Part shown: piece after piece, positions 1 to 58,090 of the stretch
Layout: every line of letters begins with the position of its first letter
How positions within the stretch are numbered: the stretch's first letter is position 1
The notes under the pieces: generated by a model
The model's input: the letters and a program-made list of their open reading frames with translations, nothing else
What the model was told of the DNA's origin: nothing
Database searches by the model: none
Translations under genes and position numbers: made by a program
Assembly: GCA_030065975.1 (NCBI GenBank)
Contig: JASJCN010000006.1
Coordinates: forward strand, 1-58,090
DNA length: 58,090 nt
From: Myxococcota bacterium
GTDB taxonomy: Bacteria > Myxococcota_A > UBA9160 > UBA6930
Direction of reading: 5' to 3'

Positions 1-1
1 C

Positions 2-892
2 GACTACGTGGCCGCCCTCGAGGCGGCGGCCCGGGCCCTTCGCGATCCCACGCTCGGGATCCGTCTCGGTCTCGACATGGAGCCCCGGGACTTCGGCGTG
101 CTCGGCTTCCTGGTGATGAACTCACCCACCCTCTCCGAGGTCGTGACCAACGCCGCCCGCTATCTGAAGCTCCACCAGACCCGGAGCGAGATCGCCCTCG
201 AGCCCCGGGGCGGGAGCTGGGCGATCACCTACCGGGTGCCCGAGTCGACGGCGGCCGGCCGCTACCAGGACGGCGAGGTCACCATGGCGATCTGGGTGAG
301 CGGTGCGCGCCGCTTCACCGGTCGGCCGGATGCCGTCGAGGGGGTCGAGCTCCGACGGGACGAGCCGGAGAGCCGGGCCGAGTACGAGTCCCTGCTCGGC
401 GCGCCGGTCCGCTTCGGGGCCTCGTGCGACGCGGTGGTGGTGAGCGACGCCGCGCTGCGGGCCGAAGTGGTCGGAGCGGACCCCGGCCTTCTCTCGGTGC
501 TCGAGGCCCACGCGCGCAACCTGCTGGCGAGCCTGCCGGGCGACGACCCGCTGCTCGACGCGCTGCGACGTGCGGTCGCCGATGCCCTGCCTTCGGGGGC
601 TCCGCGTCTCGAAGCGACGGCGCGCCAGCTGGGCATGAGCGAGCGCACGCTCCAGCGAAGGCTCGACGAGCGAGGTTTGTCCTTCCAACAGGTCAGCGAG
701 GAGATCCGTTCGGGCCTGGCTCGCGAGTACCTGACGCGGCGCGAGCTCTCGTTGAGCGAGGTCGCCTTCCTGCTCGGCTACTCCGAGCTCAGCGCCTTCG
801 GCCGCGCCTTCCGGCGCTGGACCGGCCAGACGCCCCGGGAGTTCCGGAAGCTCCAGTTCCGGAAGCTCCGGAAGGCGGCCACGACCTCCTGA
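2..892 (+). CDS. AraC-family transcriptional regulator (5' end cut by window)
   Basis: Transcription factor of the AraC type that has an arabinose-binding-like N-terminal region, like OruR/ArgR-type regulators. The reading frame is open to the left edge, so the true start lies outside the window. The C-terminal 100 residues carry the two helix-turn-helix units: the first around ATARQLGMSERTLQRRL, the second around LSLSEVAFLLGYSELSAFGR, followed by the family signature FRRWTGQTPREFR. The very C-terminus is a repeat (FRKLQ then FRKLR) encoded by a 15-bp tandem duplication. It lies 61 bp upstream of the nap operon on the same strand, so it could be a neighbour or a regulator of it; nothing in the sequence proves either. 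Ligand unknown. Confidence 0.9.
   Translation, partial: DYVAALEAAARALRDPTLGIRLGLDMEPRDFGVLGFLVMNSPTLSEVVTNAARYLKLHQTRSEIALEPRGGSWAITYRVPESTAAGRYQDGEVTMAIWVSGARRFTGRPDAVEGVELRRDEPESRAEYESLLGAPVRFGASCDAVVVSDAALRAEVVGADPGLLSVLEAHARNLLASLPGDDPLLDALRRAVADALPSGAPRLEATARQLGMSERTLQRRLDERGLSFQQVSEEIRSGLAREYLTRRELSLSEVAFLLGYSELSAFGRAFRRWTGQTPREFRKLQFRKLRKAATTS
841..870 (+). repeat. 15-bp tandem duplication at the 3' end of the AraC gene
   Basis: Two copies (841-855 and 856-870) that differ only at the last base. In frame, they add one extra FRKLx unit to the basic tail of the regulator after the last conserved AraC motif. Confidence 0.85.
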
Positions 893-937
893 CTTCCCCG
901 GGTGCGAACCGATCGCAGCGCGTGGTAGGGTGCCCGC

Positions 938-943
938 GGAGGG
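938..943 (+). promoter_or_regulatory. Shine-Dalgarno GGAGGG that sets a TTG start at 954
   Basis: GGAGGG lies 10 nt before the in-frame TTG at 954, whereas the upstream GTG at 930 has no comparable site. Starting at TTG also puts the hydrophobic signal/anchor at the N-terminus, as expected for an exported cytochrome. Confidence 0.6.
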
Positions 944-953
944 ACGTTCGATC

Positions 954-1559
954 TTGCCGTCACAGACGTGGGTGGTGGTGGGCTTCCTGCTTCTCGTGGG
1001 CCTCGCCGCGCAGAGCGTGGAGCCCGCGTCCTCGGAGCTTCATCCCGTCGAGATCCGCAATCCTCCGCTCCTCGGCAAGGTCGACAGCGGCCTCCGGGAC
1101 GCCTCGGGAGTCGCGATCGGCATCGAGTGCGCGACCTGCCACGGCCCGAGTGGCTCGGCCGCGCTGGCCTCCGAGGGAGACGAGTCGATCCACGGCGAGA
1201 TCGCGCTCGCCCACGGTGCGCTCGCCTGCGCGAGCTGCCACGACCCGACGGACCGGACGCGGCTTCGGCTCGCCGACGGCCAGGCGATTCCCTTCGCGGA
1301 GGTGATGACGCTCTGCGGTCAGTGCCACGGGCCGGTGCTGCGGTCGTTCGAGCACGGTGCACACGGCGGCGGCCGCGGCCATTGGGACCGCAGCCGCGGG
1401 CCCTTCGTCCGCAACAACTGCGTCGCATGCCACGACGCGCACCAGCCCGCCTATCCGCTGGTCTCGCCCGCCCCCGGGCCGAACGACCGGTTCCAGCCCG
1501 CCGCGCAGAACGGCGCCCCGGGACGCCACGGGGCGGAGGAGGCTTCCGAGCATGAGTGA
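954..1559 (+). CDS. Tetraheme c-type cytochrome of the nap operon
   Basis: Exported electron carrier, 201 residues from the TTG start. An N-terminal hydrophobic segment (about residues 6-20) acts as signal or membrane anchor. Four CxxCH heme sites are visible: CATCH 59-63, CASCH 92-96, CGQCH 121-125 and CVACH 156-160. Four hemes in about 200 residues with one anchor recalls the NapC/NrfH/NapM carriers, but I see no NapC signature, so I do not name it. It is the first gene of the nap operon and overlaps the following Fe-S gene by 8 nt. Likely role: accept electrons from the NrfD/Fe-S module and pass them towards the NapB-like cytochrome. A GTG start at 930 would add 8 residues before the anchor. 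Confidence 0.8.
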   Translation: MPSQTWVVVGFLLLVGLAAQSVEPASSELHPVEIRNPPLLGKVDSGLRDASGVAIGIECATCHGPSGSAALASEGDESIHGEIALAHGALACASCHDPTDRTRLRLADGQAIPFAEVMTLCGQCHGPVLRSFEHGAHGGGRGHWDRSRGPFVRNNCVACHDAHQPAYPLVSPAPGPNDRFQPAAQNGAPGRHGAEEASEHE

Positions 1560-2454
1560 CGTCACCCGCCGCACGGCCATCGCCGGGATCGGCGCCACCC
1601 TGGGTGTGGCGGCCTTCGCCAAGGTGATGGAGCCCGTGCGCGAGTTCACCAAGGACCTCTCGCTCGACCAGTTCCTGCAGCGCCACTACCGCGAGCTCTC
1701 GCCCGAGGACATCCAGGGCGTCCTGCGTCGCATCGAGGAGGACACGCTCCGCGAGCGCGGAGCCAGGGTGCAGGTCGCGGACGACAAGCCGATCCCCGGC
1801 GTGCAGTTCGGCTACGCCCTGAACCTCTCGGTGTGCAACGGCTGCCGGAAGTGTGCCGAGGCCTGCCACGAAGAGAACAACCACGACCGCGCCACCAACC
1901 AGTCCTACATCCGGGTCTTCGAGATGGAGCAGGGCAGCCTCGACTTCGAGCACGCCTCCGCGACCTACGACCACGCCGTCCCGGCCCCGGGCAAGTACTA
2001 CATGCCCGTCCAGTGCCAGCAGTGCGACGACGCGCCGTGCGTCTCCGTCTGCCCCGTCGAGGCGACGTGGAAGGAGGAGGACGGCGTCGTGGTCGTCGAC
2101 TACGACTGGTGCATCGGGTGTCGCTACTGCGAGGCCGCGTGCCCCTATCACGCCCGCCGCTTCAACTGGACCAAGCCCGAGATCCCGGCAGAGGAGATCA
2201 ACCCGGACCAGGGCTACCTCTCGAATCGCGTCCGGCCTCAGGGCGTGGTCGAGAAGTGCCACTTCTGTCTTCACCGCACGCGGCGGGGCAAGCTGCCGGC
2301 GTGTGCGGAGGCCTGTCCCACCGGCGCGCGCGTCTTCGGCAACCTGCTCGACCCCGAGTCGCCGATCCGCTGGGTGCTCGCCAACAAGCGCGTGTTCGTG
2401 CTCAAGGAAGAGCTGGGAACGCGCCCGCGATTCTTCTACTTCTTCGACTCCTGA
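1552..2454 (+). CDS. Periplasmic 4x[4Fe-4S] ferredoxin-type subunit (DmsB/NrfC/HybA-like)
   Basis: Electron-transfer subunit that pairs with the NrfD membrane protein encoded next. The N-terminus MSDVTRRTAIAGIG reads as a Tat signal (RR followed by a hydrophobic stretch), consistent with export of a folded Fe-S protein. Sixteen cysteines fall in four cluster motifs: C95/98/101/105, C155/158/163/167, C187/190/193/197 and C236/239/251/255, the usual order of the DmsB/NrfC/PsrB family. The ATG at 1552 was chosen because it has a GGAGGAGG-like site just upstream and overlaps the stop of the previous gene, implying translational coupling. In canonical nap operons this job is done by NapG/NapH; the NrfC-like form here marks a different quinol-oxidising module. 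Confidence 0.9.
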   Translation: MSDVTRRTAIAGIGATLGVAAFAKVMEPVREFTKDLSLDQFLQRHYRELSPEDIQGVLRRIEEDTLRERGARVQVADDKPIPGVQFGYALNLSVCNGCRKCAEACHEENNHDRATNQSYIRVFEMEQGSLDFEHASATYDHAVPAPGKYYMPVQCQQCDDAPCVSVCPVEATWKEEDGVVVVDYDWCIGCRYCEAACPYHARRFNWTKPEIPAEEINPDQGYLSNRVRPQGVVEKCHFCLHRTRRGKLPACAEACPTGARVFGNLLDPESPIRWVLANKRVFVLKEELGTRPRFFYFFDS

Positions 2455-2466
2455 GCCGGGAGCCCG

Positions 2467-3744
2467 ATGAGCACGACGACGGCCGATCAAGCGCCCCCCG
2501 CCGGCGACTCCCATCTCGTCACCTACCCGCGCTTCCTCTGGGAGTGCGTCAAGATCTCCGTCGACGGCGGGCTGCTCTTCTACGCCTGGATGTTCGCGCT
2601 GACGGCGATGGCGCTGGTCGGCGCGAATGCCTGGGCGCAACAGCTGGCCCAGGGCATGGCGCTCACCAACCTGAACGACCACGTCTCCTGGGGCCTCTAC
2701 ATCGCGAACTTCACCTTCGGTGTCGGCCTCGCCGCGGGCGCGGTGATGATGGTGATTCCCGCCTATCTCTACGACGACGAGGAGATGCACGAGGTCGTGA
2801 TCGTGGGCGAGCTGCTCGCGATCGCGGCCATCATCGTGTGCGTGGCCTTCGTGATCGTGGACATGGGGCGCCCCGACCGTCTCTGGCACATGGCGCCGAT
2901 CATCGGCCGCTTCCACTGGCCGATGTCGATGCTCGCGTGGGACGTGGTCGTGCTGATCGGGTACCTGCTGCTCAACCTGCACATCTCGGGCTACATGATC
3001 TACTCGCGGTTCGTCGGGAAGCCATTGAATCCGAAGTGGTACGTGCCCTTCGTGTTCCTCTCCGTGGCCTGGGCGATCTCGATCCACACGGTGACGGCCT
3101 TCCTCTACACGGGACTCGGCAGCCGACCCTTCTGGAACGACGCGATCATCGCTCCGCGCTTCATCGCGTCGGCCTTCGTGACCGGCCCCGCCTTCCTCAT
3201 CGTCGCCCTCACGCTGATCCGCCGGCTGATGAAGCTGGCGATCCCCGACGGCCCCATCCGCACCCTCGCCCGGATCCTGCGCGTCACCGTGTGGGTGAAC
3301 CTCTTCCTGCTGGGCGCCGAAGTCTTCACCCAGCTCTACACCGGCGGCTCCCACGCCGCGGCGGCGCGCTACCTGTACCTGGGGCTCGACGGCCACTCGG
3401 CCCTCGTCCCCTGGATCTGGAGCGCCATCGCGCTCAACGCGACGGCCGCGGTCGTGCTGCTCCTGCCCGTCTCCCGCCGGCGTCCCGGGCTCGTCCTGCT
3501 GGCCTGCGTGCTCACCTTCGTCGGCGTCTGGATCGAGAAGGGCATGGGGATGATCGTGCCGGGCTTCGTACCGAGCACCCTGCACGAGATCGTCGAGTAC
3601 GCCCCCAGCCCGACCGAGTGGAAGCTCACGGTGGGGATCTGGGCGGTCGGGCTCGGCGTCTTCACGGTGGCGGTCAAGATCGCGGCCCAGGTCCTGACGG
3701 GTCGCTCCGGCCTCGGGCCGCCGCGGACCCGGGAGGCTGGCTGA
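2467..3744 (+). CDS. NrfD/PsrC-family integral membrane quinol dehydrogenase subunit
   Basis: Polytopic membrane protein of 425 residues with about nine or ten hydrophobic segments, starting after a short soluble N-terminus. Segments such as WGLYIANFTFGVGLAAGAVM and the conserved acidic/aromatic positions between helices match the NrfD/PsrC/HybB family, which binds menaquinol or ubiquinol in the membrane and hands electrons to its Fe-S partner. It begins 12 bp after the Fe-S gene with a GGGAG site and ends in TGATG shared with the next gene. In this operon it most likely replaces NapC/NapH as the quinol entry point for nitrate reduction; that role is inferred from gene order. Confidence 0.88.
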   Translation: MSTTTADQAPPAGDSHLVTYPRFLWECVKISVDGGLLFYAWMFALTAMALVGANAWAQQLAQGMALTNLNDHVSWGLYIANFTFGVGLAAGAVMMVIPAYLYDDEEMHEVVIVGELLAIAAIIVCVAFVIVDMGRPDRLWHMAPIIGRFHWPMSMLAWDVVVLIGYLLLNLHISGYMIYSRFVGKPLNPKWYVPFVFLSVAWAISIHTVTAFLYTGLGSRPFWNDAIIAPRFIASAFVTGPAFLIVALTLIRRLMKLAIPDGPIRTLARILRVTVWVNLFLLGAEVFTQLYTGGSHAAAARYLYLGLDGHSALVPWIWSAIALNATAAVVLLLPVSRRRPGLVLLACVLTFVGVWIEKGMGMIVPGFVPSTLHEIVEYAPSPTEWKLTVGIWAVGLGVFTVAVKIAAQVLTGRSGLGPPRTREAG

Positions 3745-3998
3745 TGCCCGTTCTCGGCCTCGTCCTCGTGCTCGACGACGCGTCGGACGCCACGCGGGCC
3801 TGCGCCCGTGCGGGGCTCTCGGGCTTCCCGCAGCTCGAGCTGGGGAGCTGCAGCCAGCACCGCTGGCCCGCCACCCTCGACACCGCCACCGACGCCGAGG
3901 TCGAGGCCCGGGTCGAGGCGATCCGGGCCGTGCCGGGAGTCGCCGGCGTGGAGGTCGTCTACGCCGACTTCGAAGATCTGCTGCCGGAGGGCGCGTGA
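3744..3998 (+). CDS. napD: NapD, Tat-signal-binding chaperone for NapA
   Basis: Small cytoplasmic protein of 84 residues. The NapD family binds the twin-arginine signal of NapA during cofactor loading and holds it back from premature export. The pattern of a beta strand (GLVLVLDD), a helix and a second strand ending in VAGVEVVYADFED fits the ferredoxin-like fold and the C-terminal motif of NapD. It overlaps the NrfD stop and the napA start (both TGATG), so NrfD, NapD and NapA are translationally coupled. Identification rests on size, end motif and position directly before napA. Confidence 0.8.
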   Translation: MPVLGLVLVLDDASDATRACARAGLSGFPQLELGSCSQHRWPATLDTATDAEVEARVEAIRAVPGVAGVEVVYADFEDLLPEGA

Positions 3999-6415
3999 TG
4001 GAACTCGATCGAAGGAGCTTCGTGAAGCTCACGGCGATGGCGGCCGCCACCGCCGCGGCGGGCAGCGGGGAGACCGCCGATGCCGCGCCCGATCCCCAGG
4101 CGGGCGTCACGTGGGACAAGGCACCGTGTCGCTTCTGCGGAACCGGCTGCCACGTCCAGGTCGGCGTGAAGCAGGGGCGGGTGGTCGCCGTGGCCGGAGA
4201 CCGGAAGGCCGACGTGAACCGCGGCCTCCTGTGCGTGAAGGGCTACCACGTGGGCCTCGCGCTCTACGGCGAGGACCGGCTCACGACGCCGCTCCTCAAG
4301 CAGGGCGGCAAGCACGTGCCCATTTCCTGGGACCGCGCCCTCGACGTCATCGCCGAGCGCATCCTGGCCGACCCCGGGGGCTTCGCCATCTACGGCAGCG
4401 GCCAGTGGACCATTCCCGAGGGCTATGCGGCGCAGAAGCTCATGAAGGCCGGGCTCTCCAACAACCACATCGACCCGAATGCACGGCTGTGCATGGCGTC
4501 CGCCGTCACGGGCTTCCTGGCTACCTACGGGGTGGACGAGCCCGCGGGCTGCTACGACGACCTCGACGCGTGCGACGTGCTGATCAACTGGGGCAACAAC
4601 CCGGCCGAGATGCATCCGATCCTGTTCTCGCGGGTGATCGATCGGAGGTCGCGCGGGGAGGAGGTCACGATCATCGACCTCTCCACGCGGCGAACACGAA
4701 GCACCGGCTACGCGAACCACTACCTCGAGTTCCGCCCCCACACCGATCTCGCGGTCGCCAACGGGATCCTGCACCTGCTGATCGCGAACGACACCTGGCA
4801 CCAGGAGTTCGTCGAGCAGCACTGCGCGTTCAAGGCCGACTCGGAGCCACCGTCTCTGCACGGCCGGTCCATTTCGTTCGAGGAGTTCAAGGCGGGGATC
4901 GCCGAGTGGACGCCCGAGCGGGTCGAGGAGGTCTCCGGGGTTCCGGCGCGCGACATCCGCATGCTCGGCGATCTGTTCGGAAGGCGGGACCTGCGCATCA
5001 CCAGCCTCTGGTGCATGGGGATGAACCAGCACACCCGCGGCACCGCGATCAACACGCTGGTGCATGCGTGCCATCTGCTCTCGGGCCACTTCGGTCGCCC
5101 CGGGGACGCACCGACCAGCCTCACGGGGCAGCCGTCGGCGTGTGGCACCGCGCGCGAGGTCGGGACCCTCGCGCACCTGCTCCCGGGCGGGCGTCTGGTC
5201 GAGAACGCCGAACATCGCAAGCAGGCGGAGGAGATCTGGGGCCTACCGGCCGGGCGCATCCGCGACAAGATGGGGTACCACACGGTCAAGATGTTCGAGC
5301 AGTGGAGCAAGCCCGCTGCCGAAGGGGGCGACGTGTCCACGCTCTGGGTGCAGGTGACGAACCCGGGCCAGACGCTTCCCAACCGCCACAAGCTCTTCGA
5401 CCCCGGCGTCGCGGACCCCGACAAGTTCCTGATCGTGTCCGACGTGTATCCGACGGCCACGACCGTCGGGGCCGACCTCATCCTGCCCTCCGCCATGTGG
5501 GTCGAGAAGAACGGGATCTTCGGCAACTCCGAACGTCGGACGCAGCAGTGGTTCAAGATGGTCGACCCGCCGGGAGACGCGCGGGACGACGTGTGGCAGG
5601 TGATCGCCGTCGCGCGGCGCCTGCACGAAAAGGGTCACGAGGGCATGAAGGACGCGTCCGGCGCCTTCCTCTTCGATGTGCGCGACGCCTCGGGCGAGGC
5701 CGTCCCGGTCTGGGACTGGAAGCGCTTCCGCGACTTCAACGTCGACCGGGCGCTCTTCGACGAGTACCGGAGCTTCTCGCGGCTGAAGCACAAGGACCTG
5801 GCTCCCTACGACGTCTACGTGAAGGCTCGCGGTCTGCGCTGGCCGGTCGTCGAGCAGCCGGACGGGAGCTGGCGCGAGACGCGTTTCCGCTTCTCGGGCT
5901 TCGACGACCCCTACGTGGCCGAGGGCAAGGAGTTCGACTTCTACCACTCGCCCACGAAGGACGGCCGCGCCCAGATCTGGCTTCGCCCCGTCGATCCGCC
6001 GCCCGAGTCGCCCGATGCGGAGTGGCCCCTCTGGCTGTGCACCGGGCGCGTCCTCGAGCACTGGCACACGGCCTCGATGACCATGCGGATTCCGCCGCTT
6101 CGGCGGGCCATGCCCAACGCCTACGTCGAGATGCATCGCGACGACGCGCGCTCGCTGGGGGTCGACGACGGAGAGGTGGTGGTCGTGGAGACGCGCCGCG
6201 GCTCGATCGAGCTGCCCGTCTGGATCGGAGGCCGCGGGGATCCGCCGGTCGGAACGCTCTTCGTGCCGTTCTTCGACGAGGATCGCCTGATCAACGACCT
6301 GACCCTCGACGCCCACGATCCCTTCTCGAAGCAGCCGGACTTCAAGAAGTGCGCGGCGCGGGTGCGCAAGCGCTCGCCTTTCGCCGAGCCGCTGCGAGAG
6401 GGGGCGGATGGCTAG
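3998..6415 (+). CDS. napA: NapA, periplasmic nitrate reductase catalytic subunit
   Basis: Molybdenum enzyme that reduces nitrate to nitrite in the periplasm. It has a Tat signal (DRRSFVK, residues 4-10), a [4Fe-4S] site C44-C47-C51-C79 in the context CRFCGTGCHV...GLLCVKGY, and the NapA block GSGQWTIPEGYAAQKLMKAG leading to NARLCMASAV, in which C165 is the expected molybdenum ligand. A long C-terminal molydopterin-dinucleotide-binding domain follows. At 805 residues it has the family length. The ATG at 3998 overlaps the napD stop; a GTG one codon earlier is possible. The Mo ligand is Cys, as in nitrate reductases, and not Sec or Ser, so a formate or sulfur-compound function is less likely. Confidence 0.96.
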   Translation: MELDRRSFVKLTAMAAATAAAGSGETADAAPDPQAGVTWDKAPCRFCGTGCHVQVGVKQGRVVAVAGDRKADVNRGLLCVKGYHVGLALYGEDRLTTPLLKQGGKHVPISWDRALDVIAERILADPGGFAIYGSGQWTIPEGYAAQKLMKAGLSNNHIDPNARLCMASAVTGFLATYGVDEPAGCYDDLDACDVLINWGNNPAEMHPILFSRVIDRRSRGEEVTIIDLSTRRTRSTGYANHYLEFRPHTDLAVANGILHLLIANDTWHQEFVEQHCAFKADSEPPSLHGRSISFEEFKAGIAEWTPERVEEVSGVPARDIRMLGDLFGRRDLRITSLWCMGMNQHTRGTAINTLVHACHLLSGHFGRPGDAPTSLTGQPSACGTAREVGTLAHLLPGGRLVENAEHRKQAEEIWGLPAGRIRDKMGYHTVKMFEQWSKPAAEGGDVSTLWVQVTNPGQTLPNRHKLFDPGVADPDKFLIVSDVYPTATTVGADLILPSAMWVEKNGIFGNSERRTQQWFKMVDPPGDARDDVWQVIAVARRLHEKGHEGMKDASGAFLFDVRDASGEAVPVWDWKRFRDFNVDRALFDEYRSFSRLKHKDLAPYDVYVKARGLRWPVVEQPDGSWRETRFRFSGFDDPYVAEGKEFDFYHSPTKDGRAQIWLRPVDPPPESPDAEWPLWLCTGRVLEHWHTASMTMRIPPLRRAMPNAYVEMHRDDARSLGVDDGEVVVVETRRGSIELPVWIGGRGDPPVGTLFVPFFDEDRLINDLTLDAHDPFSKQPDFKKCAARVRKRSPFAEPLREGADG

Positions 6416-7106
6416 GCAGGAGGCGGGAGGCCGCCTGGTCGGCGTGGTCGCGGCGGTCGGAGTCGTGATCGCCGGAATCGGACTCGTGACCGGGACCTCG
6501 GGCGGACGCTACGAGCCCGTGGTGCCCCCGGTGGTCGCGCGGCCCGACCCCGGCCCCGTGCCGCCGGCCCGAAGCCACGCGGAGCTCGAGTCGAATCCCT
6601 GGCGCAAGCGGGGCGTCCCGCCCGGGCTGGTCGCGGCTTCCGCCGACGGGGACGGCGAGCTCGCGCCCCGCGAGAGCCGGCGAGCCTTCGACGGCGCGCC
6701 GCCCACGATTCCGCATCCGGTGAGCACCGGCTCGGCGGGCGAGTGCCTGGCGTGTCACGGCCAGGGCGTCGTGCTGGGCGGCCGAAGGGCCAGTGCGCTG
6801 CCCCACGCGGAGCTCGCCAGCTGCACCCAGTGTCATGCGCCCGAGCAGGCCGGCTTCACCCGGCTCGCCGCCAACGCCGCCGCCGAGGTGGGGAACGACT
6901 GGCGGGGCTTCGCATCGGAGGGCGGAAGCATCGCCTACGACGGCGCGCCGCCTTCGGTTCCCCACGCGGACTGGATGCGGGAGAACTGCGACGCGTGCCA
7001 CGGCCCGGGCGGACGCGCGCCGTTGCGCACATCGCACCCGGGGCGGCAGAGCTGCCTGCAGTGCCATCCGCTGGCCGCCGCGACCGCCGGCCCGCCGGGG
7101 CCCTGA
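6408..7106 (+). CDS. NapB-like cytochrome with duplicated diheme module (tetraheme)
   Basis: Exported electron-transfer partner of NapA, 232 residues, with an N-terminal anchor (about 10-28). Classical NapB has one module in which an APPxIPH motif is followed by two CxxCH sites. Here that module occurs twice: FDGAPPTIPH (95-103) with CLACH 113-117 and CTQCH 139-143, then YDGAPPSVPH (178-186) with CDACH 194-198 and CLQCH 216-220. Between them a spacer of about 30 residues is present. The gene overlaps napA by 8 nt. Inference: an internal tandem duplication turned a diheme NapB into a tetraheme wire. It could instead be an independent multiheme protein, but the repeated PPxxPH motif argues for NapB ancestry. 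Confidence 0.8.
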   Translation: MARQEAGGRLVGVVAAVGVVIAGIGLVTGTSGGRYEPVVPPVVARPDPGPVPPARSHAELESNPWRKRGVPPGLVAASADGDGELAPRESRRAFDGAPPTIPHPVSTGSAGECLACHGQGVVLGGRRASALPHAELASCTQCHAPEQAGFTRLAANAAAEVGNDWRGFASEGGSIAYDGAPPSVPHADWMRENCDACHGPGGRAPLRTSHPGRQSCLQCHPLAAATAGPPGP

Positions 7107-7107
7107 C

Positions 7108-8106
7108 GTGTCCCGCGGCGACCTGACCCGACGCGAGCTGCTGCGCGGCCGTGCCCGGCGCGAGGAGGCGCGCCCCGACCCTCGCCCCATCGTGCGCGAG
7201 GGGGAGACGCTACCGGGCGTGATCTCGTGGCTGGATCCCGAGATGCGGGCGACGCCGCGTCGGGGCACCGCGAACGGCGCGTTTCCCCTGCTGCGCCCGC
7301 CCGGGGCGATCGCCGAGGAGGCCTTCCTCGCGGCGTGCACGCGCTGTGGCGATTGCGCAGGGGCCTGTCCCCACGACGCCATCGTCTCGGCGCCGCAGAG
7401 CCTGCGCGATGCGGCGGAGACCCCGATCATCGACCCGATTCGAAGTCCGTGCCGGATGTGCGAGGACCTGCCGTGCATCGCGGCCTGCGAGCCGGGTGCG
7501 CTCCGCAGCGAGGCGCCGGCGGCCCTGGGAACGGCCTCCGTGCAGGCCCTCGACTGCCTGAACCGGCTCGGATCCCCGTGCAGCCTCTGCTCCGAGCATT
7601 GCCCGGTTCCGGGCGTCGTCTCCCTGGGCGAGGGCGCGCCCTCGATCGATCCGCACCTGTGCACCGGGTGCGGCATCTGCCAGCACGTCTGCCCGGCCCC
7701 GCACAACGCCATCGTGATGCTGCCCAACGCCGATCGCCCGACGCCCGCGGCGCTCTCGTCCGCGACGTCGACGTCCTCGCTCGACCCCGAACCGCGGGAG
7801 CCCCTACCGGATCTCCATCAGGCCGTCCTCGACGAAGCGGGCCTTCACGAGCTCGTCCGGGATCTCGGGCGTGCCGCGCGCGTCCTGAGCGTTCGCCTCA
7901 AGGCGGGAGCGGGGCGCCGCGCCGAGGGAGAGGCGAGCCTCGAGGAGGCCGCGCGGCAGCTCGTGTCCGGCGCGTTGCGCGGGGTGCAGGTCCGCTACGG
8001 ATTCGAGGGCCGGGTCTGGTGCGACACGATGCTGCGCGTCTCGGAGGGCTACCGCGTGGTGCGCATGGAAGAGCCGACGCGACCCGAGGAGCCGGCCTCG
8101 AGCTAG
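7108..8106 (+). CDS. NapG/NapF-like ferredoxin with unrecognised C-terminal domain
   Basis: Iron-sulfur protein of 332 residues starting at GTG, one base after the NapB-like stop. Its N-terminus LTRRELLRGRARRE looks like the NapF start (an RR motif without a hydrophobic stretch), suggesting a cytoplasmic protein. The four cluster motifs follow NapG order: C77/80/83/87, C115/118/123/127, then CLNRLGSPCSLCSEHC (150-165) and C185/188/191/195. NapF assists cofactor loading of NapA and NapG passes electrons; this protein mixes both. Residues about 235-320 form an extra domain ending in GVQVRYGFEGRVWCDTMLRV that I do not recognise. It is the last gene of the operon. Confidence 0.75.
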   Translation: MSRGDLTRRELLRGRARREEARPDPRPIVREGETLPGVISWLDPEMRATPRRGTANGAFPLLRPPGAIAEEAFLAACTRCGDCAGACPHDAIVSAPQSLRDAAETPIIDPIRSPCRMCEDLPCIAACEPGALRSEAPAALGTASVQALDCLNRLGSPCSLCSEHCPVPGVVSLGEGAPSIDPHLCTGCGICQHVCPAPHNAIVMLPNADRPTPAALSSATSTSSLDPEPREPLPDLHQAVLDEAGLHELVRDLGRAARVLSVRLKAGAGRRAEGEASLEEAARQLVSGALRGVQVRYGFEGRVWCDTMLRVSEGYRVVRMEEPTRPEEPASS

Positions 8107-8118
8107 GCGTCGTGCCGG

Positions 8119-8134
8119 GGCCGACACTTCGGCC
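8119..8134 (+). terminator. GC-rich hairpin after the nap operon
   Basis: GGCCGA-CACT-TCGGCC: a perfect 6-bp stem with a 4-nt loop, 12 nt after the stop of the last nap gene. There is no T-tract, so intrinsic termination is uncertain. Confidence 0.35.
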
Positions 8135-8156
8135 GAGGCTCGACCACATACACCCG

Positions 8157-9710
8157 ATGCGTGGCGTCGCCTTGCTCCCCGTCCTGCTCGGCCTGCTCCT
8201 CCCGATCTCCGCCTTGGGGGGCGCTCGCGACGTCACCTTCGAGACCCTCTACGCCACAGGCGGGTCCGCACCGGGATCGGGCGGAGCCTCACTCACCACC
8301 CTGGCGAGAACGCGTCTCACTCCCGATGGGGGGCTCGCGTTCTCGGCGTCGTTCGAGCCGGGTGATCCCGGGGATCACGGGAGCTGGTGGGTCTCGCCCT
8401 CCGGTGACGTGGAGTGGGTCGCGCCGGGTGTGTTTCCCCCGCCCCTTCCGGGCGAGCCGGGCTTCGTGGTCGGATTCGATCCGGTTCGCCAGGAAGATGG
8501 AGCCACCCTGCTCCAGGGCCAGGTCATCGATGGGGACTCGCGAGGGGTCTTGTATCGCGCTCCCTTGGGTGGGGCGCTCGAGCCGCTGCTGCAGACGGGC
8601 GATCGGCTTCCGGGGGGTCCGGACCTCGACCTGTCGGGCTTCGGCTACGACGCGCGCCATCTGAGGGCGACCTTCGGGAGTGAGGAAGAGTCGAGGACGG
8701 GCATCTGGTCGATCGGCTCCCAGCTCGAGCCGCTCCTCGTTCCCGGGGACACGCTGGCTGGCCATCCCGGTCTCGTGGTCGAGAGCGCGCAGCCGGCCAG
8801 CACCAACCCCTACGAACCGAGCTTCCTGGCAACCGCACGGCTCTCCGGGACCGGTGTCGACGAATCGAACGACAGTGCGCTGCTGGAGCGGGTTGCGGGA
8901 GGCTTCCGGATCCTCGCCCGTGAGGGAGAGGTCGCCGGTCTCGGCGAGATCGGATCCGTGGCCCGTGTCCCCGGCGGCGAGACCTGGCTGCGGGCCGGCG
9001 CCGGCCTGTGGTCGCTCGGGCCGGGGGGGCCGACTCCCGTGTACGAGGAGCTCGATGGGGCCATCGGCCGCTTCGCGCTGGGGCAGTCCGGCAAGTCCGC
9101 GGTGTTCGGCGCGCCGGAAGGTTCGGGCAGTGGTGGCTCCGGCTTCAACGCGGGCTTCTCGTTTCCCCCTGGATCCGGTTTCCTCCCCGATCCCCTCACT
9201 CCGCTCTCGATCGACCCGCTCCCGGACCTCGGGCTCTACGTGTCCGCAGACGGCGAAGACATCACCCTGCTCGCGACGGAAGGGGATCCCGTTCCGGGGC
9301 TGGATCCATCGCTGACCTTCCTCTTGTTGAGTTTCGCGCTCCCCGTCGTCGATGCGGACGACAACGTCTGGTTCACCCCGTTCGTCGGACCCGAGGACGG
9401 CAACGTCTTCGACACGCTGGCGCTCGTGCTCGCGCCCGATGGGAAGCCCCTGGTCACCGTGGTCGCTCCCGGCTCCTTGATCGAAGTCGCGACTGGTGAC
9501 GAGCGAGAGGTCGAGTCGCTCCGGTTTCGCTTCCAGGACCCGCCCATCGTTCGAGGCGGGATCCCCGTCCATGTCGACTTCACGGACGGAACCAGCGCCC
9601 TGCTCCTCGCGCGGGCACCGGAGCCCGCGCTGCTCGGTGTCTTCGCGCTGCTCGCCGCGGCCGGGCTCTCCGCCAGGGGCCGCTCCTCGGCTCGAGCGAG
9701 GAAGCTCTAG
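8157..9710 (+). CDS. Exported repeat protein with PEP-CTERM-like C-terminus
   Basis: Secreted protein of 517 residues with an N-terminal signal peptide (GVALLPVLLGLLLPISALGG). The body contains several loosely repeated units built around LL..GD..PG, for example LLQTGDRLPG, LLVPGDTLAG, LAREGEVAG and LLATEGDPVPG, as in choice-of-anchor tandem-repeat proteins. The last 31 residues are APEPALLGVF... then a hydrophobic helix and a basic end (ARARKL): the PEP-CTERM layout that exosortase systems use to sort proteins to the surface. No exosortase is in the window. No clear ribosome-binding site precedes the ATG. Function beyond surface display is unknown. It converges with the following GST gene and shares CTAG with it. 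Confidence 0.75.
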   Translation: MRGVALLPVLLGLLLPISALGGARDVTFETLYATGGSAPGSGGASLTTLARTRLTPDGGLAFSASFEPGDPGDHGSWWVSPSGDVEWVAPGVFPPPLPGEPGFVVGFDPVRQEDGATLLQGQVIDGDSRGVLYRAPLGGALEPLLQTGDRLPGGPDLDLSGFGYDARHLRATFGSEEESRTGIWSIGSQLEPLLVPGDTLAGHPGLVVESAQPASTNPYEPSFLATARLSGTGVDESNDSALLERVAGGFRILAREGEVAGLGEIGSVARVPGGETWLRAGAGLWSLGPGGPTPVYEELDGAIGRFALGQSGKSAVFGAPEGSGSGGSGFNAGFSFPPGSGFLPDPLTPLSIDPLPDLGLYVSADGEDITLLATEGDPVPGLDPSLTFLLLSFALPVVDADDNVWFTPFVGPEDGNVFDTLALVLAPDGKPLVTVVAPGSLIEVATGDEREVESLRFRFQDPPIVRGGIPVHVDFTDGTSALLLARAPEPALLGVFALLAAAGLSARGRSSARARKL

Positions 9711-10807
9711 GCCACGAAGAGCCTGTGATCGCGGCGTTCGATCCGCTGGGCGAGCTTCGTCTCGATCAGCGCGAGCCCCCCGCAGCGCTCCATCAGCTCC
9801 CGACAGTGTTCGCGGTCCGCGCCCTCGAGGCTCGCGTAGTGGTCGAGCGCCCGCTGGGTGACCCAGGCGAAGTGCGGGTTGCAGCCGTCGAGGACGGGCT
9901 GGTCGGTCTCCTTGGAGAAGGCGTCGCCCGCCGACAGGCCGTTGCGCTCGACGTACTCGTTCACCGCCACCACGTTTGCGCGGAAGCCCTCGCCGTAGCG
10001 CGTGAGCAAGTGGCGGAGGACGTCCTCTGCGGTCGGCGGGATCTCGTCGTTCGCCGGGTACTCGATCGGCCGGTCGAAGAACTCCGGGGACTGGACATCG
10101 GGGACGAGCATGTGCTCGACCCAGCGGAACACGCGGGGTGCGGTCTCCTGCATGCGGCGCCGGGGCAGCGGGTCGCGGCCCAGGTGCGCGAAGAGCGCGC
10201 CCATCAGCGAGTAGTCCGCCGCCGAGGGGTGCCCTCCCAGCAGGTAGGGATGCTCGATGAAGTGGGTCTCGAGTCGCGAGAGGAGGGCGGTGTACTCCTC
10301 GTCCATGGCGTCGAGCGTCTCCGGGCTCGCCTCGGTGCGTCCGTGGCTGAGCATGCGGTCGGCGATCCGGCCGCCGTAGTGGAGCAGCTCCTCGTCGCTG
10401 CCCTGGGGCCGGAACGAGCGGCCGAAGTCCATCTTCACGAAGTGGAGGTTCTCGTCGGGATGCAGCCAGCGGAACTTCCACGCGAGCCCCACCAGGCCTT
10501 CGCTTCCGAGCAGCTCGAAGAGATGGACGAAGAGCCGCTGCCGGGGGCCTTCCGGGAACGAGGGAAGCTCGGGGTGTCGCGCCTCGAGGAAGTCCGCGAT
10601 CTCGAGGGAGTCCTGGATGACGGTGCCGTCGGGGGCCTCGAGCTGGGGGATGCGGTGGCTCCCCGTCGTGGGCCGCACGACCTCGCGGAAACGCGGCGCG
10701 CTGGGCAGGCGCTCGACGAAGGGAATGCCCTTCTTGCGCAGCAGGGCGCGGGGCCTGGCCGTGTAGTAGGACGCGTGGGAGCCGTAGAGGACGTAGGGTT
10801 CGCTCAT
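9707..10807 (-). CDS. Glutathione S-transferase-fold protein with long C-terminal extension (paralogue 1)
   Basis: Protein of 366 residues. The N-terminal part (YVLYGSHASYYTARPRALLRKKG, IPQLEAPDGTVIQDSLEIADFLE) is a thioredoxin-like GST N-domain; the middle part has the GST C-domain motif HFIEHPYLLGGHPSAADYSLMG. About 120 further residues extend beyond a normal GST (about 210-230). Substrate unknown. A second gene of the same architecture lies at 14459-15550. The ATG at 10807 was preferred over a TTG at 10816 because a TACGTT box lies 7 nt upstream of it, which would fit a leaderless transcript. The stop overlaps that of the convergent upstream gene by CTAG. Confidence 0.82.
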   Translation of the reverse strand: MSEPYVLYGSHASYYTARPRALLRKKGIPFVERLPSAPRFREVVRPTTGSHRIPQLEAPDGTVIQDSLEIADFLEARHPELPSFPEGPRQRLFVHLFELLGSEGLVGLAWKFRWLHPDENLHFVKMDFGRSFRPQGSDEELLHYGGRIADRMLSHGRTEASPETLDAMDEEYTALLSRLETHFIEHPYLLGGHPSAADYSLMGALFAHLGRDPLPRRRMQETAPRVFRWVEHMLVPDVQSPEFFDRPIEYPANDEIPPTAEDVLRHLLTRYGEGFRANVVAVNEYVERNGLSAGDAFSKETDQPVLDGCNPHFAWVTQRALDHYASLEGADREHCRELMERCGGLALIETKLAQRIERRDHRLFVA

Positions 10808-10814
10808 CGCGGGC

Positions 10815-10820
10815 AACGTA
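10815..10820 (-). promoter_or_regulatory. Possible -10 box TACGTT, 7 nt before the GST start
   Basis: TAnnnT hexamer on the minus strand, placed where transcription would start at or next to the ATG. One of several such boxes in the window. Confidence 0.3.
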
Positions 10821-10838
10821 GTCCAGGAGCGCGCGAGA

Positions 10839-11597
10839 CTACGAGCCGGACAGGATCACCGCGATCGCGGTGACCCAGGCCGGGATCAGGGTGGCCCAGT
10901 AGGCGACCATCCAGGTCAGGCCGATCCAGCCGCCCCAGGAGGCGGCGTCGGTCCGCCGATTCCGCTCGCGGAGCGCGTCGCCCAGGCCGCTCGCCCACGA
11001 CACGTGCCCCGGCGTCGCCTCGGCCCGCAGGGATCGCAGGTGGAGCACCTGCCAGGGCAGGTAGAACGCCCCGAACCCGACGTTCAGCACGAGCAGGACG
11101 CGCCCGTCTCCAAGCTCGCCGGCGGTCGCGAGGAGGACGGCGCTCGCGAGCGTGTTCGCGGCGAAGATCACGAACCAGCCGAGCTCTTCGTGGAAGTAGA
11201 GGCCGAGGCGGCGGGTCCCGATGGCGGTCCACACGAATCCCTGGGAGACGACGACCTGCACGACCATGAGCCACGAGAGGGCGTCGATCCATCCGGCTCC
11301 GTCGACGTTCAGCACACGGATCACGTGGGAGAACTGGTAGATGTAGGCGACCTCCGAGAAGGTCGCGAGCAGGCGGGTCAGGAAGATCGAGCTGAGCGGC
11401 GTGTCGTGGAAGACGACGTTGTGGAGGTAGCGATTGGGGAACAGGCATCGGAACGCCGAAACGCAAAGCAGGATCCAGGCCGGGATCACCGCATGCGGGT
11501 CCGGCGACTCGAGGCCGAGGGTCCAGTAGAGCAGCGCGAGGTTGACGGCGGCGCCGAGCTTCAGGCCAAAGAGCGGGAGGGAGAAGTCCTTCGGCAT
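10839..11597 (-). CDS. Polytopic membrane protein, function unknown
   Basis: 252 residues with about six or seven hydrophobic segments, for example LFGLKLGAAVNLALLYWTLG near the N-terminus, IDALSWLMVVQVVVSQGFVW, LGWFVIFAANTLASAVLLAT and WIGLTWMVAYWATLIPAWVT near the end. I recognise no family motif. The ATG at 11597 begins the first hydrophobic stretch; the frame is open further upstream but that part looks like non-coding shadow. It is divergent from the SDR gene at 11719 with 121 bp between them. Confidence 0.7.
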   Translation of the reverse strand: MPKDFSLPLFGLKLGAAVNLALLYWTLGLESPDPHAVIPAWILLCVSAFRCLFPNRYLHNVVFHDTPLSSIFLTRLLATFSEVAYIYQFSHVIRVLNVDGAGWIDALSWLMVVQVVVSQGFVWTAIGTRRLGLYFHEELGWFVIFAANTLASAVLLATAGELGDGRVLLVLNVGFGAFYLPWQVLHLRSLRAEATPGHVSWASGLGDALRERNRRTDAASWGGWIGLTWMVAYWATLIPAWVTAIAVILSGS

Positions 11598-11718
11598 GAT
11601 CGCGGCGACGCTACACCAGCCCCGCCGATCCCGTCGGCCGCCTTCGCGCGGTTCAGGCCGCAGCGAGCCCCGCGACTCCCGGATACCCTCGGGCCGCGAA
11701 TTGAGGGAGGGCGGGGTC

Positions 11719-12477
11719 ATGGGTCGAGTCGAGGGGAAGGTCGCCATCGTGACCGGCGGCGCATCCGGCCTCGGAGCCGCCGACTCGCGCCTCCTCGCGT
11801 CCGAGGGCGCCTCGGTGGTGCTGACGGACGTGGACGTCGCGGGCGGGGAGGCGCTTGCCGCGGAGATCGGCGCCGAGTTCGTGCATCAGGACGTGGGCGA
11901 GGAGGAGAGCTGGCCCGCGCTCGTGGACCACGTCGTGGATCGCTACGGAGGTCTCGACGTCCTGGTCAACAACGCCGGAATCGCCGTCATCGCCGACGTC
12001 TCGCGCACCACCACCGAGATCTGGCGCCGCACCCTCCGCGTCCACCTGGACGGGACCTTCTTCGGCTGCCGGGCGGCGCTCCCGGCGATGAAGGCGCGGG
12101 GCGGGGGCTCGATCATCAACATGTCCTCGACGGCGGCGCTGGTCGGGATCTCGCCCTACTTCGCCTACTCGGCGGCAAAGGGCGGAATCCGCTCGCTCAC
12201 CAAGTCGCTCGCCGTCTACTGCAAGGAGCGTCGCAACGGGATCCGCTGCAACTCCGTGCACCCCGGGAGCATCGACACGCCGATGGTGGAGGCGGCGCTC
12301 GAGGGTCTGCAGGACGTGCGACTCTCCGAGCAGCCCGATCGCGAGGCCGCGCGCACGGCGATGGGGCTGGGGGAGCCCGACGACGTGGCCTACTCGGTGC
12401 TGTATCTGGCGTCGGACGAGTCGAAGCACGTCAACGGGGCCGAGCTCGTGATCGACAACGCGGACACCGTCGTGTGA
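11719..12477 (+). CDS. Short-chain dehydrogenase/reductase
   Basis: NAD(P)-dependent oxidoreductase of 252 residues, the classical SDR length. Visible motifs: the nucleotide-binding TGGASGLG (12-19), NNAG (84-87), the catalytic serine region INMSSTA (about 136-137) and Y150-x3-K154 (YSAAK). HPGSIDTPMV is typical of the substrate-loop start. D38 at the end of the second strand (LTDVD) suggests NAD rather than NADP, as expected for hydroxysteroid or alcohol dehydrogenase relatives. A GGGAGGG site precedes the ATG. It is followed 25 bp later by a VOC protein on the same strand. Substrate cannot be read from sequence. Confidence 0.92.
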   Translation: MGRVEGKVAIVTGGASGLGAADSRLLASEGASVVLTDVDVAGGEALAAEIGAEFVHQDVGEEESWPALVDHVVDRYGGLDVLVNNAGIAVIADVSRTTTEIWRRTLRVHLDGTFFGCRAALPAMKARGGGSIINMSSTAALVGISPYFAYSAAKGGIRSLTKSLAVYCKERRNGIRCNSVHPGSIDTPMVEAALEGLQDVRLSEQPDREAARTAMGLGEPDDVAYSVLYLASDESKHVNGAELVIDNADTVV

Positions 12478-12502
12478 GCGGGAGAGAGGGGAGGTCGCGC
12501 CG

Positions 12503-12952
12503 ATGAACGTCCAGGGCCTGGTCCACGTGAACGTCAACTGCAGCGACTTCGACCGGTCGCGCGCCTTCTACGAGTCCCTCGGCTTCGAGCTCTTCCTCGA
12601 GGTCCCGCCGACCAACACGGCCGAGGTCGCCGGGGCCGTGGGCTTCTCCGACTACCGGCTGCGCGGTGGCCTGTTCCGGCTGAAGGGCCACCCACCCCTG
12701 GTGATCGATCTGCTCGAGTGGCGGGAGCCGCGGGACGACGAGGCTCCCTACTCCCGGCTCAACCACCTGGGGATCGCGCGCATCGCCCTGGCCACGGCGG
12801 ACCTCGACGCGGACCTCGCCGAGCTGCGCGCCGCCGGTGTCGAGGTGGTGGGCGAGCCGGCGACGGTCGTGTGGGAAGGCCGGCCCAGCTCGCGCTTCGT
12901 GTGCTTCAAGGATCCCGACGGAACCGTGCTCGAGCTGGTCGAGACCCTCTGA
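12503..12952 (+). CDS. VOC-superfamily (glyoxalase/bleomycin-resistance/dioxygenase fold) protein
   Basis: 149 residues made of two beta-alpha-beta-beta-beta units. The first begins GLVHVNVNCSDFDRSRAFYESLGF with the expected metal-site His; the second begins RLNHLGIARIALATADLDADL, and the last strand has the classical FKDPDGTVLELVE with the metal-binding Glu. This is the layout of lactoylglutathione lyases, fosfomycin-type enzymes and extradiol dioxygenases. Reaction unknown. It is likely co-transcribed with the upstream SDR. Confidence 0.88.
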   Translation: MNVQGLVHVNVNCSDFDRSRAFYESLGFELFLEVPPTNTAEVAGAVGFSDYRLRGGLFRLKGHPPLVIDLLEWREPRDDEAPYSRLNHLGIARIALATADLDADLAELRAAGVEVVGEPATVVWEGRPSSRFVCFKDPDGTVLELVETL

Positions 12953-12962
12953 CGAGCACCCG

Positions 12963-12990
12963 CTCCTAGCTCCTAACTCCTAGCTCCTAG
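12963..12990. repeat. 4 x 7-bp tandem repeat CTCCTAR at a convergent gene junction
   Basis: Four perfect units (12963, 12970, 12977, 12984), one of them with A in place of the last G. Because the unit is 7 bp and contains a stop codon on each strand, the array closes all six reading frames. It also encodes the last residues and stop codon of the minus-strand hydrolase. Confidence 0.9.
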
Positions 12991-13870
12991 CCGTCTCGGA
13001 GAGGAAGCCCTCGACGGCCGTCATGAACTCGTCGAGCTGGTCGTGGTGGACCCAGTGTCCGGCCTTCTCGATGTTGACGAGCCGCGCGTCCTGGAAGGCG
13101 CCCATCCGGCCGTCCTTCTCGGGGTCGCGGGCCCAGCTCTCTGTGCCGCGCAGGAGCAGCACGGGGCAGGGGATGCGCGCCCACAGCGACTGCGTGTCGC
13201 CGGGATGGAAGCGCGCGGGTGCGAAGGCGCGCACGTAGTTGTCGAACTTCCAGCTGAAGGTGCCGTCCTCGTTGCGCGCGACGCCGTGCTGGGTGAGGTG
13301 CCGGGCGAGCTCGGGAGTGAGATGCGGATTGGCCTCGCGCATGCGACCGGCGGCCTGCTCGATCGACTCGTAGCGCCGCGGCGTGCGCGCGGCGAGCCCG
13401 CGCATGGAGCGCACCCAGCGCTGGATCCGCTCGTGGGCCGGGGTCTCGGACATCTGCTTCTGCATGTCCGGAGGCGGTCCCATCCCCTCGATGGCGACGA
13501 GCCGTTCGACCCGCTCGGGGAAGGTGCCGGCGTAGTGGAGGGTGACGGCACCGCCGAGGGAGTGTCCGATCAGGGTCACCGGCTCCGGCCCGAGGGCCTC
13601 GATCAGCTGGGCGAGATCGAGGACGAAGTCCCAGATCGCGTAGGTCCCCCCGATCGCCCAGGCGCTGTCTCCGTGGCCGCGCAGGTCGGGTGCCACCACG
13701 TGGAAGCGGTCGCGCAGCCTGCGGGCGACCTGATCCCAGTTGCGGGCGTGGTCCTTGCCGCCGTGGACGAGCACGACGGTCGGGGCGCCCTCGTTGCCCC
13801 AGTCGGCGTAGTGGAGGCGCAGACGCTGGGAGACGAAGAAGCTCGAGGTGGGTCCGATGATCTCGGTCAT
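12980..13870 (-). CDS. Alpha/beta-fold hydrolase
   Basis: 296 residues, soluble. Features of the family: oxyanion region VLVHGGKD (34-40), DLRGHGDS (62-69), nucleophile elbow GHSLGGA with S104, an acid in the VLLLRGTESWARDPEKDG region, and the catalytic His in KAGHWVHHDQ near the end. A cap domain of about 100 residues follows strand 6. Epoxide hydrolase, esterase and C-C hydrolase are all possible; substrate unknown. Its ATG overlaps the stop of the upstream CinA-like gene (ATGA), so the two are coupled. Confidence 0.88.
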   Translation of the reverse strand: MTEIIGPTSSFFVSQRLRLHYADWGNEGAPTVVLVHGGKDHARNWDQVARRLRDRFHVVAPDLRGHGDSAWAIGGTYAIWDFVLDLAQLIEALGPEPVTLIGHSLGGAVTLHYAGTFPERVERLVAIEGMGPPPDMQKQMSETPAHERIQRWVRSMRGLAARTPRRYESIEQAAGRMREANPHLTPELARHLTQHGVARNEDGTFSWKFDNYVRAFAPARFHPGDTQSLWARIPCPVLLLRGTESWARDPEKDGRMGAFQDARLVNIEKAGHWVHHDQLDEFMTAVEGFLSETARS

Positions 13871-14385
13871 CCGGAGAGGGTACCGTCGGCGCCGGATCCT
13901 CGTCCCGCCTCCTCGAGCACGTCACCGAGGAGCCGGATGGCGGCTTCGGTGAAGCGCTGCATGTTCTCCGCGCGGTTCGCGCTGCCCGTCTCGATCGTGA
14001 TCGCCCGGGTGATCGGGCCGCTCACCGCGATCGCGCTCGTGCCCGCCTCGTGGCCGTAGGGCGAGCCCGTCGGGCCGGCGATGCCGAGCTCGCCGATGCC
14101 CCAGGTGGCATCGAGGATCTCCCGGACCCGGGTCGCGAAGTGGCCCGCCAGGGGCTCGAGGCCCGGGTCGAGATCGGCCACGACGTCCTTGTCGATCTGC
14201 AGCAGGGCATGACGAGAGCGACGGGTGTAGATCACCGTCCCGCCCTGGAAGTAGGCGGAGGCGCCGGGGACGGCGAGCAGGGACGCGGCGATCAAGCCGC
14301 CCGTCGACGACTCGACGACGGCGACGCTCTGGCCGGCGGCCTTCAGGCGTTCGCCGAGCGGGGCGGCGGCGGACGAGAGATCCAT
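13867..14385 (-). CDS. CinA C-terminal-domain amidohydrolase (nicotinamide-nucleotide amidase type)
   Basis: 172 residues, the size of a stand-alone CinA/PncC domain. This family removes the amide from NMN to recycle NAD. Motifs: AAGQSVAVVESSTGGLIAAS near the N-terminus with the conserved SxTGG, and GIAGPTGSP in the second half. The ATG at 14385 was chosen because the open frame upstream crosses the divergent promoter region. It overlaps the alpha/beta hydrolase gene by 4 nt and is divergent from the GST-like gene at 14459. Confidence 0.85.
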   Translation of the reverse strand: MDLSSAAAPLGERLKAAGQSVAVVESSTGGLIAASLLAVPGASAYFQGGTVIYTRRSRHALLQIDKDVVADLDPGLEPLAGHFATRVREILDATWGIGELGIAGPTGSPYGHEAGTSAIAVSGPITRAITIETGSANRAENMQRFTEAAIRLLGDVLEEAGRGSGADGTLSG

Positions 14386-14428
14386 GGCGCCTCGCAGCGT
14401 AGCGTCGCCCCACGCGAATCGACTGGTA

Positions 14429-14447
14429 ATGGCATAGTCAATGCCAT
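14429..14447. promoter_or_regulatory. Inverted repeat ATGGCAT-N5-ATGCCAT, possible operator
   Basis: A perfect 7-bp inverted repeat with a 5-nt spacer in the 73-bp divergent region between the CinA-like gene and the GST-like gene. It is AT-rich against a very GC-rich background and overlaps the likely promoter of the rightward gene. Dyads of this shape are typical binding sites of dimeric repressors. Confidence 0.45.
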
Positions 14448-14452
14448 ATTTT
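14447..14452 (+). promoter_or_regulatory. Possible -10 box TATTTT, 6 nt before the ATG at 14459
   Basis: TAnnnT hexamer directly beside the inverted repeat. Its distance from the ATG at 14459 would give a leaderless mRNA and argues against a start at 14441. Confidence 0.3.
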
Positions 14453-14458
14453 CCCGGG

Positions 14459-15550
14459 ATGCACCGCAACCACACCGACGCTCCCTACGTCCTCCACGGC
14501 TTCGAGGTCTCCTACTTCACGGCCAAGGTGCGTCCCGCCCTGCGCTACAAGGGCGTCTGGCTCGACGAGCGTCGCGCGGACATGCCCGAGATCATGCGTC
14601 GCACGGGCCTCGGCTTCATTCCGATGGTGGTCACGCCGGAAGACGAGACCTGGCAGGACTCGACCGAGATCTACCGGCGCCTCGAAGAGCGGCATCCCGA
14701 GCCGCCGCTGTTCCCGACGACGCCGCTCCAGCGCGTGGCGGCGCATCTCGTCGAGGTCTACTCGGACGAGTTCGCGCTGATCCCGGCCATGCACTACCGC
14801 TGGGGCAGCGAGCTCGGAGAGGCGTCCGCGCGTGCCCGCTTCAGCGCCATGACCGGGAGCGAGGCGATCGGCAACATGGCGGCCGATCGCATGACGAAGG
14901 CGCGCTTCGCCGTCGGCGCTTCGGTCGAGGCCGGCGAGGCGATCGAGGCGCATACCCACGACCTGCTGGCGGCACTGTCCGCGCACTTCGCCGAGCACCC
15001 CTACCTGTTGGGAGCTCGGGAATCCTTCGCCGACTGCGCCCTCATGGGTCCCCTCGACGGGCACTTCTTCTGCGACCTGGTGTCTCGCAGGCTTCTGCTC
15101 GAGACGGCCTTCCAGGTCGTGGGCTGGATCGAGCGTTGCAAGTTCCCGAACGCCGAAGACCAGGGGGAGTGGCTCGACGACGATGCGCTCGCGCCCTCCT
15201 TCATCGAGGTCCTCGGCTGCATGGGTCGCGACGCGGTGCCGCTGCTCCTCGAGGTGCTGCGGGAGCTCGAGAGCTGGGCCGACTCCCGGCCTGCCGATCT
15301 GGCCGAGCTGCCTAGGGCGGTGGGCCTGTGCAAGAGCTCGCTGCGCGGAACGCCCATCGAGCGGGCCGTGATGCCCTACACCCTGTACAGCGTCCAGGGT
15401 CTCCTCGACGCGTTTCGAAGCTTCGACGCCGCCAATCGCGACCGCATCCAAGGGTCGCTCGCCGGGACGGGATGGCCCGAGCTCCTCGCCTACACGCCTC
15501 GGCACCGCCTCGGCAAGGACGGGTTCCGGCTCGTCTTCGAGTCGTCCTAG
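14459..15550 (+). CDS. Glutathione S-transferase-fold protein with long C-terminal extension (paralogue 2)
   Basis: 363 residues, same architecture as the minus-strand gene at 9707-10807. N-domain: YVLHGFEVSYFTAKVRPALR and FIPMVVTPEDETWQDSTEIY; C-domain: HFAEHPYLLGARESFADCALMG. The remaining C-terminal third (including SLRGTPIERAVMPYTLYSVQG) has no GST counterpart. The second ATG of the frame (14459) was chosen because the first lies inside the inverted repeat and because a TATTTT box sits 6 nt upstream. A role in glutathione-dependent detoxification is inferred from the fold only. Its stop shares CTAG with the convergent redoxin gene. Confidence 0.82.
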   Translation: MHRNHTDAPYVLHGFEVSYFTAKVRPALRYKGVWLDERRADMPEIMRRTGLGFIPMVVTPEDETWQDSTEIYRRLEERHPEPPLFPTTPLQRVAAHLVEVYSDEFALIPAMHYRWGSELGEASARARFSAMTGSEAIGNMAADRMTKARFAVGASVEAGEAIEAHTHDLLAALSAHFAEHPYLLGARESFADCALMGPLDGHFFCDLVSRRLLLETAFQVVGWIERCKFPNAEDQGEWLDDDALAPSFIEVLGCMGRDAVPLLLEVLRELESWADSRPADLAELPRAVGLCKSSLRGTPIERAVMPYTLYSVQGLLDAFRSFDAANRDRIQGSLAGTGWPELLAYTPRHRLGKDGFRLVFESS

Positions 15551-16206
15551 GGACGCTTCTCGGGAACGAACTTCCGCGCCGCCTCGAGCAGTGCCTCGTT
15601 CTCGGGGCGCACGCGGTAGTCCTCGTTCGAGTACACCCAGAGGATCTCGCCGCCCTTCCCGACCAGGAAGACGCTCGGCACCGGCAGCTGGTGATGGGCC
15701 CTCCCGGCCGCCGCCTCGAGGTCGATCCCGAAGCCCTCGTAGCGCTTCACCGCCTCGGCATCGAGCTGGAACGCGATCCCGAAGGCGCGCGCAGCCTCCA
15801 TGCTGCGATCGGAGTAGAGCTCGTAGCCCAGGTCCTCGACTTTCAGGCTGGCGAGCATGCGCTCCGGTCGATCGGGGCTGATGGCGACCACGCGGAAGCC
15901 CAGAGACTCGAGCTCGGGCTCGACCTTGCGCAGCTCGCCGAGCTGCGTGTTGCAGTACGGTCACCAGCCGCCGCGATAGAAGACGAGAAGCACGCCCGAT
16001 TCGCGCGCGAGCTCGGTGAGATCGACCCGCCCGCCGGCGAGGGTCTCGACCTCGGCGGAGGGGACGGACGTTCCCACGGAGAGCGGGCGCGTGTCGGCGG
16101 CGCTCGGGTGCACCGGACCGGCGTGGGCACCCACGCTGAGCCCGCCGAGTGCGAGCCAGGCTGCCGTCGAGAAGGCGATCGAACGGTATCCGCGCGAGAT
16201 CGGCAT
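15547..16206 (-). CDS. Peroxiredoxin-like (AhpC/TSA) selenoprotein with in-frame UGA (Sec82)
   Basis: Exported thiol-redox protein of 219 residues if UGA at 15961-15963 is read as selenocysteine. The N-terminus has a signal peptide (AAWLALGGLSVGAHAG). The sequence then runs LLVFYRGGW-UGA-PYCNTQLGEL, and the family has FYRGGWCPYCN at this place, so the stop falls exactly on the first cysteine of the CxxC-like active site and C85 remains. The same frame continues for 137 codons with family-like sequence (GFRVVAISPDRPERM, VPSVFLVGKGGEILWVY) up to a TAG. A hairpin starting 14 nt after the UGA fits the bacterial SECIS pattern. A sequencing error or pseudogene would not be expected to hit precisely this codon. 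Likely peroxide or disulfide reduction; its partner is unknown. Confidence 0.85.
15929..15947 (-). promoter_or_regulatory. Putative bacterial SECIS element
   Basis: Minus-strand RNA CGCAGCUC-GGC-GAGCUGCG: 8 bp of perfect stem with the triloop GGC. The loop begins 21 nt after the UGA and its first two bases are G, matching the usual description of bacterial SECIS elements (apical loop 16-37 nt from UGA, G in the first two loop positions). It lies inside the coding sequence, as bacterial SECIS elements do. Confidence 0.7.
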
Positions 16207-16212
16207 GGCTGC

Positions 16213-16218
16213 AGGCTA
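16213..16218 (-). promoter_or_regulatory. Possible -10 box TAGCCT, 6 nt before the redoxin start
   Basis: TAnnnT hexamer on the minus strand directly upstream of the ATG at 16206; no Shine-Dalgarno sequence is visible, consistent with a leaderless mRNA. Confidence 0.3.
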
Positions 16219-16331
16219 GCGACCGGGCCGTCGAATCTGGAGATCGGCGTTTCGTTCTGCAGTGCTCCGTTCCCGGCGCGGCCCCTGGACGCCGTTCAGT
16301 CGCGGCATGGGCCTTGCACCCGGCTTCCGGC

Positions 16332-17744
16332 ATGGCGCCCGGAGATCCGGATCCCAATCCTGACCCCGAAGTCGAGTTCGAGATCGGCCGCGCGAAGAGC
16401 GGTGGGGCGACGCTCTGCATCGGCGGGCGCCGGGCCCACAGCGCCTACGACCCCGAGGCCGAGGCGGAGCAGCGGGCCGAGCAGATCCTGCGGGAAGCGG
16501 GCGCCGCCTCCGCCTTGAGCCTGATCGGATCCGGAGCGGGACACCTGGCGCGCGCGCTGCGTCTCCGCGCGCCCGTTCCCGTGTTGGTCTGGGAGCCCTT
16601 CGCGGGCGTACACGCCGCCGTGTGCCGGGAGCTCGGCCTCGAGCCGGAGCCGGTGACGAGTGCACGGGAGTACGCCGACGCGCTGAGGCGCGCGCTGCCC
16701 GGGCCGGGCTTCGCGCATCCCGTCGTCCATCCCGGATACGAGGACCTGACCCGCTTCGAGCAGCGCCATGCCGTCGCGGCACAGCGAAGGCGCGCGCGCG
16801 CGAACGGCGTCCGCTCGCGTGCGCCGAGGATCGTGAGCGAGCGTGCGCTCGCGGCCCTCGAGCGCTTGCCCTCCCTGCGCGCGATCACCGAGCTCGACGG
16901 CAGCCTCTGCGGCCGGACCGTGGTGATCGCGTCCGGCGGGCCCTCCCTCGATCTCGTCCTGCCCGCCCTGCGAGAGGCACCCGACGTCGCGGTCGTCGCG
17001 GCGCCCCAGGCCCTGCAGCGCCTGATCGACGCGCGAGTCCGCATCGACTACGCGATCAGCGTCGATCCAAAGGACCTGCTGACCCCGGTGCTGGGTGAGC
17101 ACGATGCGCCCTTCGGTGCGCTCCTCGCCGACACCTGTGCGCACCCCGCCACGCTCGACCGATGTCCGTCGCGCTGCTTCCTCTTCCAGCTACGCAGTCC
17201 GCAGATCGTGCAGCAGGCGTGGGAGGCCGCGGGCCTGCCGGTGATCGACGAGGCGCTGATCACCGTGTCGGAGCTCGCCGTCCATCTGGCGCGGACCCTC
17301 GGTGCGCGTCGGCTGCTGCTGGCGGGGCTCGACTTCGTGTCGGACGGAGGGACCTACGGCGAGTGCTTCCGGGCGCGCGGGGTCGACGGCAGCTTGGTCT
17401 CGACCCACTCGCACTACTTCCACGCCGCCCGCTACCTGGCGACCGCGCTGTCCGGGCTCGACGTCGTGCGGGTGGGAGACGGGGTCGCGGTGTCCGGGGC
17501 CCTCCCGATCGCGCCCGCAGAGATCGGGGGCTGGCTCGCGGAGGCCCGGCCGGGCTGCTTCGGCCCCGTGGGCGCCACCACCTCCGAAGCGTTGGGCCGT
17601 TCGGTGAGCGCACTCCTCGCGGGCCCGGCCCCTCGGCCTGCGGAGAATGCCGTGCCCCTCGGAAGCGTGTGGGACGACTTCGCCCCGCTGCCCGAGGACG
17701 AGCTGGCGTCGCGCTGGGAGGCCTTGCGGGGCGTCGTCGGCTAG
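16332..17744 (+). CDS. MAF_flag10 / 6-hydroxymethylpterin diphosphokinase MptE-like protein
   Basis: 470 residues. The central part holds the hallmark of the family (DUF115, PF01973): GRTVVIASGGPSLDLVLPAL, followed by ALQRLIDARVRIDYAISVDP and LLAGLDFVSDGGTYGE. Members include archaeal MptE, which transfers pyrophosphate to 6-hydroxymethylpterin, and bacterial motility accessory factors that help add nonulosonic acids to flagellin. An N-terminal domain of about 140 residues (SLIGSGAGHLARALRLRAPVPVLVWEPF) looks like a Rossmann-type unit. No flagellar or pterin gene is nearby, so the role stays open. Its stop shares CTAG with the convergent cytochrome gene. Confidence 0.75.
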   Translation: MAPGDPDPNPDPEVEFEIGRAKSGGATLCIGGRRAHSAYDPEAEAEQRAEQILREAGAASALSLIGSGAGHLARALRLRAPVPVLVWEPFAGVHAAVCRELGLEPEPVTSAREYADALRRALPGPGFAHPVVHPGYEDLTRFEQRHAVAAQRRRARANGVRSRAPRIVSERALAALERLPSLRAITELDGSLCGRTVVIASGGPSLDLVLPALREAPDVAVVAAPQALQRLIDARVRIDYAISVDPKDLLTPVLGEHDAPFGALLADTCAHPATLDRCPSRCFLFQLRSPQIVQQAWEAAGLPVIDEALITVSELAVHLARTLGARRLLLAGLDFVSDGGTYGECFRARGVDGSLVSTHSHYFHAARYLATALSGLDVVRVGDGVAVSGALPIAPAEIGGWLAEARPGCFGPVGATTSEALGRSVSALLAGPAPRPAENAVPLGSVWDDFAPLPEDELASRWEALRGVVG

Positions 17745-18187
17745 TAGCCGAAGCCCCGGATCTGCTTCACCAGCGCGTCGACCACGAGCGGCTCGTTCGC
17801 GAGCTCCGGATTGGGAGGCATGCTCGCCGCTCGTCCGACGGCTTCTCCGCCCTCGACGATGATCTTTGCGAGGAACGCGTCGTCGACCTCCCGCTGCCAG
17901 TTCGGGTCTTGGAAGTTCCGCGGCCTCGGCACGAGCTCTGCCGAACGGGAGCCGTTGCCCGCGCCATTGGTCCCGTGGCACTCGGTGCAGGCCGCCACGA
18001 AGACCTCCTTGGCCCGCGTCTTGGCCGCGGCCTTGGCCTCCTTCTCCGCGGCTCGGGCGGCTTCCCGCGCCGCCTGGTCCGCACTCGGCTCGGCCTGGGT
18101 CGCCGGCTCACCGGACCCGCAGCCGAGCGCCAAGGCGAGCGGCAACAGAGCGAGCAGGTGGACTCTCCGGGTTCGGGTCTGGGCCAT
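17741..18187 (-). CDS. Monoheme cytochrome c lipoprotein
   Basis: 148 residues. Signal sequence with lipobox LALGC (C23), then a charged, probably helical linker rich in Ala, Glu and Lys (about 35-60), then a class I cytochrome c domain: CTECH at 67-71 and a probable axial Met at 123 in ASMPPNPEL. The linker would hold the heme domain away from the membrane. An AAAGGGGGA site precedes the ATG. Electron donor or acceptor unknown; the neighbours give no respiratory context. Confidence 0.88.
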   Translation of the reverse strand: MAQTRTRRVHLLALLPLALALGCGSGEPATQAEPSADQAAREAARAAEKEAKAAAKTRAKEVFVAACTECHGTNGAGNGSRSAELVPRPRNFQDPNWQREVDDAFLAKIIVEGGEAVGRAASMPPNPELANEPLVVDALVKQIRGFGY

Positions 18188-18409
18188 GGCGTCCCCCTTT
18201 CTGCCGGGCCGACGGCACGCGGCCCCACTCGACCGGGGAGCAAGAAGCGGGCCGAGTGCTGGGGGGCACGGAGACTCGCCGCGAGCGGGCCCGGTGCGGA
18301 ATCGCGACCCACTGGCTGGCCGATTGCGCCCCGCCTCCGAGGTCACGATTCGGTGTACCTTCCCGGGAGCGACAGACCGAACGGTCGCGCCCGTCGAGGC
18401 CTCGGCCGT

Positions 18410-18414
18410 AGGAG
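18410..18414 (+). promoter_or_regulatory. Shine-Dalgarno AGGAG that sets a GTG start at 18422
   Basis: AGGAG with 7-nt spacing to the GTG. The GTG also aligns the protein start (MYQTVLVPLDL) with the usual start of universal stress proteins. Confidence 0.7.
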
Positions 18415-18421
18415 ACGCTGC

Positions 18422-18838
18422 GTGTACCAGACGGTGCTCGTTCCCCTCGATCTCACCATCGATCACGAGCGGGTGTTCGAGACGGCGCTCGGACTCGTGA
18501 GCCCGGACGGTCGGCTCCTGCTCCTCCACGTCATCGAGGCGATTCCCGGTCTCGGCGCGGACGAAAGCGAGGAGTTCTACCAGCCCCTGCGGACCCGCGC
18601 GGAGGAGCTCGTCCGCGGCTGGGCGAAGGATCTCGGCGCCCGGCACCCCGCCGTCGAGTGGACGGTCCGGACCGGCAAGCGCGGTCCCGAGGTCCTGCGC
18701 TTCGCGGCGGAGGAGGGCTGCGACCTGATCATCACCACCTCCCGGAGGCCCGACCCGAACCGCCCGGGCTGGGGGATCGGGACGACGAGCCCGCAGATCA
18801 CCCTGATGGCTCCCTGCTCGGTGCTCGTGGTGCGTTAG
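18422..18838 (+). CDS. Universal stress protein (UspA family)
   Basis: 138 residues, single Usp domain. It starts YQTVLVPLDLT as in the family, has LLLLHVIEAIPG after the first helix, and ends with ITTSRRPDPNRPGWGIGTTS and LMAPCSVLVVR. The ATP-binding members carry GxxGxG...GS(V/T) at this end; here the loop reads GWGIGTTSPQ, so nucleotide binding is uncertain. Stand-alone gene with its own ribosome-binding site, divergent from the cytochrome gene across a 234-bp region in which I see no further gene. Confidence 0.88.
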   Translation: MYQTVLVPLDLTIDHERVFETALGLVSPDGRLLLLHVIEAIPGLGADESEEFYQPLRTRAEELVRGWAKDLGARHPAVEWTVRTGKRGPEVLRFAAEEGCDLIITTSRRPDPNRPGWGIGTTSPQITLMAPCSVLVVR

Positions 18839-18878
18839 CGGCGTCGGCGCCCCGGCCGAGGCGCCCCGGGCGCCGCGG

Positions 18879-18884
18879 TATGCT
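18879..18884 (+). promoter_or_regulatory. Possible -10 box TATGCT, 7 nt before the ATG at 18892
   Basis: TAnnnT hexamer at leaderless distance. It overlaps an alternative ATG at 18880, which supports starting the gene at 18892. Confidence 0.35.
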
Positions 18885-18891
18885 CGCCCGG

Positions 18892-19950
18892 ATGAGCGTC
18901 GATGCCCTCCCTCGCGAGTCGGATCCGGAGGCCGTCCCGCCCCCGTGGATCCTGCGCGGGCCCGACTGGGTGACGAGGCGACCCTTCCGGGCCGGAACCG
19001 TCGCTGCGATCATGCTCGTAGGCATCCAGGTGTCGTCCTGGATGCTCCTGCAACGGGCGATGGGAGAGGAGCCCGGCCTCGTCGAGCGTCAGCTTCGGGC
19101 GATCCTCTTCTTCTCGGTGGTGATCGGGTTCTCGCCGGTGGCCTTCGCCCAGTGGCTGCGCGCCGTGCGCCGCGAACTCCAGGACCTCGGGCCGCTGCTC
19201 GAAATTCCACGAGCCGAGCTCCGCGAGGGGCAGGCGCGGGCCGAGTCGGTTCCGCTGCCTCTCTCCCTCGGCGTCGCAGCCGCCTTCCAGCTGCTGGCGT
19301 TCGCCAGCATGGAGGCCAACGTCGGGCGCATCTCGACCCTCCTCTCGCCCGACCGGACGACGTTCGACGTATACGTTCTCGGGATGTCCTTCCTGGTGAT
19401 CGCGACGATCACCGTTCCACTCCTGCTCCTGCTGCGGGTCTCGCTCTTCGTCCGCAGCGTCGGGCTCCATCACGTCCGCGTCCCTCTGCTCGAGCTCGAC
19501 CGGCTCGCGCCATTCGGCCGGATCGGTGTTCGTGCAGCGGTGGTCGTACCTGCCGTCCTGGGATTCGCGATGATGGTCGGTACGGACATCCGCATCGGGG
19601 CCGTGATCGGCGCGAGTCTCTTCGCTGCCGCCGTTTCGTTGGTGGGGTTGCTGGTCCCCTCCCTGGGGATCCGGCGACGGGTGAGCGAGGCGAAGCAGGA
19701 CGAGCTCGCACGCATTTCGAGCGCTCTGCGAGGAGAGCCGGGCGCCCTGGCGGGCTCTCCGCTGGCCCCGGAAGCCGATGCCATGCGCACGGTCGATCTG
19801 CTTCACTACCGGAGCTTCGTCAGCGAGCAGCGAGACTGGCCCATCGCCTATGAGCAGTGGCGTCGCTTCGGGGCATTCCTGCTCATCCCCCTGCTCACCT
19901 GGGCGGGGAAGGCGCTGGTCGGGGCGGCCCTCGAGCGCCTCCTCGCGTAG
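18892..19950 (+). CDS. Polytopic membrane protein, function unknown
   Basis: 352 residues with about six hydrophobic segments: AGTVAAIMLVGIQVSSWMLL, AILFFSVVIGFSPVAFAQWL, a pair around LGVAAAFQLLAFA, MSFLVIATITVPLLLLLRVS, AAVVVPAVLGFAMMVG with IGAVIGASLFAAAVSLVGLL, and a C-terminal LLIPLLTWAGKALVGAAL. Long soluble loops lie between helices 2 and 3 and before the last helix. I recognise no family motif. Confidence 0.65.
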   Translation: MSVDALPRESDPEAVPPPWILRGPDWVTRRPFRAGTVAAIMLVGIQVSSWMLLQRAMGEEPGLVERQLRAILFFSVVIGFSPVAFAQWLRAVRRELQDLGPLLEIPRAELREGQARAESVPLPLSLGVAAAFQLLAFASMEANVGRISTLLSPDRTTFDVYVLGMSFLVIATITVPLLLLLRVSLFVRSVGLHHVRVPLLELDRLAPFGRIGVRAAVVVPAVLGFAMMVGTDIRIGAVIGASLFAAAVSLVGLLVPSLGIRRRVSEAKQDELARISSALRGEPGALAGSPLAPEADAMRTVDLLHYRSFVSEQRDWPIAYEQWRRFGAFLLIPLLTWAGKALVGAALERLLA

Positions 19951-20006
19951 AGCGCGAGAAGGGGCCGGTGCGTGCGCAACCGCGTCGAGGCGGTTAGGAA
20001 CCGGGG

Positions 20007-20729
20007 ATGAGCTTGAACGGCGATCTCTCGCGGCGCCTCGCGGTGGACACCAACGAGATGGAGTGGCAGCCGAGCCCGTCCGGGACCGTGCTGCGGAAGC
20101 GGCTGCACCTGGTGGGCGAGGTGGAGTCGGGCCAGGTCACGAGCCTGGTGCGCTACCTGCCGGACTCCTCGTTCCCGGAGCACGAGCACCCCGAGGGCGA
20201 GGAGATCTTCGTCCTGGAAGGAACCTTCTCCGACCACCTCGGGCATGCGCGGGCCGGGACGCACCTGCTCAACCCCGAGGGCTTCGCCCACGCGCCCTAC
20301 TCCGAGGAGGGCTGTCTCATCTTCGTGAAGCTCCGCCAGTACGACGCCGTGGCCGGCGTCCCTCGTCCCCAGCGGCGGACCGCGACGGAGGAGATGGACT
20401 GGGAGCAAAGCAGCGTCGAAGGCGTCGAGCACAAGCCGCTCTTCTCCGACCCGCACTTCCCGGACACGACGCGACTCGAGCGGTGGGCGCCCTCTCCGTC
20501 GGAGCGCAGGCACTCCCATCCCGGCGGCGCGGAGATCTGGGTGATCCATGGCGAGCTCCACGACGAGGCGGGCACCCACGGGCCCGGTACCTGGCTGCGC
20601 CTTCCGGTCCGCACGAGCCACACGGCCACGGCGCCTTCGGGCTGCACCCTCTACGTGAAGACCGGCGCCCTCCCGAGCCTCCGCAGCGAGACGTCTCAGC
20701 GGGGCGCGTACCAGATGGGCGAGGTGTAG
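20007..20729 (+). CDS. Double-cupin (ChrR-type) protein
   Basis: 240 residues consisting of two cupin barrels. The first has the metal-site motif FPEHEHPEGEEIFVLEGTFSD followed by AGTHLLNPEGFAHAPYSEEG; the second has HSHPGGAEIWVIHGELHDE followed by GTWLRLPVRTSHTATAPSG. This resembles the ChrR cupin domain (PF12973), which is a Zn-dependent anti-sigma or acetylacetone-dioxygenase-like module. No sigma-factor gene is adjacent, so an enzymatic or sensory role is equally possible. An AGGA site precedes the ATG. Its 3' end overlaps the convergent DUF3604 gene by 34 nt. Confidence 0.82.
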   Translation: MSLNGDLSRRLAVDTNEMEWQPSPSGTVLRKRLHLVGEVESGQVTSLVRYLPDSSFPEHEHPEGEEIFVLEGTFSDHLGHARAGTHLLNPEGFAHAPYSEEGCLIFVKLRQYDAVAGVPRPQRRTATEEMDWEQSSVEGVEHKPLFSDPHFPDTTRLERWAPSPSERRHSHPGGAEIWVIHGELHDEAGTHGPGTWLRLPVRTSHTATAPSGCTLYVKTGALPSLRSETSQRGAYQMGEV

Positions 20730-22591
20730 GCGCGCTCCTGGGTGACCATGGGCACCTCGTCGGGCATGTCGACTCCGAAGCGCAGCGCCTCGTAGGCGGT
20801 CCACCGCGGGGTCGGGATCTCGATCACGCGCGCGTAGTAGAAGGCTCGCTGCTCCGGGTCGAAGTCGGGGTCGCTCCAGTAGCCGATCAGCTCGGGCGCG
20901 CCGATCGTGTTGCTCCAGATCGCCTTCTCGACGTTCACGGTGTTGCCGACCGGCGGGAGCTTGCCGTCGGGTCCCGGCTCGCGGTCCCCGCTCCAGGCCA
21001 CGTCGACCACCTTCTCGTGCAGCTTGCCGCGGCGATCGAGCCAGCCCTTCACGATCTGCAGACGGTCGAGGTTGCCCGAGAGGGGGTCCTTGAGAGCGGC
21101 CACCAAGAAGCTCGGGGCCTTCCCGGCCGGAGCGGCGGGTAGGTCACCGCCCATGGGGACGCCCTTGGCGTAGCCGACGTTCGCGGGGAGCCGGGACTGT
21201 ACGTCCGACTCCACGAACTCGAAGCCGCCGAAGAAGCGCACCAGCATGCGGGAGCCGGTCGTGGCGTAGGTCTCCTTGCGCTGCATGGCGTCGAAGATCG
21301 CCTCACGCGTGTTCTCTCGCGCCCACACGGCCGCGTAGCCCGACGAGGCCTGCTGCCAACCCATCACGGCGAGATCCGGGTCCAGCGGCGAGGAGATCAC
21401 GAGGTGCTTGTAGCGGTTCTTCTCGGGCTCGACGCCCGAGTGCTTGCCGAAGAAGTTCTCCTCCTCGACGGCGGCCAGGGCGGTGTGCGCGTCGGTGCTG
21501 CCCACCATGCCGAACTTGTAGGGGTTCACACCGATCTTCTCTTCGAGCAGGAGCCCCGTCTTCAGCGCCTCGCGGGCGTACTCGTAGCGGAGCATCCAGT
21601 CTTCCTTGAGCTCGGTGCCGTCGAGGTTGGCCCGGTCCCAGGTCTCGTAGTCGGCGAACTCGTCGTCGGGAGACAGGAAGGGATGGGCCTCGCCGTCGCC
21701 CTTGATCTGGGTCACCTCGACGAGCGGCTCCATCCGCGCCCGGAGTCTCGCCACGTCGGCGTTCAGCTTCTTCCCGCCGAAGGTCTCGACCGAGAACATG
21801 CGCCCGTTGCTCAGGTTGCCGTTGTGCGGGATCGCGAGAACCTCGGCGCCGGTCTCCTTCTGGAAGGCGTCGAGCGCGCGCCACAGATCCTCGGGGTTCT
21901 GGGAGTCGAACTGCGAGAAGGGGAGCGTGCGGTTGGCGACGCTGGCGTCGCCTCGGAAGACCACGTTGCGGTGGAGGTTGAAGCCGCCGATGGCCGTCCA
22001 CTCGTAGCCGATCAGCGCGGTGAAGCGCCCCGGCTCGTTGTAGCGATCGGCGAGCTCGGTGTAGGCGTGCCAGGCCTGCCGGACGGCCCGCGTGCTCTCG
22101 AGCGGCGGATCCTTCTGCTGCAGCGACGCCACGATCTCCATGGCGGCCTCGAAGATCGTGTCGCGGTCGCCCGTCTTCAGCATGTCGTACCAGCGGCGAC
22201 CCTTCTCGGTCGCGAGGATCTCGGGATCCCCCTTCAGGAGCTGGGGCATCATCCCGTACATCTCGGCGTGGTCGGAGACCACGATGAAGTCGAGGGGGCG
22301 GGAGAGCTTCGCGCGGAGCCCGTGGGTCGTGGTGATCTCCTCGCCGCGCGCGAAGCGGAAGGCGTCCTCCTGGCCGACGCGGCACATGGTGCCCGCGTCG
22401 ACGGACACCGACGTGTGCAGGTGCGTGTCGCCGAAGAAGACGCGGGTCGGGAAGTCGCGTCCCGCGTAGGGGGAGAACTCCGGCTGGCCGAGCGTCTCGA
22501 GGATGCCGTCGCGCGTGGGCGTGTGGTCCTGGGCGAAGGCGGGGCCGGCGAGGAGCAGGGCGAAGACGAGGGGCGCGAAGCGCGGGAACAT
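20696..22591 (-). CDS. Exported DUF3604 protein
   Basis: 631 residues with a clear signal peptide (LVFALLLAGPAFA, cleavage before QDH). The mature start has FGDTHLHTSVSVDAGT (54-68), a PHP-like metal motif, then DFIVVSDHAEMYGMM and DAHTALAAVEEENFFGK, all typical of DUF3604. The family is common in proteobacteria that degrade lipids or steroids, but its reaction is not established; a metal-dependent hydrolase of the PHP type is plausible. A minus-strand TAGAAT box lies at 22625-22630 and a GGAGAG site 5 nt before the ATG. Confidence 0.88.
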   Translation of the reverse strand: MFPRFAPLVFALLLAGPAFAQDHTPTRDGILETLGQPEFSPYAGRDFPTRVFFGDTHLHTSVSVDAGTMCRVGQEDAFRFARGEEITTTHGLRAKLSRPLDFIVVSDHAEMYGMMPQLLKGDPEILATEKGRRWYDMLKTGDRDTIFEAAMEIVASLQQKDPPLESTRAVRQAWHAYTELADRYNEPGRFTALIGYEWTAIGGFNLHRNVVFRGDASVANRTLPFSQFDSQNPEDLWRALDAFQKETGAEVLAIPHNGNLSNGRMFSVETFGGKKLNADVARLRARMEPLVEVTQIKGDGEAHPFLSPDDEFADYETWDRANLDGTELKEDWMLRYEYAREALKTGLLLEEKIGVNPYKFGMVGSTDAHTALAAVEEENFFGKHSGVEPEKNRYKHLVISSPLDPDLAVMGWQQASSGYAAVWARENTREAIFDAMQRKETYATTGSRMLVRFFGGFEFVESDVQSRLPANVGYAKGVPMGGDLPAAPAGKAPSFLVAALKDPLSGNLDRLQIVKGWLDRRGKLHEKVVDVAWSGDREPGPDGKLPPVGNTVNVEKAIWSNTIGAPELIGYWSDPDFDPEQRAFYYARVIEIPTPRWTAYEALRFGVDMPDEVPMVTQERAYTSPIWYAPR

Positions 22592-22624
22592 GGGGCTCTC
22601 CGGGCGAAGGAGTCGAAGGACCCC

Positions 22625-22630
22625 ATTCTA
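22625..22630 (-). promoter_or_regulatory. Possible -10 box TAGAAT of the DUF3604 gene
   Basis: TAGAAT on the minus strand, 33 nt upstream of the ATG, leaving room for a short leader that contains the visible Shine-Dalgarno site. No good -35 is seen. Confidence 0.35.
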
Positions 22631-22734
22631 TGCGCTGCCGCGGCCCCGGAATGCGGCGAAAACCCGAGACGCGGCGGAACTTCCCCTGCCCTTGACCTAC
22701 CGTGGGGGCCGGCCCGCGGCGGGCCGCACGCGAG

Positions 22735-23679
22735 ATGGTCGAATTCCTCCTCATCGTGGTCGGGCTCTTCGGGCTCTGGGTCGGCACCGAGCTGGCGCTG
22801 CGCCACACGATCGACCTCACCGAGCGCTACGGGCTCTCTCAGGGGTTCGTCGGCCTGACCGTGCTCGCCGTGGGAACCGATCTCCCCGAGCTCATGGTCG
22901 CCATCAACGGGGGCATCCATCAGCTCCAGGGCATCGAGGCCTCGGGAGTGGTCGTGGGCAACGCCGTCGGCAGCGCCATCACCCAGGGCAGCCTCGTCCT
23001 CGGCGTGGCCGGAATCGTCGGCCATCTGCGCCTGGCCCGGCGGCTGATCTCACGCGACGGGTTCGTGCTGGTCCTCGCGACCGGCCTGCTGGCCTTGCTC
23101 GGGCAGGACGGCCAGATCACCCGCACCGAGGGCGGCGCCCTGCTGGTCGTGTACGCGCTCTACTATGCGATGTTGTTCCAGGCCGAGCGGGGTCGGCCCA
23201 AGGCCCCCGAGTCGCGGGGCAACGGCGCCCGCATCGCACTCGGCATCAGCGGCGGCATGATCGCCGTGCTGCTGTCGGCGGAGATCGTCGTCGACAACGC
23301 GCTGGCGCTGGCCGAGCTCTGGCGGTGGGACCAGACCGTCGTCGGCGTCTTCCTGGTCGGAGCCGGAACGAGCCTGCCCGAGCTCGCCCTCTCTCTCGGC
23401 GCGGCCGCACGGGGCCGCACCGGTCTCTCGGTCGGCAACATCCTGGGGAGCAACATCTTCGACCTGCTCGTTCCCGTCGGAGTGAGCGCGGTGATCCATC
23501 CCCTCTCGATCCAGCTCGAGACGCTCTTCGTCGACCTTCCGGTCCTGCTCCTGGTGATCCTGGCCGGCCTCGCCGCCTTTGCCCGCAATCGCGGGCTCCA
23601 TCGACCCGAGGCGATCGGCCTGATCGTCATCTGGACCGGCTACGCCGTCATTCGGCTGGGCTTCTTCGGAGGGCACTGA
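22735..23679 (+). CDS. Sodium/calcium exchanger (CaCA) family membrane protein
   Basis: 314 residues with about ten transmembrane segments arranged as two inverted halves. Each half carries the alpha repeat of the family: GTDLPELMV (47-55) with GNAVGSAITQG (75-85), and GAGTSLPELALSL with SVGNILGSNIFDLL in the second half. The acidic residue in each PEL forms the cation site. The first repeat reads GTD where GTS is usual. Exchange of Na+ or H+ against Ca2+ is the family function. The stop codon lies inside a small hairpin at the left end of the insertion sequence. Confidence 0.9.
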   Translation: MVEFLLIVVGLFGLWVGTELALRHTIDLTERYGLSQGFVGLTVLAVGTDLPELMVAINGGIHQLQGIEASGVVVGNAVGSAITQGSLVLGVAGIVGHLRLARRLISRDGFVLVLATGLLALLGQDGQITRTEGGALLVVYALYYAMLFQAERGRPKAPESRGNGARIALGISGGMIAVLLSAEIVVDNALALAELWRWDQTVVGVFLVGAGTSLPELALSLGAAARGRTGLSVGNILGSNIFDLLVPVGVSAVIHPLSIQLETLFVDLPVLLLVILAGLAAFARNRGLHRPEAIGLIVIWTGYAVIRLGFFGGH

Positions 23680-23689
23680 CTCCGTCAGT
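23675..23689 (+). terminator. Hairpin over the CaCA stop codon and the IS left end
   Basis: ACTGAC-TCC-GTCAGT, a perfect 6-bp stem with a 3-nt loop. The 3' arm ends inside the left inverted repeat of the IS (which starts at 23687). It may act in termination or have been the insertion target. Confidence 0.35.
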
Positions 23690-23710
23690 TGTGGCGCGAA
23701 GAATGGGCCT
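23687..23710 (+). repeat. Left terminal inverted repeat of the IS
   Basis: 24 bp, two mismatches (positions 9 and 10) against the right end. Confidence 0.88.
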
Positions 23711-23737
23711 GGCACGGGGCCTGCGTAGTCGAGGCGC

Positions 23738-24829
23738 ATGCCTCGGGCTCCTCGCAGCTGGCAGCCGCCCTTCTGTCCCAACCCCACGTGTGATTCCCAC
23801 GCGCTTCCGGGACCTTGGCGCTTCAAGAAGAAGGGCTTCTACACCCGCCTGCGAGGGCCCCGGAAGGTCCAGCGGTACAACTGTCGTTCCTGTGACCGGA
23901 ACTTCAGTACACAGACCTTCTCCCCCACCTACTGGCTCAAGCGACCCGACCTCCAGAAGCCCCTCTTCTGGCGCCTGATCAGCTGCTCGGGCTTGCGCCA
24001 GATCGCCCGGGAGTTCGGACTCAGCCACTCGACCGTCCAGCGACAGACCGAGCGGCTCGGCCGCCACTGCCTGCTGTTCCACGAAGCCCTGCGGCCAAGG
24101 GTTCCGGCGGAGCCTCTCGTCCTCGACGGCTTCCGGACCTTCGAGCACAGCCAGTACTGGCCGTTCGACCTGAACCTCCTGGTGGGGAGGTCGTTCTACG
24201 TCTACGGCTTCAACGCCGCGGAGCTGCGGCGCAGCGGCACCATGCGACCGGCTCAGCAAGACAAGAGAGAGCGTCTCGAGGCCGAACACGGCCGGCCCCA
24301 TCCCCGGGCGACCCGGCGAGCGGTGACAGAGCTCGTATCTCGGATCATTCCCGCAGGCGCGGAGGCCGTGATCGACTCGGACGAGCACACGGCCTACCCC
24401 GAGGCGTTCGCCCAGCTGCGAGACCGTCGGATCACTCACCGGACGACCTCTTCGAAGGAGAGCCGAACCCCGCGGAACCCACTCTTCCCCGCGAACCTCT
24501 CGGACCTGCTCCTCCGCCACGGCAGCGCGAACCACAAGCGGGAGACGATCGCCTTCTCGAAGCGGCGGCAGGGGGCGCTCTACCGGGCCGCCATCTGGGT
24601 GGTGTGGCGCAACTACATGAAGTCACGCTCGGAGAACCGGCGGGACGATCCGCCGGCCGTCTTCCTGGGCCTCACACCCAAACGCCTGAGCGTCAGGGAG
24701 ATCCTTCGGGATCGCTGCTTCCCGTGGCGAGTCGAGCTCCAGGGGTGGCTCGCGGACTGCTACGCGGCTCGGATTCCGACCCGGAGGCTGGCCCGATGCC
24801 GGACTCACGAGCTCCGGTATGCGTTCTAG
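23738..24829 (+). CDS. DDE transposase with N-terminal zinc ribbon (IS1-like/unclassified)
   Basis: 363 residues. N-terminal zinc ribbon with C13, C18, C49 and C52; an HTH around LRQIAREFGLSHSTVQRQ (86-103). The core shows a catalytic triad candidate: D130 in VLDGFRTF, D213/D215 in VIDSDEHTAY and E269 in HKRETIAFSKRRQ. The gene is intact and fills the IS. Base composition looks like that of its neighbours, which argues for long residence or a donor with similar GC. Confidence 0.88.
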   Translation: MPRAPRSWQPPFCPNPTCDSHALPGPWRFKKKGFYTRLRGPRKVQRYNCRSCDRNFSTQTFSPTYWLKRPDLQKPLFWRLISCSGLRQIAREFGLSHSTVQRQTERLGRHCLLFHEALRPRVPAEPLVLDGFRTFEHSQYWPFDLNLLVGRSFYVYGFNAAELRRSGTMRPAQQDKRERLEAEHGRPHPRATRRAVTELVSRIIPAGAEAVIDSDEHTAYPEAFAQLRDRRITHRTTSSKESRTPRNPLFPANLSDLLLRHGSANHKRETIAFSKRRQGALYRAAIWVVWRNYMKSRSENRRDDPPAVFLGLTPKRLSVREILRDRCFPWRVELQGWLADCYAARIPTRRLARCRTHELRYAF

Positions 24830-24868
24830 CGTGGGTTTGCCTGGTGGGGTGCGGGGTTCGGCCCACCG

Positions 24869-24892
24869 AGGCCCATTCTTCGGTCCACAACT
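24869..24892 (-). repeat. Right terminal inverted repeat of the IS
   Basis: 24 bp, reverse complement of the left end with two mismatches. Confidence 0.88.
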
Positions 24893-24967
24893 CTCAAGAA
24901 CCGGCAGCTCGGGCCGAAGAGTCCCTCATGGGCGCAGGAAATCGCGCCCCGAGAGGGAGGCCGACCC

Positions 24968-25363
24968 GTGACGACCACCGTGCCCGAGCCGATCGACGAG
25001 ACCATCCTGACCCGCATGCTGCGCTTCGGACTGCGAACCGGAGCCGACCGGGTCGAGTTCCAGCCCGGCCGCCGGCCGTGGGTCGACGGCATGGGCGGCC
25101 CCCGCGAGCTTCGGCATCGCCAGCTCACGGGCGAGGACACGGGCGTCGTGGTCGACTACTTCCTCGGCAACGGTCTGGTCAGCTCGCGCCTGCGCGGCGC
25201 CGCGTCCGGCGGGGCCTCCTCGCTCCCGCTCCTGGTGGAGTGGAAGGGCGAGGCGCTGCTCGACGCGCGGATCACCAGCGTGCCCGGCGGCCTGCGCGTG
25301 TGCGTGGACCTGGTGCGCCCGCTACCGCCGGCCCAGCGCAAAGCGCTCGAGCAGGAGCTCTAG
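24968..25363 (+). CDS. Small protein with PilT/GspE N-domain-like start, function unknown
   Basis: 131 residues from a GTG preceded by GGGAGG. The first half (LRFGLRTGADRVEFQPGRRP then a second stretch ending in LRHRQLTGEDTGVVVDYFLG) resembles the small PAS-like N-terminal domain of type IV pilus and type II secretion ATPases (pattern GASDLHL..G..P and LT.ED). The second half (LLVEWKGEALLDARITSVPG) continues a beta-rich fold, and no ATPase domain follows. Similarity is weak and judged by eye. The stop overlaps that of the convergent acyltransferase gene by CTAG. Confidence 0.6.
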   Translation: MTTTVPEPIDETILTRMLRFGLRTGADRVEFQPGRRPWVDGMGGPRELRHRQLTGEDTGVVVDYFLGNGLVSSRLRGAASGGASSLPLLVEWKGEALLDARITSVPGGLRVCVDLVRPLPPAQRKALEQEL

Positions 25364-26253
25364 CCGAAGACGCCCTCGCGGGCCGCAAGGCCCTCGGCGA
25401 TCAGGTCGCGGATCGCGTCGCGTACGCGCTCGACCTGCTCCTCGACCTTGGCGTCCTCGTCGTTGGCGTCGCCGTCGAGCCAGAGCGGCTCCCCGAAGTG
25501 CAGCCGGAACTGCACCGGCAGTGGGAGGGCTCCGAGCATCCCCAGCCAGGGGAAGCCGAAGGTCAGCGGGAAGACCGGCGCGCCGATCAGCTTGCCGAGC
25601 CAGCGCGAGCCGCCGAAGCCCGGGTTGTGCTCCTCGCCCCCGACGATTCCCACCGGAACGATCGGAACCCGGTTCTCGAGAGCCAGGCGCGCGAAGCCGT
25701 AGCCGAAGCGCTGGAGTTGGTAGCGCTGCGAGAAGGGCTTGACGAAGCCCCGCGCGCCTTCCGGGAACACCATGATCGCTTCGCCCTGCTCGAGGAGCTG
25801 CTGGCAGTTCTCGGGCCGTCCCACGACGGAGCCGCCTCGATGCATCAAGGTGCCGAACCAGGGAATCGAGGGCAGGTAGTACTCGGCCATGCCGCGTGCG
25901 ATGCGGGGGGGCTCGGCCTCGAGCATCATCGCCGTGCCGAGCATGGCCGCATCCCAGGCGAAGGTGTTGCCCGCATGGTTGGCGATCAGGAGGAGCGGGC
26001 CTTCGGGCAGGTGCTGCAGGCCGACCGTCTGGCAGCGGAACCAGTAGCGGTAGGCCAGAACGAAGGGGATCGCCGTGCGTCGCAGCACGGCAGGGGATGC
26101 GCCGAAGGGATCGACGCCGTACTCGTTGACGGGCGTCGGCACCCGGGCGAGCCGAGCGTCGATTTCCGCCTGAAGGCTCTCGAAGAACCCCTCGGAAGAC
26201 TCCTCCTCCTCCGGGTCCTCGGACGGAAGCGCGACGAGAGCGCGTGCGCTCAA
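25360..26253 (-). CDS. Lysophospholipid acyltransferase family (PlsC-like)
   Basis: 297 residues. Acyltransferase motifs: ANHAGNTFAWDAAML (motif I, with a longer spacing between His and Asp than the usual HxxxxD), MHRGGSVVG (motif II region), VFPEGARGFVKPF (motif III) and VPIVPVGIVGGEEHNP (motif IV). Such enzymes attach acyl chains to glycerolipids at the inner membrane. The start is a TTG that overlaps the stop of the upstream dienelactone hydrolase gene (TTGA), implying coupled translation. Which lysolipid is used cannot be told. Confidence 0.85.
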   Translation of the reverse strand: MSARALVALPSEDPEEEESSEGFFESLQAEIDARLARVPTPVNEYGVDPFGASPAVLRRTAIPFVLAYRYWFRCQTVGLQHLPEGPLLLIANHAGNTFAWDAAMLGTAMMLEAEPPRIARGMAEYYLPSIPWFGTLMHRGGSVVGRPENCQQLLEQGEAIMVFPEGARGFVKPFSQRYQLQRFGYGFARLALENRVPIVPVGIVGGEEHNPGFGGSRWLGKLIGAPVFPLTFGFPWLGMLGALPLPVQFRLHFGEPLWLDGDANDEDAKVEEQVERVRDAIRDLIAEGLAAREGVFG

Positions 26254-26936
26254 GCGAGCTCCCGTCGCAGGAAGGCCAGGGTGTCCGCCAGGGCCCGCGC
26301 GGCCGTCTCGGGATGGTGCACGTCCGGGCGGGTGTCGTTCATGAAGGCATGGTCGACGTCGGGGTGGATCGTGAACTCGCAGCGCACCCCCGCGCCCTGG
26401 AGCTCGCTCTCGAGCTTGCGGGCCGCGGCCGGGGGCACGAACTCGTCCTTCTCGGCGAAGATGCCCATCACCGGCGCCTTCAGGTTCGAGAGGTCCAGCG
26501 TGACGTTCGGGTGGACGCCGTAGAAGTCGACCACCGCCCCGATCCGCGGGTCGAGGGTCGCGGCGTAGAGGGCGAGCTGGCCGCCCATGCAGAAGCCCAT
26601 CGCTCCGACCTTGCTGCCGGTGACGGCCTCGTGGCCCAGGAGCGCCTGGACGGCGCCCTCCAGGTCGCGAGCGGCCCGGGGGATCTCGAGGTCCATCATC
26701 AGGCGCCCGGCGGCGTCCGGATCCGTCGTCGACTCGCCGCGATAGAGGTCCGGCGACAGCGCGACGAAGCCTTCGCGGGCCATGCGATCACAGAAGTCGC
26801 GGATGTGGTCGACCAGACCCCACCACTCCTGGATCACGATCACACCGGGCCCGGAGCCCGAGGCCGGCAGGGACAAGTAGCCCTTTCCGCTGTCGTCGCC
26901 GCTCTCGAACTGGATCTCGGTTCCTGCGAAGCTCAC
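26250..26936 (-). CDS. Dienelactone hydrolase family protein
   Basis: 228 residues from GTG 26936, which has AGGAGG at 7 nt; the open frame upstream is not needed. Family signs: GVIVIQEWWGLVDHIRD, the nucleophile elbow GFCMGG with the catalytic Cys, an Asp in IFAEKDEFVPP and the His in HPDVDHAFMND. These form the Cys-Asp-His triad of carboxymethylenebutenolidase, which opens dienelactones in chlorocatechol breakdown. Many members act on other substrates, so the exact reaction is open. Confidence 0.9.
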   Translation of the reverse strand: MSFAGTEIQFESGDDSGKGYLSLPASGSGPGVIVIQEWWGLVDHIRDFCDRMAREGFVALSPDLYRGESTTDPDAAGRLMMDLEIPRAARDLEGAVQALLGHEAVTGSKVGAMGFCMGGQLALYAATLDPRIGAVVDFYGVHPNVTLDLSNLKAPVMGIFAEKDEFVPPAAARKLESELQGAGVRCEFTIHPDVDHAFMNDTRPDVHHPETAARALADTLAFLRRELA

Positions 26937-26943
26937 GGGGGTG

Positions 26944-26949
26944 CCTCCT
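26944..26949 (-). promoter_or_regulatory. Shine-Dalgarno AGGAGG for the GTG start at 26936
   Basis: Perfect AGGAGG with 7-nt spacing on the minus strand; decides between GTG 26936 and earlier in-frame starts. Confidence 0.8.
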
Positions 26950-27033
26950 GTGCTGGCGTGGATCGCGCAGCAAGGTAGCCGTCGCTTCGGGGAACGCTCC
27001 CGTCGCTCGAGTGCCGGGTGCCGTGGCCCTTCC

Positions 27034-27921
27034 CTAGGGGCAGGGGAAGCCGGGCGCGCCACACGGAGCGACCGGGGGCGGCACGATCACGATCGGCGGC
27101 GCCGGAGCCGGCGGCGGGGGCAGCATCGGCGGCGGCACCGGGGGCGGCACGGTGGGCGGCACGCTCTGGGGGCAGACCCCCGTCGCGTCGCAGGGGCGGC
27201 GGGCGATGTTCGACGCCACGTCCACGCCCGGGAATCCGGAGAGCGGCGGGGCGGCCACGTCGGTGGGGTCGAAGCGGTCGGCCACGGCGGGAAGGCCGCA
27301 ATCGAGGGGGCTCCCCACCTCGATCTCGGGATCGGCTCCAGCCAGCACCTGGGCGGAGGCGCGGTCGGTCTCGGCACAGCTCGCGCTGCCCGCGACCACG
27401 GCCGTGCCCTCGTGAGGGAACACCCCGACGTCGCCGAAGTGGGTGCAGATCCGGGTGAAGGGGCCGGCCACGCGCGACCAGAGCGACACGTCCGCGTCCA
27501 CGCGGGTGGCGTGGAGGGTGGCGTCGCGGGTCGAGACGAGGAGCTTGGCGTCGTCGCTGCTGCGAGCGTCGAGCAGGCGGAGGGCGCCGGCGTCCAGGTA
27601 CAGGTGCGAGCCCTCGCCGTCCTCGCCCACGCGGGCGTAGGTGTCACTGCCGAGGAGGGTGTACAGATCCTCGTTCAGCAGACCCACGCGGCCGCCGGGA
27701 GCGGTGATCACCGTCTCGCAGGCGCGAACCACGTCGTCACAGGTCAGCGCGCGGCGGTCTTCTCCGGGGGCCTGGGCCCAGGCGGTCCCGCCTAGCGAGA
27801 CGACCTGCGCGACGACGCCGTCACCCTGACAGGGGGTCTCGGCGAGCGCCGCCGTACCCGAGAGGCAGAGGGAGAGGCTCAGCAGCCCGATCAGGGCCAC
27901 ACTTGCGGGGAACTTGCACAT
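27034..27921 (-). CDS. Exported FecR-like domain protein with proline-rich tail
   Basis: 295 residues with a signal peptide (LIGLLSLSLCLSGTAALA). The first 150 residues follow the FecR pattern: VVAQVVSLGGTAWAQ, an L/C-rich threshold segment CDDVVRACETVITAPGGRVG, LLNEDLYTLLGSDTYARV and LYLDAGALRLLDA. No anti-sigma or transmembrane part is present, so this is a periplasmic or surface form rather than the iron regulator. The last 60 residues are rich in proline (VPPTVPPPVPPPMLPPPP). Ten cysteines suggest disulfides. It lies 33 bp after the TPR/beta-barrel gene on the same strand. Confidence 0.75.
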   Translation of the reverse strand: MCKFPASVALIGLLSLSLCLSGTAALAETPCQGDGVVAQVVSLGGTAWAQAPGEDRRALTCDDVVRACETVITAPGGRVGLLNEDLYTLLGSDTYARVGEDGEGSHLYLDAGALRLLDARSSDDAKLLVSTRDATLHATRVDADVSLWSRVAGPFTRICTHFGDVGVFPHEGTAVVAGSASCAETDRASAQVLAGADPEIEVGSPLDCGLPAVADRFDPTDVAAPPLSGFPGVDVASNIARRPCDATGVCPQSVPPTVPPPVPPPMLPPPPAPAPPIVIVPPPVAPCGAPGFPCP

Positions 27922-27954
27922 GGGGGAACTCCTGCGCGTCAGTCATCTGGTGAG

Positions 27955-29652
27955 TTACCCCCCGAAGCGATACGTGACGTAGATCCCCAGGATTTCCCGG
28001 TCGAAGGCGAAGAGCGTGACGTTGGAGTCCTGATCCGTGTAGCCGTAGCGGATCGACGTGGACAGGCGGCCCGTCCAGCGCTTCTCGAGCTCGACCAGGA
28101 GGTCCCAGGACTCGTCCCGGCGCCGACGCTCCTGCAGGGGGTACTGGCGGTTGAACAGGAGATCGGCCGGATCCGGGAAGGTCGAGGCGTTGTCGTAGGG
28201 ACGATAGGTGTAGAAGGCCTGGAGCCGCAGCAGCAGGTCCCACGGCAGCTTCGTGCGCGACTGGATGAACCACTGGTGGGCCAGGTAGCTGAAGTCGGCC
28301 CCGTCCGCGTCGAAGCGATCCAGGCGGTAGCCCGTGGTGAACTCGGTGTTGATCGCCTGGACGGGCAGATCGTGCTCCACGCCGAAGCCGATCCCGAAGC
28401 CGTCCCGGTTGCGCGACTCGCGCTCGTCGATCCCGACCGGACCGCAGATGATGTCGCGGGGCGAGTTGCAGAAGGCTCCGGGCGTGCCCGGCCCGTCCGG
28501 GACGTCGTCGTCCTTCGAGAACAGGAAGTCGTCCCAGTAGCCGCGCACGAACAGGCGGGAGCGCCCGAGCTCGGCCCAGTCCTGGAAGATCGTCCCGGTC
28601 AGGCCCTGGGTGAACAGGAAGGGGGCGTCGTCGACCCACGAGTAGCCGACGTCGTAGCGGAGGCGGAAGGTCGTGGTCTCGCGCAGGCGCCGGTCGAGCC
28701 ACAGCCCCAGCACGGGGAAGTGCTGGTCGAAGTCGTCGAGGTCCTCGTAGGCGCGGCCGTAGTAGTCGAAGGAGACTCCCGAAGCCCAGTCGCGGTCGCG
28801 CCAGACCTCCGAGCCCGCGTGGAGCTCCCAGACGCCGCGGATGTCATGGGCGCCGCTGATGTCCTCGGGCAGCTGGGAGCCGCGGGAGAGCAGGACGACG
28901 TTGTCGTCGTACTCGATGCCGGCCTTCACCCACGCCCACCAGCGCTGGCCGCCGTCGATCCGGTCGAGCGCCTGGCGCGCCTCGTCGGCCCAGCGGCTCC
29001 CCGGGTCCATCTCGATCACCTTCTCGAGGGCCTCGATGGCGTCGTCGCGCTCCTCGGCCGTGGCCCAGGCGATGCCCTCGTAGTAGAGGGCGGCCTGGTC
29101 GACGCTCGGGCCGAGCCCCCGTACCCCGTCCAGCGTGTTGGCCGCGCCCAGCGCATCGTTGCCCTGGAGCAGCAGTAGGCCGGTATAGAGCTCGAACTCG
29201 GGACCGGAGGCGCCCTGCGCCTTGGCCTCGTCGAGGGCCTGGCGGGCGCCGTCGAGGTCGCCCTGGTGGTAGCGGGCAACGGCGAGCTGCAGGGACACGC
29301 CGCGCAGCGTGGGGTCGAGCCGCCGGGCCTCCTCCAGGGTGGCGACGGCGTCCACGTAGCGGCGCAGCTCGATCTCACAGCGTCCGCGCAGCAGCTCGAG
29401 CTCGGCGTCGGGGGCCCCGGAGCGCGAGTCGATCAGGCCGATCGCCTCGGTGCACTGGCCGGCCCGGGCCAGCTGAGCCGCGCGGACGCCGATCACGCGA
29501 TCGCGACGCGCGGCGTCCTGAGACGCGCTCGCCGCAGGCACGAGGACTGCGGCGAGCAGCAGGAGCAAGGCCGGGCGCAGAGCGCGCCGGCTGGAAACGA
29601 AGCTCAGCGTCGCCGGATGGCGAGCAGCGACATGAACGCGGGCAGTACCCAA
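27955..29652 (-). CDS. Outer-membrane TPR plus beta-barrel protein
   Basis: About 565 residues. Signal sequence (LLLLLAAVLVPAASA), then TPR units up to about residue 230 (for example AVATLEEARRLDPTLRG and AIEALEKVIEMDPGSRWADEARQAL), then a C-terminal half made of alternating aromatic strands (SFDYYGRAYEDLDDF, RLRYDVGYSWV, TSIRYGYTDQDS) ending in IYVTYRFGG with a terminal aromatic pattern typical of outer-membrane barrels. The layout recalls Slam-type surface lipoprotein exporters and other TPR-barrel proteins. The start is uncertain: TTG 29652 overlaps the upstream gene by 49 nt, while a CTG at 29607 would overlap its stop as CTGA. Confidence 0.75.
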   Translation of the reverse strand: MGTARVHVAARHPATLSFVSSRRALRPALLLLLAAVLVPAASASQDAARRDRVIGVRAAQLARAGQCTEAIGLIDSRSGAPDAELELLRGRCEIELRRYVDAVATLEEARRLDPTLRGVSLQLAVARYHQGDLDGARQALDEAKAQGASGPEFELYTGLLLLQGNDALGAANTLDGVRGLGPSVDQAALYYEGIAWATAEERDDAIEALEKVIEMDPGSRWADEARQALDRIDGGQRWWAWVKAGIEYDDNVVLLSRGSQLPEDISGAHDIRGVWELHAGSEVWRDRDWASGVSFDYYGRAYEDLDDFDQHFPVLGLWLDRRLRETTTFRLRYDVGYSWVDDAPFLFTQGLTGTIFQDWAELGRSRLFVRGYWDDFLFSKDDDVPDGPGTPGAFCNSPRDIICGPVGIDERESRNRDGFGIGFGVEHDLPVQAINTEFTTGYRLDRFDADGADFSYLAHQWFIQSRTKLPWDLLLRLQAFYTYRPYDNASTFPDPADLLFNRQYPLQERRRRDESWDLLVELEKRWTGRLSTSIRYGYTDQDSNVTLFAFDREILGIYVTYRFGG

Positions 29653-30341
29653 ACCAAACCCCCTGCTTCAGGCGTGATAGCCGCATCCTGGAAGCCGATC
29701 CAGAGCTGGGGCAGCTCGAAGGTCGGCGGATCGGCAGGGGGGTTACCGGGATCGACCAATAGCAAAGTCTGCGCGACGCGGTAATCGACCTCGATCTGCA
29801 CCGAGTTGCCCTGGAGCAGCTCGCCGAGAGGCAGGGTCAGGTAGTAGAGGTCCGGCAGACCGGACGGATCGGGTCGTACCAGGCCCCAGCCGTCCGCCGC
29901 GTCGACCTCCAGGCCGAGCAGACCGGGCGTGTAGAAGCTGCCGGTGGGATCGACCGGGCTCTTGCCGAGCACGACCAGCGTGAGGTCCTCGTAGTCCTGA
30001 TCGAGCGCCGTGAACTGGAACAGCGCCGTCGCCATCACCGGATCGCCCTTGGAGGGCATGGTGGGATTGCTGTCCGGCGTGATCGGGTTGTTCAGCACCT
30101 CGGCCATGATGCGGGTGCCCTCGTCGTCGGAGAAGAAGCCGGTGTTCGGCCCCTCGACGAGACCCGCCGCCATGGCGTTCGCGACGTCGGCCGGCTCCCA
30201 GCCGAAGGCCCCGACGCCGAATGCGTTCGCCGGATCGTCGTCCACGAAGAGCGTGACGGAGACGGCCAGCGAGGGCGCAGCCAGCCCGAGCGAGGCGGCG
30301 AATGCCACCGCGCAGAGCGGTCGAAGGGTCCAGTTCAGCAT
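29604..30341 (-). CDS. Exported protein with variant PEP-CTERM (PEA) C-terminus
   Basis: 245 residues. Signal peptide near the N-terminus (LCAVAFAASLGLAAPSLA). The C-terminus TPEAGGLVWVLPAFMSLL followed by AIRRR has the PEP-CTERM layout with Ala for the second Pro: short motif, one hydrophobic helix, basic end. The region between holds acidic, Asp/Pro-rich sequence without known motifs. ATG 30341 was chosen over ATG 30350 because GGAGGAG ends 9 nt upstream of the former and abuts the latter. First gene of a three-gene run with the TPR-barrel and FecR-like genes. Confidence 0.7.
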   Translation of the reverse strand: MLNWTLRPLCAVAFAASLGLAAPSLAVSVTLFVDDDPANAFGVGAFGWEPADVANAMAAGLVEGPNTGFFSDDEGTRIMAEVLNNPITPDSNPTMPSKGDPVMATALFQFTALDQDYEDLTLVVLGKSPVDPTGSFYTPGLLGLEVDAADGWGLVRPDPSGLPDLYYLTLPLGELLQGNSVQIEVDYRVAQTLLLVDPGNPPADPPTFELPQLWIGFQDAAITPEAGGLVWVLPAFMSLLAIRRR

Positions 30342-30350
30342 GTTCCTCAT

Positions 30351-30357
30351 CTCCTCC
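30351..30357 (-). promoter_or_regulatory. Shine-Dalgarno GGAGGAG for the ATG at 30341
   Basis: Minus-strand GGAGGAG with 9-nt spacing to ATG 30341, touching the alternative ATG at 30350. Confidence 0.7.
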
Positions 30358-30402
30358 GGGTGCCGTCACCCAGCCTCGGATGGCGGCGGATGCTCCGGTC
30401 CT

Positions 30403-30434
30403 GCCGGCCTCTCGCGAATGAGTGACCGGCCGGC
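30403..30434. other. Inverted repeat GCCGGCC-N18-GGCCGGC in the 215-bp gap
   Basis: 7-bp perfect arms. The gap 30342-30556 lies upstream of the PEP-CTERM-like gene and downstream of the methyltransferase gene, both on the minus strand; the dyad could end the methyltransferase transcript. No other gene is seen in the gap. Confidence 0.3.
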
Positions 30435-30556
30435 GCGGGAGGGATCCGTGCCATCCACGGGGGTGTGGCTCGGGGGAGGATGGATGTGTCGAGGAAAACT
30501 CCGAATTCGCCTCAGATTCCCCCTTGGGGCGGCAAGTTCGAAGTGAAAACCCCTCG

Positions 30557-32116
30557 TCACTGGCTGAGCTGTAGCCAGAAGGCCTCGAAGGGATCCCCCT
30601 CCACGAAGCCCCGCAGGGACGGGAAGTCGGGAGGGATGGCCCCGGGCTCGATCCGGATCGGGCCCCGCCCTGCGGCACGGGCCACCTCGGCGAGCTCGCG
30701 ACCCAGGCGCCCTCTCCCCTTCCGGTCGTTCCGCGAGACGTAGAGCCAGCCGCCCGGACGCAGCAGGCCGAGCGCGGACTCGACCAGGCCGAGCAGCTCG
30801 CGACGCGTCGCGAGGAAGCGCCGGCCCGCCGAGGCGGCGGTGGGAGGGTCGAGCACGATGCCGTCGAACCCGTTGGCCGGAGCCTCGGCCCGCGCCTCGG
30901 CGAGGAAGCTCCGCACGTCCCGCTGCACCGGACGGTGTCGCCCGTCGAGGAGCCCGTTGCGGGCGAGGTTCTCCTCGAGCCACCCGAGGTAGGCGCCGGA
31001 CAGGTCCACGCTCGTGACCAGGCCCGCGCCCGCCGCCAGCAGCACCGCGCTGAAGGCGCCCGTGTGCGCGAAGAGGTTCAGGTAGCGCCCGCCCGGGCGT
31101 GTGCGCTCCCGGGCGACCTTCCTCGCCTCGCGCTGGTCGAGGAAGAAGCCCACCCCCGGTCGCGGTCGGTCCCACTCGGCCAGGCCGAGGTCCGCGCGGA
31201 AGACGAGGCCCGCCTCCTCGACCTCGATGCCCGCGGCCAGCGCGTCGCGATCCTGCGGGCTCGAGAGCCCCTCGGCGAGACGCACACACTCGAGGCGCCC
31301 CGGTGGACGCCGGCGCAGATGGACGACCTCGACCACGAAGCGCGGAGCGAGGCGGGCCTGGAGGGCGCCGATCACGCGCTCGCGCAGGGGCAACGCCGAG
31401 CGCGCGACGATCTGAACGCGGAGCCCAGAGCCGAGCACGTCGACGTGCAGGCCCGGAAGCCCGTCCGCCTCCCCGTGAATGGCCCGGAACGGCTCGCCGG
31501 CGCCGGCGAGCGCGGCCCGGCGCGCGAGGGCGCGGGCGACCCGCGCCTCGATGCTCTCCGCGTCCCGGGCCTGCTCCGCATCGCGAGCCCACACGCGAGC
31601 CGCCACGGGCTCGTCGCCGTCGAGGCGCGCCAGCCCGTGCAGGCGCCCGCCCGGATCCACGAGCCGGACGAGGGCACCCGGGGGCCAGCCGTCGGTCGCG
31701 CCCGTCTCGGGGTCCCAGAGGATCCAGGGATGACCCTTGCGCAGGGCGCGTGCGCTGGCCCGGGAGATCGTGAGGCGGCCATCGCGCAGGTCGCGGGAGG
31801 TGGCGTCGCGTCGAAAGGGCGTGGGCCAGCTGGGCGGCTCGTCATCCGGCGCCCCCACCCAGACGGGGCGGGTGTCGCCCTCGGCCTCGAGCGGGCGGAA
31901 GCCCGCCGCGGCCAGCCAGGCGCGCACCGGCCCCTCGAGGTCGCCCGGGTCCCCGGCCCCCGAGAAACGGACGTGGGAGACCCCGCCGGTGCTCGCACAG
32001 ACCTCGAATCGGGAGCGCTCGCCGTCCGGCAGCGCCGCCTCGCCCCGATGCCAGGGAAGCTCCGGCGTCAGCACGTGGAGAGCCCGAGCGTCCGGCCGCC
32101 TAGAATCCCCGTCCAT
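30557..32116 (-). CDS. RlmI/RlmK-type class I SAM-dependent rRNA methyltransferase
   Basis: 519 residues. The second half carries a Rossmann methyltransferase: GVGFFLDQREARKVARER, NLFAHTGAFSAVLLAAGAGLV (SAM motif I), VTSVDLSGAYLGWLEENLARNG and FDGIVLDPPTAAS with the DPP catalytic motif; the end GDPFEAFWLQLSQ fits the family. These enzymes make 5-methylcytosine in 23S rRNA. The PUA-like part is around residues 110-190, and an extra N-terminal region of about 100 residues precedes it. Its ATG overlaps the ATG of the divergent CCA gene (CATG); a GTG at 32074 is the next alternative. Confidence 0.85.
   Translation of the reverse strand: MDGDSRRPDARALHVLTPELPWHRGEAALPDGERSRFEVCASTGGVSHVRFSGAGDPGDLEGPVRAWLAAAGFRPLEAEGDTRPVWVGAPDDEPPSWPTPFRRDATSRDLRDGRLTISRASARALRKGHPWILWDPETGATDGWPPGALVRLVDPGGRLHGLARLDGDEPVAARVWARDAEQARDAESIEARVARALARRAALAGAGEPFRAIHGEADGLPGLHVDVLGSGLRVQIVARSALPLRERVIGALQARLAPRFVVEVVHLRRRPPGRLECVRLAEGLSSPQDRDALAAGIEVEEAGLVFRADLGLAEWDRPRPGVGFFLDQREARKVARERTRPGGRYLNLFAHTGAFSAVLLAAGAGLVTSVDLSGAYLGWLEENLARNGLLDGRHRPVQRDVRSFLAEARAEAPANGFDGIVLDPPTAASAGRRFLATRRELLGLVESALGLLRPGGWLYVSRNDRKGRGRLGRELAEVARAAGRGPIRIEPGAIPPDFPSLRGFVEGDPFEAFWLQLSQ
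32101..32106 (+). promoter_or_regulatory. Possible -10 box TAGAAT, 8 nt before the CCA gene
   Basis: TAGAAT inside the 5' end of the divergent methyltransferase gene; distance fits a leaderless transcript from ATG 32115. Confidence 0.4.
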
Positions 32117-33458
32117 GTCCGATCCCTGGAAGGAGGTGCCCGCCGCGGTCCGTGCCGTGCTCGAGCGGCTGGTGGCCGAGGGCTACGAGGCCGCCCTGGT
32201 GGGCGGCTGCGTGCGGACCCTCGTCGCCCGGGGCGACGCTCCGCCCGGCCGGCCTGATTCGCCCGACTCGCCTCGATTGCCCGCATCGCCCGAATCGCCC
32301 GAATCGCCCGACCCGCTCGATCCGCTCGACTGGGACGTGACCACCGACGCCCCACCCGAGCGCGTGCTCGAGCTCTTCCGTCGCGCAGTCCCGATCGGCC
32401 TCCAGCATGGGACCGTCATGGTGCCGACCGCCGGCGGGCCCGTCGACGTGACGACCTGGCGGGCCGAGAGCCTCGAGGGCGACCTCGCCCGGCGGGACTT
32501 CCGCGTGAACGCGATGGCCCTGCCCTTCCCGTCTCCCTCATCGTCTCCCTCGTCGGCCGACGCCCCGCCCTGGCTGCTCGACCCCCACGGCGGACGCGCG
32601 GACCTCGAAGCGGGTCGCCTGCGCGCCGTCGGAGATCCCGACGAGCGGCTCTCCGAAGATCCCCTCCGCGCGCTCCGCGCCATCCGCTTCCAGGCCTGCC
32701 TGGGCCTCACTCCGGACGCATCCCTCGCCGACGCCCTCCGTCGCGTCTCCCTCGCCTCGGTGGCCGCGGAGCGCAAGCGCGCCGAGCTCGCCCGCCTGCT
32801 GCTCGGCCCGAACGTCGAGGCGGCCCTCGTGCTCCTGGCCGAGAGCAGCCTCGGCGCGCAGCTCGCTCCAGAGGCGCGCCCGGACGCGCCGGCCGTCGTC
32901 GCTCGCGTCCCGGCGCGGCTCGACGTCCGGCTCAGCGCGTGGCTCCGCGGAACGCGGGAGCAGAGCGTGCTCGCGTCCCTTCGCTTCGGGCATGCGGTGG
33001 GGCAACGGGTCGCGTCCCTGCTCGCACTCCACCCCATCGACGAGAGCGCCGCACCCAGTGGCCCGGCGCTTCGCCGGGTGCTTCGACGCGTCGGCGAGCA
33101 GGGGCTCGACGACCTGATCGCGCTGCGACGGGCAGAGCTCGATGCGGGCATCGCGGGCGGAGCCGAGCGTGCGCGCTTGAACGCGATCGACGTGGCGCGA
33201 GGCCAGCTCGCCCGCCAGGGGAAGGCGGCGCTGGTACGCGCCGACCTCGCGATCCAGGGCCCCGAGGTGATGAAGGCGCTCGACTGCCGGCCGGGCCCCA
33301 TCGTGGGCCGCGCCCTCGCCTACCTGACCGAGTGCGTCCTGGACGACCCCGAGTGCAACACCCCCGAGGCCCTCCTCGAGCGCCTCGCGCGCTGGGAGGA
33401 CCCGGGGCCCCGCGCCCGCGCGCCAAGGTCTCGGGGGGCGGGCACGGAGGACGGCTAG
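32115..33458 (+). CDS. CCA tRNA nucleotidyltransferase / poly(A) polymerase family
   Basis: 447 residues. Class II nucleotidyltransferase: AALVGGCVR (27-34) and the metal-binding D72-W-D74 of DWDVTTDAPPERVLELF, then HGTVMV, ARRDFRVNAMA, and RLSEDPLRALRAIRFQACLG for the tRNA-binding neck. It adds or repairs the 3' CCA of tRNAs. Unusual: about 27 extra residues, nearly all encoded by a 9-bp tandem repeat, separate the GGxVR and DxD motifs, which normally lie about a dozen residues apart. The usual Asp after GGxVR is Thr. No HD domain motif is evident. It is followed by a histidine phosphatase gene. Confidence 0.88.
   Translation: MSDPWKEVPAAVRAVLERLVAEGYEAALVGGCVRTLVARGDAPPGRPDSPDSPRLPASPESPESPDPLDPLDWDVTTDAPPERVLELFRRAVPIGLQHGTVMVPTAGGPVDVTTWRAESLEGDLARRDFRVNAMALPFPSPSSSPSSADAPPWLLDPHGGRADLEAGRLRAVGDPDERLSEDPLRALRAIRFQACLGLTPDASLADALRRVSLASVAAERKRAELARLLLGPNVEAALVLLAESSLGAQLAPEARPDAPAVVARVPARLDVRLSAWLRGTREQSVLASLRFGHAVGQRVASLLALHPIDESAAPSGPALRRVLRRVGEQGLDDLIALRRAELDAGIAGGAERARLNAIDVARGQLARQGKAALVRADLAIQGPEVMKALDCRPGPIVGRALAYLTECVLDDPECNTPEALLERLARWEDPGPRARAPRSRGAGTEDG
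32256..32327 (+). repeat. 8 x 9-bp in-frame tandem repeat inside the CCA gene
   Basis: Units resemble GAATCGCCC (encoding ESP/DSP/DPL); the middle two are identical and the outer ones have drifted. The array sits between the two active-site motifs of the nucleotidyltransferase. Confidence 0.85.
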
Positions 33459-33461
33459 ACT
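33456..33461 (+). promoter_or_regulatory. Possible -10 box TAGACT, 7 nt before the phosphatase gene
   Basis: TAnnnT hexamer that overlaps the stop codon of the CCA gene; no Shine-Dalgarno site is visible before ATG 33469. Confidence 0.35.
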
Positions 33462-33468
33462 CGGCGCG

Positions 33469-34446
33469 ATGCAGCAGAAGGCCCAGGGCAGCGACCGCAC
33501 CATCCTCACCCTCGTGCGCCACGGCGAGACTCCCGCCAACGTGGAGGGAGTCTGGCACGGCTCGACCGACAGCCCGCTCACCGAGCGCGGACACGAGCAG
33601 GCCGAGCTCGTCGCCGGCTACCTGGCCCGCGGCCGCGCCGACGCGAGCGCGCTGTACGCGAGCCCGCTCGAGCGCACGCGCCATACCGCCGCGCGGATCG
33701 GCGACGCCCTCTCCCTCGAAGCAAGCCTCGAGGAGGACCTGCGCGAGTACCACCTGGGCGACCTCGAGGGCGTCTCCTACGACGTCCTGATGCGCGAGCA
33801 CCGGCTCTTCGAACGCATGCGCGAGGAGCCCGACTACGGCCCCGGCGGCGGCGAGTCACCCCGCGCCGTGGCCCATCGCTTCGCCGGTGCATTGCGTCGC
33901 ATCGCGGCCGCGCACCCGGGAGAGCGGGTCGTCGTGGTCGCCCACGGCGGCGCCATCACCCTCGCGCTCGGCTTGCTGATCGACGACGACGTCACGTCCT
34001 GGCGGCGCAGCATGGACAACTGCGCGGTCAGCGATCTCGTCCTCGAGCCGCAGCCGGAACTCCTCACCTTCAACGAGTGTGGCCACTCCCTGCGCCCAGA
34101 GCAGCTGGCCGACCGCGTGCTCGAGTTCGTGCACCGCGAGGACTGGGTCACCTTCGCCGCCCTGCACAAGAAGTTCGCCGGCGACGCGCGCGAGGAGACC
34201 GAGATCGCCCTGGCCGGCAACCGGGTCGTCTGGAGCGGGCTGCCCCGTCCCCTGGTGGACGCCATCCTGATGCTGCTCGACGCGGGCCGGCTGGCCGCCA
34301 TCCCCGGCCACACCTCGGCCTACAAGAAGGACGGGCGCTTGCTGTCGCTCCCGGTGGAGAAGGCACCGCCGGCCGAGGCCCACACGACCCCGCACTGGTT
34401 CCCGGTCGTGCTGCGCAGCATGGAGACGGTGCGCAGCGAGAGCTGA
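33469..34446 (+). CDS. Histidine phosphatase (phosphoglycerate-mutase-like) with extra C-terminal domain
   Basis: 325 residues. The first 200 form a histidine phosphatase: TLVRHGETPAN with the phospho-accepting H18, ALYASPLERTRHTAARI, LREYHLGDLEGV and VVVAHGGAITLAL with the second His. About 125 further residues (EQLADRVLEFVHREDWVTFA to the end) are not part of that domain and contain no motif I recognise. Members act on phosphosugars, phosphoglycerate or alpha-ribazole phosphate; the substrate is not visible. Confidence 0.85.
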   Translation: MQQKAQGSDRTILTLVRHGETPANVEGVWHGSTDSPLTERGHEQAELVAGYLARGRADASALYASPLERTRHTAARIGDALSLEASLEEDLREYHLGDLEGVSYDVLMREHRLFERMREEPDYGPGGGESPRAVAHRFAGALRRIAAAHPGERVVVVAHGGAITLALGLLIDDDVTSWRRSMDNCAVSDLVLEPQPELLTFNECGHSLRPEQLADRVLEFVHREDWVTFAALHKKFAGDAREETEIALAGNRVVWSGLPRPLVDAILMLLDAGRLAAIPGHTSAYKKDGRLLSLPVEKAPPAEAHTTPHWFPVVLRSMETVRSES

Positions 34447-34471
34447 AGCGCGCGTTCCTCGGGAAACGCTC

Positions 34472-35911
34472 CTAGGGGAAGAAGTTGGCGGCGGCGAGGA
34501 GCAGCGCAGCCGCGGCCCCGACCCCCCAGCTCACGCGGTCGCGCACCGTCCAGAGCACGGGGTCCTCTTCCATCCGACCCTGGTGGGCGATGCGCCAGGC
34601 CCGGCTGATCCAGAAGACCAGGAGCGGCACCAGGCCCCAGAGCAGCAGCGGCTCGCTGTAGAGATCCGCGACCTTCGCGCTCTCCAGGTAGAGCGGCACG
34701 ATCAGCGTCGCCATCACGCCACTGGCCGGGCCGAGGGAGAGCAGGAGCGGCGCGTCGTCGAGGTCGTAGTCGCGGCCGGGAGCCCGGTCCTTGCCTCCGC
34801 CGGCTGCCGCCAGGATGCGCAGGTCGGCGTAGCGCTTGAGGAAGGCCAGGCTCATGAAGAAGAAGAGCGAGAACCCGACGAGCCACGGCGAGGTCCCGAC
34901 GCCGGTGGCCGCGGCACCCGCGAGGATCCGGATGCAGTACAGGAGGGCCAGGATCACGACGTCGGCCATCGCGATCCGCTTCAGGTAGTTGGAGTACGCG
35001 GAGGTGGTCACCACGTAGAGCAGCAACACGCCGCTGAAGGCCGGCGGCAGCAGGATCACCGCCATCCCGAAGGCGATCGCCAGGAGCGGCGGAATGGCCA
35101 GCAGGCCGGCCACGATCGGCAGCCGCCCCGAGGCCAGTGCGCGCTTGCTCTTCGTCGGATGGGCACGGTCGTCCTCGAGATCGACCAGGTCGTTGATCAG
35201 GTAGATGGCCGAGGCGCAGAGCGAGAACGAGAAGAACGCGACCAGGCCGCGCCCCCACAGCACCGGGTCCTGCAGCTGTCCGAGCAGCACCGTCATGAAG
35301 ACGAGCACGTTCTTCAGCCACTGATGCACGCGCAGCGCGCTGATCCAGGTGCGCAGGCCGGACGACGGCGCCTCGAACTCGCGAACGATCGTGGTGCCCG
35401 CTCGCTCACGCGCGAGGCTCGCAGCCCGGGCCCCGACGCAGGAGGCGGCGCCGGCGCCGGCCCAGACCGGCACGTCGGCGGCGGAGTCGCCCAGGTACTC
35501 GTAGCCGCCCGCGCCGAAGCGGGCCTCGAGCCCCTGTCGCTTGGCGGCGCCCTTGAGATTGCCGTTCTCGTCGCTGGCCAGGACCTCGTCGAAGAGCCCG
35601 GCCTGGTGCTCGGCCACCGCCCGGGCGATGCGCCCGTCGGTCGCCGTGGCCAGCACCACGGCGCGCCCCTGGGCCCGCGCCTCGCGCGCGTACTCGAGCA
35701 CTTCGGGCCGGTACGGCAGGGCCGAGGCATCCACCGGTCCGATCGCCGCCACCCGCGCCTTGAAGGCGCTGCGCCCGCGCGGAAGCGCCGCGAAGGCCAT
35801 GAGCGCCTGGAGCGGATGGTTCCGCAGGGCCGAGACGAAGCTCTCGTGCAGCGTGTCGGTCATGACGAGCGTGCCGTCGAGATCGATGCAGAGGGGCAGC
35901 GACGAGCTCAC
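34472..35911 (-). CDS. HAD-UbiA fusion: membrane prenyltransferase of the DPPR-synthase type
   Basis: 479 residues. The N-terminal 190 form a HAD phosphatase (CIDLDGTLVMTD, LATATDGR, YLGDSAADVPVW). The rest is an integral membrane UbiA prenyltransferase with NDLVDLEDDRAHPTKSKRAL, the NDxxDxxxD motif seen in decaprenyl-phosphate 5-phosphoribosyltransferases, and about eight or nine hydrophobic segments. Fusion suggests that one protein attaches phosphoribose to a polyprenyl phosphate and removes the 5-phosphate, giving a ribose or arabinose donor for the envelope; this is inferred. The GTG start overlaps the upstream sulfotransferase stop (GTGA). Confidence 0.85.
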   Translation of the reverse strand: MSSSLPLCIDLDGTLVMTDTLHESFVSALRNHPLQALMAFAALPRGRSAFKARVAAIGPVDASALPYRPEVLEYAREARAQGRAVVLATATDGRIARAVAEHQAGLFDEVLASDENGNLKGAAKRQGLEARFGAGGYEYLGDSAADVPVWAGAGAASCVGARAASLARERAGTTIVREFEAPSSGLRTWISALRVHQWLKNVLVFMTVLLGQLQDPVLWGRGLVAFFSFSLCASAIYLINDLVDLEDDRAHPTKSKRALASGRLPIVAGLLAIPPLLAIAFGMAVILLPPAFSGVLLLYVVTTSAYSNYLKRIAMADVVILALLYCIRILAGAAATGVGTSPWLVGFSLFFFMSLAFLKRYADLRILAAAGGGKDRAPGRDYDLDDAPLLLSLGPASGVMATLIVPLYLESAKVADLYSEPLLLWGLVPLLVFWISRAWRIAHQGRMEEDPVLWTVRDRVSWGVGAAAALLLAAANFFP

Positions 35912-37080
35912 GCGAGCGATCCGCCGGGCCCGTCGAACTGCAGGTCGAAGCGCTCGACGTAGCGCGACAGCCGCTCGCGCACGAGCTCCGGCCCCAGTCC
36001 ATAGGTCTCGAGGGTGTAGTCGTGGGAGCCGTGCCGGTTCTGGGGATGCGCCTCGCAGTGGGCGCGCAGGCGATCCGCGGTCTCGCCCGGGAGCGGCAGG
36101 TCGAAGTGGGCGTAGATGCGCTCGGCGACGGCCAGCCGGTCGGCGACCAGCTCCCGGTAGTCGACGTCGAGGAAGCGCGCCTCGTCGCTGCGCTCGCGCG
36201 CGTCGAGGCCGCGCTCCATCGAGCGCGCCAGGTACTCGAGCACCACGGGTCCGACTTCCGTCTTCTTCTCGTAGCCGATGCCGTCGAGCAGGGCCCACAC
36301 CATGCTGCAGTAGGAGCCGACGCTCTCGCACGGGTCGCGATGCGTGAGCACGATCCCCACGTCGGGGAGCTGCTCCACGAGGATGTCGAGGGCCCAGAGA
36401 TGCGCGGGCGACTTGAGCAGCCAGCGCTCGCCCGGCCGCTGCCAGTCGAGGAGCCGCAAGAGGTCGAGGTAGTAGGCGTAGGCCGGGCGCAGATCCTGGG
36501 CCTGGAACCAGCTCGCGTAGGGCTCGATCAGCACCTCGATCCCCATCTGCACGTCCCGGAACGTGTGGGCCTGGAGCATCACGCATTCCTCGGGCGCATC
36601 GGCCCGGGCCACGTGGATCTTCGAGAACTCGGGGTTCTTCTTGGCGCCCTCCTCGTAGTAGGCGCGCAGTGCCGTGAGCCGCGGATCCTCGGCTCCGGGC
36701 GGAACGTCCGGGTTGGGGTCGGGGAATACGCCCTCCCACAGGAGCAGCGGGCGCGCCGCGGCGTCGGCGCCCAGCAGGTTGAAGAGCGCCGAGGTACCGG
36801 TCCTCGGGAAGCCGGTCAGGTAGAGGGGCGCCCGGATCGGCCGCTCACGGATCTCCGGGTGGGCCTGGAAGGCGGCCTCCACCTTCATGCGCGTGGCGAG
36901 CAGCTGCACCAGACGCCGCTTCTCGCGGCGCATGCGCCGCTCGTCCGCGCCGCTCCGCGCGTACGTCTCGAGCAGGACGCCGAGCCCTTCCTCGAAGTCG
37001 CGGACGCCGGGATCCGTGAGCCCGCACTGCGCCTGCGCCTCGGCGAGGAGCCCCTCGGCAGTCAGCTGGGCGTCGGTCAC
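35908..37080 (-). CDS. PAPS-dependent sulfotransferase
   Basis: 390 residues. The 5'-phosphosulfate loop is YLTGFPRTGTSALFNLL (G90-S97), and the 3'-phosphate-binding stretch is VLTHRDPCESVGSYCS. The long form with an N-terminal helical region is common in actinobacteria and deltaproteobacterial lineages and moves sulfate from PAPS to a hydroxyl of a lipid, sterol or sugar. GTG start, one base after the stop of the ferredoxin-reductase gene; it overlaps the HAD-UbiA gene by 4 nt. Position in a P450/reductase operon suggests a lipid-like acceptor. Confidence 0.9.
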   Translation of the reverse strand: MTDAQLTAEGLLAEAQAQCGLTDPGVRDFEEGLGVLLETYARSGADERRMRREKRRLVQLLATRMKVEAAFQAHPEIRERPIRAPLYLTGFPRTGTSALFNLLGADAAARPLLLWEGVFPDPNPDVPPGAEDPRLTALRAYYEEGAKKNPEFSKIHVARADAPEECVMLQAHTFRDVQMGIEVLIEPYASWFQAQDLRPAYAYYLDLLRLLDWQRPGERWLLKSPAHLWALDILVEQLPDVGIVLTHRDPCESVGSYCSMVWALLDGIGYEKKTEVGPVVLEYLARSMERGLDARERSDEARFLDVDYRELVADRLAVAERIYAHFDLPLPGETADRLRAHCEAHPQNRHGSHDYTLETYGLGPELVRERLSRYVERFDLQFDGPGGSLA

Positions 37081-37081
37081 G

Positions 37082-38107
37082 TCAGTCCTCGTAGCGGATG
37101 CGGCACGGGCCGCCGACCACCCGCGCCTGGCAGGTCAGTACGTGGCCCCGGGCGACCTCGTCCTGGGTGAACACGTCGTTGGCCGTCATGACCACCCGGC
37201 CCTCCTCGACCCGCCCGGCACAGGAGCCACAGTAGCCCTCGGTACACGCGAAGGGGGGATCCATTCCGGCGGCCTGGGCGGCCTCGAGTACGGTCTTGCC
37301 CGGGTCGTAGTCGATCTCGCGGGTCTCCCCGTCGAGGGACAGGGTGATGCGCGAGGGCGCCGCCGCCGCCTCCTCCTTCGAGAGCGCAACCTCCGGAGCC
37401 TCTCCGTCCGCCGGCGAGACGAAGCGTTCGATCCAGACGCGATCCTCGGGCACCCCCGACTCGCGGAGCGCCGACTCGACCACGTCCATGAAGGGGCCGG
37501 GGCCACACACGTAACAGTCGGCGTCGGCGAAGCCGATCACGTGGTCGCGGGCCGCGACCGGAGCGAGGAAGCCCTTCTCCGAGTCGAGATGGTGGTGCAG
37601 CTCGAAGCGCCCGGCATGGGCCTTCGCGAGCTCCGCGAGCACGGCGTCGAAGATCACCGAGTCGCGGTCGCGGTTGGCGTACACGAGGCGCACGCGACGC
37701 TGCGTGTCGGCGAGGGCTGCCTTCAGGATCGAGAGCAGCGGCGTGATGCCGCTGCCGCCCCCGAACAGCAGGAGCGGCGCCTCGCTCGCGCGCAGCACGA
37801 AGCGCCCGGCCGGAGCCATCACCCGGATGCGTTGGCCCTCCACGAGCCGATCGTTCATCCAGTTCGATACCCGCCCCTCCTCGATGCGCTTCACGGTGAC
37901 GCGCGGCAGGGGGTCGAGCCCCGGCGTGCTCGAGAGCGAGTAGCAGCGGATCAGCCGCGTCTCGCCGAGGGGCACCTCGAAGGTCAGGAACTGGCCGGGC
38001 CGGTAGCGGAAGCGTTCGGCGAGGGGCTCGGGGACGTGCAGCTCGTAGCTGCGGGCGTCCGGCGTCTCCTGGATGACGCGGGCGATCTCGAGGTCGTGAA
38101 ACTCCAT
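37082..38107 (-). CDS. Flavin and [2Fe-2S] oxygenase reductase (PaaE/KshB-like)
   Basis: 341 residues in the order FAD domain, NAD domain, ferredoxin. FAD motif RCYSLSS (54-60); NAD-binding GGGSGITP (116-123) and CGPGPFMDVV (201-210); plant-type [2Fe-2S] ligands C288, C293, C296 and C326 (CTEGYCGSC). This layout is found in reductases of phenylacetyl-CoA epoxidase and 3-ketosteroid 9-alpha-hydroxylase. Here the likely partner is the P450 two genes upstream, since no other oxygenase is nearby; the ferredoxin domain would then supply electrons directly. Confidence 0.93.
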   Translation of the reverse strand: MEFHDLEIARVIQETPDARSYELHVPEPLAERFRYRPGQFLTFEVPLGETRLIRCYSLSSTPGLDPLPRVTVKRIEEGRVSNWMNDRLVEGQRIRVMAPAGRFVLRASEAPLLLFGGGSGITPLLSILKAALADTQRRVRLVYANRDRDSVIFDAVLAELAKAHAGRFELHHHLDSEKGFLAPVAARDHVIGFADADCYVCGPGPFMDVVESALRESGVPEDRVWIERFVSPADGEAPEVALSKEEAAAAPSRITLSLDGETREIDYDPGKTVLEAAQAAGMDPPFACTEGYCGSCAGRVEEGRVVMTANDVFTQDEVARGHVLTCQARVVGGPCRIRYED

Positions 38108-38140
38108 CAGGGGATTCTCGGTCCTTCGGGCGGGGTCGGC

Positions 38141-39625
38141 CTAGGAGCCAGGCTGGGCGGCAGCGTAGGCGGGTTCTGGCCGGAAGCCACCCAGCTCATC
38201 GAGGGCCGCCCGGGCGAAGGCCAGGGTCGTGCGGTCGGCGTAGGGGGCCCCCACGATCTGGGCTCCCACGGGAAGGCTCACGCCCTCCTCGGGCACGCGT
38301 CCCATGGGAATGGCGGTGGCCGGCAGCCCCGCCATCGTGACGATCGCGGGCCAGGCGATCAGCTCGAGATAGGGATGGGCCTCGCCGCCGATCCGGACCT
38401 GCCGCTCGAGCACGTCGCGGTCGTCGTGCCGGATGGCCGGCACCTGGTTCACCGGGCAGACGACGACGTCCACGTCGTCGAAGAGCGCGAGCCAGGCTCG
38501 CTTCACGCGCAGCCGGTCCTCGTCCGCCCGCAGCCAGTCGCGGTGGGACAGCGTGTGCGCGTGCAGGCCGCCGAGCGCGAGGCTCCCGTCGTCGGGCAAC
38601 CTCGCCGCGGCATCGCGCATGGCCTCCCACTCGGGGTCGGACATCGTGCGGGTGTTGAGCGGCATCAGGAGGTCCATGTACGTCGAGACCGCATCCTCGA
38701 AGTCGACCTCGAGCCGGACCTCACGCACCGGGGCTCCCGCCTCGGCGAGCCGGCCGAGCGCCCCGCGCAGGCACTCCGCGACCCTCGGGTCCGGGGCGAA
38801 ACGCGGGTCGTCGATCCACACGCCGACGCGCAATCCTTCGAGGCTCGTCGCGCGCGGCGGCGGCAGCTCGAGCCGCCAGCCCGGCGCCTCCTCGGGGGTG
38901 GGCCCGCACAGCACCGACAACGCGAGCTCGAGATCCTCGACCGTGCGCGCCATGGGCCCCACCACGTTCAGATCGACCTCGGCGAGGGCTCCCGGCGGGC
39001 CGGGCAGATGGCCGCGCTGGGGGACGATCCCCCAGGTCGGCTTGTGACCGCAGGTGCCGCTCCAGTGGCTCGGCACGCGGATCGACCCGCCGATGTCGCT
39101 TCCCAGCTCGAGCGGCGTGAGCCCCGCGGCGAGCGCCGCGGCGGACCCGCCCGAGGAGCCGCCGGGCGTGCGCTCGGGATCGCAGGCGTTGCGCGTGCGA
39201 CCGAAGATCGGGTTCGTCGTCTGCCAGTCCCCGGCCCAGACCGGCGTGTTGGTCTTGCCGAAGAGGACGGCTCCGGCCGAACGCAGACGCTCGACCGCGA
39301 TGGCATCGCGATCGGGGACGTGGTGGGCGAGCTCCGGAGCCCCGCCCGTGCTCAGCATGCCGGCCGTCTCGAAGACGTCCTTCACCGTCATGGGCAGCCC
39401 GTGCAGCGGGCCGCAGGGGGCACCGGCGGCGCGTGCAGCGTCGGCGGCATCGGCGGCCTTGCGGGCGCCCTCCGCGTCGACGGTCACGACCGCGTTGAGC
39501 TCCGAGAAGCGCGCCACGCGATCGAGATGCAGCTCGAGCAGCTCGCGGCTCGACACCGCCCCGCTCGCGAGGTCGTCCACCAGCCGGGACGCGGACTGGA
39601 AGGCGCGCTCCTCGCCCACCGCCAA
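38141..39625 (-). CDS. Amidase-signature hydrolase
   Basis: 494 residues. The Ser-cisSer-Lys triad is present: K82 in LPMTVKDVFETAG, the GGSSGGS segment 155-161 and nucleophile S181 in ELGSDIGGSIRVPSH. Members cleave carboxamides and some esters; GatA, fatty-acid-amide hydrolase and nylon-oligomer hydrolases share the fold. It lacks GatB/GatC neighbours, so a catabolic role is more likely. The TTG at 39625 lies directly after the P450 stop; a GTG at 39619 is an equally good start. Confidence 0.92.
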   Translation of the reverse strand: MAVGEERAFQSASRLVDDLASGAVSSRELLELHLDRVARFSELNAVVTVDAEGARKAADAADAARAAGAPCGPLHGLPMTVKDVFETAGMLSTGGAPELAHHVPDRDAIAVERLRSAGAVLFGKTNTPVWAGDWQTTNPIFGRTRNACDPERTPGGSSGGSAAALAAGLTPLELGSDIGGSIRVPSHWSGTCGHKPTWGIVPQRGHLPGPPGALAEVDLNVVGPMARTVEDLELALSVLCGPTPEEAPGWRLELPPPRATSLEGLRVGVWIDDPRFAPDPRVAECLRGALGRLAEAGAPVREVRLEVDFEDAVSTYMDLLMPLNTRTMSDPEWEAMRDAAARLPDDGSLALGGLHAHTLSHRDWLRADEDRLRVKRAWLALFDDVDVVVCPVNQVPAIRHDDRDVLERQVRIGGEAHPYLELIAWPAIVTMAGLPATAIPMGRVPEEGVSLPVGAQIVGAPYADRTTLAFARAALDELGGFRPEPAYAAAQPGS

Positions 39626-40855
39626 CTACGCCGCCGCCTGCCCCGAGCGCCGGGGCGCCGGCGTGAAGCGCACGGGAAGGCGCTCGATGCCGGTGATGAA
39701 GTTGGAGGGGCGCATCGGCGGCCGCTCGTCGCTCCCGAGCACCATGTCGGGCAGGCGCCTCAGCAGCTCCTCGAACATCACGCGCAGCTCGAGCCGTGCC
39801 AGCGAGTGGCCGAGACAGAAGTGCGGCCCGTAGCCGCCGAAGGCCACGTGCTCGTTGGGGCTTCGCGTGACGTCGAAGCGGAAGGGCTCGTCGAAGACGG
39901 TCTCGTCGCGATTGGCGGAGGGGTACAGCAGCAGGATCTTCTGCCCCTCCCGGATCTCCCGTCCGTGGAACGACACGTCCCGGAGCGCGGTCCGGGCCAT
40001 GTTCTGGATCGGGGTCACCCAGCGCAGCATCTCCTCGACGGCGGTGGGGATGCGGCTCGGGTCCTCCTGGAGGAGCCGGCGCTGATCGGGGTGGCGCAGC
40101 AGCTGGTGCATCCCGCCGCTGATCACGTGGCGGGTCGTCTCGTCGCCCCCGACCAGGATCAAGAGACCCTCCTGCAGGATCTCCTCGTCGCCGAGGCGCT
40201 CCCCCTCGATCTCGGCATGGACGAGGATGCTCATCAGGTCGTCGCCGCGCGGCCGGCTCCGGCGGTCGGCCACGACCCGCCGGTTGTACTCGGAGTACTC
40301 CTGGAAGGCGCGGGCCGCGTTGGCCATGACCTCGGGAGGCGCCGACGCGTTCTGGCCGAGGATGAGATCGTCGGACCAGCGCAGCAGGTCCGCGCGGTCC
40401 TCGGGCTCGACCCCCAGCATGTCGCCGATCAGGATCATCGGAAGCGGCGCGGCCAGGTCCGCGACGAAGTCGCACTCGCCGCGCTCGCAGACGGCGTCGA
40501 TCAGCGCGCCCACCACGTCGCGCACCCGCGGCTCGAGGTCCGCCACGCGGCGCGGCGTGAAGCCCGAGTTGACCAGGTTGCGACGTCGCTTGTGCTCGCG
40601 GCCGTCGAAGTTGATCATCGACGGGATGGCCGGCGCGTCCGCCCGCATCCCGTGCCGGTTGCCGAAGCGGTCCGGACTCTTCGCGGCCTCCATCACGTGG
40701 GCGTGGCGCGTGATGCCGAAGACCCGACCGTTCGCGTCCCAGTACACCGGCTCGTGCTCGCGCATCCAGGCGAAGGCCGGGTGGGGATCCCCGGCGTAGA
40801 ACTCGCCGTCGAGCAGGTTCACGCCCTCGAGGGCAGGCGCTGCGGAATCGGACAC
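39626..40855 (-). CDS. Cytochrome P450 (CYP125/CYP142-like group)
   Basis: 409 residues, soluble bacterial type. I-helix GGDETTR (236-242), ExxR at 275-278, and the heme loop FGGYGPHFCLGHSLARLE with the thiolate ligand C347 (FGxGxHxCxG). The GGDET I-helix together with PHFCLG and the RERRNL-type C-helix region resembles steroid and long-chain side-chain hydroxylases such as CYP125, CYP142 and CYP124. GTG start with GAGG at 6 nt. It heads a run with an amidase, a matching reductase and a sulfotransferase. Confidence 0.93.
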   Translation of the reverse strand: MSDSAAPALEGVNLLDGEFYAGDPHPAFAWMREHEPVYWDANGRVFGITRHAHVMEAAKSPDRFGNRHGMRADAPAIPSMINFDGREHKRRRNLVNSGFTPRRVADLEPRVRDVVGALIDAVCERGECDFVADLAAPLPMILIGDMLGVEPEDRADLLRWSDDLILGQNASAPPEVMANAARAFQEYSEYNRRVVADRRSRPRGDDLMSILVHAEIEGERLGDEEILQEGLLILVGGDETTRHVISGGMHQLLRHPDQRRLLQEDPSRIPTAVEEMLRWVTPIQNMARTALRDVSFHGREIREGQKILLLYPSANRDETVFDEPFRFDVTRSPNEHVAFGGYGPHFCLGHSLARLELRVMFEELLRRLPDMVLGSDERPPMRPSNFITGIERLPVRFTPAPRRSGQAAA

Positions 40856-40901
40856 GATGGACCTCGGGATCTCGGGCCCTCGACTCTAGCCGAGCGCCTC
40901 C

Positions 40902-41537
40902 TCACGAGGCCGCGCCACCGGGCGCGGCCAGGCCCGAGAGCTCGGTGATGGGCACGTGGCCCGGCTGCCCGGCCACCCGGTCCAGCCAGGCCGAGACGGC
41001 GGGGTAGCGGGAGAGCTCGAAGCCGCCGTCCTCGCACACGTGGGTATAGGCGTAGAGGGCGATGTCCGCGATCGAGCAGGCGTCGCCGACGAACCAGTCG
41101 CGGTCGGCCAGGTGCCCCTCCATCACCGCGAGCGCCGCCTCGCCGCCGTCACGCTTGGCGGGCACCTGCGCCGCGTTCTCCTCGAGCCTGCCGGCGAACG
41201 TCCAGAAGCGCAGCACCGCCACGTAGGGCTCGTGGCTGTACTGCTCGAAGAACATCCACTGCAGCACCCGGGCCCGGGAGAGCGGATCGGCGGGCAGCAG
41301 CGGGGTCCCCTCGGCCAGGTACCAGAGGATGGCGTTCGACTCGGCGAGGCTCTCGCCGCTCTCGAGCTCGAGCAGGGGGATCCGGCCGTTCGGATTGCGG
41401 GCCAGAAAGCTCGGCGTTCGCGTCTCCCCCTTCAGGATGTCGCACTCGATCCGCTCGAAGGGGATCCCGAGCCGATGCAGCAGCAGGCGGACCTTGTAGC
41501 CGTTTCCGGACTCGAAGTAGTCGAACAGGCGCAGCAT
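40902..41537 (-). CDS. Glutathione S-transferase
   Basis: 211 residues, normal GST length. N-domain: LRLFDYFESGNGYKVRLLLH with S10 as candidate catalytic residue, then NPNGRIPLLELESGESLAESNAIL with the cis-Pro and the ES glutathione-binding pair. C-domain: DWFVGDACSIADIALYAYTH, which holds the N-capping box. Unlike the two long GST-fold proteins on the left side of the window, this is a canonical enzyme, probably of the bacterial theta/beta-like kind. First gene of the P450 run. Confidence 0.92.
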   Translation of the reverse strand: MLRLFDYFESGNGYKVRLLLHRLGIPFERIECDILKGETRTPSFLARNPNGRIPLLELESGESLAESNAILWYLAEGTPLLPADPLSRARVLQWMFFEQYSHEPYVAVLRFWTFAGRLEENAAQVPAKRDGGEAALAVMEGHLADRDWFVGDACSIADIALYAYTHVCEDGGFELSRYPAVSAWLDRVAGQPGHVPITELSGLAAPGGAAS

Positions 41538-41692
41538 CGCGGCCCAGGCTAGCAGCAGCAGCAGCCCCCGAGGGAATCGGCGCAGCGTGTGCCCGGCTTG
41601 CGCCACTTCCGGGGCTCTCACGCCACACCTCTTCGGGCCGGCTCGCACCGGGCGCGGCCCGTGTCCGCTGCCCGTGCCTCCGGAGGTCGATG

Positions 41693-42526
41693 ATGCGCTC
41701 CCCGATCCTGCTCGCTGCCGTTCTCGCAGCCCTTCTGGTCCTCGCCTCCGGAACCGGCTCGTTCGCGGTCCCGGTCACCCTGGTCGACCGCAACAGCAGC
41801 GTCGAGGTGGAGACCGGCGATGGCGCCTTCCCGTCCGAGGCCTTCTCGTGGCAGGTCGACGGCACCGAGCAGCTCACCTCGAACCAGCTCTTCGTGAGCA
41901 TCGACGGCGGCGCCTTCCAGAACGTGGCGTCCCTCGGCTTCGTCGGCTCCCAGGTCAGCGACACCAACGGCTTCGTCGATCCGGGTGACGACGCGCTGGC
42001 GCTGCGCTTCGGCCAGGGCCCGCTGGTCTTGGACTGGAGCCTGCTCCTGCGCGGCGGCCAGGACGGAAGCGGCGCCTCGGATCTCGCCCAGATCATCACC
42101 CTGGACAACACGGGGATGGCGGACTTCGACGTCTCGATCGTGCAGTACGTGGACCTCGATCTAGGCGGCACCGCCGAGAACGACGCCGTGGCGCTGGTGA
42201 GCCCGGGCCAGATCGAGCAGAGCGACGGCAGCCTGGTCTTCCAGGAGGCGTTCACGCCGGCCGACGCGATCGTCGAGCTCGGCATCTTTCCCGATCCGCT
42301 TCAGGCGCTCCTCTCGGGCCAGGGCCTCGTCTCCGCGCCGGACCTCGTGGCCGGCGACGTGTCCTACGGAATCCAGTGGGACTTCACGCTCACGCCCGGG
42401 GATACCGTCACGCTGTCCAAGGACCTGCGCATCGAGGGCGGGATCACGACCCCCGAGCCGGCGCTCACCGGGCTGATGGGGCTCTCGCTCGCCCTGGCGC
42501 TGCGCGCGCGACGCCGGCGCGCCTAG
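41693..42526 (+). CDS. Exported protein with PEP-CTERM C-terminus
   Basis: 277 residues. Signal peptide (LLAAVLAALLVLASGTGSFA). The body is rich in Gly, Asp and Val with predicted beta strands and no known catalytic motif. The C-terminus is TPEPALTGLMGLSLALAL followed by RARRRRA: PEP motif at 254-256, a hydrophobic helix, a basic end. This is the canonical sorting tail for exosortase. GGAGG lies 6 nt before the second of two adjacent ATGs, so 41693 was preferred to 41690. Confidence 0.8.
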   Translation: MRSPILLAAVLAALLVLASGTGSFAVPVTLVDRNSSVEVETGDGAFPSEAFSWQVDGTEQLTSNQLFVSIDGGAFQNVASLGFVGSQVSDTNGFVDPGDDALALRFGQGPLVLDWSLLLRGGQDGSGASDLAQIITLDNTGMADFDVSIVQYVDLDLGGTAENDAVALVSPGQIEQSDGSLVFQEAFTPADAIVELGIFPDPLQALLSGQGLVSAPDLVAGDVSYGIQWDFTLTPGDTVTLSKDLRIEGGITTPEPALTGLMGLSLALALRARRRRA

Positions 42527-42600
42527 CATCCGCCTACAGCGAAACCCCGAGGTCGAATCCCCTAGCGGTTCGAGCCGATCGCGTCACCTCCGATTCTGGT

Positions 42601-42606
42601 TAGTCT
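42601..42606 (+). promoter_or_regulatory. Possible -10 box TAGTCT, 9 nt before the GTG at 42616
   Basis: TAnnnT hexamer; an AAGAGG touches the start codon and is too close to serve as a good ribosome-binding site. Confidence 0.3.
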
Positions 42607-42615
42607 CCGGAAGAG

Positions 42616-43032
42616 GTGCGGCCGTTGGGCATCCGGTTCGAAATCGACGCCGCCAGGCGGGTCATGCTGTGCGAGCTCTCCGGCTCCCTGGAGATCGCGG
42701 ACATTCTCGATGCGCTGCAGGGAATCGGTGAGGACGCTCGCATCCGAGCCGGCTTCCGCCAGCTCTTCGACTTCACCCATGCCGAGCTCGACCTCGGCGA
42801 GGCCAGCGGTACGGACTTCGTCCAGGCGACCTCGACCGTCGCGCGCAAGAACCCGCAGCTCTTCGCGTCGAAGCTCGCGCTGGTCGCGCCGCAGCCTCAC
42901 CAGTTCGGGCTGCTGCGCATGTACGAGATGACCAACCAGGACGTCGACACCGAGATCCAGGTGTTCTGGAGCCGCGCCGAGGCCGAGGCCTGGCTCTTCC
43001 AGCCCGACGAGCCCGACCTCGACGAGAGCTAG
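42616..43032 (+). CDS. SpoIIAA/STAS-like small protein
   Basis: 138 residues, soluble. The sequence alternates strands and helices in STAS/SpoIIAA-like order: RFEIDAARRVMLCELSGSLE, IADILDALQGIGEDARI, GFRQLFDFTHAELDL and KLALVAPQPHQFGLLRMYEM, ending FWSRAEAEAWL, which is the usual last helix in this lipid-binding/regulatory family. No catalytic motif. The GTG start was accepted because the protein begins with the first strand. Its stop overlaps the convergent gene by CTAG. Confidence 0.65.
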   Translation: MRPLGIRFEIDAARRVMLCELSGSLEIADILDALQGIGEDARIRAGFRQLFDFTHAELDLGEASGTDFVQATSTVARKNPQLFASKLALVAPQPHQFGLLRMYEMTNQDVDTEIQVFWSRAEAEAWLFQPDEPDLDES

Positions 43033-44501
43033 TCGACGAGCGAGAGCTCGAAGGCCACCCGCTGCGGCGCGCTCCCGGGTGCGAACTCCGTCCGCCACGT
43101 CCGGATGGCCCCGGCATCGCCGCGCGACTCGAGCCGTGTCGGGGGCGCGCCGCCGGAGAGACGGAGCGTTCCGTCGCGAGTCAGGAAGCAAAGCGAGCGG
43201 TCGTCGCGCTCCGCCCGCGCGCCGCCGAGCCCCACCCAGTCGAGTCGCACGCGGGCCTCGCGAAGCCAGTCCACCCCCGTCTCGACCTCGATCTCGAGAC
43301 GGCGATCGGCCGCGCGAGCGCGCACCGGCGCATCGGTGCGCAGGCGCAGCCATCCGAGCCGGCCGTCCGTCTCGAGCCAATGGGCCGTGACGGGGTGATG
43401 CTGGTGGTGCACGTGACGGCCCGAGGCGTCCTCTCCGCCGAGCATGATCCCGCGCCCGAGCCAGGCGCTCGCGCGCCGCTCGAAGGGCTCGCGCTGCACG
43501 ATCTGGCGCACCACGCGCTCCCCCTGGAAGGACTCGAAGTGCCGCCGCGCTTCGGGCGGGATGCGTGGGGGCAGCGCCGACACGACCGGCTCCATGCAGC
43601 GGTCGTGGGCGTGAAGCATGGCGTCGCCGAGCGGCGGCAGGACCGGCCGCGGCAGCGCCTGCGACCCGCAGCCGACGTCCACGCAGAGCCCGAGACACGA
43701 GACGTAGTCCGCCTGATCCATTCCGTAGGCCCGGGTGTAGGGCCCGCTCGGATTGCCGAGGTCGGCGTGCCAGAAGCGCGCGAGGTCGCACCAGAGGGCC
43801 GCTTCGAGCCGCGCTCCCTGCTCGCGCAGCCACGGGTCGGGCGCGAGGTCGCGCCAGGCGGCGAGCGCCACGAGGTCGACCCCATAGTAGGTGGGGCTGT
43901 TGTACTCCCGGAAGGCTTCCGTCTTCGCGTGGTCCGCACACACGCCTCGGGCGAGGCGGCTTCCGGCCGAGCGCAGCTCGCCGTCGCCCAGCCGGTCGCC
44001 CACCCAGTCGAGGAGGAAGGCGCTCATGAGCGCGATGTTCGAGTACTCGGGGGACACCGCGCGCTCGAGGGAGCCGCGCGTCGCGCGAAGCAGGGCGGAC
44101 TCGAGGGACGCGACCGTCGCCGGCGGAAGCGCGGCCTCGTGGCGGCTCAGGATCAGGGCGAACGCGGTGCCCAGGAACTCGCGCCAGTTCGGGTCGTAGT
44201 CGATCCACTCCCGGGGCTCGGGCGGCAGCGGGGGCTCTTCGGGGGCTCTGCGGAAGCTCCCGGCCGCCACGGCCGGCGCGTCGATCTGCTGCGCGAGGAC
44301 CGCATCCAGGATCGCCCCCGCCCGCGCGCGATCTCCGGGAGCATCGCGCTGGAGCAGCGACAGCGCGTACCAGCTCGACTCACGCGTCAGGTGGATCCCG
44401 GGCTGCTCGTACGGCGAGTCCGACGGGCCGCGGCTCGGATGGTGCAGAAGCGCCACGGCGGGATCGAAGAAGCCGTCCATCCACGCCGTCACCTGCGTCA
44501 C
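43029..44501 (-). CDS. Protein of unknown function, probably alpha/alpha-toroid
   Basis: 490 residues, no signal peptide. The first 300 are helical with repeated aromatic and charged faces (WREFLGTAFALILSRHEA, EYSNIALMSAFLLDWVGDRL, TEAFREYNSPTYYGVDLVAL), and the last 180 are beta-rich (WLRLRTDAPV, LEIEVETGVDWL). Helical toroid followed by a beta sandwich is the layout of polysaccharide lyases, heparinases and glycosidases, and NSPTYYGVD resembles the substrate-groove segment of that group, but I cannot name a family. Start GTG 44501 or ATG 44480. Confidence 0.65.
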   Translation of the reverse strand: MTQVTAWMDGFFDPAVALLHHPSRGPSDSPYEQPGIHLTRESSWYALSLLQRDAPGDRARAGAILDAVLAQQIDAPAVAAGSFRRAPEEPPLPPEPREWIDYDPNWREFLGTAFALILSRHEAALPPATVASLESALLRATRGSLERAVSPEYSNIALMSAFLLDWVGDRLGDGELRSAGSRLARGVCADHAKTEAFREYNSPTYYGVDLVALAAWRDLAPDPWLREQGARLEAALWCDLARFWHADLGNPSGPYTRAYGMDQADYVSCLGLCVDVGCGSQALPRPVLPPLGDAMLHAHDRCMEPVVSALPPRIPPEARRHFESFQGERVVRQIVQREPFERRASAWLGRGIMLGGEDASGRHVHHQHHPVTAHWLETDGRLGWLRLRTDAPVRARAADRRLEIEVETGVDWLREARVRLDWVGLGGARAERDDRSLCFLTRDGTLRLSGGAPPTRLESRGDAGAIRTWRTEFAPGSAPQRVAFELSLVD

Positions 44502-44625
44502 GCCATCCAGACTAGGGAAGCTCTGCAGATGTTGACTACACGCGACTGCCAGGCCTGAACGGTCCGGGTAGAGGCCCGTGCAGAGCTTCCCTGGCTCGAT
44601 TGGCCCGGCCGCCGGGCGTCGTTGC

Positions 44626-44631
44626 TAGCGT
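44626..44631 (+). promoter_or_regulatory. Possible -10 box TAGCGT, 6 nt before the esterase gene
   Basis: TAnnnT hexamer; no Shine-Dalgarno site precedes ATG 44638. Confidence 0.3.
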
Positions 44632-44637
44632 GGCCCC

Positions 44638-46488
44638 ATGCGAAGACGTCCCGCCCGCCCGCTGCTCCTGCTGGCCGCCCTCCTCGCCCCTTGCCTCGTC
44701 GCCTGCGGCGAGCCGCTCGCGGTGCTCTCCGGCGAAGCGCCTTCCGGAGCCACCGAGCGAGCGCTCGCCCAGGGCCGCGTCACGGGCTTCGAGCACCCCG
44801 ACGGCGGACACGTCTGGCTCGGCATCCCCTTCGCCGAGCCGCCCGTAGGCGAGCTGCGCTGGCGTGCGCCGGAGCCGCCCGCCGCCTGGGAGGGCGTGCG
44901 CGAGGCGCTCCGCTTCGGCGCCCCGTGCGCGCAGATCGCCGGGCCGCTCGGCGCGCGCGACGGCACCGGGTCCGGCGGCGCGACCGGCAGCGAGGACTGC
45001 CTCACGCTCAACGTCTTCGCCCCGGCGCTGCAGCCGGACGCCGCGAGCGACGCGGCCGGCCTTCCGGTGATGGTCTGGATCCACGGCGGCGGCAACTCGA
45101 TCGGCGACGCGACGATCTACGACGGCAGCATGCTGGCGCAGCGCGGCCAGGTGATCGTCGTGACCGTGCAGTACCGGCTCGGCGTCTTCGGCTGGCTCTC
45201 CCATCCTGCGCTGCACGGGCCGGAGGACGACGCCGACGATCGATCCGGCAACTACGGCACCCTCGACCTGATCCGCGCCCTCGAGTGGGTGCAGGAGAAC
45301 GCCGGCGCTTTCGGAGGCGATCCCGGCCGGGTGACGATCTTCGGCGAGTCCGCGGGCGGCGCCAACGTGATGAGCCTGCTGCGCTCGCCCCGCGCACGCG
45401 GGCTGTTCCACCGCGCGATCTCCCAGAGCGGGAGCGTGCGCGGAGCGACGCTCGACGAGGCGCGGCTCCCCGAGCACGAGGGCGGCGACGCCGCGAGCTC
45501 CCACGAGCTCGTTGTCTCCCTCATCGAGCGCCACGGCTCCGCCGCGTCGCGCGAGGAGGCAGCCGACCAGGCCGCGAGCCTCACGCCGGAGGCCACGGAG
45601 CGCCTGCTGCGGGAGGCGGACCGCGACGCCCTGCTCGGCCTGTTCGACGGCTCGGGCTTCGCGGGCATGTACCCGGGCCCGCGCCTGATTCGCGACGGCC
45701 ACGTCCTCACCGGCGGGGGCGATCTCGCCCCCTACGAGTCCGGCGACTACGCGAAGGTGCCGGTGATGCTCGGCACCAACCGCGACGAGAACAAGCTGTT
45801 CCTGATGTGGAGCTCGCCGCACGTCTCGCGGGTCTTCGGCCTCCCCTACCGCATCAACGACCCGCGGCGCTACGACCTCGACTCCGAGTATGCGGCGCTG
45901 CTCTGGAAGGCGCGCGGCGTCGACGAGCCGGCCATCGCCATGCGGGCGGGCCAGGGGCCGAGCGTGTACGCCTACCGCTTCGACTGGGACGACTCGCCGA
46001 AGCGCCTGTGGCTCGACATGGGGCAGCTCCTGGGCGCCGCCCACGGCCTCGAGATCCCCTTCGTGTTCGGCCGCCTGCGCCTGCTTCCAGGGACGGTCTT
46101 CGACCCCGAGCGCGCGGCTCTCGACCTCGAGCTCGCACGCGCGATGCAGAGCTACTGGGCCCGCTTCGCCGCGACGGGCGATCCGGGCCAGGGCCTCGCC
46201 GGCGACCTGCCGCGCTGGAGCTCCTGGCCGGCGGCCGGCTCGGGAGAGCCGGAGTTCCTGGTGCTCGACGCACCCGACGACGGGGGCATCCACATGACCC
46301 GGGGCGCCGTCACCAGCCCGATCGTCGTGGCTCGCGTCGGAACCGACGAGCGCCTCCGGAGCACGGAGGAGCGGTGCGCCGTCTGGCGGGACATGGTGCT
46401 CTACAGCGACCAGCTGAGCGCCGAGGCCTACGCGCAGATCGCGAACGGGGCCTGCCAGGCCCATCCGCTGGCGGAGGACGCTTCGTGA
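44638..46488 (+). CDS. Type-B carboxylesterase, lipoprotein
   Basis: 616 residues. Signal with lipobox ending LVAC (C23), so it is probably anchored to a membrane. Carboxylesterase signatures: SEDCLTLNVF (118-127), oxyanion hole WIHGGGNSIG, nucleophile elbow FGESAGGAN with S238, an acid in LGTNRDENKLF and the His in AAHGLEIPFVFG. Members hydrolyse esters of varied size, including p-nitrobenzyl and lipid esters. The stop overlaps the GTG start of a small NTF2-like gene, so both are made together. Confidence 0.92.
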   Translation: MRRRPARPLLLLAALLAPCLVACGEPLAVLSGEAPSGATERALAQGRVTGFEHPDGGHVWLGIPFAEPPVGELRWRAPEPPAAWEGVREALRFGAPCAQIAGPLGARDGTGSGGATGSEDCLTLNVFAPALQPDAASDAAGLPVMVWIHGGGNSIGDATIYDGSMLAQRGQVIVVTVQYRLGVFGWLSHPALHGPEDDADDRSGNYGTLDLIRALEWVQENAGAFGGDPGRVTIFGESAGGANVMSLLRSPRARGLFHRAISQSGSVRGATLDEARLPEHEGGDAASSHELVVSLIERHGSAASREEAADQAASLTPEATERLLREADRDALLGLFDGSGFAGMYPGPRLIRDGHVLTGGGDLAPYESGDYAKVPVMLGTNRDENKLFLMWSSPHVSRVFGLPYRINDPRRYDLDSEYAALLWKARGVDEPAIAMRAGQGPSVYAYRFDWDDSPKRLWLDMGQLLGAAHGLEIPFVFGRLRLLPGTVFDPERAALDLELARAMQSYWARFAATGDPGQGLAGDLPRWSSWPAAGSGEPEFLVLDAPDDGGIHMTRGAVTSPIVVARVGTDERLRSTEERCAVWRDMVLYSDQLSAEAYAQIANGACQAHPLAEDAS

Positions 46489-46925
46489 GCGCCGACCCCG
46501 GCATCGCCATTCCGAACCTGATCGGCCGCTACGCCGAGCTGCTCGACGCGGGCGAGCTCGGAGCCGTGGCTCGTCTGTTCGAGGCCGCCGAGTACGGGCT
46601 CGCGGGCGGAGACGCGGTGCAGGGGAGCGCGGCCGTCGAGAAGCTCCTGCGCGGACAGGTCCGGCTCCACGAGGACGGATCGCCGCGCACCCGCCACCTC
46701 ACCACGAACCTGATCCTCGAGGTGGCCGAGGCCGGAGACGAGGCGCACGCCCGCTCCTCGTTCACCGTGCTCCAGCACGGGCCCGAGCGGCCCCTCGCCC
46801 CCATCGTGATGGGGCGGTACGAGGACGGCTTCGACCGCGAGGACGGCCACTGGCGCTTCCGCTCGCGCCGCATCCACATCGACTGGGTCGGCGACGTGAG
46901 CGACCACCTGGCTCGAGGGATCTAG
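46485..46925 (+). CDS. NTF2-like/SnoaL-like protein
   Basis: 146 residues with a cone-shaped NTF2 fold: an N-terminal helix pair (IGRYAELLDAGELGAVARLF), then SAAVEKLLRGQVRLH, the strand RTRHLTTNLILEVAEAGDEAH (conserved TRH.TTN.I motif) and GRYEDGFDREDGHWRFRSRR. The TRHLTTN motif occurs in ring-hydroxylating dioxygenase beta-like and polyketide-cyclase-like members that act on or bind steroid-like compounds. Catalytic role not certain. GTG start overlaps the esterase stop (GTGA). Confidence 0.82.
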   Translation: MSADPGIAIPNLIGRYAELLDAGELGAVARLFEAAEYGLAGGDAVQGSAAVEKLLRGQVRLHEDGSPRTRHLTTNLILEVAEAGDEAHARSSFTVLQHGPERPLAPIVMGRYEDGFDREDGHWRFRSRRIHIDWVGDVSDHLARGI

Positions 46926-46949
46926 CCGAGGGCTCTGGCCGAGGGCTCT
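46925..46949. repeat. Two 12-bp copies of GCCGAGGGCTCT (13-bp period) between convergent stops
   Basis: The 22-bp gap between the NTF2-like and thioesterase stop codons consists of this repeat, bordered by TCTAG on both sides. Confidence 0.8.
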
Positions 46950-47823
46950 AGTCGGCGTCGGCCGCGGGGATCAGGCCCTCCGCACGGGCGCGTTCGAGCT
47001 CCTCCTCGTAGCCAGGATTGCGGCGGCACACGTGCTTCGACGTCGCCGTCGCGAGCAGCCGGCCGTCCGGCGCCCAGAGCCGCGAGCTGCAGCCGACGAG
47101 CCCTTCGGTGGCGACGGGCACGAGCCCGTCGGCGAGCTGCCAGTCGATCTCGGGAGCGAAGCGGTGGAACTGCACCGTGAGGTCGAGATTGGGCGTGAGG
47201 TAGGGGAAGGGCCAGGCGTGCGCGGCGATGGTGGCGTTCCAGCCGGGCATGTCGAGCCAGAAGAGCTGACGGATCGCGTCGTCGACGTCGCCGCCGATCT
47301 CGCTGTCGGTGAGCCGCAGCCAGGTGAACCACTCGGGATGTCCGGGTGGCTCGCGCCAGCTGAGGGGCCGTCCCTCGATGCTGCGCCAGATCGAGTACCA
47401 CTGGGCGTACTCGTCTCCGGCGCGTTCGGCGTAGCTCGGAAGGCCTTCGGGCCCGGGGACCTCGGGCCGTTCGGCCACGTCGTGGGCGTACCCATCGATC
47501 CCCTCGGCCACCATCCACAAGCTCGCCGTGAGGAGCGTGCGATCCGCCTGGGCGATCTCGATCTGCAGGGACTCGGCGCGCTTGCCCCCGCCCACCGAGC
47601 GGACCCGGATCGTGGCCGGCTCGAAGGCGCCCACCGAGAGGAAGTGGCACTGGAAGCTCGCGGGCCGCCCGAGCCGGCTGGTCTCGCAGCCGGCGCGGAG
47701 CGCGAGCGCGGCCAGATACCCGCCGTTGGGCCCCCAGACCTCCCAGTCGCGCGAGAGCGTCGTATGGAAGAGGCCCGGCTCACGACCGGGCTCGGCGCGG
47801 GTGTCGCGGATCAGGTCGGGCAT
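46948..47823 (-). CDS. Acyl-CoA thioesterase family (TesB-like double hotdog)
   Basis: 291 residues with two hotdog halves. First half: WEVWGPNGGYLAALALRAGCE (substrate loop and central helix) and FQCHFLSVGAFEPATIRVRSV; second half: WLDMPGWNATIAAHAWPFPY, NLDLTVQFHRF and LVGCSSRLWAPDGRLLATATSKHV. The end DGRLLATATQ-like segment is typical of the family. Probable hydrolysis of acyl-CoA to free acid and CoA. ATG 47823 was chosen; it lies 3 nt from a hairpin that contains the GGAG site. Confidence 0.86.
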   Translation of the reverse strand: MPDLIRDTRAEPGREPGLFHTTLSRDWEVWGPNGGYLAALALRAGCETSRLGRPASFQCHFLSVGAFEPATIRVRSVGGGKRAESLQIEIAQADRTLLTASLWMVAEGIDGYAHDVAERPEVPGPEGLPSYAERAGDEYAQWYSIWRSIEGRPLSWREPPGHPEWFTWLRLTDSEIGGDVDDAIRQLFWLDMPGWNATIAAHAWPFPYLTPNLDLTVQFHRFAPEIDWQLADGLVPVATEGLVGCSSRLWAPDGRLLATATSKHVCRRNPGYEEELERARAEGLIPAADAD

Positions 47824-47826
47824 GGC

Positions 47827-47841
47827 GGCTCCGAAGGAGCC
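47827..47841 (-). promoter_or_regulatory. Hairpin that covers the thioesterase ribosome-binding site
   Basis: Minus-strand GGCTCC-TTC-GGAGCC, a perfect 6-bp stem with a 3-nt loop; the GGAG of its 3' arm is 5 nt from the ATG. Translation could be dampened when it forms. Could be chance. Confidence 0.3.
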
Positions 47842-47924
47842 CGGCGCGCTCTGTGCGCCGAGCGTCGGCAGCAGAAGACGACGGATGACGGGCGCAGGAT
47901 ACGCGGACGCGCTATCCGCCGCCC

Positions 47925-49355
47925 ATGGCGCTCGAGCCCGAGGCACAGCACGAAGATCCGCGGATCGCCCCGGGCGCACCGGGGCCCGCCGTGGCCGCGA
48001 CCCTCGAGGCCGCCGCCGAGCCCGAGCAACGCCGCGGGACCGGAACGACGCGTCAGATCTGGGAGCTCGCCTGGCCGGCGATCCTCGGCAACCTGCTGCA
48101 GTCGCTCGTCGGCTTCGTCGACATCAAGATCGTGGGCTCGCTCGGGGCTTCGGCCGTCGCCGCGGCCACCACCGGCCACCGCATCTTCTTCCTGCTCCAG
48201 GCCGTGCTGATGGCGGTCACCGCGGGCACCACCGCGCTCGTGGCCCGGGCCTGGGGAGCCGGCGATCGCGCCGAGGCCGCGCGCGTGACCCGCGCCTCGC
48301 TGTGGCTCTGCACCGGCGCAGCGCTCTTCCTGACGCTCCCGGCGATGCTCTTCGCCCGGGACCTGGCCGGGATCTTCCAGCTCGACGACGCGACGGTCGA
48401 GCTGGCCGCCCGCTTCATCCTCTGGATCAGCCCCTTCAACGCCGTCTTCGCCATCTTCCTGGTGCTGTCCACGGCGCTTCGGGCCGCGGGCGACACCCGC
48501 ACGCCGCTTTGGGTCGGCGCCGTCACCAACGTCGTCAACGTCGGCCTCGTCTACGCGCTGGTCTACGGCGAGTTCGGCCTCCCGGCGCTGGGCGTGCCCG
48601 GCGCGGCCCTCGCCAACGGCATCTCCTTCGCGGTCGGGTCCGTGGTGCTCGGTTTGCTCTGGCTGCGTGGCGGCCTGCTGATCCAGGTGGGCCGTGGAAA
48701 GTCGCTCGAGGGCGAGCGGGTGCGGCAGCTGATCCGCATCGGGACCCCGGCCGGCCTCGAGCAGGCCGTCTGGCAGGGGGGCTTCATCGTCTTCCTGTGG
48801 ATCGTGGCCCTGTACGGCACGGCCGCCTATGCCGCCTACGGCATCGGCGTGCAGATCCTGTCCTTCTCGTTCGTGGTGGGCTTCGGCTTCTCGATCGCCG
48901 CCTCCACCATGGTCGGCCAGCACCTCGGGGCCGAGGATCCGGCCGGCGCCTCGCGCAGCGGCTGGCGCGCGATGTTCCTCTCGATCGGCGTGATGCTCGT
49001 CTTCGCGGCGGGCATCCTCATGGCCGCGGAGCCGATCGCCCGCTTCATGATCGACGACGAGGAGGTGGTGCGCCTCACGGTCGTGTTCATCTACGTGCTG
49101 GGCTCGGTGCAGGCCCTGATGGCCATCGAGTTCGCCCTGGGCGGGGCGCTGCGCGGCGCCGGGGACACGCGCTTCCCCCTGATCACGGTGCTGTCCGGAC
49201 TGTTCGGGGCGCGCATCGCCCTGGCCGGCGTCTTCGCCTGGCTCGGGCTCTCGGTCGAGTGGATCTTCGCGGCGCTGATCGCCGACTACTGCGTGAAGGC
49301 CACGATGCTGACCCTGCGCTTCCGCTCGAAGGCGTGGCAACACGTGATCTCGTAG
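47925..49355 (+). CDS. MATE-family multidrug exporter
   Basis: 476 residues with twelve hydrophobic segments after a hydrophilic N-terminus of about 45 residues. Start of the core: IWELAWPAILGNLLQSLVGFVDIKIVGSLGASAVAA, the characteristic first helices of MATE (MatE Pfam) proteins; the second half repeats with RQLIRIGTPAGLEQAVWQGG. These proteins expel drugs or metabolites using Na+ or H+ gradients. A predicted promoter element is not obvious. It ends directly before the stop of the convergent ABM gene with no gap. Confidence 0.93.
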   Translation: MALEPEAQHEDPRIAPGAPGPAVAATLEAAAEPEQRRGTGTTRQIWELAWPAILGNLLQSLVGFVDIKIVGSLGASAVAAATTGHRIFFLLQAVLMAVTAGTTALVARAWGAGDRAEAARVTRASLWLCTGAALFLTLPAMLFARDLAGIFQLDDATVELAARFILWISPFNAVFAIFLVLSTALRAAGDTRTPLWVGAVTNVVNVGLVYALVYGEFGLPALGVPGAALANGISFAVGSVVLGLLWLRGGLLIQVGRGKSLEGERVRQLIRIGTPAGLEQAVWQGGFIVFLWIVALYGTAAYAAYGIGVQILSFSFVVGFGFSIAASTMVGQHLGAEDPAGASRSGWRAMFLSIGVMLVFAAGILMAAEPIARFMIDDEEVVRLTVVFIYVLGSVQALMAIEFALGGALRGAGDTRFPLITVLSGLFGARIALAGVFAWLGLSVEWIFAALIADYCVKATMLTLRFRSKAWQHVIS

Positions 49356-49661
49356 CTACCCGCCGATCGGGCCGACCTTCGAGACGTCGTACTGCTGCAC
49401 CTTCATCTCGCGGACCCCGAAGCCGCCCATCGCCTTCTGGAACACCGCCATGTGCGGCTGGGTGAAGTGGGAGCGGAGCGCGTCGGCGGACTCCCACTCC
49501 TCGAAGATCAGGAAGCGCCCCGGATCGGAGAGATCGGCCGTGAACGTGTAGGAGATGCAGCCGGCCTCCTTCTGGGTCGCCGCCATCACCTCCTTCGCGG
49601 CCTCGATGGCCGCTTCGCGGTTGGCGGGGTCGATCGAGACGCTTCCGGCGATGACGAGCAT
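49356..49661 (-). CDS. ABM-domain (antibiotic biosynthesis monooxygenase-like) protein
   Basis: 101 residues, one ferredoxin-like ABM domain: VIAGSVSIDPANREAAIEAA, EAGCISYTFTADLSDPGRFL, FEEWESADALRSHFTQPHM. Similar to YgiN-type quinol monooxygenases and to heme-degrading relatives; the family often dimerises. GAGGAGG lies just upstream of ATG 49661, so the longer open frame was trimmed. Confidence 0.9.
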   Translation of the reverse strand: MLVIAGSVSIDPANREAAIEAAKEVMAATQKEAGCISYTFTADLSDPGRFLIFEEWESADALRSHFTQPHMAVFQKAMGGFGVREMKVQQYDVSKVGPIGG

Positions 49662-49870
49662 GGGATCCTCCTCGGGTGGGCGAGGCAGCATAGCCCCGCC
49701 GGACGGGCGGGGGGTCGGTGGAGGGCCCGCTCCCGTGGGGAGTTCCCCCGCGTGAGCCCCGTGTGGCATCATGCTCCCACCTGATCTGCGCTCCCGGTCC
49801 GGTGCCCGTCCGCTGGAGGCCCACGGGGCCTCGTGCGTCTCGACCGCGTCCGGGGTGCAAGGGAGGCTCC

Positions 49871-52813
49871 ATGATCGCCCGACGCCCGCTCCGCGCCCTC
49901 ATCGCCCTGCTCGTCTCGTTCGCCTGGCTCGCCACTCCGTCCGGGGCCGCCGTCAAGCGCCACGAGGCCACGGGACACCTGACCTTCGACAGCCCGCAGT
50001 CCGACCCGATGGCGCTCTCGCCGGACGGCACCCTGCTGCTCGTGGCGAGCACGACGAGCGGGCTCGTGGACGTGATCGACACCGGCACCAACACCGTGGT
50101 CGCGAAGGTCGAGGTCGGCATGGAGCCCGTGGGCGTCGCCTTCAAGCCGGACGGCAGCGAGGCCTGGGTCACCAACCACGTCTCGGACAGCGTCTCCGTG
50201 ATCGACACCGCCAGCGCGAGCGCCAGCTACCTCGAGGTGGTGGAGACGATCCAGAGCCTGAACGGCGGCGTGACCGAGTTCGACGAGCCGGTGGGCGTGG
50301 TCTTCGCGAGCAACGCCAAGGCCTACGTCTCGCTCTCCTCCATCAACCAGATCGCCATCATCGACGCCAACACCTACAGCGTGACCGGCACCCTGGACGT
50401 GACCGCCCAGGATCCGCGCGCGATGCGCGTCGCCAACGGCCGCCTCTACGTCGCGTCCTTCGAGTCCTTCAACCAGTCCCAGCTCTCGATCTGCGGGAAC
50501 CTGAACGGCACGAACCAGATCGGCGACCCCTGCTCCATGGGCCTGCTCGAGCTCGTGATCTTCGCCCAGAACCCGAACCTCCCGAACAGCATCAAGAACA
50601 TCGTCATCAACCCGGACCTGCCCGACCGGGACCTCTTCGTCTACAACACCAACAACGACAACCTGATCAAGACCGTGTCGGGTATCGGCACCCTGCTCTA
50701 CGGCCTGGCCGTCGACGCCAACGACGTCGTCTACGTCACCCAGACCGACGCCCGCAACGCCGTGAACGGCGACCACGACGACGTCCTCGACAGCCTCGAC
50801 AACGAGATGTTCGACAACCTGGTCTCGGTGCTCGACTGCGGAGTGGGCGGAGGGAGCTGCTCGACCGTGAACACCGTCGATCTCGACCCGGTCGGCGGGA
50901 GCCACGCCCAGGCCCTGGCGACGCCCTACGGCGTCGACGTCTCGGACGACGGCAACACGGTTCTGGCCACGGCCATGGGCACCCACCGCGTCTTCTCGAT
51001 GGACTCGGCCGGCAACGTCCTCGACCGCCTCGACGTGGGGAAGCTCCCCAAGGGCGTGCTGGTGGTCTCGAACGGGACGACCGGCGCCGCCGAGACGGCC
51101 TACGTGCTCAACACGCTGGACAACACCGTCTCGGTGGTGGACGCGTCGAACCCGTCCAACCTGTCCGTGACCGCGACCATCCCGGTCGGGGACGATCCGA
51201 CTCCCGCCGCCGTCCGCCGCGGCCGCATCGCCTTCAACGACGCGTTCGCCTCGGACACGGGCAACTTCTCCTGCGGCAGCTGCCACCCCGACTCGCACAC
51301 CGACCAGCTGCTGTGGCGCATCGGCGGCGCCTGCCCGCTGCTCGGTTGTGGCAACGGGGACGAGCCCCGCTCGACGATGCCCGTGCGGGGCCTGCGAGAC
51401 TCCGAGCCCCTGCACTGGGGCGGCGAGCTCGGCGACCCCTTCGGCGGCGGCGACGGCAGCGTGGGCGTCCAGACCGGCGGCGGAAACCCGCTGGCGGCTC
51501 CCAACTGCGACCCCGACGTGACCGACGGAAGCCCCAACACGACGACCTTCCCGACGCCCCCGAACGGCGACTGCATGCGCCAGCTGGTCGACGCCGCGCT
51601 CTCGGGTGTGATGTGCGACCAGACCGGCGGCTGCGGGATCGGGCCCTCGGGGTCGGTGGGGCAGCTCACGAACCAGGAGCGCAAGGACATGGCCGTCTTC
51701 CTGCGCAGCGTCAGCTACCCCGTGGCCCGCAAGCGACCCATCGACGACGACGTGACCGCGCTGGCCGAGACGGGCTTCAAGGAGTTCTTCATGGACATGG
51801 GCGGCCAGGGCCCGAGCACCTGCGCCGACTCCGACGCGGGCTGTCACGAGCTGCCGCTCGGCACCTCCACCAATGCGGAGACCCTGGCGAACTTCGACGC
51901 GCCCACCATGCGCGGCATGATGGACCGCTATCTGCAGTTCTCCATGGGCGTGACCCTGGCCGAGGATCTCTTCGCCATCGCGGAGACGGGGATCAGCTTC
52001 GGCGGGTTCAACCTCGACCCGGTGGACCCGCAGTTCGCCTTCGATCCGGCGGTCGGCCTGCGGGAGGAGGCGACCCTCGGTGTGTCGTTCCTGCTCTTCA
52101 ACTTCTTCTACAACGCGGAGCTCGAGAACTTCATCCAGATGACCGAGGAGGCGAGCAACGGGCACTCGGGCGCGCTGGGCCGCCAGGTGACGCTCAACAC
52201 CTCGACCACCGGCGGCGGCAGCCTCGCCGCGACTGAGTCGCTGCTGGCCTCGCTCGAGGCGGCGGACGCCCGGGGCGCCGTGAACCTGCGGGGCCCGGCG
52301 CTCTTCCAGGGCGCGACGGCCGTGCTCTCGTATCACGCGCCGACGAACCAGTACCGCCTCGACGCCATCAACAAGACCCGGGCGCAGGTCCTGGCCGACG
52401 CCCAGAACGGCCTGCTCCTCGCGACCCTGACGGCCCACCTGAAGAGCGGCGTGAACGAGAGCAAGCCGCAGCCGCTGATCGCGCCGGTCTCCGCCAACTG
52501 CGGGACGGGCAACGGACCGACCGGCGACCCCGCGCTGCCCTCTGGCAGCGTGCTCGCGATCGAGGGCAAGCACGTGACCGCCGCGCACACGGTGATCGTC
52601 GACGGCGTCGTGGATGCCGGGGCGAGCATCGCCGTCGGAGGCGGCGCGGCCTGCGCCCTGGCCGGCGAGGATTCGGTCGCGACCGATCAGCTGACGGTCA
52701 CGCTCTCCTCGAGCCCGAGCAACGGCATGCACCTGCTCCAGGTGCAGAGCGCGGACGGCCTGCAGAGCAACGAGCTGCCCTTCTGCGTGCCGTCCGGGTC
52801 GGACTGCCGCTAG
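49871..52813 (+). CDS. Exported YncE-like beta-propeller fused to a cytochrome c region
   Basis: 980 residues. Signal peptide (LIALLVSFAWLATPSGAA). Residues about 40-450 repeat the YncE/NHL propeller motif (PMALSPDGTLLLVASTTSG, PVGVAFKPDGSEAWVTNHVS, YVLNTLDNTVSVVD). Then comes a cytochrome part with one canonical heme site, C468-GSC-H472. A second C...CH is present at C651 and C658-H659 but with six residues between the cysteines instead of two. The end (IEGKHVTAAHTVIVDGV to LQVQSADGLQSNELPF) resembles an IPT/TIG-like domain. Likely periplasmic or surface oxidoreductase or electron carrier, function unknown. GGGAGGC precedes the ATG. Confidence 0.78.
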   Translation: MIARRPLRALIALLVSFAWLATPSGAAVKRHEATGHLTFDSPQSDPMALSPDGTLLLVASTTSGLVDVIDTGTNTVVAKVEVGMEPVGVAFKPDGSEAWVTNHVSDSVSVIDTASASASYLEVVETIQSLNGGVTEFDEPVGVVFASNAKAYVSLSSINQIAIIDANTYSVTGTLDVTAQDPRAMRVANGRLYVASFESFNQSQLSICGNLNGTNQIGDPCSMGLLELVIFAQNPNLPNSIKNIVINPDLPDRDLFVYNTNNDNLIKTVSGIGTLLYGLAVDANDVVYVTQTDARNAVNGDHDDVLDSLDNEMFDNLVSVLDCGVGGGSCSTVNTVDLDPVGGSHAQALATPYGVDVSDDGNTVLATAMGTHRVFSMDSAGNVLDRLDVGKLPKGVLVVSNGTTGAAETAYVLNTLDNTVSVVDASNPSNLSVTATIPVGDDPTPAAVRRGRIAFNDAFASDTGNFSCGSCHPDSHTDQLLWRIGGACPLLGCGNGDEPRSTMPVRGLRDSEPLHWGGELGDPFGGGDGSVGVQTGGGNPLAAPNCDPDVTDGSPNTTTFPTPPNGDCMRQLVDAALSGVMCDQTGGCGIGPSGSVGQLTNQERKDMAVFLRSVSYPVARKRPIDDDVTALAETGFKEFFMDMGGQGPSTCADSDAGCHELPLGTSTNAETLANFDAPTMRGMMDRYLQFSMGVTLAEDLFAIAETGISFGGFNLDPVDPQFAFDPAVGLREEATLGVSFLLFNFFYNAELENFIQMTEEASNGHSGALGRQVTLNTSTTGGGSLAATESLLASLEAADARGAVNLRGPALFQGATAVLSYHAPTNQYRLDAINKTRAQVLADAQNGLLLATLTAHLKSGVNESKPQPLIAPVSANCGTGNGPTGDPALPSGSVLAIEGKHVTAAHTVIVDGVVDAGASIAVGGGAACALAGEDSVATDQLTVTLSSSPSNGMHLLQVQSADGLQSNELPFCVPSGSDCR

Positions 52814-52819
52814 CGAATT

Positions 52820-54367
52820 TCAAGCCGACGCGTCCGGGTCCTCGGGCGCGTCGGCCGACGCGTCTTCGGACCTTCGCCCCGCGGCGACGGCGCCGCCCAC
52901 CACGGCGAGCAACCCGGCCACGACGGGCATGTCTCCCACGCGCGCGTACACCGGCGGCGTCTCGGCCGGGCCGATCCGGCTGCGCAGGGTCCCTTCCTCG
53001 AAGAGCCCCATCGAGCCGCGCACGGCGCCGCGCGGATCGACGAAGGCCGAGATCCCGGTGTTGGCGGCCCGCACCACCCAGATGCCGAGCTCGACGGCCC
53101 GGAAGCGCGCCTGGAGCAGGTGATGGGCGGAGAAGGCCGTGTGCCCGAACCACGCGTCGTTCGAGAGGTTGAGCAGCAGCTCCGCGCCCGCGCTGCGGAA
53201 GCGGCGCATGGCCTCGGCATCGCTGATCTCGAAGCAGATCGGTGCCGAGAACGGAGCCGGGCCCTGCCGGAAGACCGTCGCGTCGGTGCCGGCGACGTAG
53301 GGCGTCCCCTGGACCACCGGGCCGATCAGCCAGGACAGGGGCGCTCCCCACCAGGGGTCGCTCTCGCTGAACGGGACGAGCTGCTGCTTGGCGTAGGTCT
53401 CCCGGATGCCCGCTCCGGTCACCAGCACGACGGTGTTGTGGGAGCGCGCACGCAGGGTGCGCGGGGCGCCCGTCACCAGCGGCGCCTCGAGCTCTCCGGC
53501 CACCTTGGCCAGCAGGCGCACGAGCCCTTGACCCCGGTCGAGGTCGGCATCCACGGAGTTCTCGGACCAGACCACGAGGTCGGGCCGCTCGTTCCGCTGC
53601 AGCGGACGCGTCAGCGCCGCGTGGCGGCGGGCGTTGCGCCACGCGGAGAGCGGCTGGAAGCGCTCGGACTGGGGCACCGAGGCCTGCACCACCACGACGT
53701 CAAGCTCGCCCTCGACCGGCGGCACGCTCGCGCGAACCACGCCGAACGCGAGCAGCGCGACCAGCGGGACCGCGCCCACCACCCCCGCACCGGGCGCCGT
53801 GTCCAGGATGGCCTTCCCGAGCCCGGCGCCGAGGCTCGCGAGCACGAAGCTCACGAGCCAGGGGCCACCGAGAGCCGCGCCCTGCAGCAGCACCGGCGTG
53901 TCCACGGCGCCGTGGGCGAGGAGCAGCCAAGGCGCCATGAAGATCGCCCCCCGCAGCCACTCGCCCAGGGCGAGGCAGGCCCCCAGCGTGACGGGCAGCG
54001 CCGCGCCCTGGATCCGTGGCGCCGCCAGGGCGAAGAGCCAGAAGCCGGTCCCGTGGATGGCCGCATAGAAGCCGATGAAGAGCACGAGGAAGACGACGGA
54101 AGGTGCCGTCGCCACACCGAATTCGGCCAGCAGGGGCTCGAGCAGGAAGCGCCCGCCCATGGAGCCCAGGGTGAGCCCGTGGAGCCATCCCAGGACGAGG
54201 CCGGCTCCGGGTCCCTGCCCGCGCAGGGCGGGAACCAGGGGCGCCGTCGCGACCAGGGCCGCCGGCCAGAACCCGATCGGCGGCAAGGCCAGCAGGCACA
54301 AGAGGGCCGAGGCCACGACCCACGCAGCACTGGCGAGCGGCGCCCGGGGCATCAGCGCGAGGCGCAC
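52820..54367 (-). CDS. lnt: Apolipoprotein N-acyltransferase
   Basis: 515 residues: six to eight N-terminal membrane helices followed by a nitrilase domain. The catalytic triad is visible as E269 (VVWSENSVD), K327 (TYAKQQLVPFSE) and C378 (APICFEISD). Lnt transfers an acyl chain to the N-terminal cysteine of lipoproteins, the last step of their maturation, at the inner membrane. At least two lipoproteins of this window (the cytochrome and the carboxylesterase) would be clients. The start could be GTG 54367 or ATG 54352. It lies 25 bp after the acyl-CoA carboxyltransferase gene. Confidence 0.92.
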   Translation of the reverse strand: MRLALMPRAPLASAAWVVASALLCLLALPPIGFWPAALVATAPLVPALRGQGPGAGLVLGWLHGLTLGSMGGRFLLEPLLAEFGVATAPSVVFLVLFIGFYAAIHGTGFWLFALAAPRIQGAALPVTLGACLALGEWLRGAIFMAPWLLLAHGAVDTPVLLQGAALGGPWLVSFVLASLGAGLGKAILDTAPGAGVVGAVPLVALLAFGVVRASVPPVEGELDVVVVQASVPQSERFQPLSAWRNARRHAALTRPLQRNERPDLVVWSENSVDADLDRGQGLVRLLAKVAGELEAPLVTGAPRTLRARSHNTVVLVTGAGIRETYAKQQLVPFSESDPWWGAPLSWLIGPVVQGTPYVAGTDATVFRQGPAPFSAPICFEISDAEAMRRFRSAGAELLLNLSNDAWFGHTAFSAHHLLQARFRAVELGIWVVRAANTGISAFVDPRGAVRGSMGLFEEGTLRSRIGPAETPPVYARVGDMPVVAGLLAVVGGAVAAGRRSEDASADAPEDPDASA

Positions 54368-54392
54368 CTCGCCGGGCGACGGCGGGCCCGAC

Positions 54393-55952
54393 TCACGGCA
54401 GCACCCCGACCCGCGCCACCGGCTCCTTGGCGCGCCCCGCCCGGCTCGCGCCGAGGCGCAGTGCGGCGAGCAGGGCGTTGCGCGTCTCGCGAGGATCGAT
54501 CACCTCGTCGAAGCCCATGCCGTGGGCCACCGACCAGGGGCCCAGGGCCTCGCGAGCCGCGAGCTCCGCCTGGGTCTCGGCCTCGACCTTCGCCGCGCGG
54601 CCCCCGGCCTGAGCGGGCATGGCCCCGAGGCTCACGCCCGGCCAGGCCAGCGAGATCGTCTGCCCGTCGAAGGGATTCATCCCCATCACCGAGCTGCCGA
54701 AGCCGAACGCCTTGCGCAGGGTGACGTGCAGCTTCGGCGACGCGAGCCGGTGCTGCGCCGCGAACATCCGCGCACTCGCGCGGAGGATGCCGCTGGCCTC
54801 GGCGCGCGATCCGGCCAGCACGCCGGGGTTGTCCGCCAGGAAGACGACGGGCAGGTGGTAGGCGCCGGCCAGCTCGAGGAAGCGCGCGCCCTTCTCGGCC
54901 GCGGGGACGTCGAGGCTCCCGGCGCGCACGCTCGGGTCGTTGGCGACGATCGCCACCGAGCGGCCGCCCAGGAAGGCGAATGCCGTCACCAGGGAGGCCC
55001 CGTACCCCGCCTGCAGCTCGAAGACGCTGCCCTCGTCGCACAGCGACGGGAGCCAGTCCCGCATCGAGTAGGGGCGACGCGAATCGGCGGGGACGCGCTC
55101 GAGCACGTCGTCGAGGAGCCGCTCTCCGGCGTCGGGTCCGACGCGTTCGGGGGGTGCGTCGAAGGCGCTGCCCGGCAGGTAGTGGAGAAAGCGGCGCAGG
55201 CGATCGATCACCGCGGCGTCGTCGTCCTCGACGTCGTGGGCGACGCCGCTGGTCGCGACCTGCACGTCCGGCCCGCCGAGGGCCTCCTTGGTGACGTCCT
55301 CGCCCGTGGCCGCCCGCACCAGCACGGGGCCGGCCGTGAACAGCGATGCGCCCCGGCTCATCACCACGTAGTCCATCAGGGGTGCGGCCAGCGCGCCGTG
55401 GCCCGCCGAGGCCCCCAGGACGCCGCAGGCCATGGGAACGCGGCCCGACAGCGAAGCGAGGCCCTGCAGATCGTTGGGCGTCCGGCCGTGCGGCTCGAGG
55501 GCGTTGGTCATGCGATGGCCGCCGCCTTCGAGCAGGAACACGAGCGGCACCTGCTCCTGGCCCGCGAGCTCCGTGAGTCGCGTCCGCTTGTCCGCCCCGG
55601 CGAGCCCGATGGAGCCGCCCTGCACGGTCACGTCCTCGGCGCCCGCAAGGGCCGGACGGCCCTCGATCTCGCCCTGCCCCGCAACGAACCCGTCTGCGGG
55701 AGACGGCGGCTGCGCAGCGCCGCCGACCAGGGTGCCGATCTCCCGGAAGCTGCCGGGGTCGAAGAGACGGGCGAGACGGGCGCGTGCATCGAGCTTTCCC
55801 GCGGCGTGCTGGCGAGCGAGCCGCTCCTCGCCGCCCATGCCCCGGGCCACGGCACGCCGGCGTTCCAGCTCCTCGAGGCGCGGCTTCCAGTCCGCACCCG
55901 GAGGAGCCGCTCCCGGAGGCGCGTCGCCGCGACCCTTGGCCTCGTCGCCCAT
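54393..55952 (-). CDS. Acyl-CoA carboxylase carboxyltransferase subunit
   Basis: 519 residues with the two crotonase-like halves of carboxyltransferases (propionyl-, methylcrotonyl- and acetyl-CoA carboxylase beta chains). Signs: ERLARQHAAGKLDARARLARLFDPGSF, the oxyanion loops ASAGHGALAAPLMDY and VATSGVAHDVEDDDAA in the first half; VVFLADNPGVLAGSRAEASG, TLRKAFGFGSSVMGM and AHGMGFDEVIDPRETR in the second half. It takes CO2 from carboxybiotin and adds it to an acyl-CoA; no biotin carboxylase or BCCP gene is in the window. The gene is coupled at 7 bp to an enoyl-CoA hydratase gene upstream. Confidence 0.9.
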   Translation of the reverse strand: MGDEAKGRGDAPPGAAPPGADWKPRLEELERRRAVARGMGGEERLARQHAAGKLDARARLARLFDPGSFREIGTLVGGAAQPPSPADGFVAGQGEIEGRPALAGAEDVTVQGGSIGLAGADKRTRLTELAGQEQVPLVFLLEGGGHRMTNALEPHGRTPNDLQGLASLSGRVPMACGVLGASAGHGALAAPLMDYVVMSRGASLFTAGPVLVRAATGEDVTKEALGGPDVQVATSGVAHDVEDDDAAVIDRLRRFLHYLPGSAFDAPPERVGPDAGERLLDDVLERVPADSRRPYSMRDWLPSLCDEGSVFELQAGYGASLVTAFAFLGGRSVAIVANDPSVRAGSLDVPAAEKGARFLELAGAYHLPVVFLADNPGVLAGSRAEASGILRASARMFAAQHRLASPKLHVTLRKAFGFGSSVMGMNPFDGQTISLAWPGVSLGAMPAQAGGRAAKVEAETQAELAAREALGPWSVAHGMGFDEVIDPRETRNALLAALRLGASRAGRAKEPVARVGVLP

Positions 55953-55959
55953 GGGGCGC

Positions 55960-56751
55960 TCAGCCCTTCCGCGCCAGCGATCGGAAGTCGGGCGCGCGCT
56001 TCTGGAGGAACGCCTGGATCGCCTCGATGTTCTCGGGCGAGCCCGCCTGCACCTTCATGCCTGCGTTCTCCGCGTCGAGCGCCGCGCGGATCGCCGCCGC
56101 ATGGGCGACCTTGAGCGTCCGCTTCGTCTCGCGCAGCGAGCCGACCGGGAAGCGGGCGATCTCCCGGGCCTTGGCCAGGGCGACGTCGAGCACGGCCTCT
56201 TCGGGAACCGAGCGGGTGGCGATGCCCGCCTCCACGGCCCGGGCGCCGTCGATCCACTCGGCCGTGAAGAAGAGCTCGGCGGCGAGGCGCGGGCCCGCCG
56301 CCTGCTGCAGCAGGTAGGAGCTCGCCGCCTCGGGCACGAGGCCGAGGTTCACGAAGGGCAGGCGCAGCCGGACGTTCTCCGCCACGTAGACCAGGTCGCA
56401 GTGCAGCAGCAGGGTGGCCCCGATGCCGACGCCCACGCCCCGCGCCGCGGCGACCAACGGCTTCTCGAACTCGACGACGGCCTCCATGCAGCCGTAGTAC
56501 CCGCTCTGCTGGCCGTCGGCGCGCGGCTCGGCGCTCCCGCCGAAGGCACCGAGATCCTGGCCGGCCGAGAAGTTGCCGCCCGCTCCGGTGATGACGACGA
56601 CGGCCGTCTCGTCGTCCTCGTTGGCCGCACGCAGGGCCGCGGCGAGGCCGTCCCACTGCGGATCGTCGAAGGCGTTCTTCTTCTCGGGCCGATTCAGCTC
56701 GAGCGTCAGGACGCCCTCGTCGCGCTCGATCCGGATGCGCTCTTCGGACAT
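55960..56751 (-). CDS. Enoyl-CoA hydratase/isomerase
   Basis: 263 residues, crotonase family. Oxyanion motifs: GAGGNFSAGQDLGAFGG and RGVGVGIGATLLLHCDLVY. The first catalytic Glu position is filled by H in HCDLV, while PEAASSYLLQQAAG provides the second Glu, as in isomerases and in PaaG-like hydratases. GGAGGAG precedes ATG 56751. First of a three-gene run with the carboxyltransferase and Lnt; the upstream region has a 10-bp repeat CGGTCTTCGC. Confidence 0.9.
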   Translation of the reverse strand: MSEERIRIERDEGVLTLELNRPEKKNAFDDPQWDGLAAALRAANEDDETAVVVITGAGGNFSAGQDLGAFGGSAEPRADGQQSGYYGCMEAVVEFEKPLVAAARGVGVGIGATLLLHCDLVYVAENVRLRLPFVNLGLVPEAASSYLLQQAAGPRLAAELFFTAEWIDGARAVEAGIATRSVPEEAVLDVALAKAREIARFPVGSLRETKRTLKVAHAAAIRAALDAENAGMKVQAGSPENIEAIQAFLQKRAPDFRSLARKG

Positions 56752-56759
56752 GTCTCCTC

Positions 56760-56790
56760 CCCGGTCTTCGCCGGTCTTCGCCGTCTTCGC
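56760..56790. repeat. Tandem 10-bp repeat of CGGTCTTCGC upstream of the enoyl-CoA hydratase gene
   Basis: Two full copies and a shortened third (CGTCTTCGC) in the divergent region; possible slippage product, no function seen. Confidence 0.7.
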
Positions 56791-56890
56791 CGTGTGGACT
56801 CGTAGCTGCCGCAACCAACCAAGGGCTATCGTCGGAGGCTCGGAGACCGGGGGCCTAGAGTAGCGGGCCCGCCCTCCGGAGGAGACGCGC

Positions 56891-57706
56891 ATGACCGCCC
56901 CGGATCCGTCGCCCGTCTCGAGCCTCGGGCTCGAGACCCTGGCCCTCGAGCGGCAAGGCGAGATCCTGCGCGTCGTGATCGATCACCCGGGGAGCGAGCT
57001 GAACGCCGTCGACGACCAGCTCCACCGCGAGCTCACGGCGCTCTTCTCCGCACTCAAGCAGGACCCTGCGCGCGCGGTGCTGCTCACCGGACGAGGCCGT
57101 GCCTTCAGTGCGGGCGGGGACTTCGGCTGGTTCCCGAGCCTCGAAGACCTGACCACGCTCGAGCCGCTCCGCCGCGACGCGCGCCAGCTGATCTGGGATC
57201 TGCTCGACGTCCCCATGCCGATCGTCGCTGCGTTGAACGGCCCGGCGATCGGGCTCGGCGCCTCGATCGCGCTCCTGTGCGACACGATCTTCATGGCCGA
57301 GAGCGCGAGCGTGGCCGACCCCCACGTGCGCGTCGGCATCGTGGCCGGCGACGGCGGGACGGCGATCTGGCCCCTCGCGGTGGGCCCGGCCCTCGCCAAG
57401 CAGTACCTGCTGACGGGCGACCCGATCCCGGCGTCGGAGGCCTTGCGCCTGGGCCTCGTGAACCGCGTGGTCGCGGACGACCAGCTCGACGCCTGTGCCA
57501 TGGCCTTCTGCGAACGCCTGGCCCACGGCGCACCGCTCGCCCTCCGCTACACGAAGCAGGCGGTGAACGCGGGTGTGAAGCAGGCACTGCTCACGAGCTT
57601 CGACGTGGCGACGGCCCTCGAGATCGTGACCTTCCAGAGTGACGACCACCGGGAGGCGCTGGCCGCCATGCGCGAGAAGCGCCCTCCCCGCTTCCAGGGC
57701 CGCTAG
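56891..57706 (+). CDS. Enoyl-CoA hydratase/isomerase family protein
   Basis: 271 residues. GRGRAFSAGGDFGWF and NGPAIGLGASIALLCDTIFMAE mark the oxyanion hole; ADPHVRVGIVAGDGGTAIWP follows, where the second catalytic Glu of hydratases is replaced by Asp. The C-terminal helices (LALRYTKQAVNAG) are usual. GGAGG before the ATG. It is divergent from the other enoyl-CoA hydratase across 139 bp, where a TAGAGT lies 30 nt before the start. Hydratase versus isomerase cannot be decided. Confidence 0.9.
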   Translation: MTAPDPSPVSSLGLETLALERQGEILRVVIDHPGSELNAVDDQLHRELTALFSALKQDPARAVLLTGRGRAFSAGGDFGWFPSLEDLTTLEPLRRDARQLIWDLLDVPMPIVAALNGPAIGLGASIALLCDTIFMAESASVADPHVRVGIVAGDGGTAIWPLAVGPALAKQYLLTGDPIPASEALRLGLVNRVVADDQLDACAMAFCERLAHGAPLALRYTKQAVNAGVKQALLTSFDVATALEIVTFQSDDHREALAAMREKRPPRFQGR

Positions 57707-57767
57707 GCGCTCGCGGCCCGCACCCGACGCGCTCGCGACCCGGACGCAGAACGGAGACCCAGGATCC

Positions 57768-58090
57768 ATGACCGGACAGACCGGAGAGACCGGAGAGACC
57801 GGACCGATCGAACAGATCGGAGTGTACGAAGCCATGTCGACGCTGCGGGCGGTCCGCCGCCTCAAGCCCGACCCCGTCGACGACGCCCTGATCGAGCGCG
57901 TGCTCGAGGCCGCGAGCTGGGCTCCCACCGGCGGCAACGCCCAGCCCTGGCGCGTGGTCGTCGTGCGCGACCGCGGCAAGCTCGAGCGGCTCGGCAAGCT
58001 CTACGCGGCGGCCTGGGAGCGCTACGCGAGCGGCCACCGGGAGATGCTCGAGGGCGCCCCGGCCGAAGAGGTCGCCCGGGCCGAGCGCAC
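57768..58090 (+). CDS. Nitroreductase family protein (3' end cut by window)
   Basis: First 107 residues of an FMN-dependent nitroreductase-type protein that continues past the right edge. STLRAVRRLKPDPVDDALIE and AASWAPTGGNAQPWRVVVVRD match the FMN-binding start of the family (RR.....P..........A..APS..N.QPW). The first 20 residues are unusual: MTGQTGETGETGPIEQIG comes from a 9-bp tandem repeat. An in-frame ATG at 57834 (MSTLRAVRR) would give a family-like start without the repeat, so either start is possible. Confidence 0.85.
   Translation, partial: MTGQTGETGETGPIEQIGVYEAMSTLRAVRRLKPDPVDDALIERVLEAASWAPTGGNAQPWRVVVVRDRGKLERLGKLYAAAWERYASGHREMLEGAPAEEVARAER
57771..57806 (+). repeat. 4 x 9-bp tandem repeat at the nitroreductase 5' end
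   Basis: Units of ACCGGAGAG (encoding TGE), with the first and last units altered. In frame with the ATG at 57768. Confidence 0.85.

Follow-up and report, generated by a model that had tools for sequence, protein, structure and literature searches.

Reading frame and hairpin at the locus

The window, that is, the whole stretch of 58,090 nucleotides that was analysed, comes from a Myxococcota bacterium and carries on its minus strand a frame of 81 codons that begins with ATG and ends in LLVFYRGGW, followed by a TGA codon and then by PYCNTQLGEL. Downstream of the TGA the frame stays open for 137 codons (83 to 219), up to a TAG (Table 1). This frame had been described in the initial annotation, and it was confirmed both by translation and by a Pfam match of the read-through protein to AhpC-TSA (4.8e-24, residues 44 to 189) which covers the two sides of the TGA. 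We consider that this is very probably a selenoprotein gene, in which the tRNA-Sec system of the cell is predicted to read the TGA at codon 82 as selenocysteine (Sec). The UGA is very likely to stand for Sec because relatives have Cys at this site and because a hairpin-forming sequence is present in 15 out of 15 copies of the gene. It must be noted that standard gene callers split or lose TGA genes of this type, and for this reason the oxidant-defence proteins of this group are probably under-annotated.

Table 1. Features of the predicted selenoprotein gene, in window positions
Feature	Position	Strand	Description or basis
Very probable selenoprotein gene, 219-residue Prx-like protein	15547..16206	-	ATG at 16206, TAG at 15549-15547, single in-frame TGA
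In-frame TGA, codon 82, predicted Sec	15961..15963	-	TGA in 15/15 class orthologues; Cys in 66 and TGA in 14 of 80 wider relatives
Cys85 codon, second residue of UxxC	15952..15954	-	Alignment with the peroxidatic Cys/Sec of true peroxiredoxins
N-terminal signal-peptide-like stretch, about residues 1-29, AHA-G	16120..16206	-	Translation, by eye
Putative bacterial SECIS hairpin	15929..15947	-	Stem CGCAGCTC 15947-15940, loop GGC 15939-15937, stem GAGCTGCG 15936-15929

Our own script, used in place of bSECISearch, found a hairpin of bSECIS type after the TGA, with a stem of 8 bp and a loop of 3 nt that lies 21 nt past the TGA. As the bSECIS model is described in PMC13188914, the stem has 4 to 16 bp, the loop has 3 to 9 nt with a G within its first two positions, and this loop lies 16 to 37 nt after the UGA; the window hairpin agrees with all the constraints given in that description. 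Taken by itself, this hairpin is not unusual for such a protein: when the protein sequence was kept constant and codons were sampled according to the coding usage of the window, two runs gave P values of 0.0766 and 0.0845 (P of about 0.08), because at 71% GC the DNA coding for QLGEL often folds in this way.

TGA and cysteine forms among relatives

Of the 90 class genomes searched, 15 have a close orthologue (E 1e-40 or better), and the genome of the window is one of these 15. All 15 have exactly one in-frame stop, which is a TGA and is always the codon before PYC. At the same threshold no orthologue was found in the other 75 genomes, including the sole genome of the same genus (G011), and the distribution across the class is patchy. 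The initial annotation had asked for the UGA to be confirmed in independent reads, and the same TGA in the orthologues of other assemblies speaks in its favour; since the 15 close orthologues have it at the same codon, it is due neither to chance nor to a read error. In addition, the mean pN/pS was 0.44 after the TGA vs. 0.61 in the 40 codons before it (91 pairs from 14 genes), these values being rough, with pS of 0.50 to 0.56 and thus near saturation, and purifying selection seems to act on the frame downstream of the TGA.

In this regard, the TGA might be put down to an error of sequencing, or to a nonsense mutation of recent date that made a pseudogene of the gene of a Cys protein, on the grounds that there is just one TGA, that it comes from one draft assembly and that Cys homologues are common. 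This explanation is extremely improbable given that all 15 orthologues, which come from different assemblies, have the TGA at this very codon, that the frame beyond it appears to be selected and that the hairpin is kept in the orthologues. The hairpin sequence CGCAGCTC-GGN-GAGCTGCG retains its stem in 15 of 15 of them, one with a G.U pair, and the third loop base is variable (C, G, T or A). Among 14 orthologues, the codons of the stem were Leu CTC (14/14), Leu CTG (13/14), Gln CAG (14/14) and Glu GAG (14/14), and all four forms of the Gly codon were used in the loop. As for seven other invariant Leu columns, six were more mixed than the stem Leu and one (+48) had CTC in 13 of 14.

A separate genome scan gave at least 546 confirmed loci, the best 80 of which were kept; its peptide patterns (LVFYRGGW and one starting with CPYC) are biased to this subfamily and its Cys forms. 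Among these best 80 of at least 546 loci, the residue-82 codon was TGA in 14, TGC in 38 and TGT in 28 (66 Cys). As a stretch of 240 bases showed no difference between 13 of the 14 TGA loci and 13 members of the class set, these were taken as the same genomes. The 14th was an Acidobacteria MAG (L162), in which the stem is another one and has 6 bp (GCAGCT-CGGGA-AGCTGC, at 20 nt). Within the same best 80 of at least 546 loci, the best bSECIS score had a mean of 21.4 in the 14 TGA loci vs. 6.5 in the 66 Cys loci, and a stem of 7 bp or more was present in 13/14 vs. 7/66, respectively, while scores of 18 or more were also reached in 4 of the 66 Cys loci. The rank-test P of 1.4e-9 obtained for the scores of TGA vs. 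Cys loci is too strong, because the loci are related.

Cys was present at both 82 and 85 in 70 of 70 aligned database proteins (chosen from 120 listed of 5685) which, together with the 66 Cys and 14 TGA loci of the best 80, bears out the homology to Cys proteins on which the initial annotation had relied. Two close relatives excluded from this alignment, the JGI proteins P0005 and P0006, have Trp at the Sec position (GWWPYC), probably reflecting a TGA that was translated as Trp by the source. Another relative, L024 (G012:C62), has two TGA codons three codons apart (WUPKU), giving a UxxU motif. A match was found in 103 plasmid records, every one with less than 60% identity.

The tree comprised 96 rows, of which 15 were Sec, 79 Cys and 2 Trp. 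In it, the window gene belongs to a group of 20 rows with support of 100/98, made up of 13 with Sec, 5 with Cys and 2 with Trp. The Sec, Cys and Trp labels need at least five changes on this tree, and starred branches force two; for this reason, the subfamily has likely seen exchanges between the Sec and the Cys form, in either direction.

With respect to the neighbourhood, a Glutathione S-transferase-like gene (14441-15550, plus strand) converges on the selenoprotein gene, the 3′ ends overlapping by 4 bases, and no match to it was found beside the orthologues. The comparison of positions 5 to 27 kb of the window with the 14 TGA loci and their flanks of up to 5 kb (ORFs of at least 90 codons, E 1e-12) did not show any conserved operon, and the only matches came from the C-terminal frame of the TGA gene itself and from the frame antisense to it. 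The neighbours, therefore, give no function. A scan of the window for TGA within frames whose GC3 is coding-like before and after it gave 2452-2454 (plus strand), 52333-52335 (minus) and 5635-5637 (minus), and it is not sensitive, as its filter omitted the known TGA.

Fold, active site and proposed working of the protein

The structure model had a mean pLDDT of 90.6, with residues 1-30 as its low-confidence part, and replaced an earlier model from 4 sequences (pLDDT 68.1). A peroxiredoxin fold is predicted with high confidence: the closest solved structures by fold are peroxiredoxins, with Bcp and AhpE ranking above ResA, and the best single-sequence matches among solved structures are to ResA (4nmu, 8e-7; 3c71, 5.1e-5). 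The U-x2-C redoxin that had been proposed at the outset is consistent with the PF00578 domain with UxxC found here. None of the NCBIfam models reached its cut-off for the protein, the best being SelL_rel_redox (51.1 bits vs. 120).

The active-site motif of classical peroxiredoxins is PxxxT/SxxC. It is absent from the window protein, whose active site, R78-GGW-U82-PY-C85, has Arg for the Pro and Sec for the Thr of that motif. In the Sec peroxiredoxins (Prx, TxxU) found among the paralogues of the same genome, Sec stands in the Cys85 column, whereas the Sec of the window gene lies three residues earlier, in the Thr column of TxxU Prx, and therefore Sec82 is not the classical peroxidatic residue. 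The initial annotation had placed Sec at the active-site Cys, and one part of this stands, as the relatives have Cys at residue 82, but the peroxidatic residue of true peroxiredoxins is that of the Cys85 column instead.

Like the thiol-disulfide oxidoreductases ResA/TlpA, the protein has a CxxC-type redox pair at this place; unlike them, it has Sec for the first Cys, and its fold is nearer to the peroxiredoxins Bcp and AhpE. It is alike to the "Prx-like" UxxC selenoproteins in having PF00578, Sec in UxxC and Cys homologues (PMC13188914, PMC2398784), and the likeness to this published subfamily, which includes the review's member WP_010940744.1, is by description, domain and motif. Prx-like UxxC selenoproteins are already in print, and the window gene is a further member: they appear as Prx-like thiol:disulfide oxidoreductase in the table of a 2026 review (PMC13188914) and as Prx-like 1, pfam00578, in Table 2 of a 2008 ocean survey (PMC2398784), and the Prx-like thiol:disulfide oxidoreductase family is among those listed in PMC1794560 and PMC5029168.

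In the working that we propose, in which Sec decoding, chemistry and substrate are what we infer, SelB with Sec-tRNA-Sec would bind the hairpin 21 nt past the UGA and insert Sec, giving one chain of 219 residues. The predicted fold would place the redox pair Sec82-Pro-Tyr-Cys85 at the start of helix 83-93. There, Sec82 may attack an oxidised substrate, either a disulfide or a hydroperoxide, Cys85 would resolve the Sec82 adduct through a Se-S bond, and this bond would then be reduced by a thiol partner. Given the signal-peptide-like character of its N-terminus, the protein is predicted to be exported and would act outside the cytoplasm.

In known bacteria, the reading of UGA as Sec competes with termination. 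From this competition it could be argued that the gene gives two products, namely a protein of 81 residues, the last of them Trp81, and, as the minor product, the Sec read-through form, in a ratio set by the selenium supply. We find this very unlikely, as the short form would be devoid of the U-P-Y-C pair and of most of the predicted fold, and we favour a 219-residue selenoprotein as the product of the gene.

Selenocysteine machinery and other TGA genes of the genome

The window's assembly (G000) has 5.54 Mb in 369 contigs and is 85.5% complete. It contains a tRNA-Sec of 71.5 bits (gathering score, 47), reported by ARAGORN as tRNA-SeC with anticodon TCA, and a SelD of 247.6 bits (cut-off, 125) within an open frame of 845 residues; tRNA-Sec and SelD are each above cut-off in 13 of the 14 family genomes. 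SelA, present in 13 of the 14, was not found in G000, and SelB, above cut-off in 12 of the 14, was found neither in G000 nor in G005. Accordingly, the Sec machinery looked for in the same genome was encountered as regards selC and selD, but the search of this incomplete assembly yielded neither selA nor selB. With the selA region of G011, a genome of the same genus, as query (L052, selA at 1501), bases 8-410 aligned at 84% identity to bases 2-404 of contig C300, right at its beginning; because this contig ends about 1.1 kb short of the expected place of selA, the gene is likely missing on account of an assembly gap. The comparison of selB flanks gave only short scattered matches for G000, and the incompleteness of the assembly is the sole explanation at hand for the missing selB. 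The claim that residue 82 is decoded as Sec is supported by the Cys homologues, the hairpin, selC and selD, and the conserved TGA.

A second, marginal tRNA-Sec match (G000:C230:5344-5431, plus strand; 48.1 bits vs. 47) may be a tRNA of a different type with a long arm. In two other genomes, selD has an in-frame TGA (L074, G002:C351; L075, G004:C360), possibly encoding a Sec-containing SelD, and both genomes have a SelD with a long open frame elsewhere.

G000 has 18 PF00578 matches, 16 of them above the Pfam cut-off, and 12 of the 18 (11 of the 16) have one TGA each: L169, L170, L172-L176, L178, L181-L183 and L185, L176 being the window gene. By inspection, the TGA is at the redox site in all 12, the motifs being TFVU, TPGU (2), VWUPPC, HWUPYC (2), GWUPYC (window gene), HWUPFC, FGULFC, YTUPPF (2) and FWUPPC. 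Sec genes of G000 were counted in three Pfam families, and 12 is a lower bound; no in-frame stop was found in the matches of the other families, CMD (0/7) and DsbA (0/12).

A genome-wide reassignment of UGA (to Trp, as in code 4, or to Gly or Cys), in which selenium is not involved, would fit with the Trp of P0005 and P0006 at the site. It is, nevertheless, hardly credible: four of the 12 genes with an in-frame TGA also have TGA as their stop codon, so that this codon has both meanings in G000, the 12 genes have a single TGA apiece and at the redox site, the CMD and DsbA matches are free of in-frame stops, and both tRNA-Sec and SelD are present. Decoding of the UGA as Sec is the reading that we maintain. 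The Fisher combination of the hairpin over the 12 TGA genes was 1.3e-6, with paralogues that are not independent, and one of them, L170, had no hairpin beyond chance (P 0.97).

According to the definition given in PMC5029168, a selenoprotein-rich organism has six or more such genes, and G000 would be included in it with one Pfam family if the 12 are Sec genes. The distant relatives L172 (G000:C73), L021, L029 and L030 (VWUPPCWTQLGELR) also have CGCAGCTC-GGN-GAGCTGCG, and L172 is 31% identical to the window gene. We suggest only tentatively, and with rather more doubt than confidence, that this uncultured, high-GC Myxococcota class may be a selenoprotein-rich lineage on the AhpC/TSA fold, with Sec at either of two positions in one and the same active site, TxxU (peroxidatic site) and UxxC (thioredoxin-type site), among at least 12 genes of one genome and with a SECIS hairpin either kept or spread as a module with the QLGEL-coding stretch; the module is suggested by the use of the very same hairpin in paralogues so distant.

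Anaeromyxobacter dehalogenans is a myxobacterium. As 11 selenoproteins are listed for it in PMC1794560, the use of Sec in the phylum is not new. The extent of its use within one fold in the host group, as sampled here, may be new. The string "WUPYC" was not found in the PMC literature, and the matches obtained for selenoproteins of Myxococcota or myxobacteria were off topic, judged on titles and abstract starts. In addition, since a single subfamily has Sec and Cys forms next to each other in the tree, G000, with a Sec-type TGA in 12 of 18 AhpC/TSA matches, would be a good test bed for the choice of Sec over Cys by different lineages. Finally, the two YTUPPF proteins (L182 and L183) match the Pfam family T4_deiodinase (5.1e-25 and 8.2e-26, respectively), and deiodinase-like selenoproteins are included in the same table of the 2008 survey (PMC2398784).
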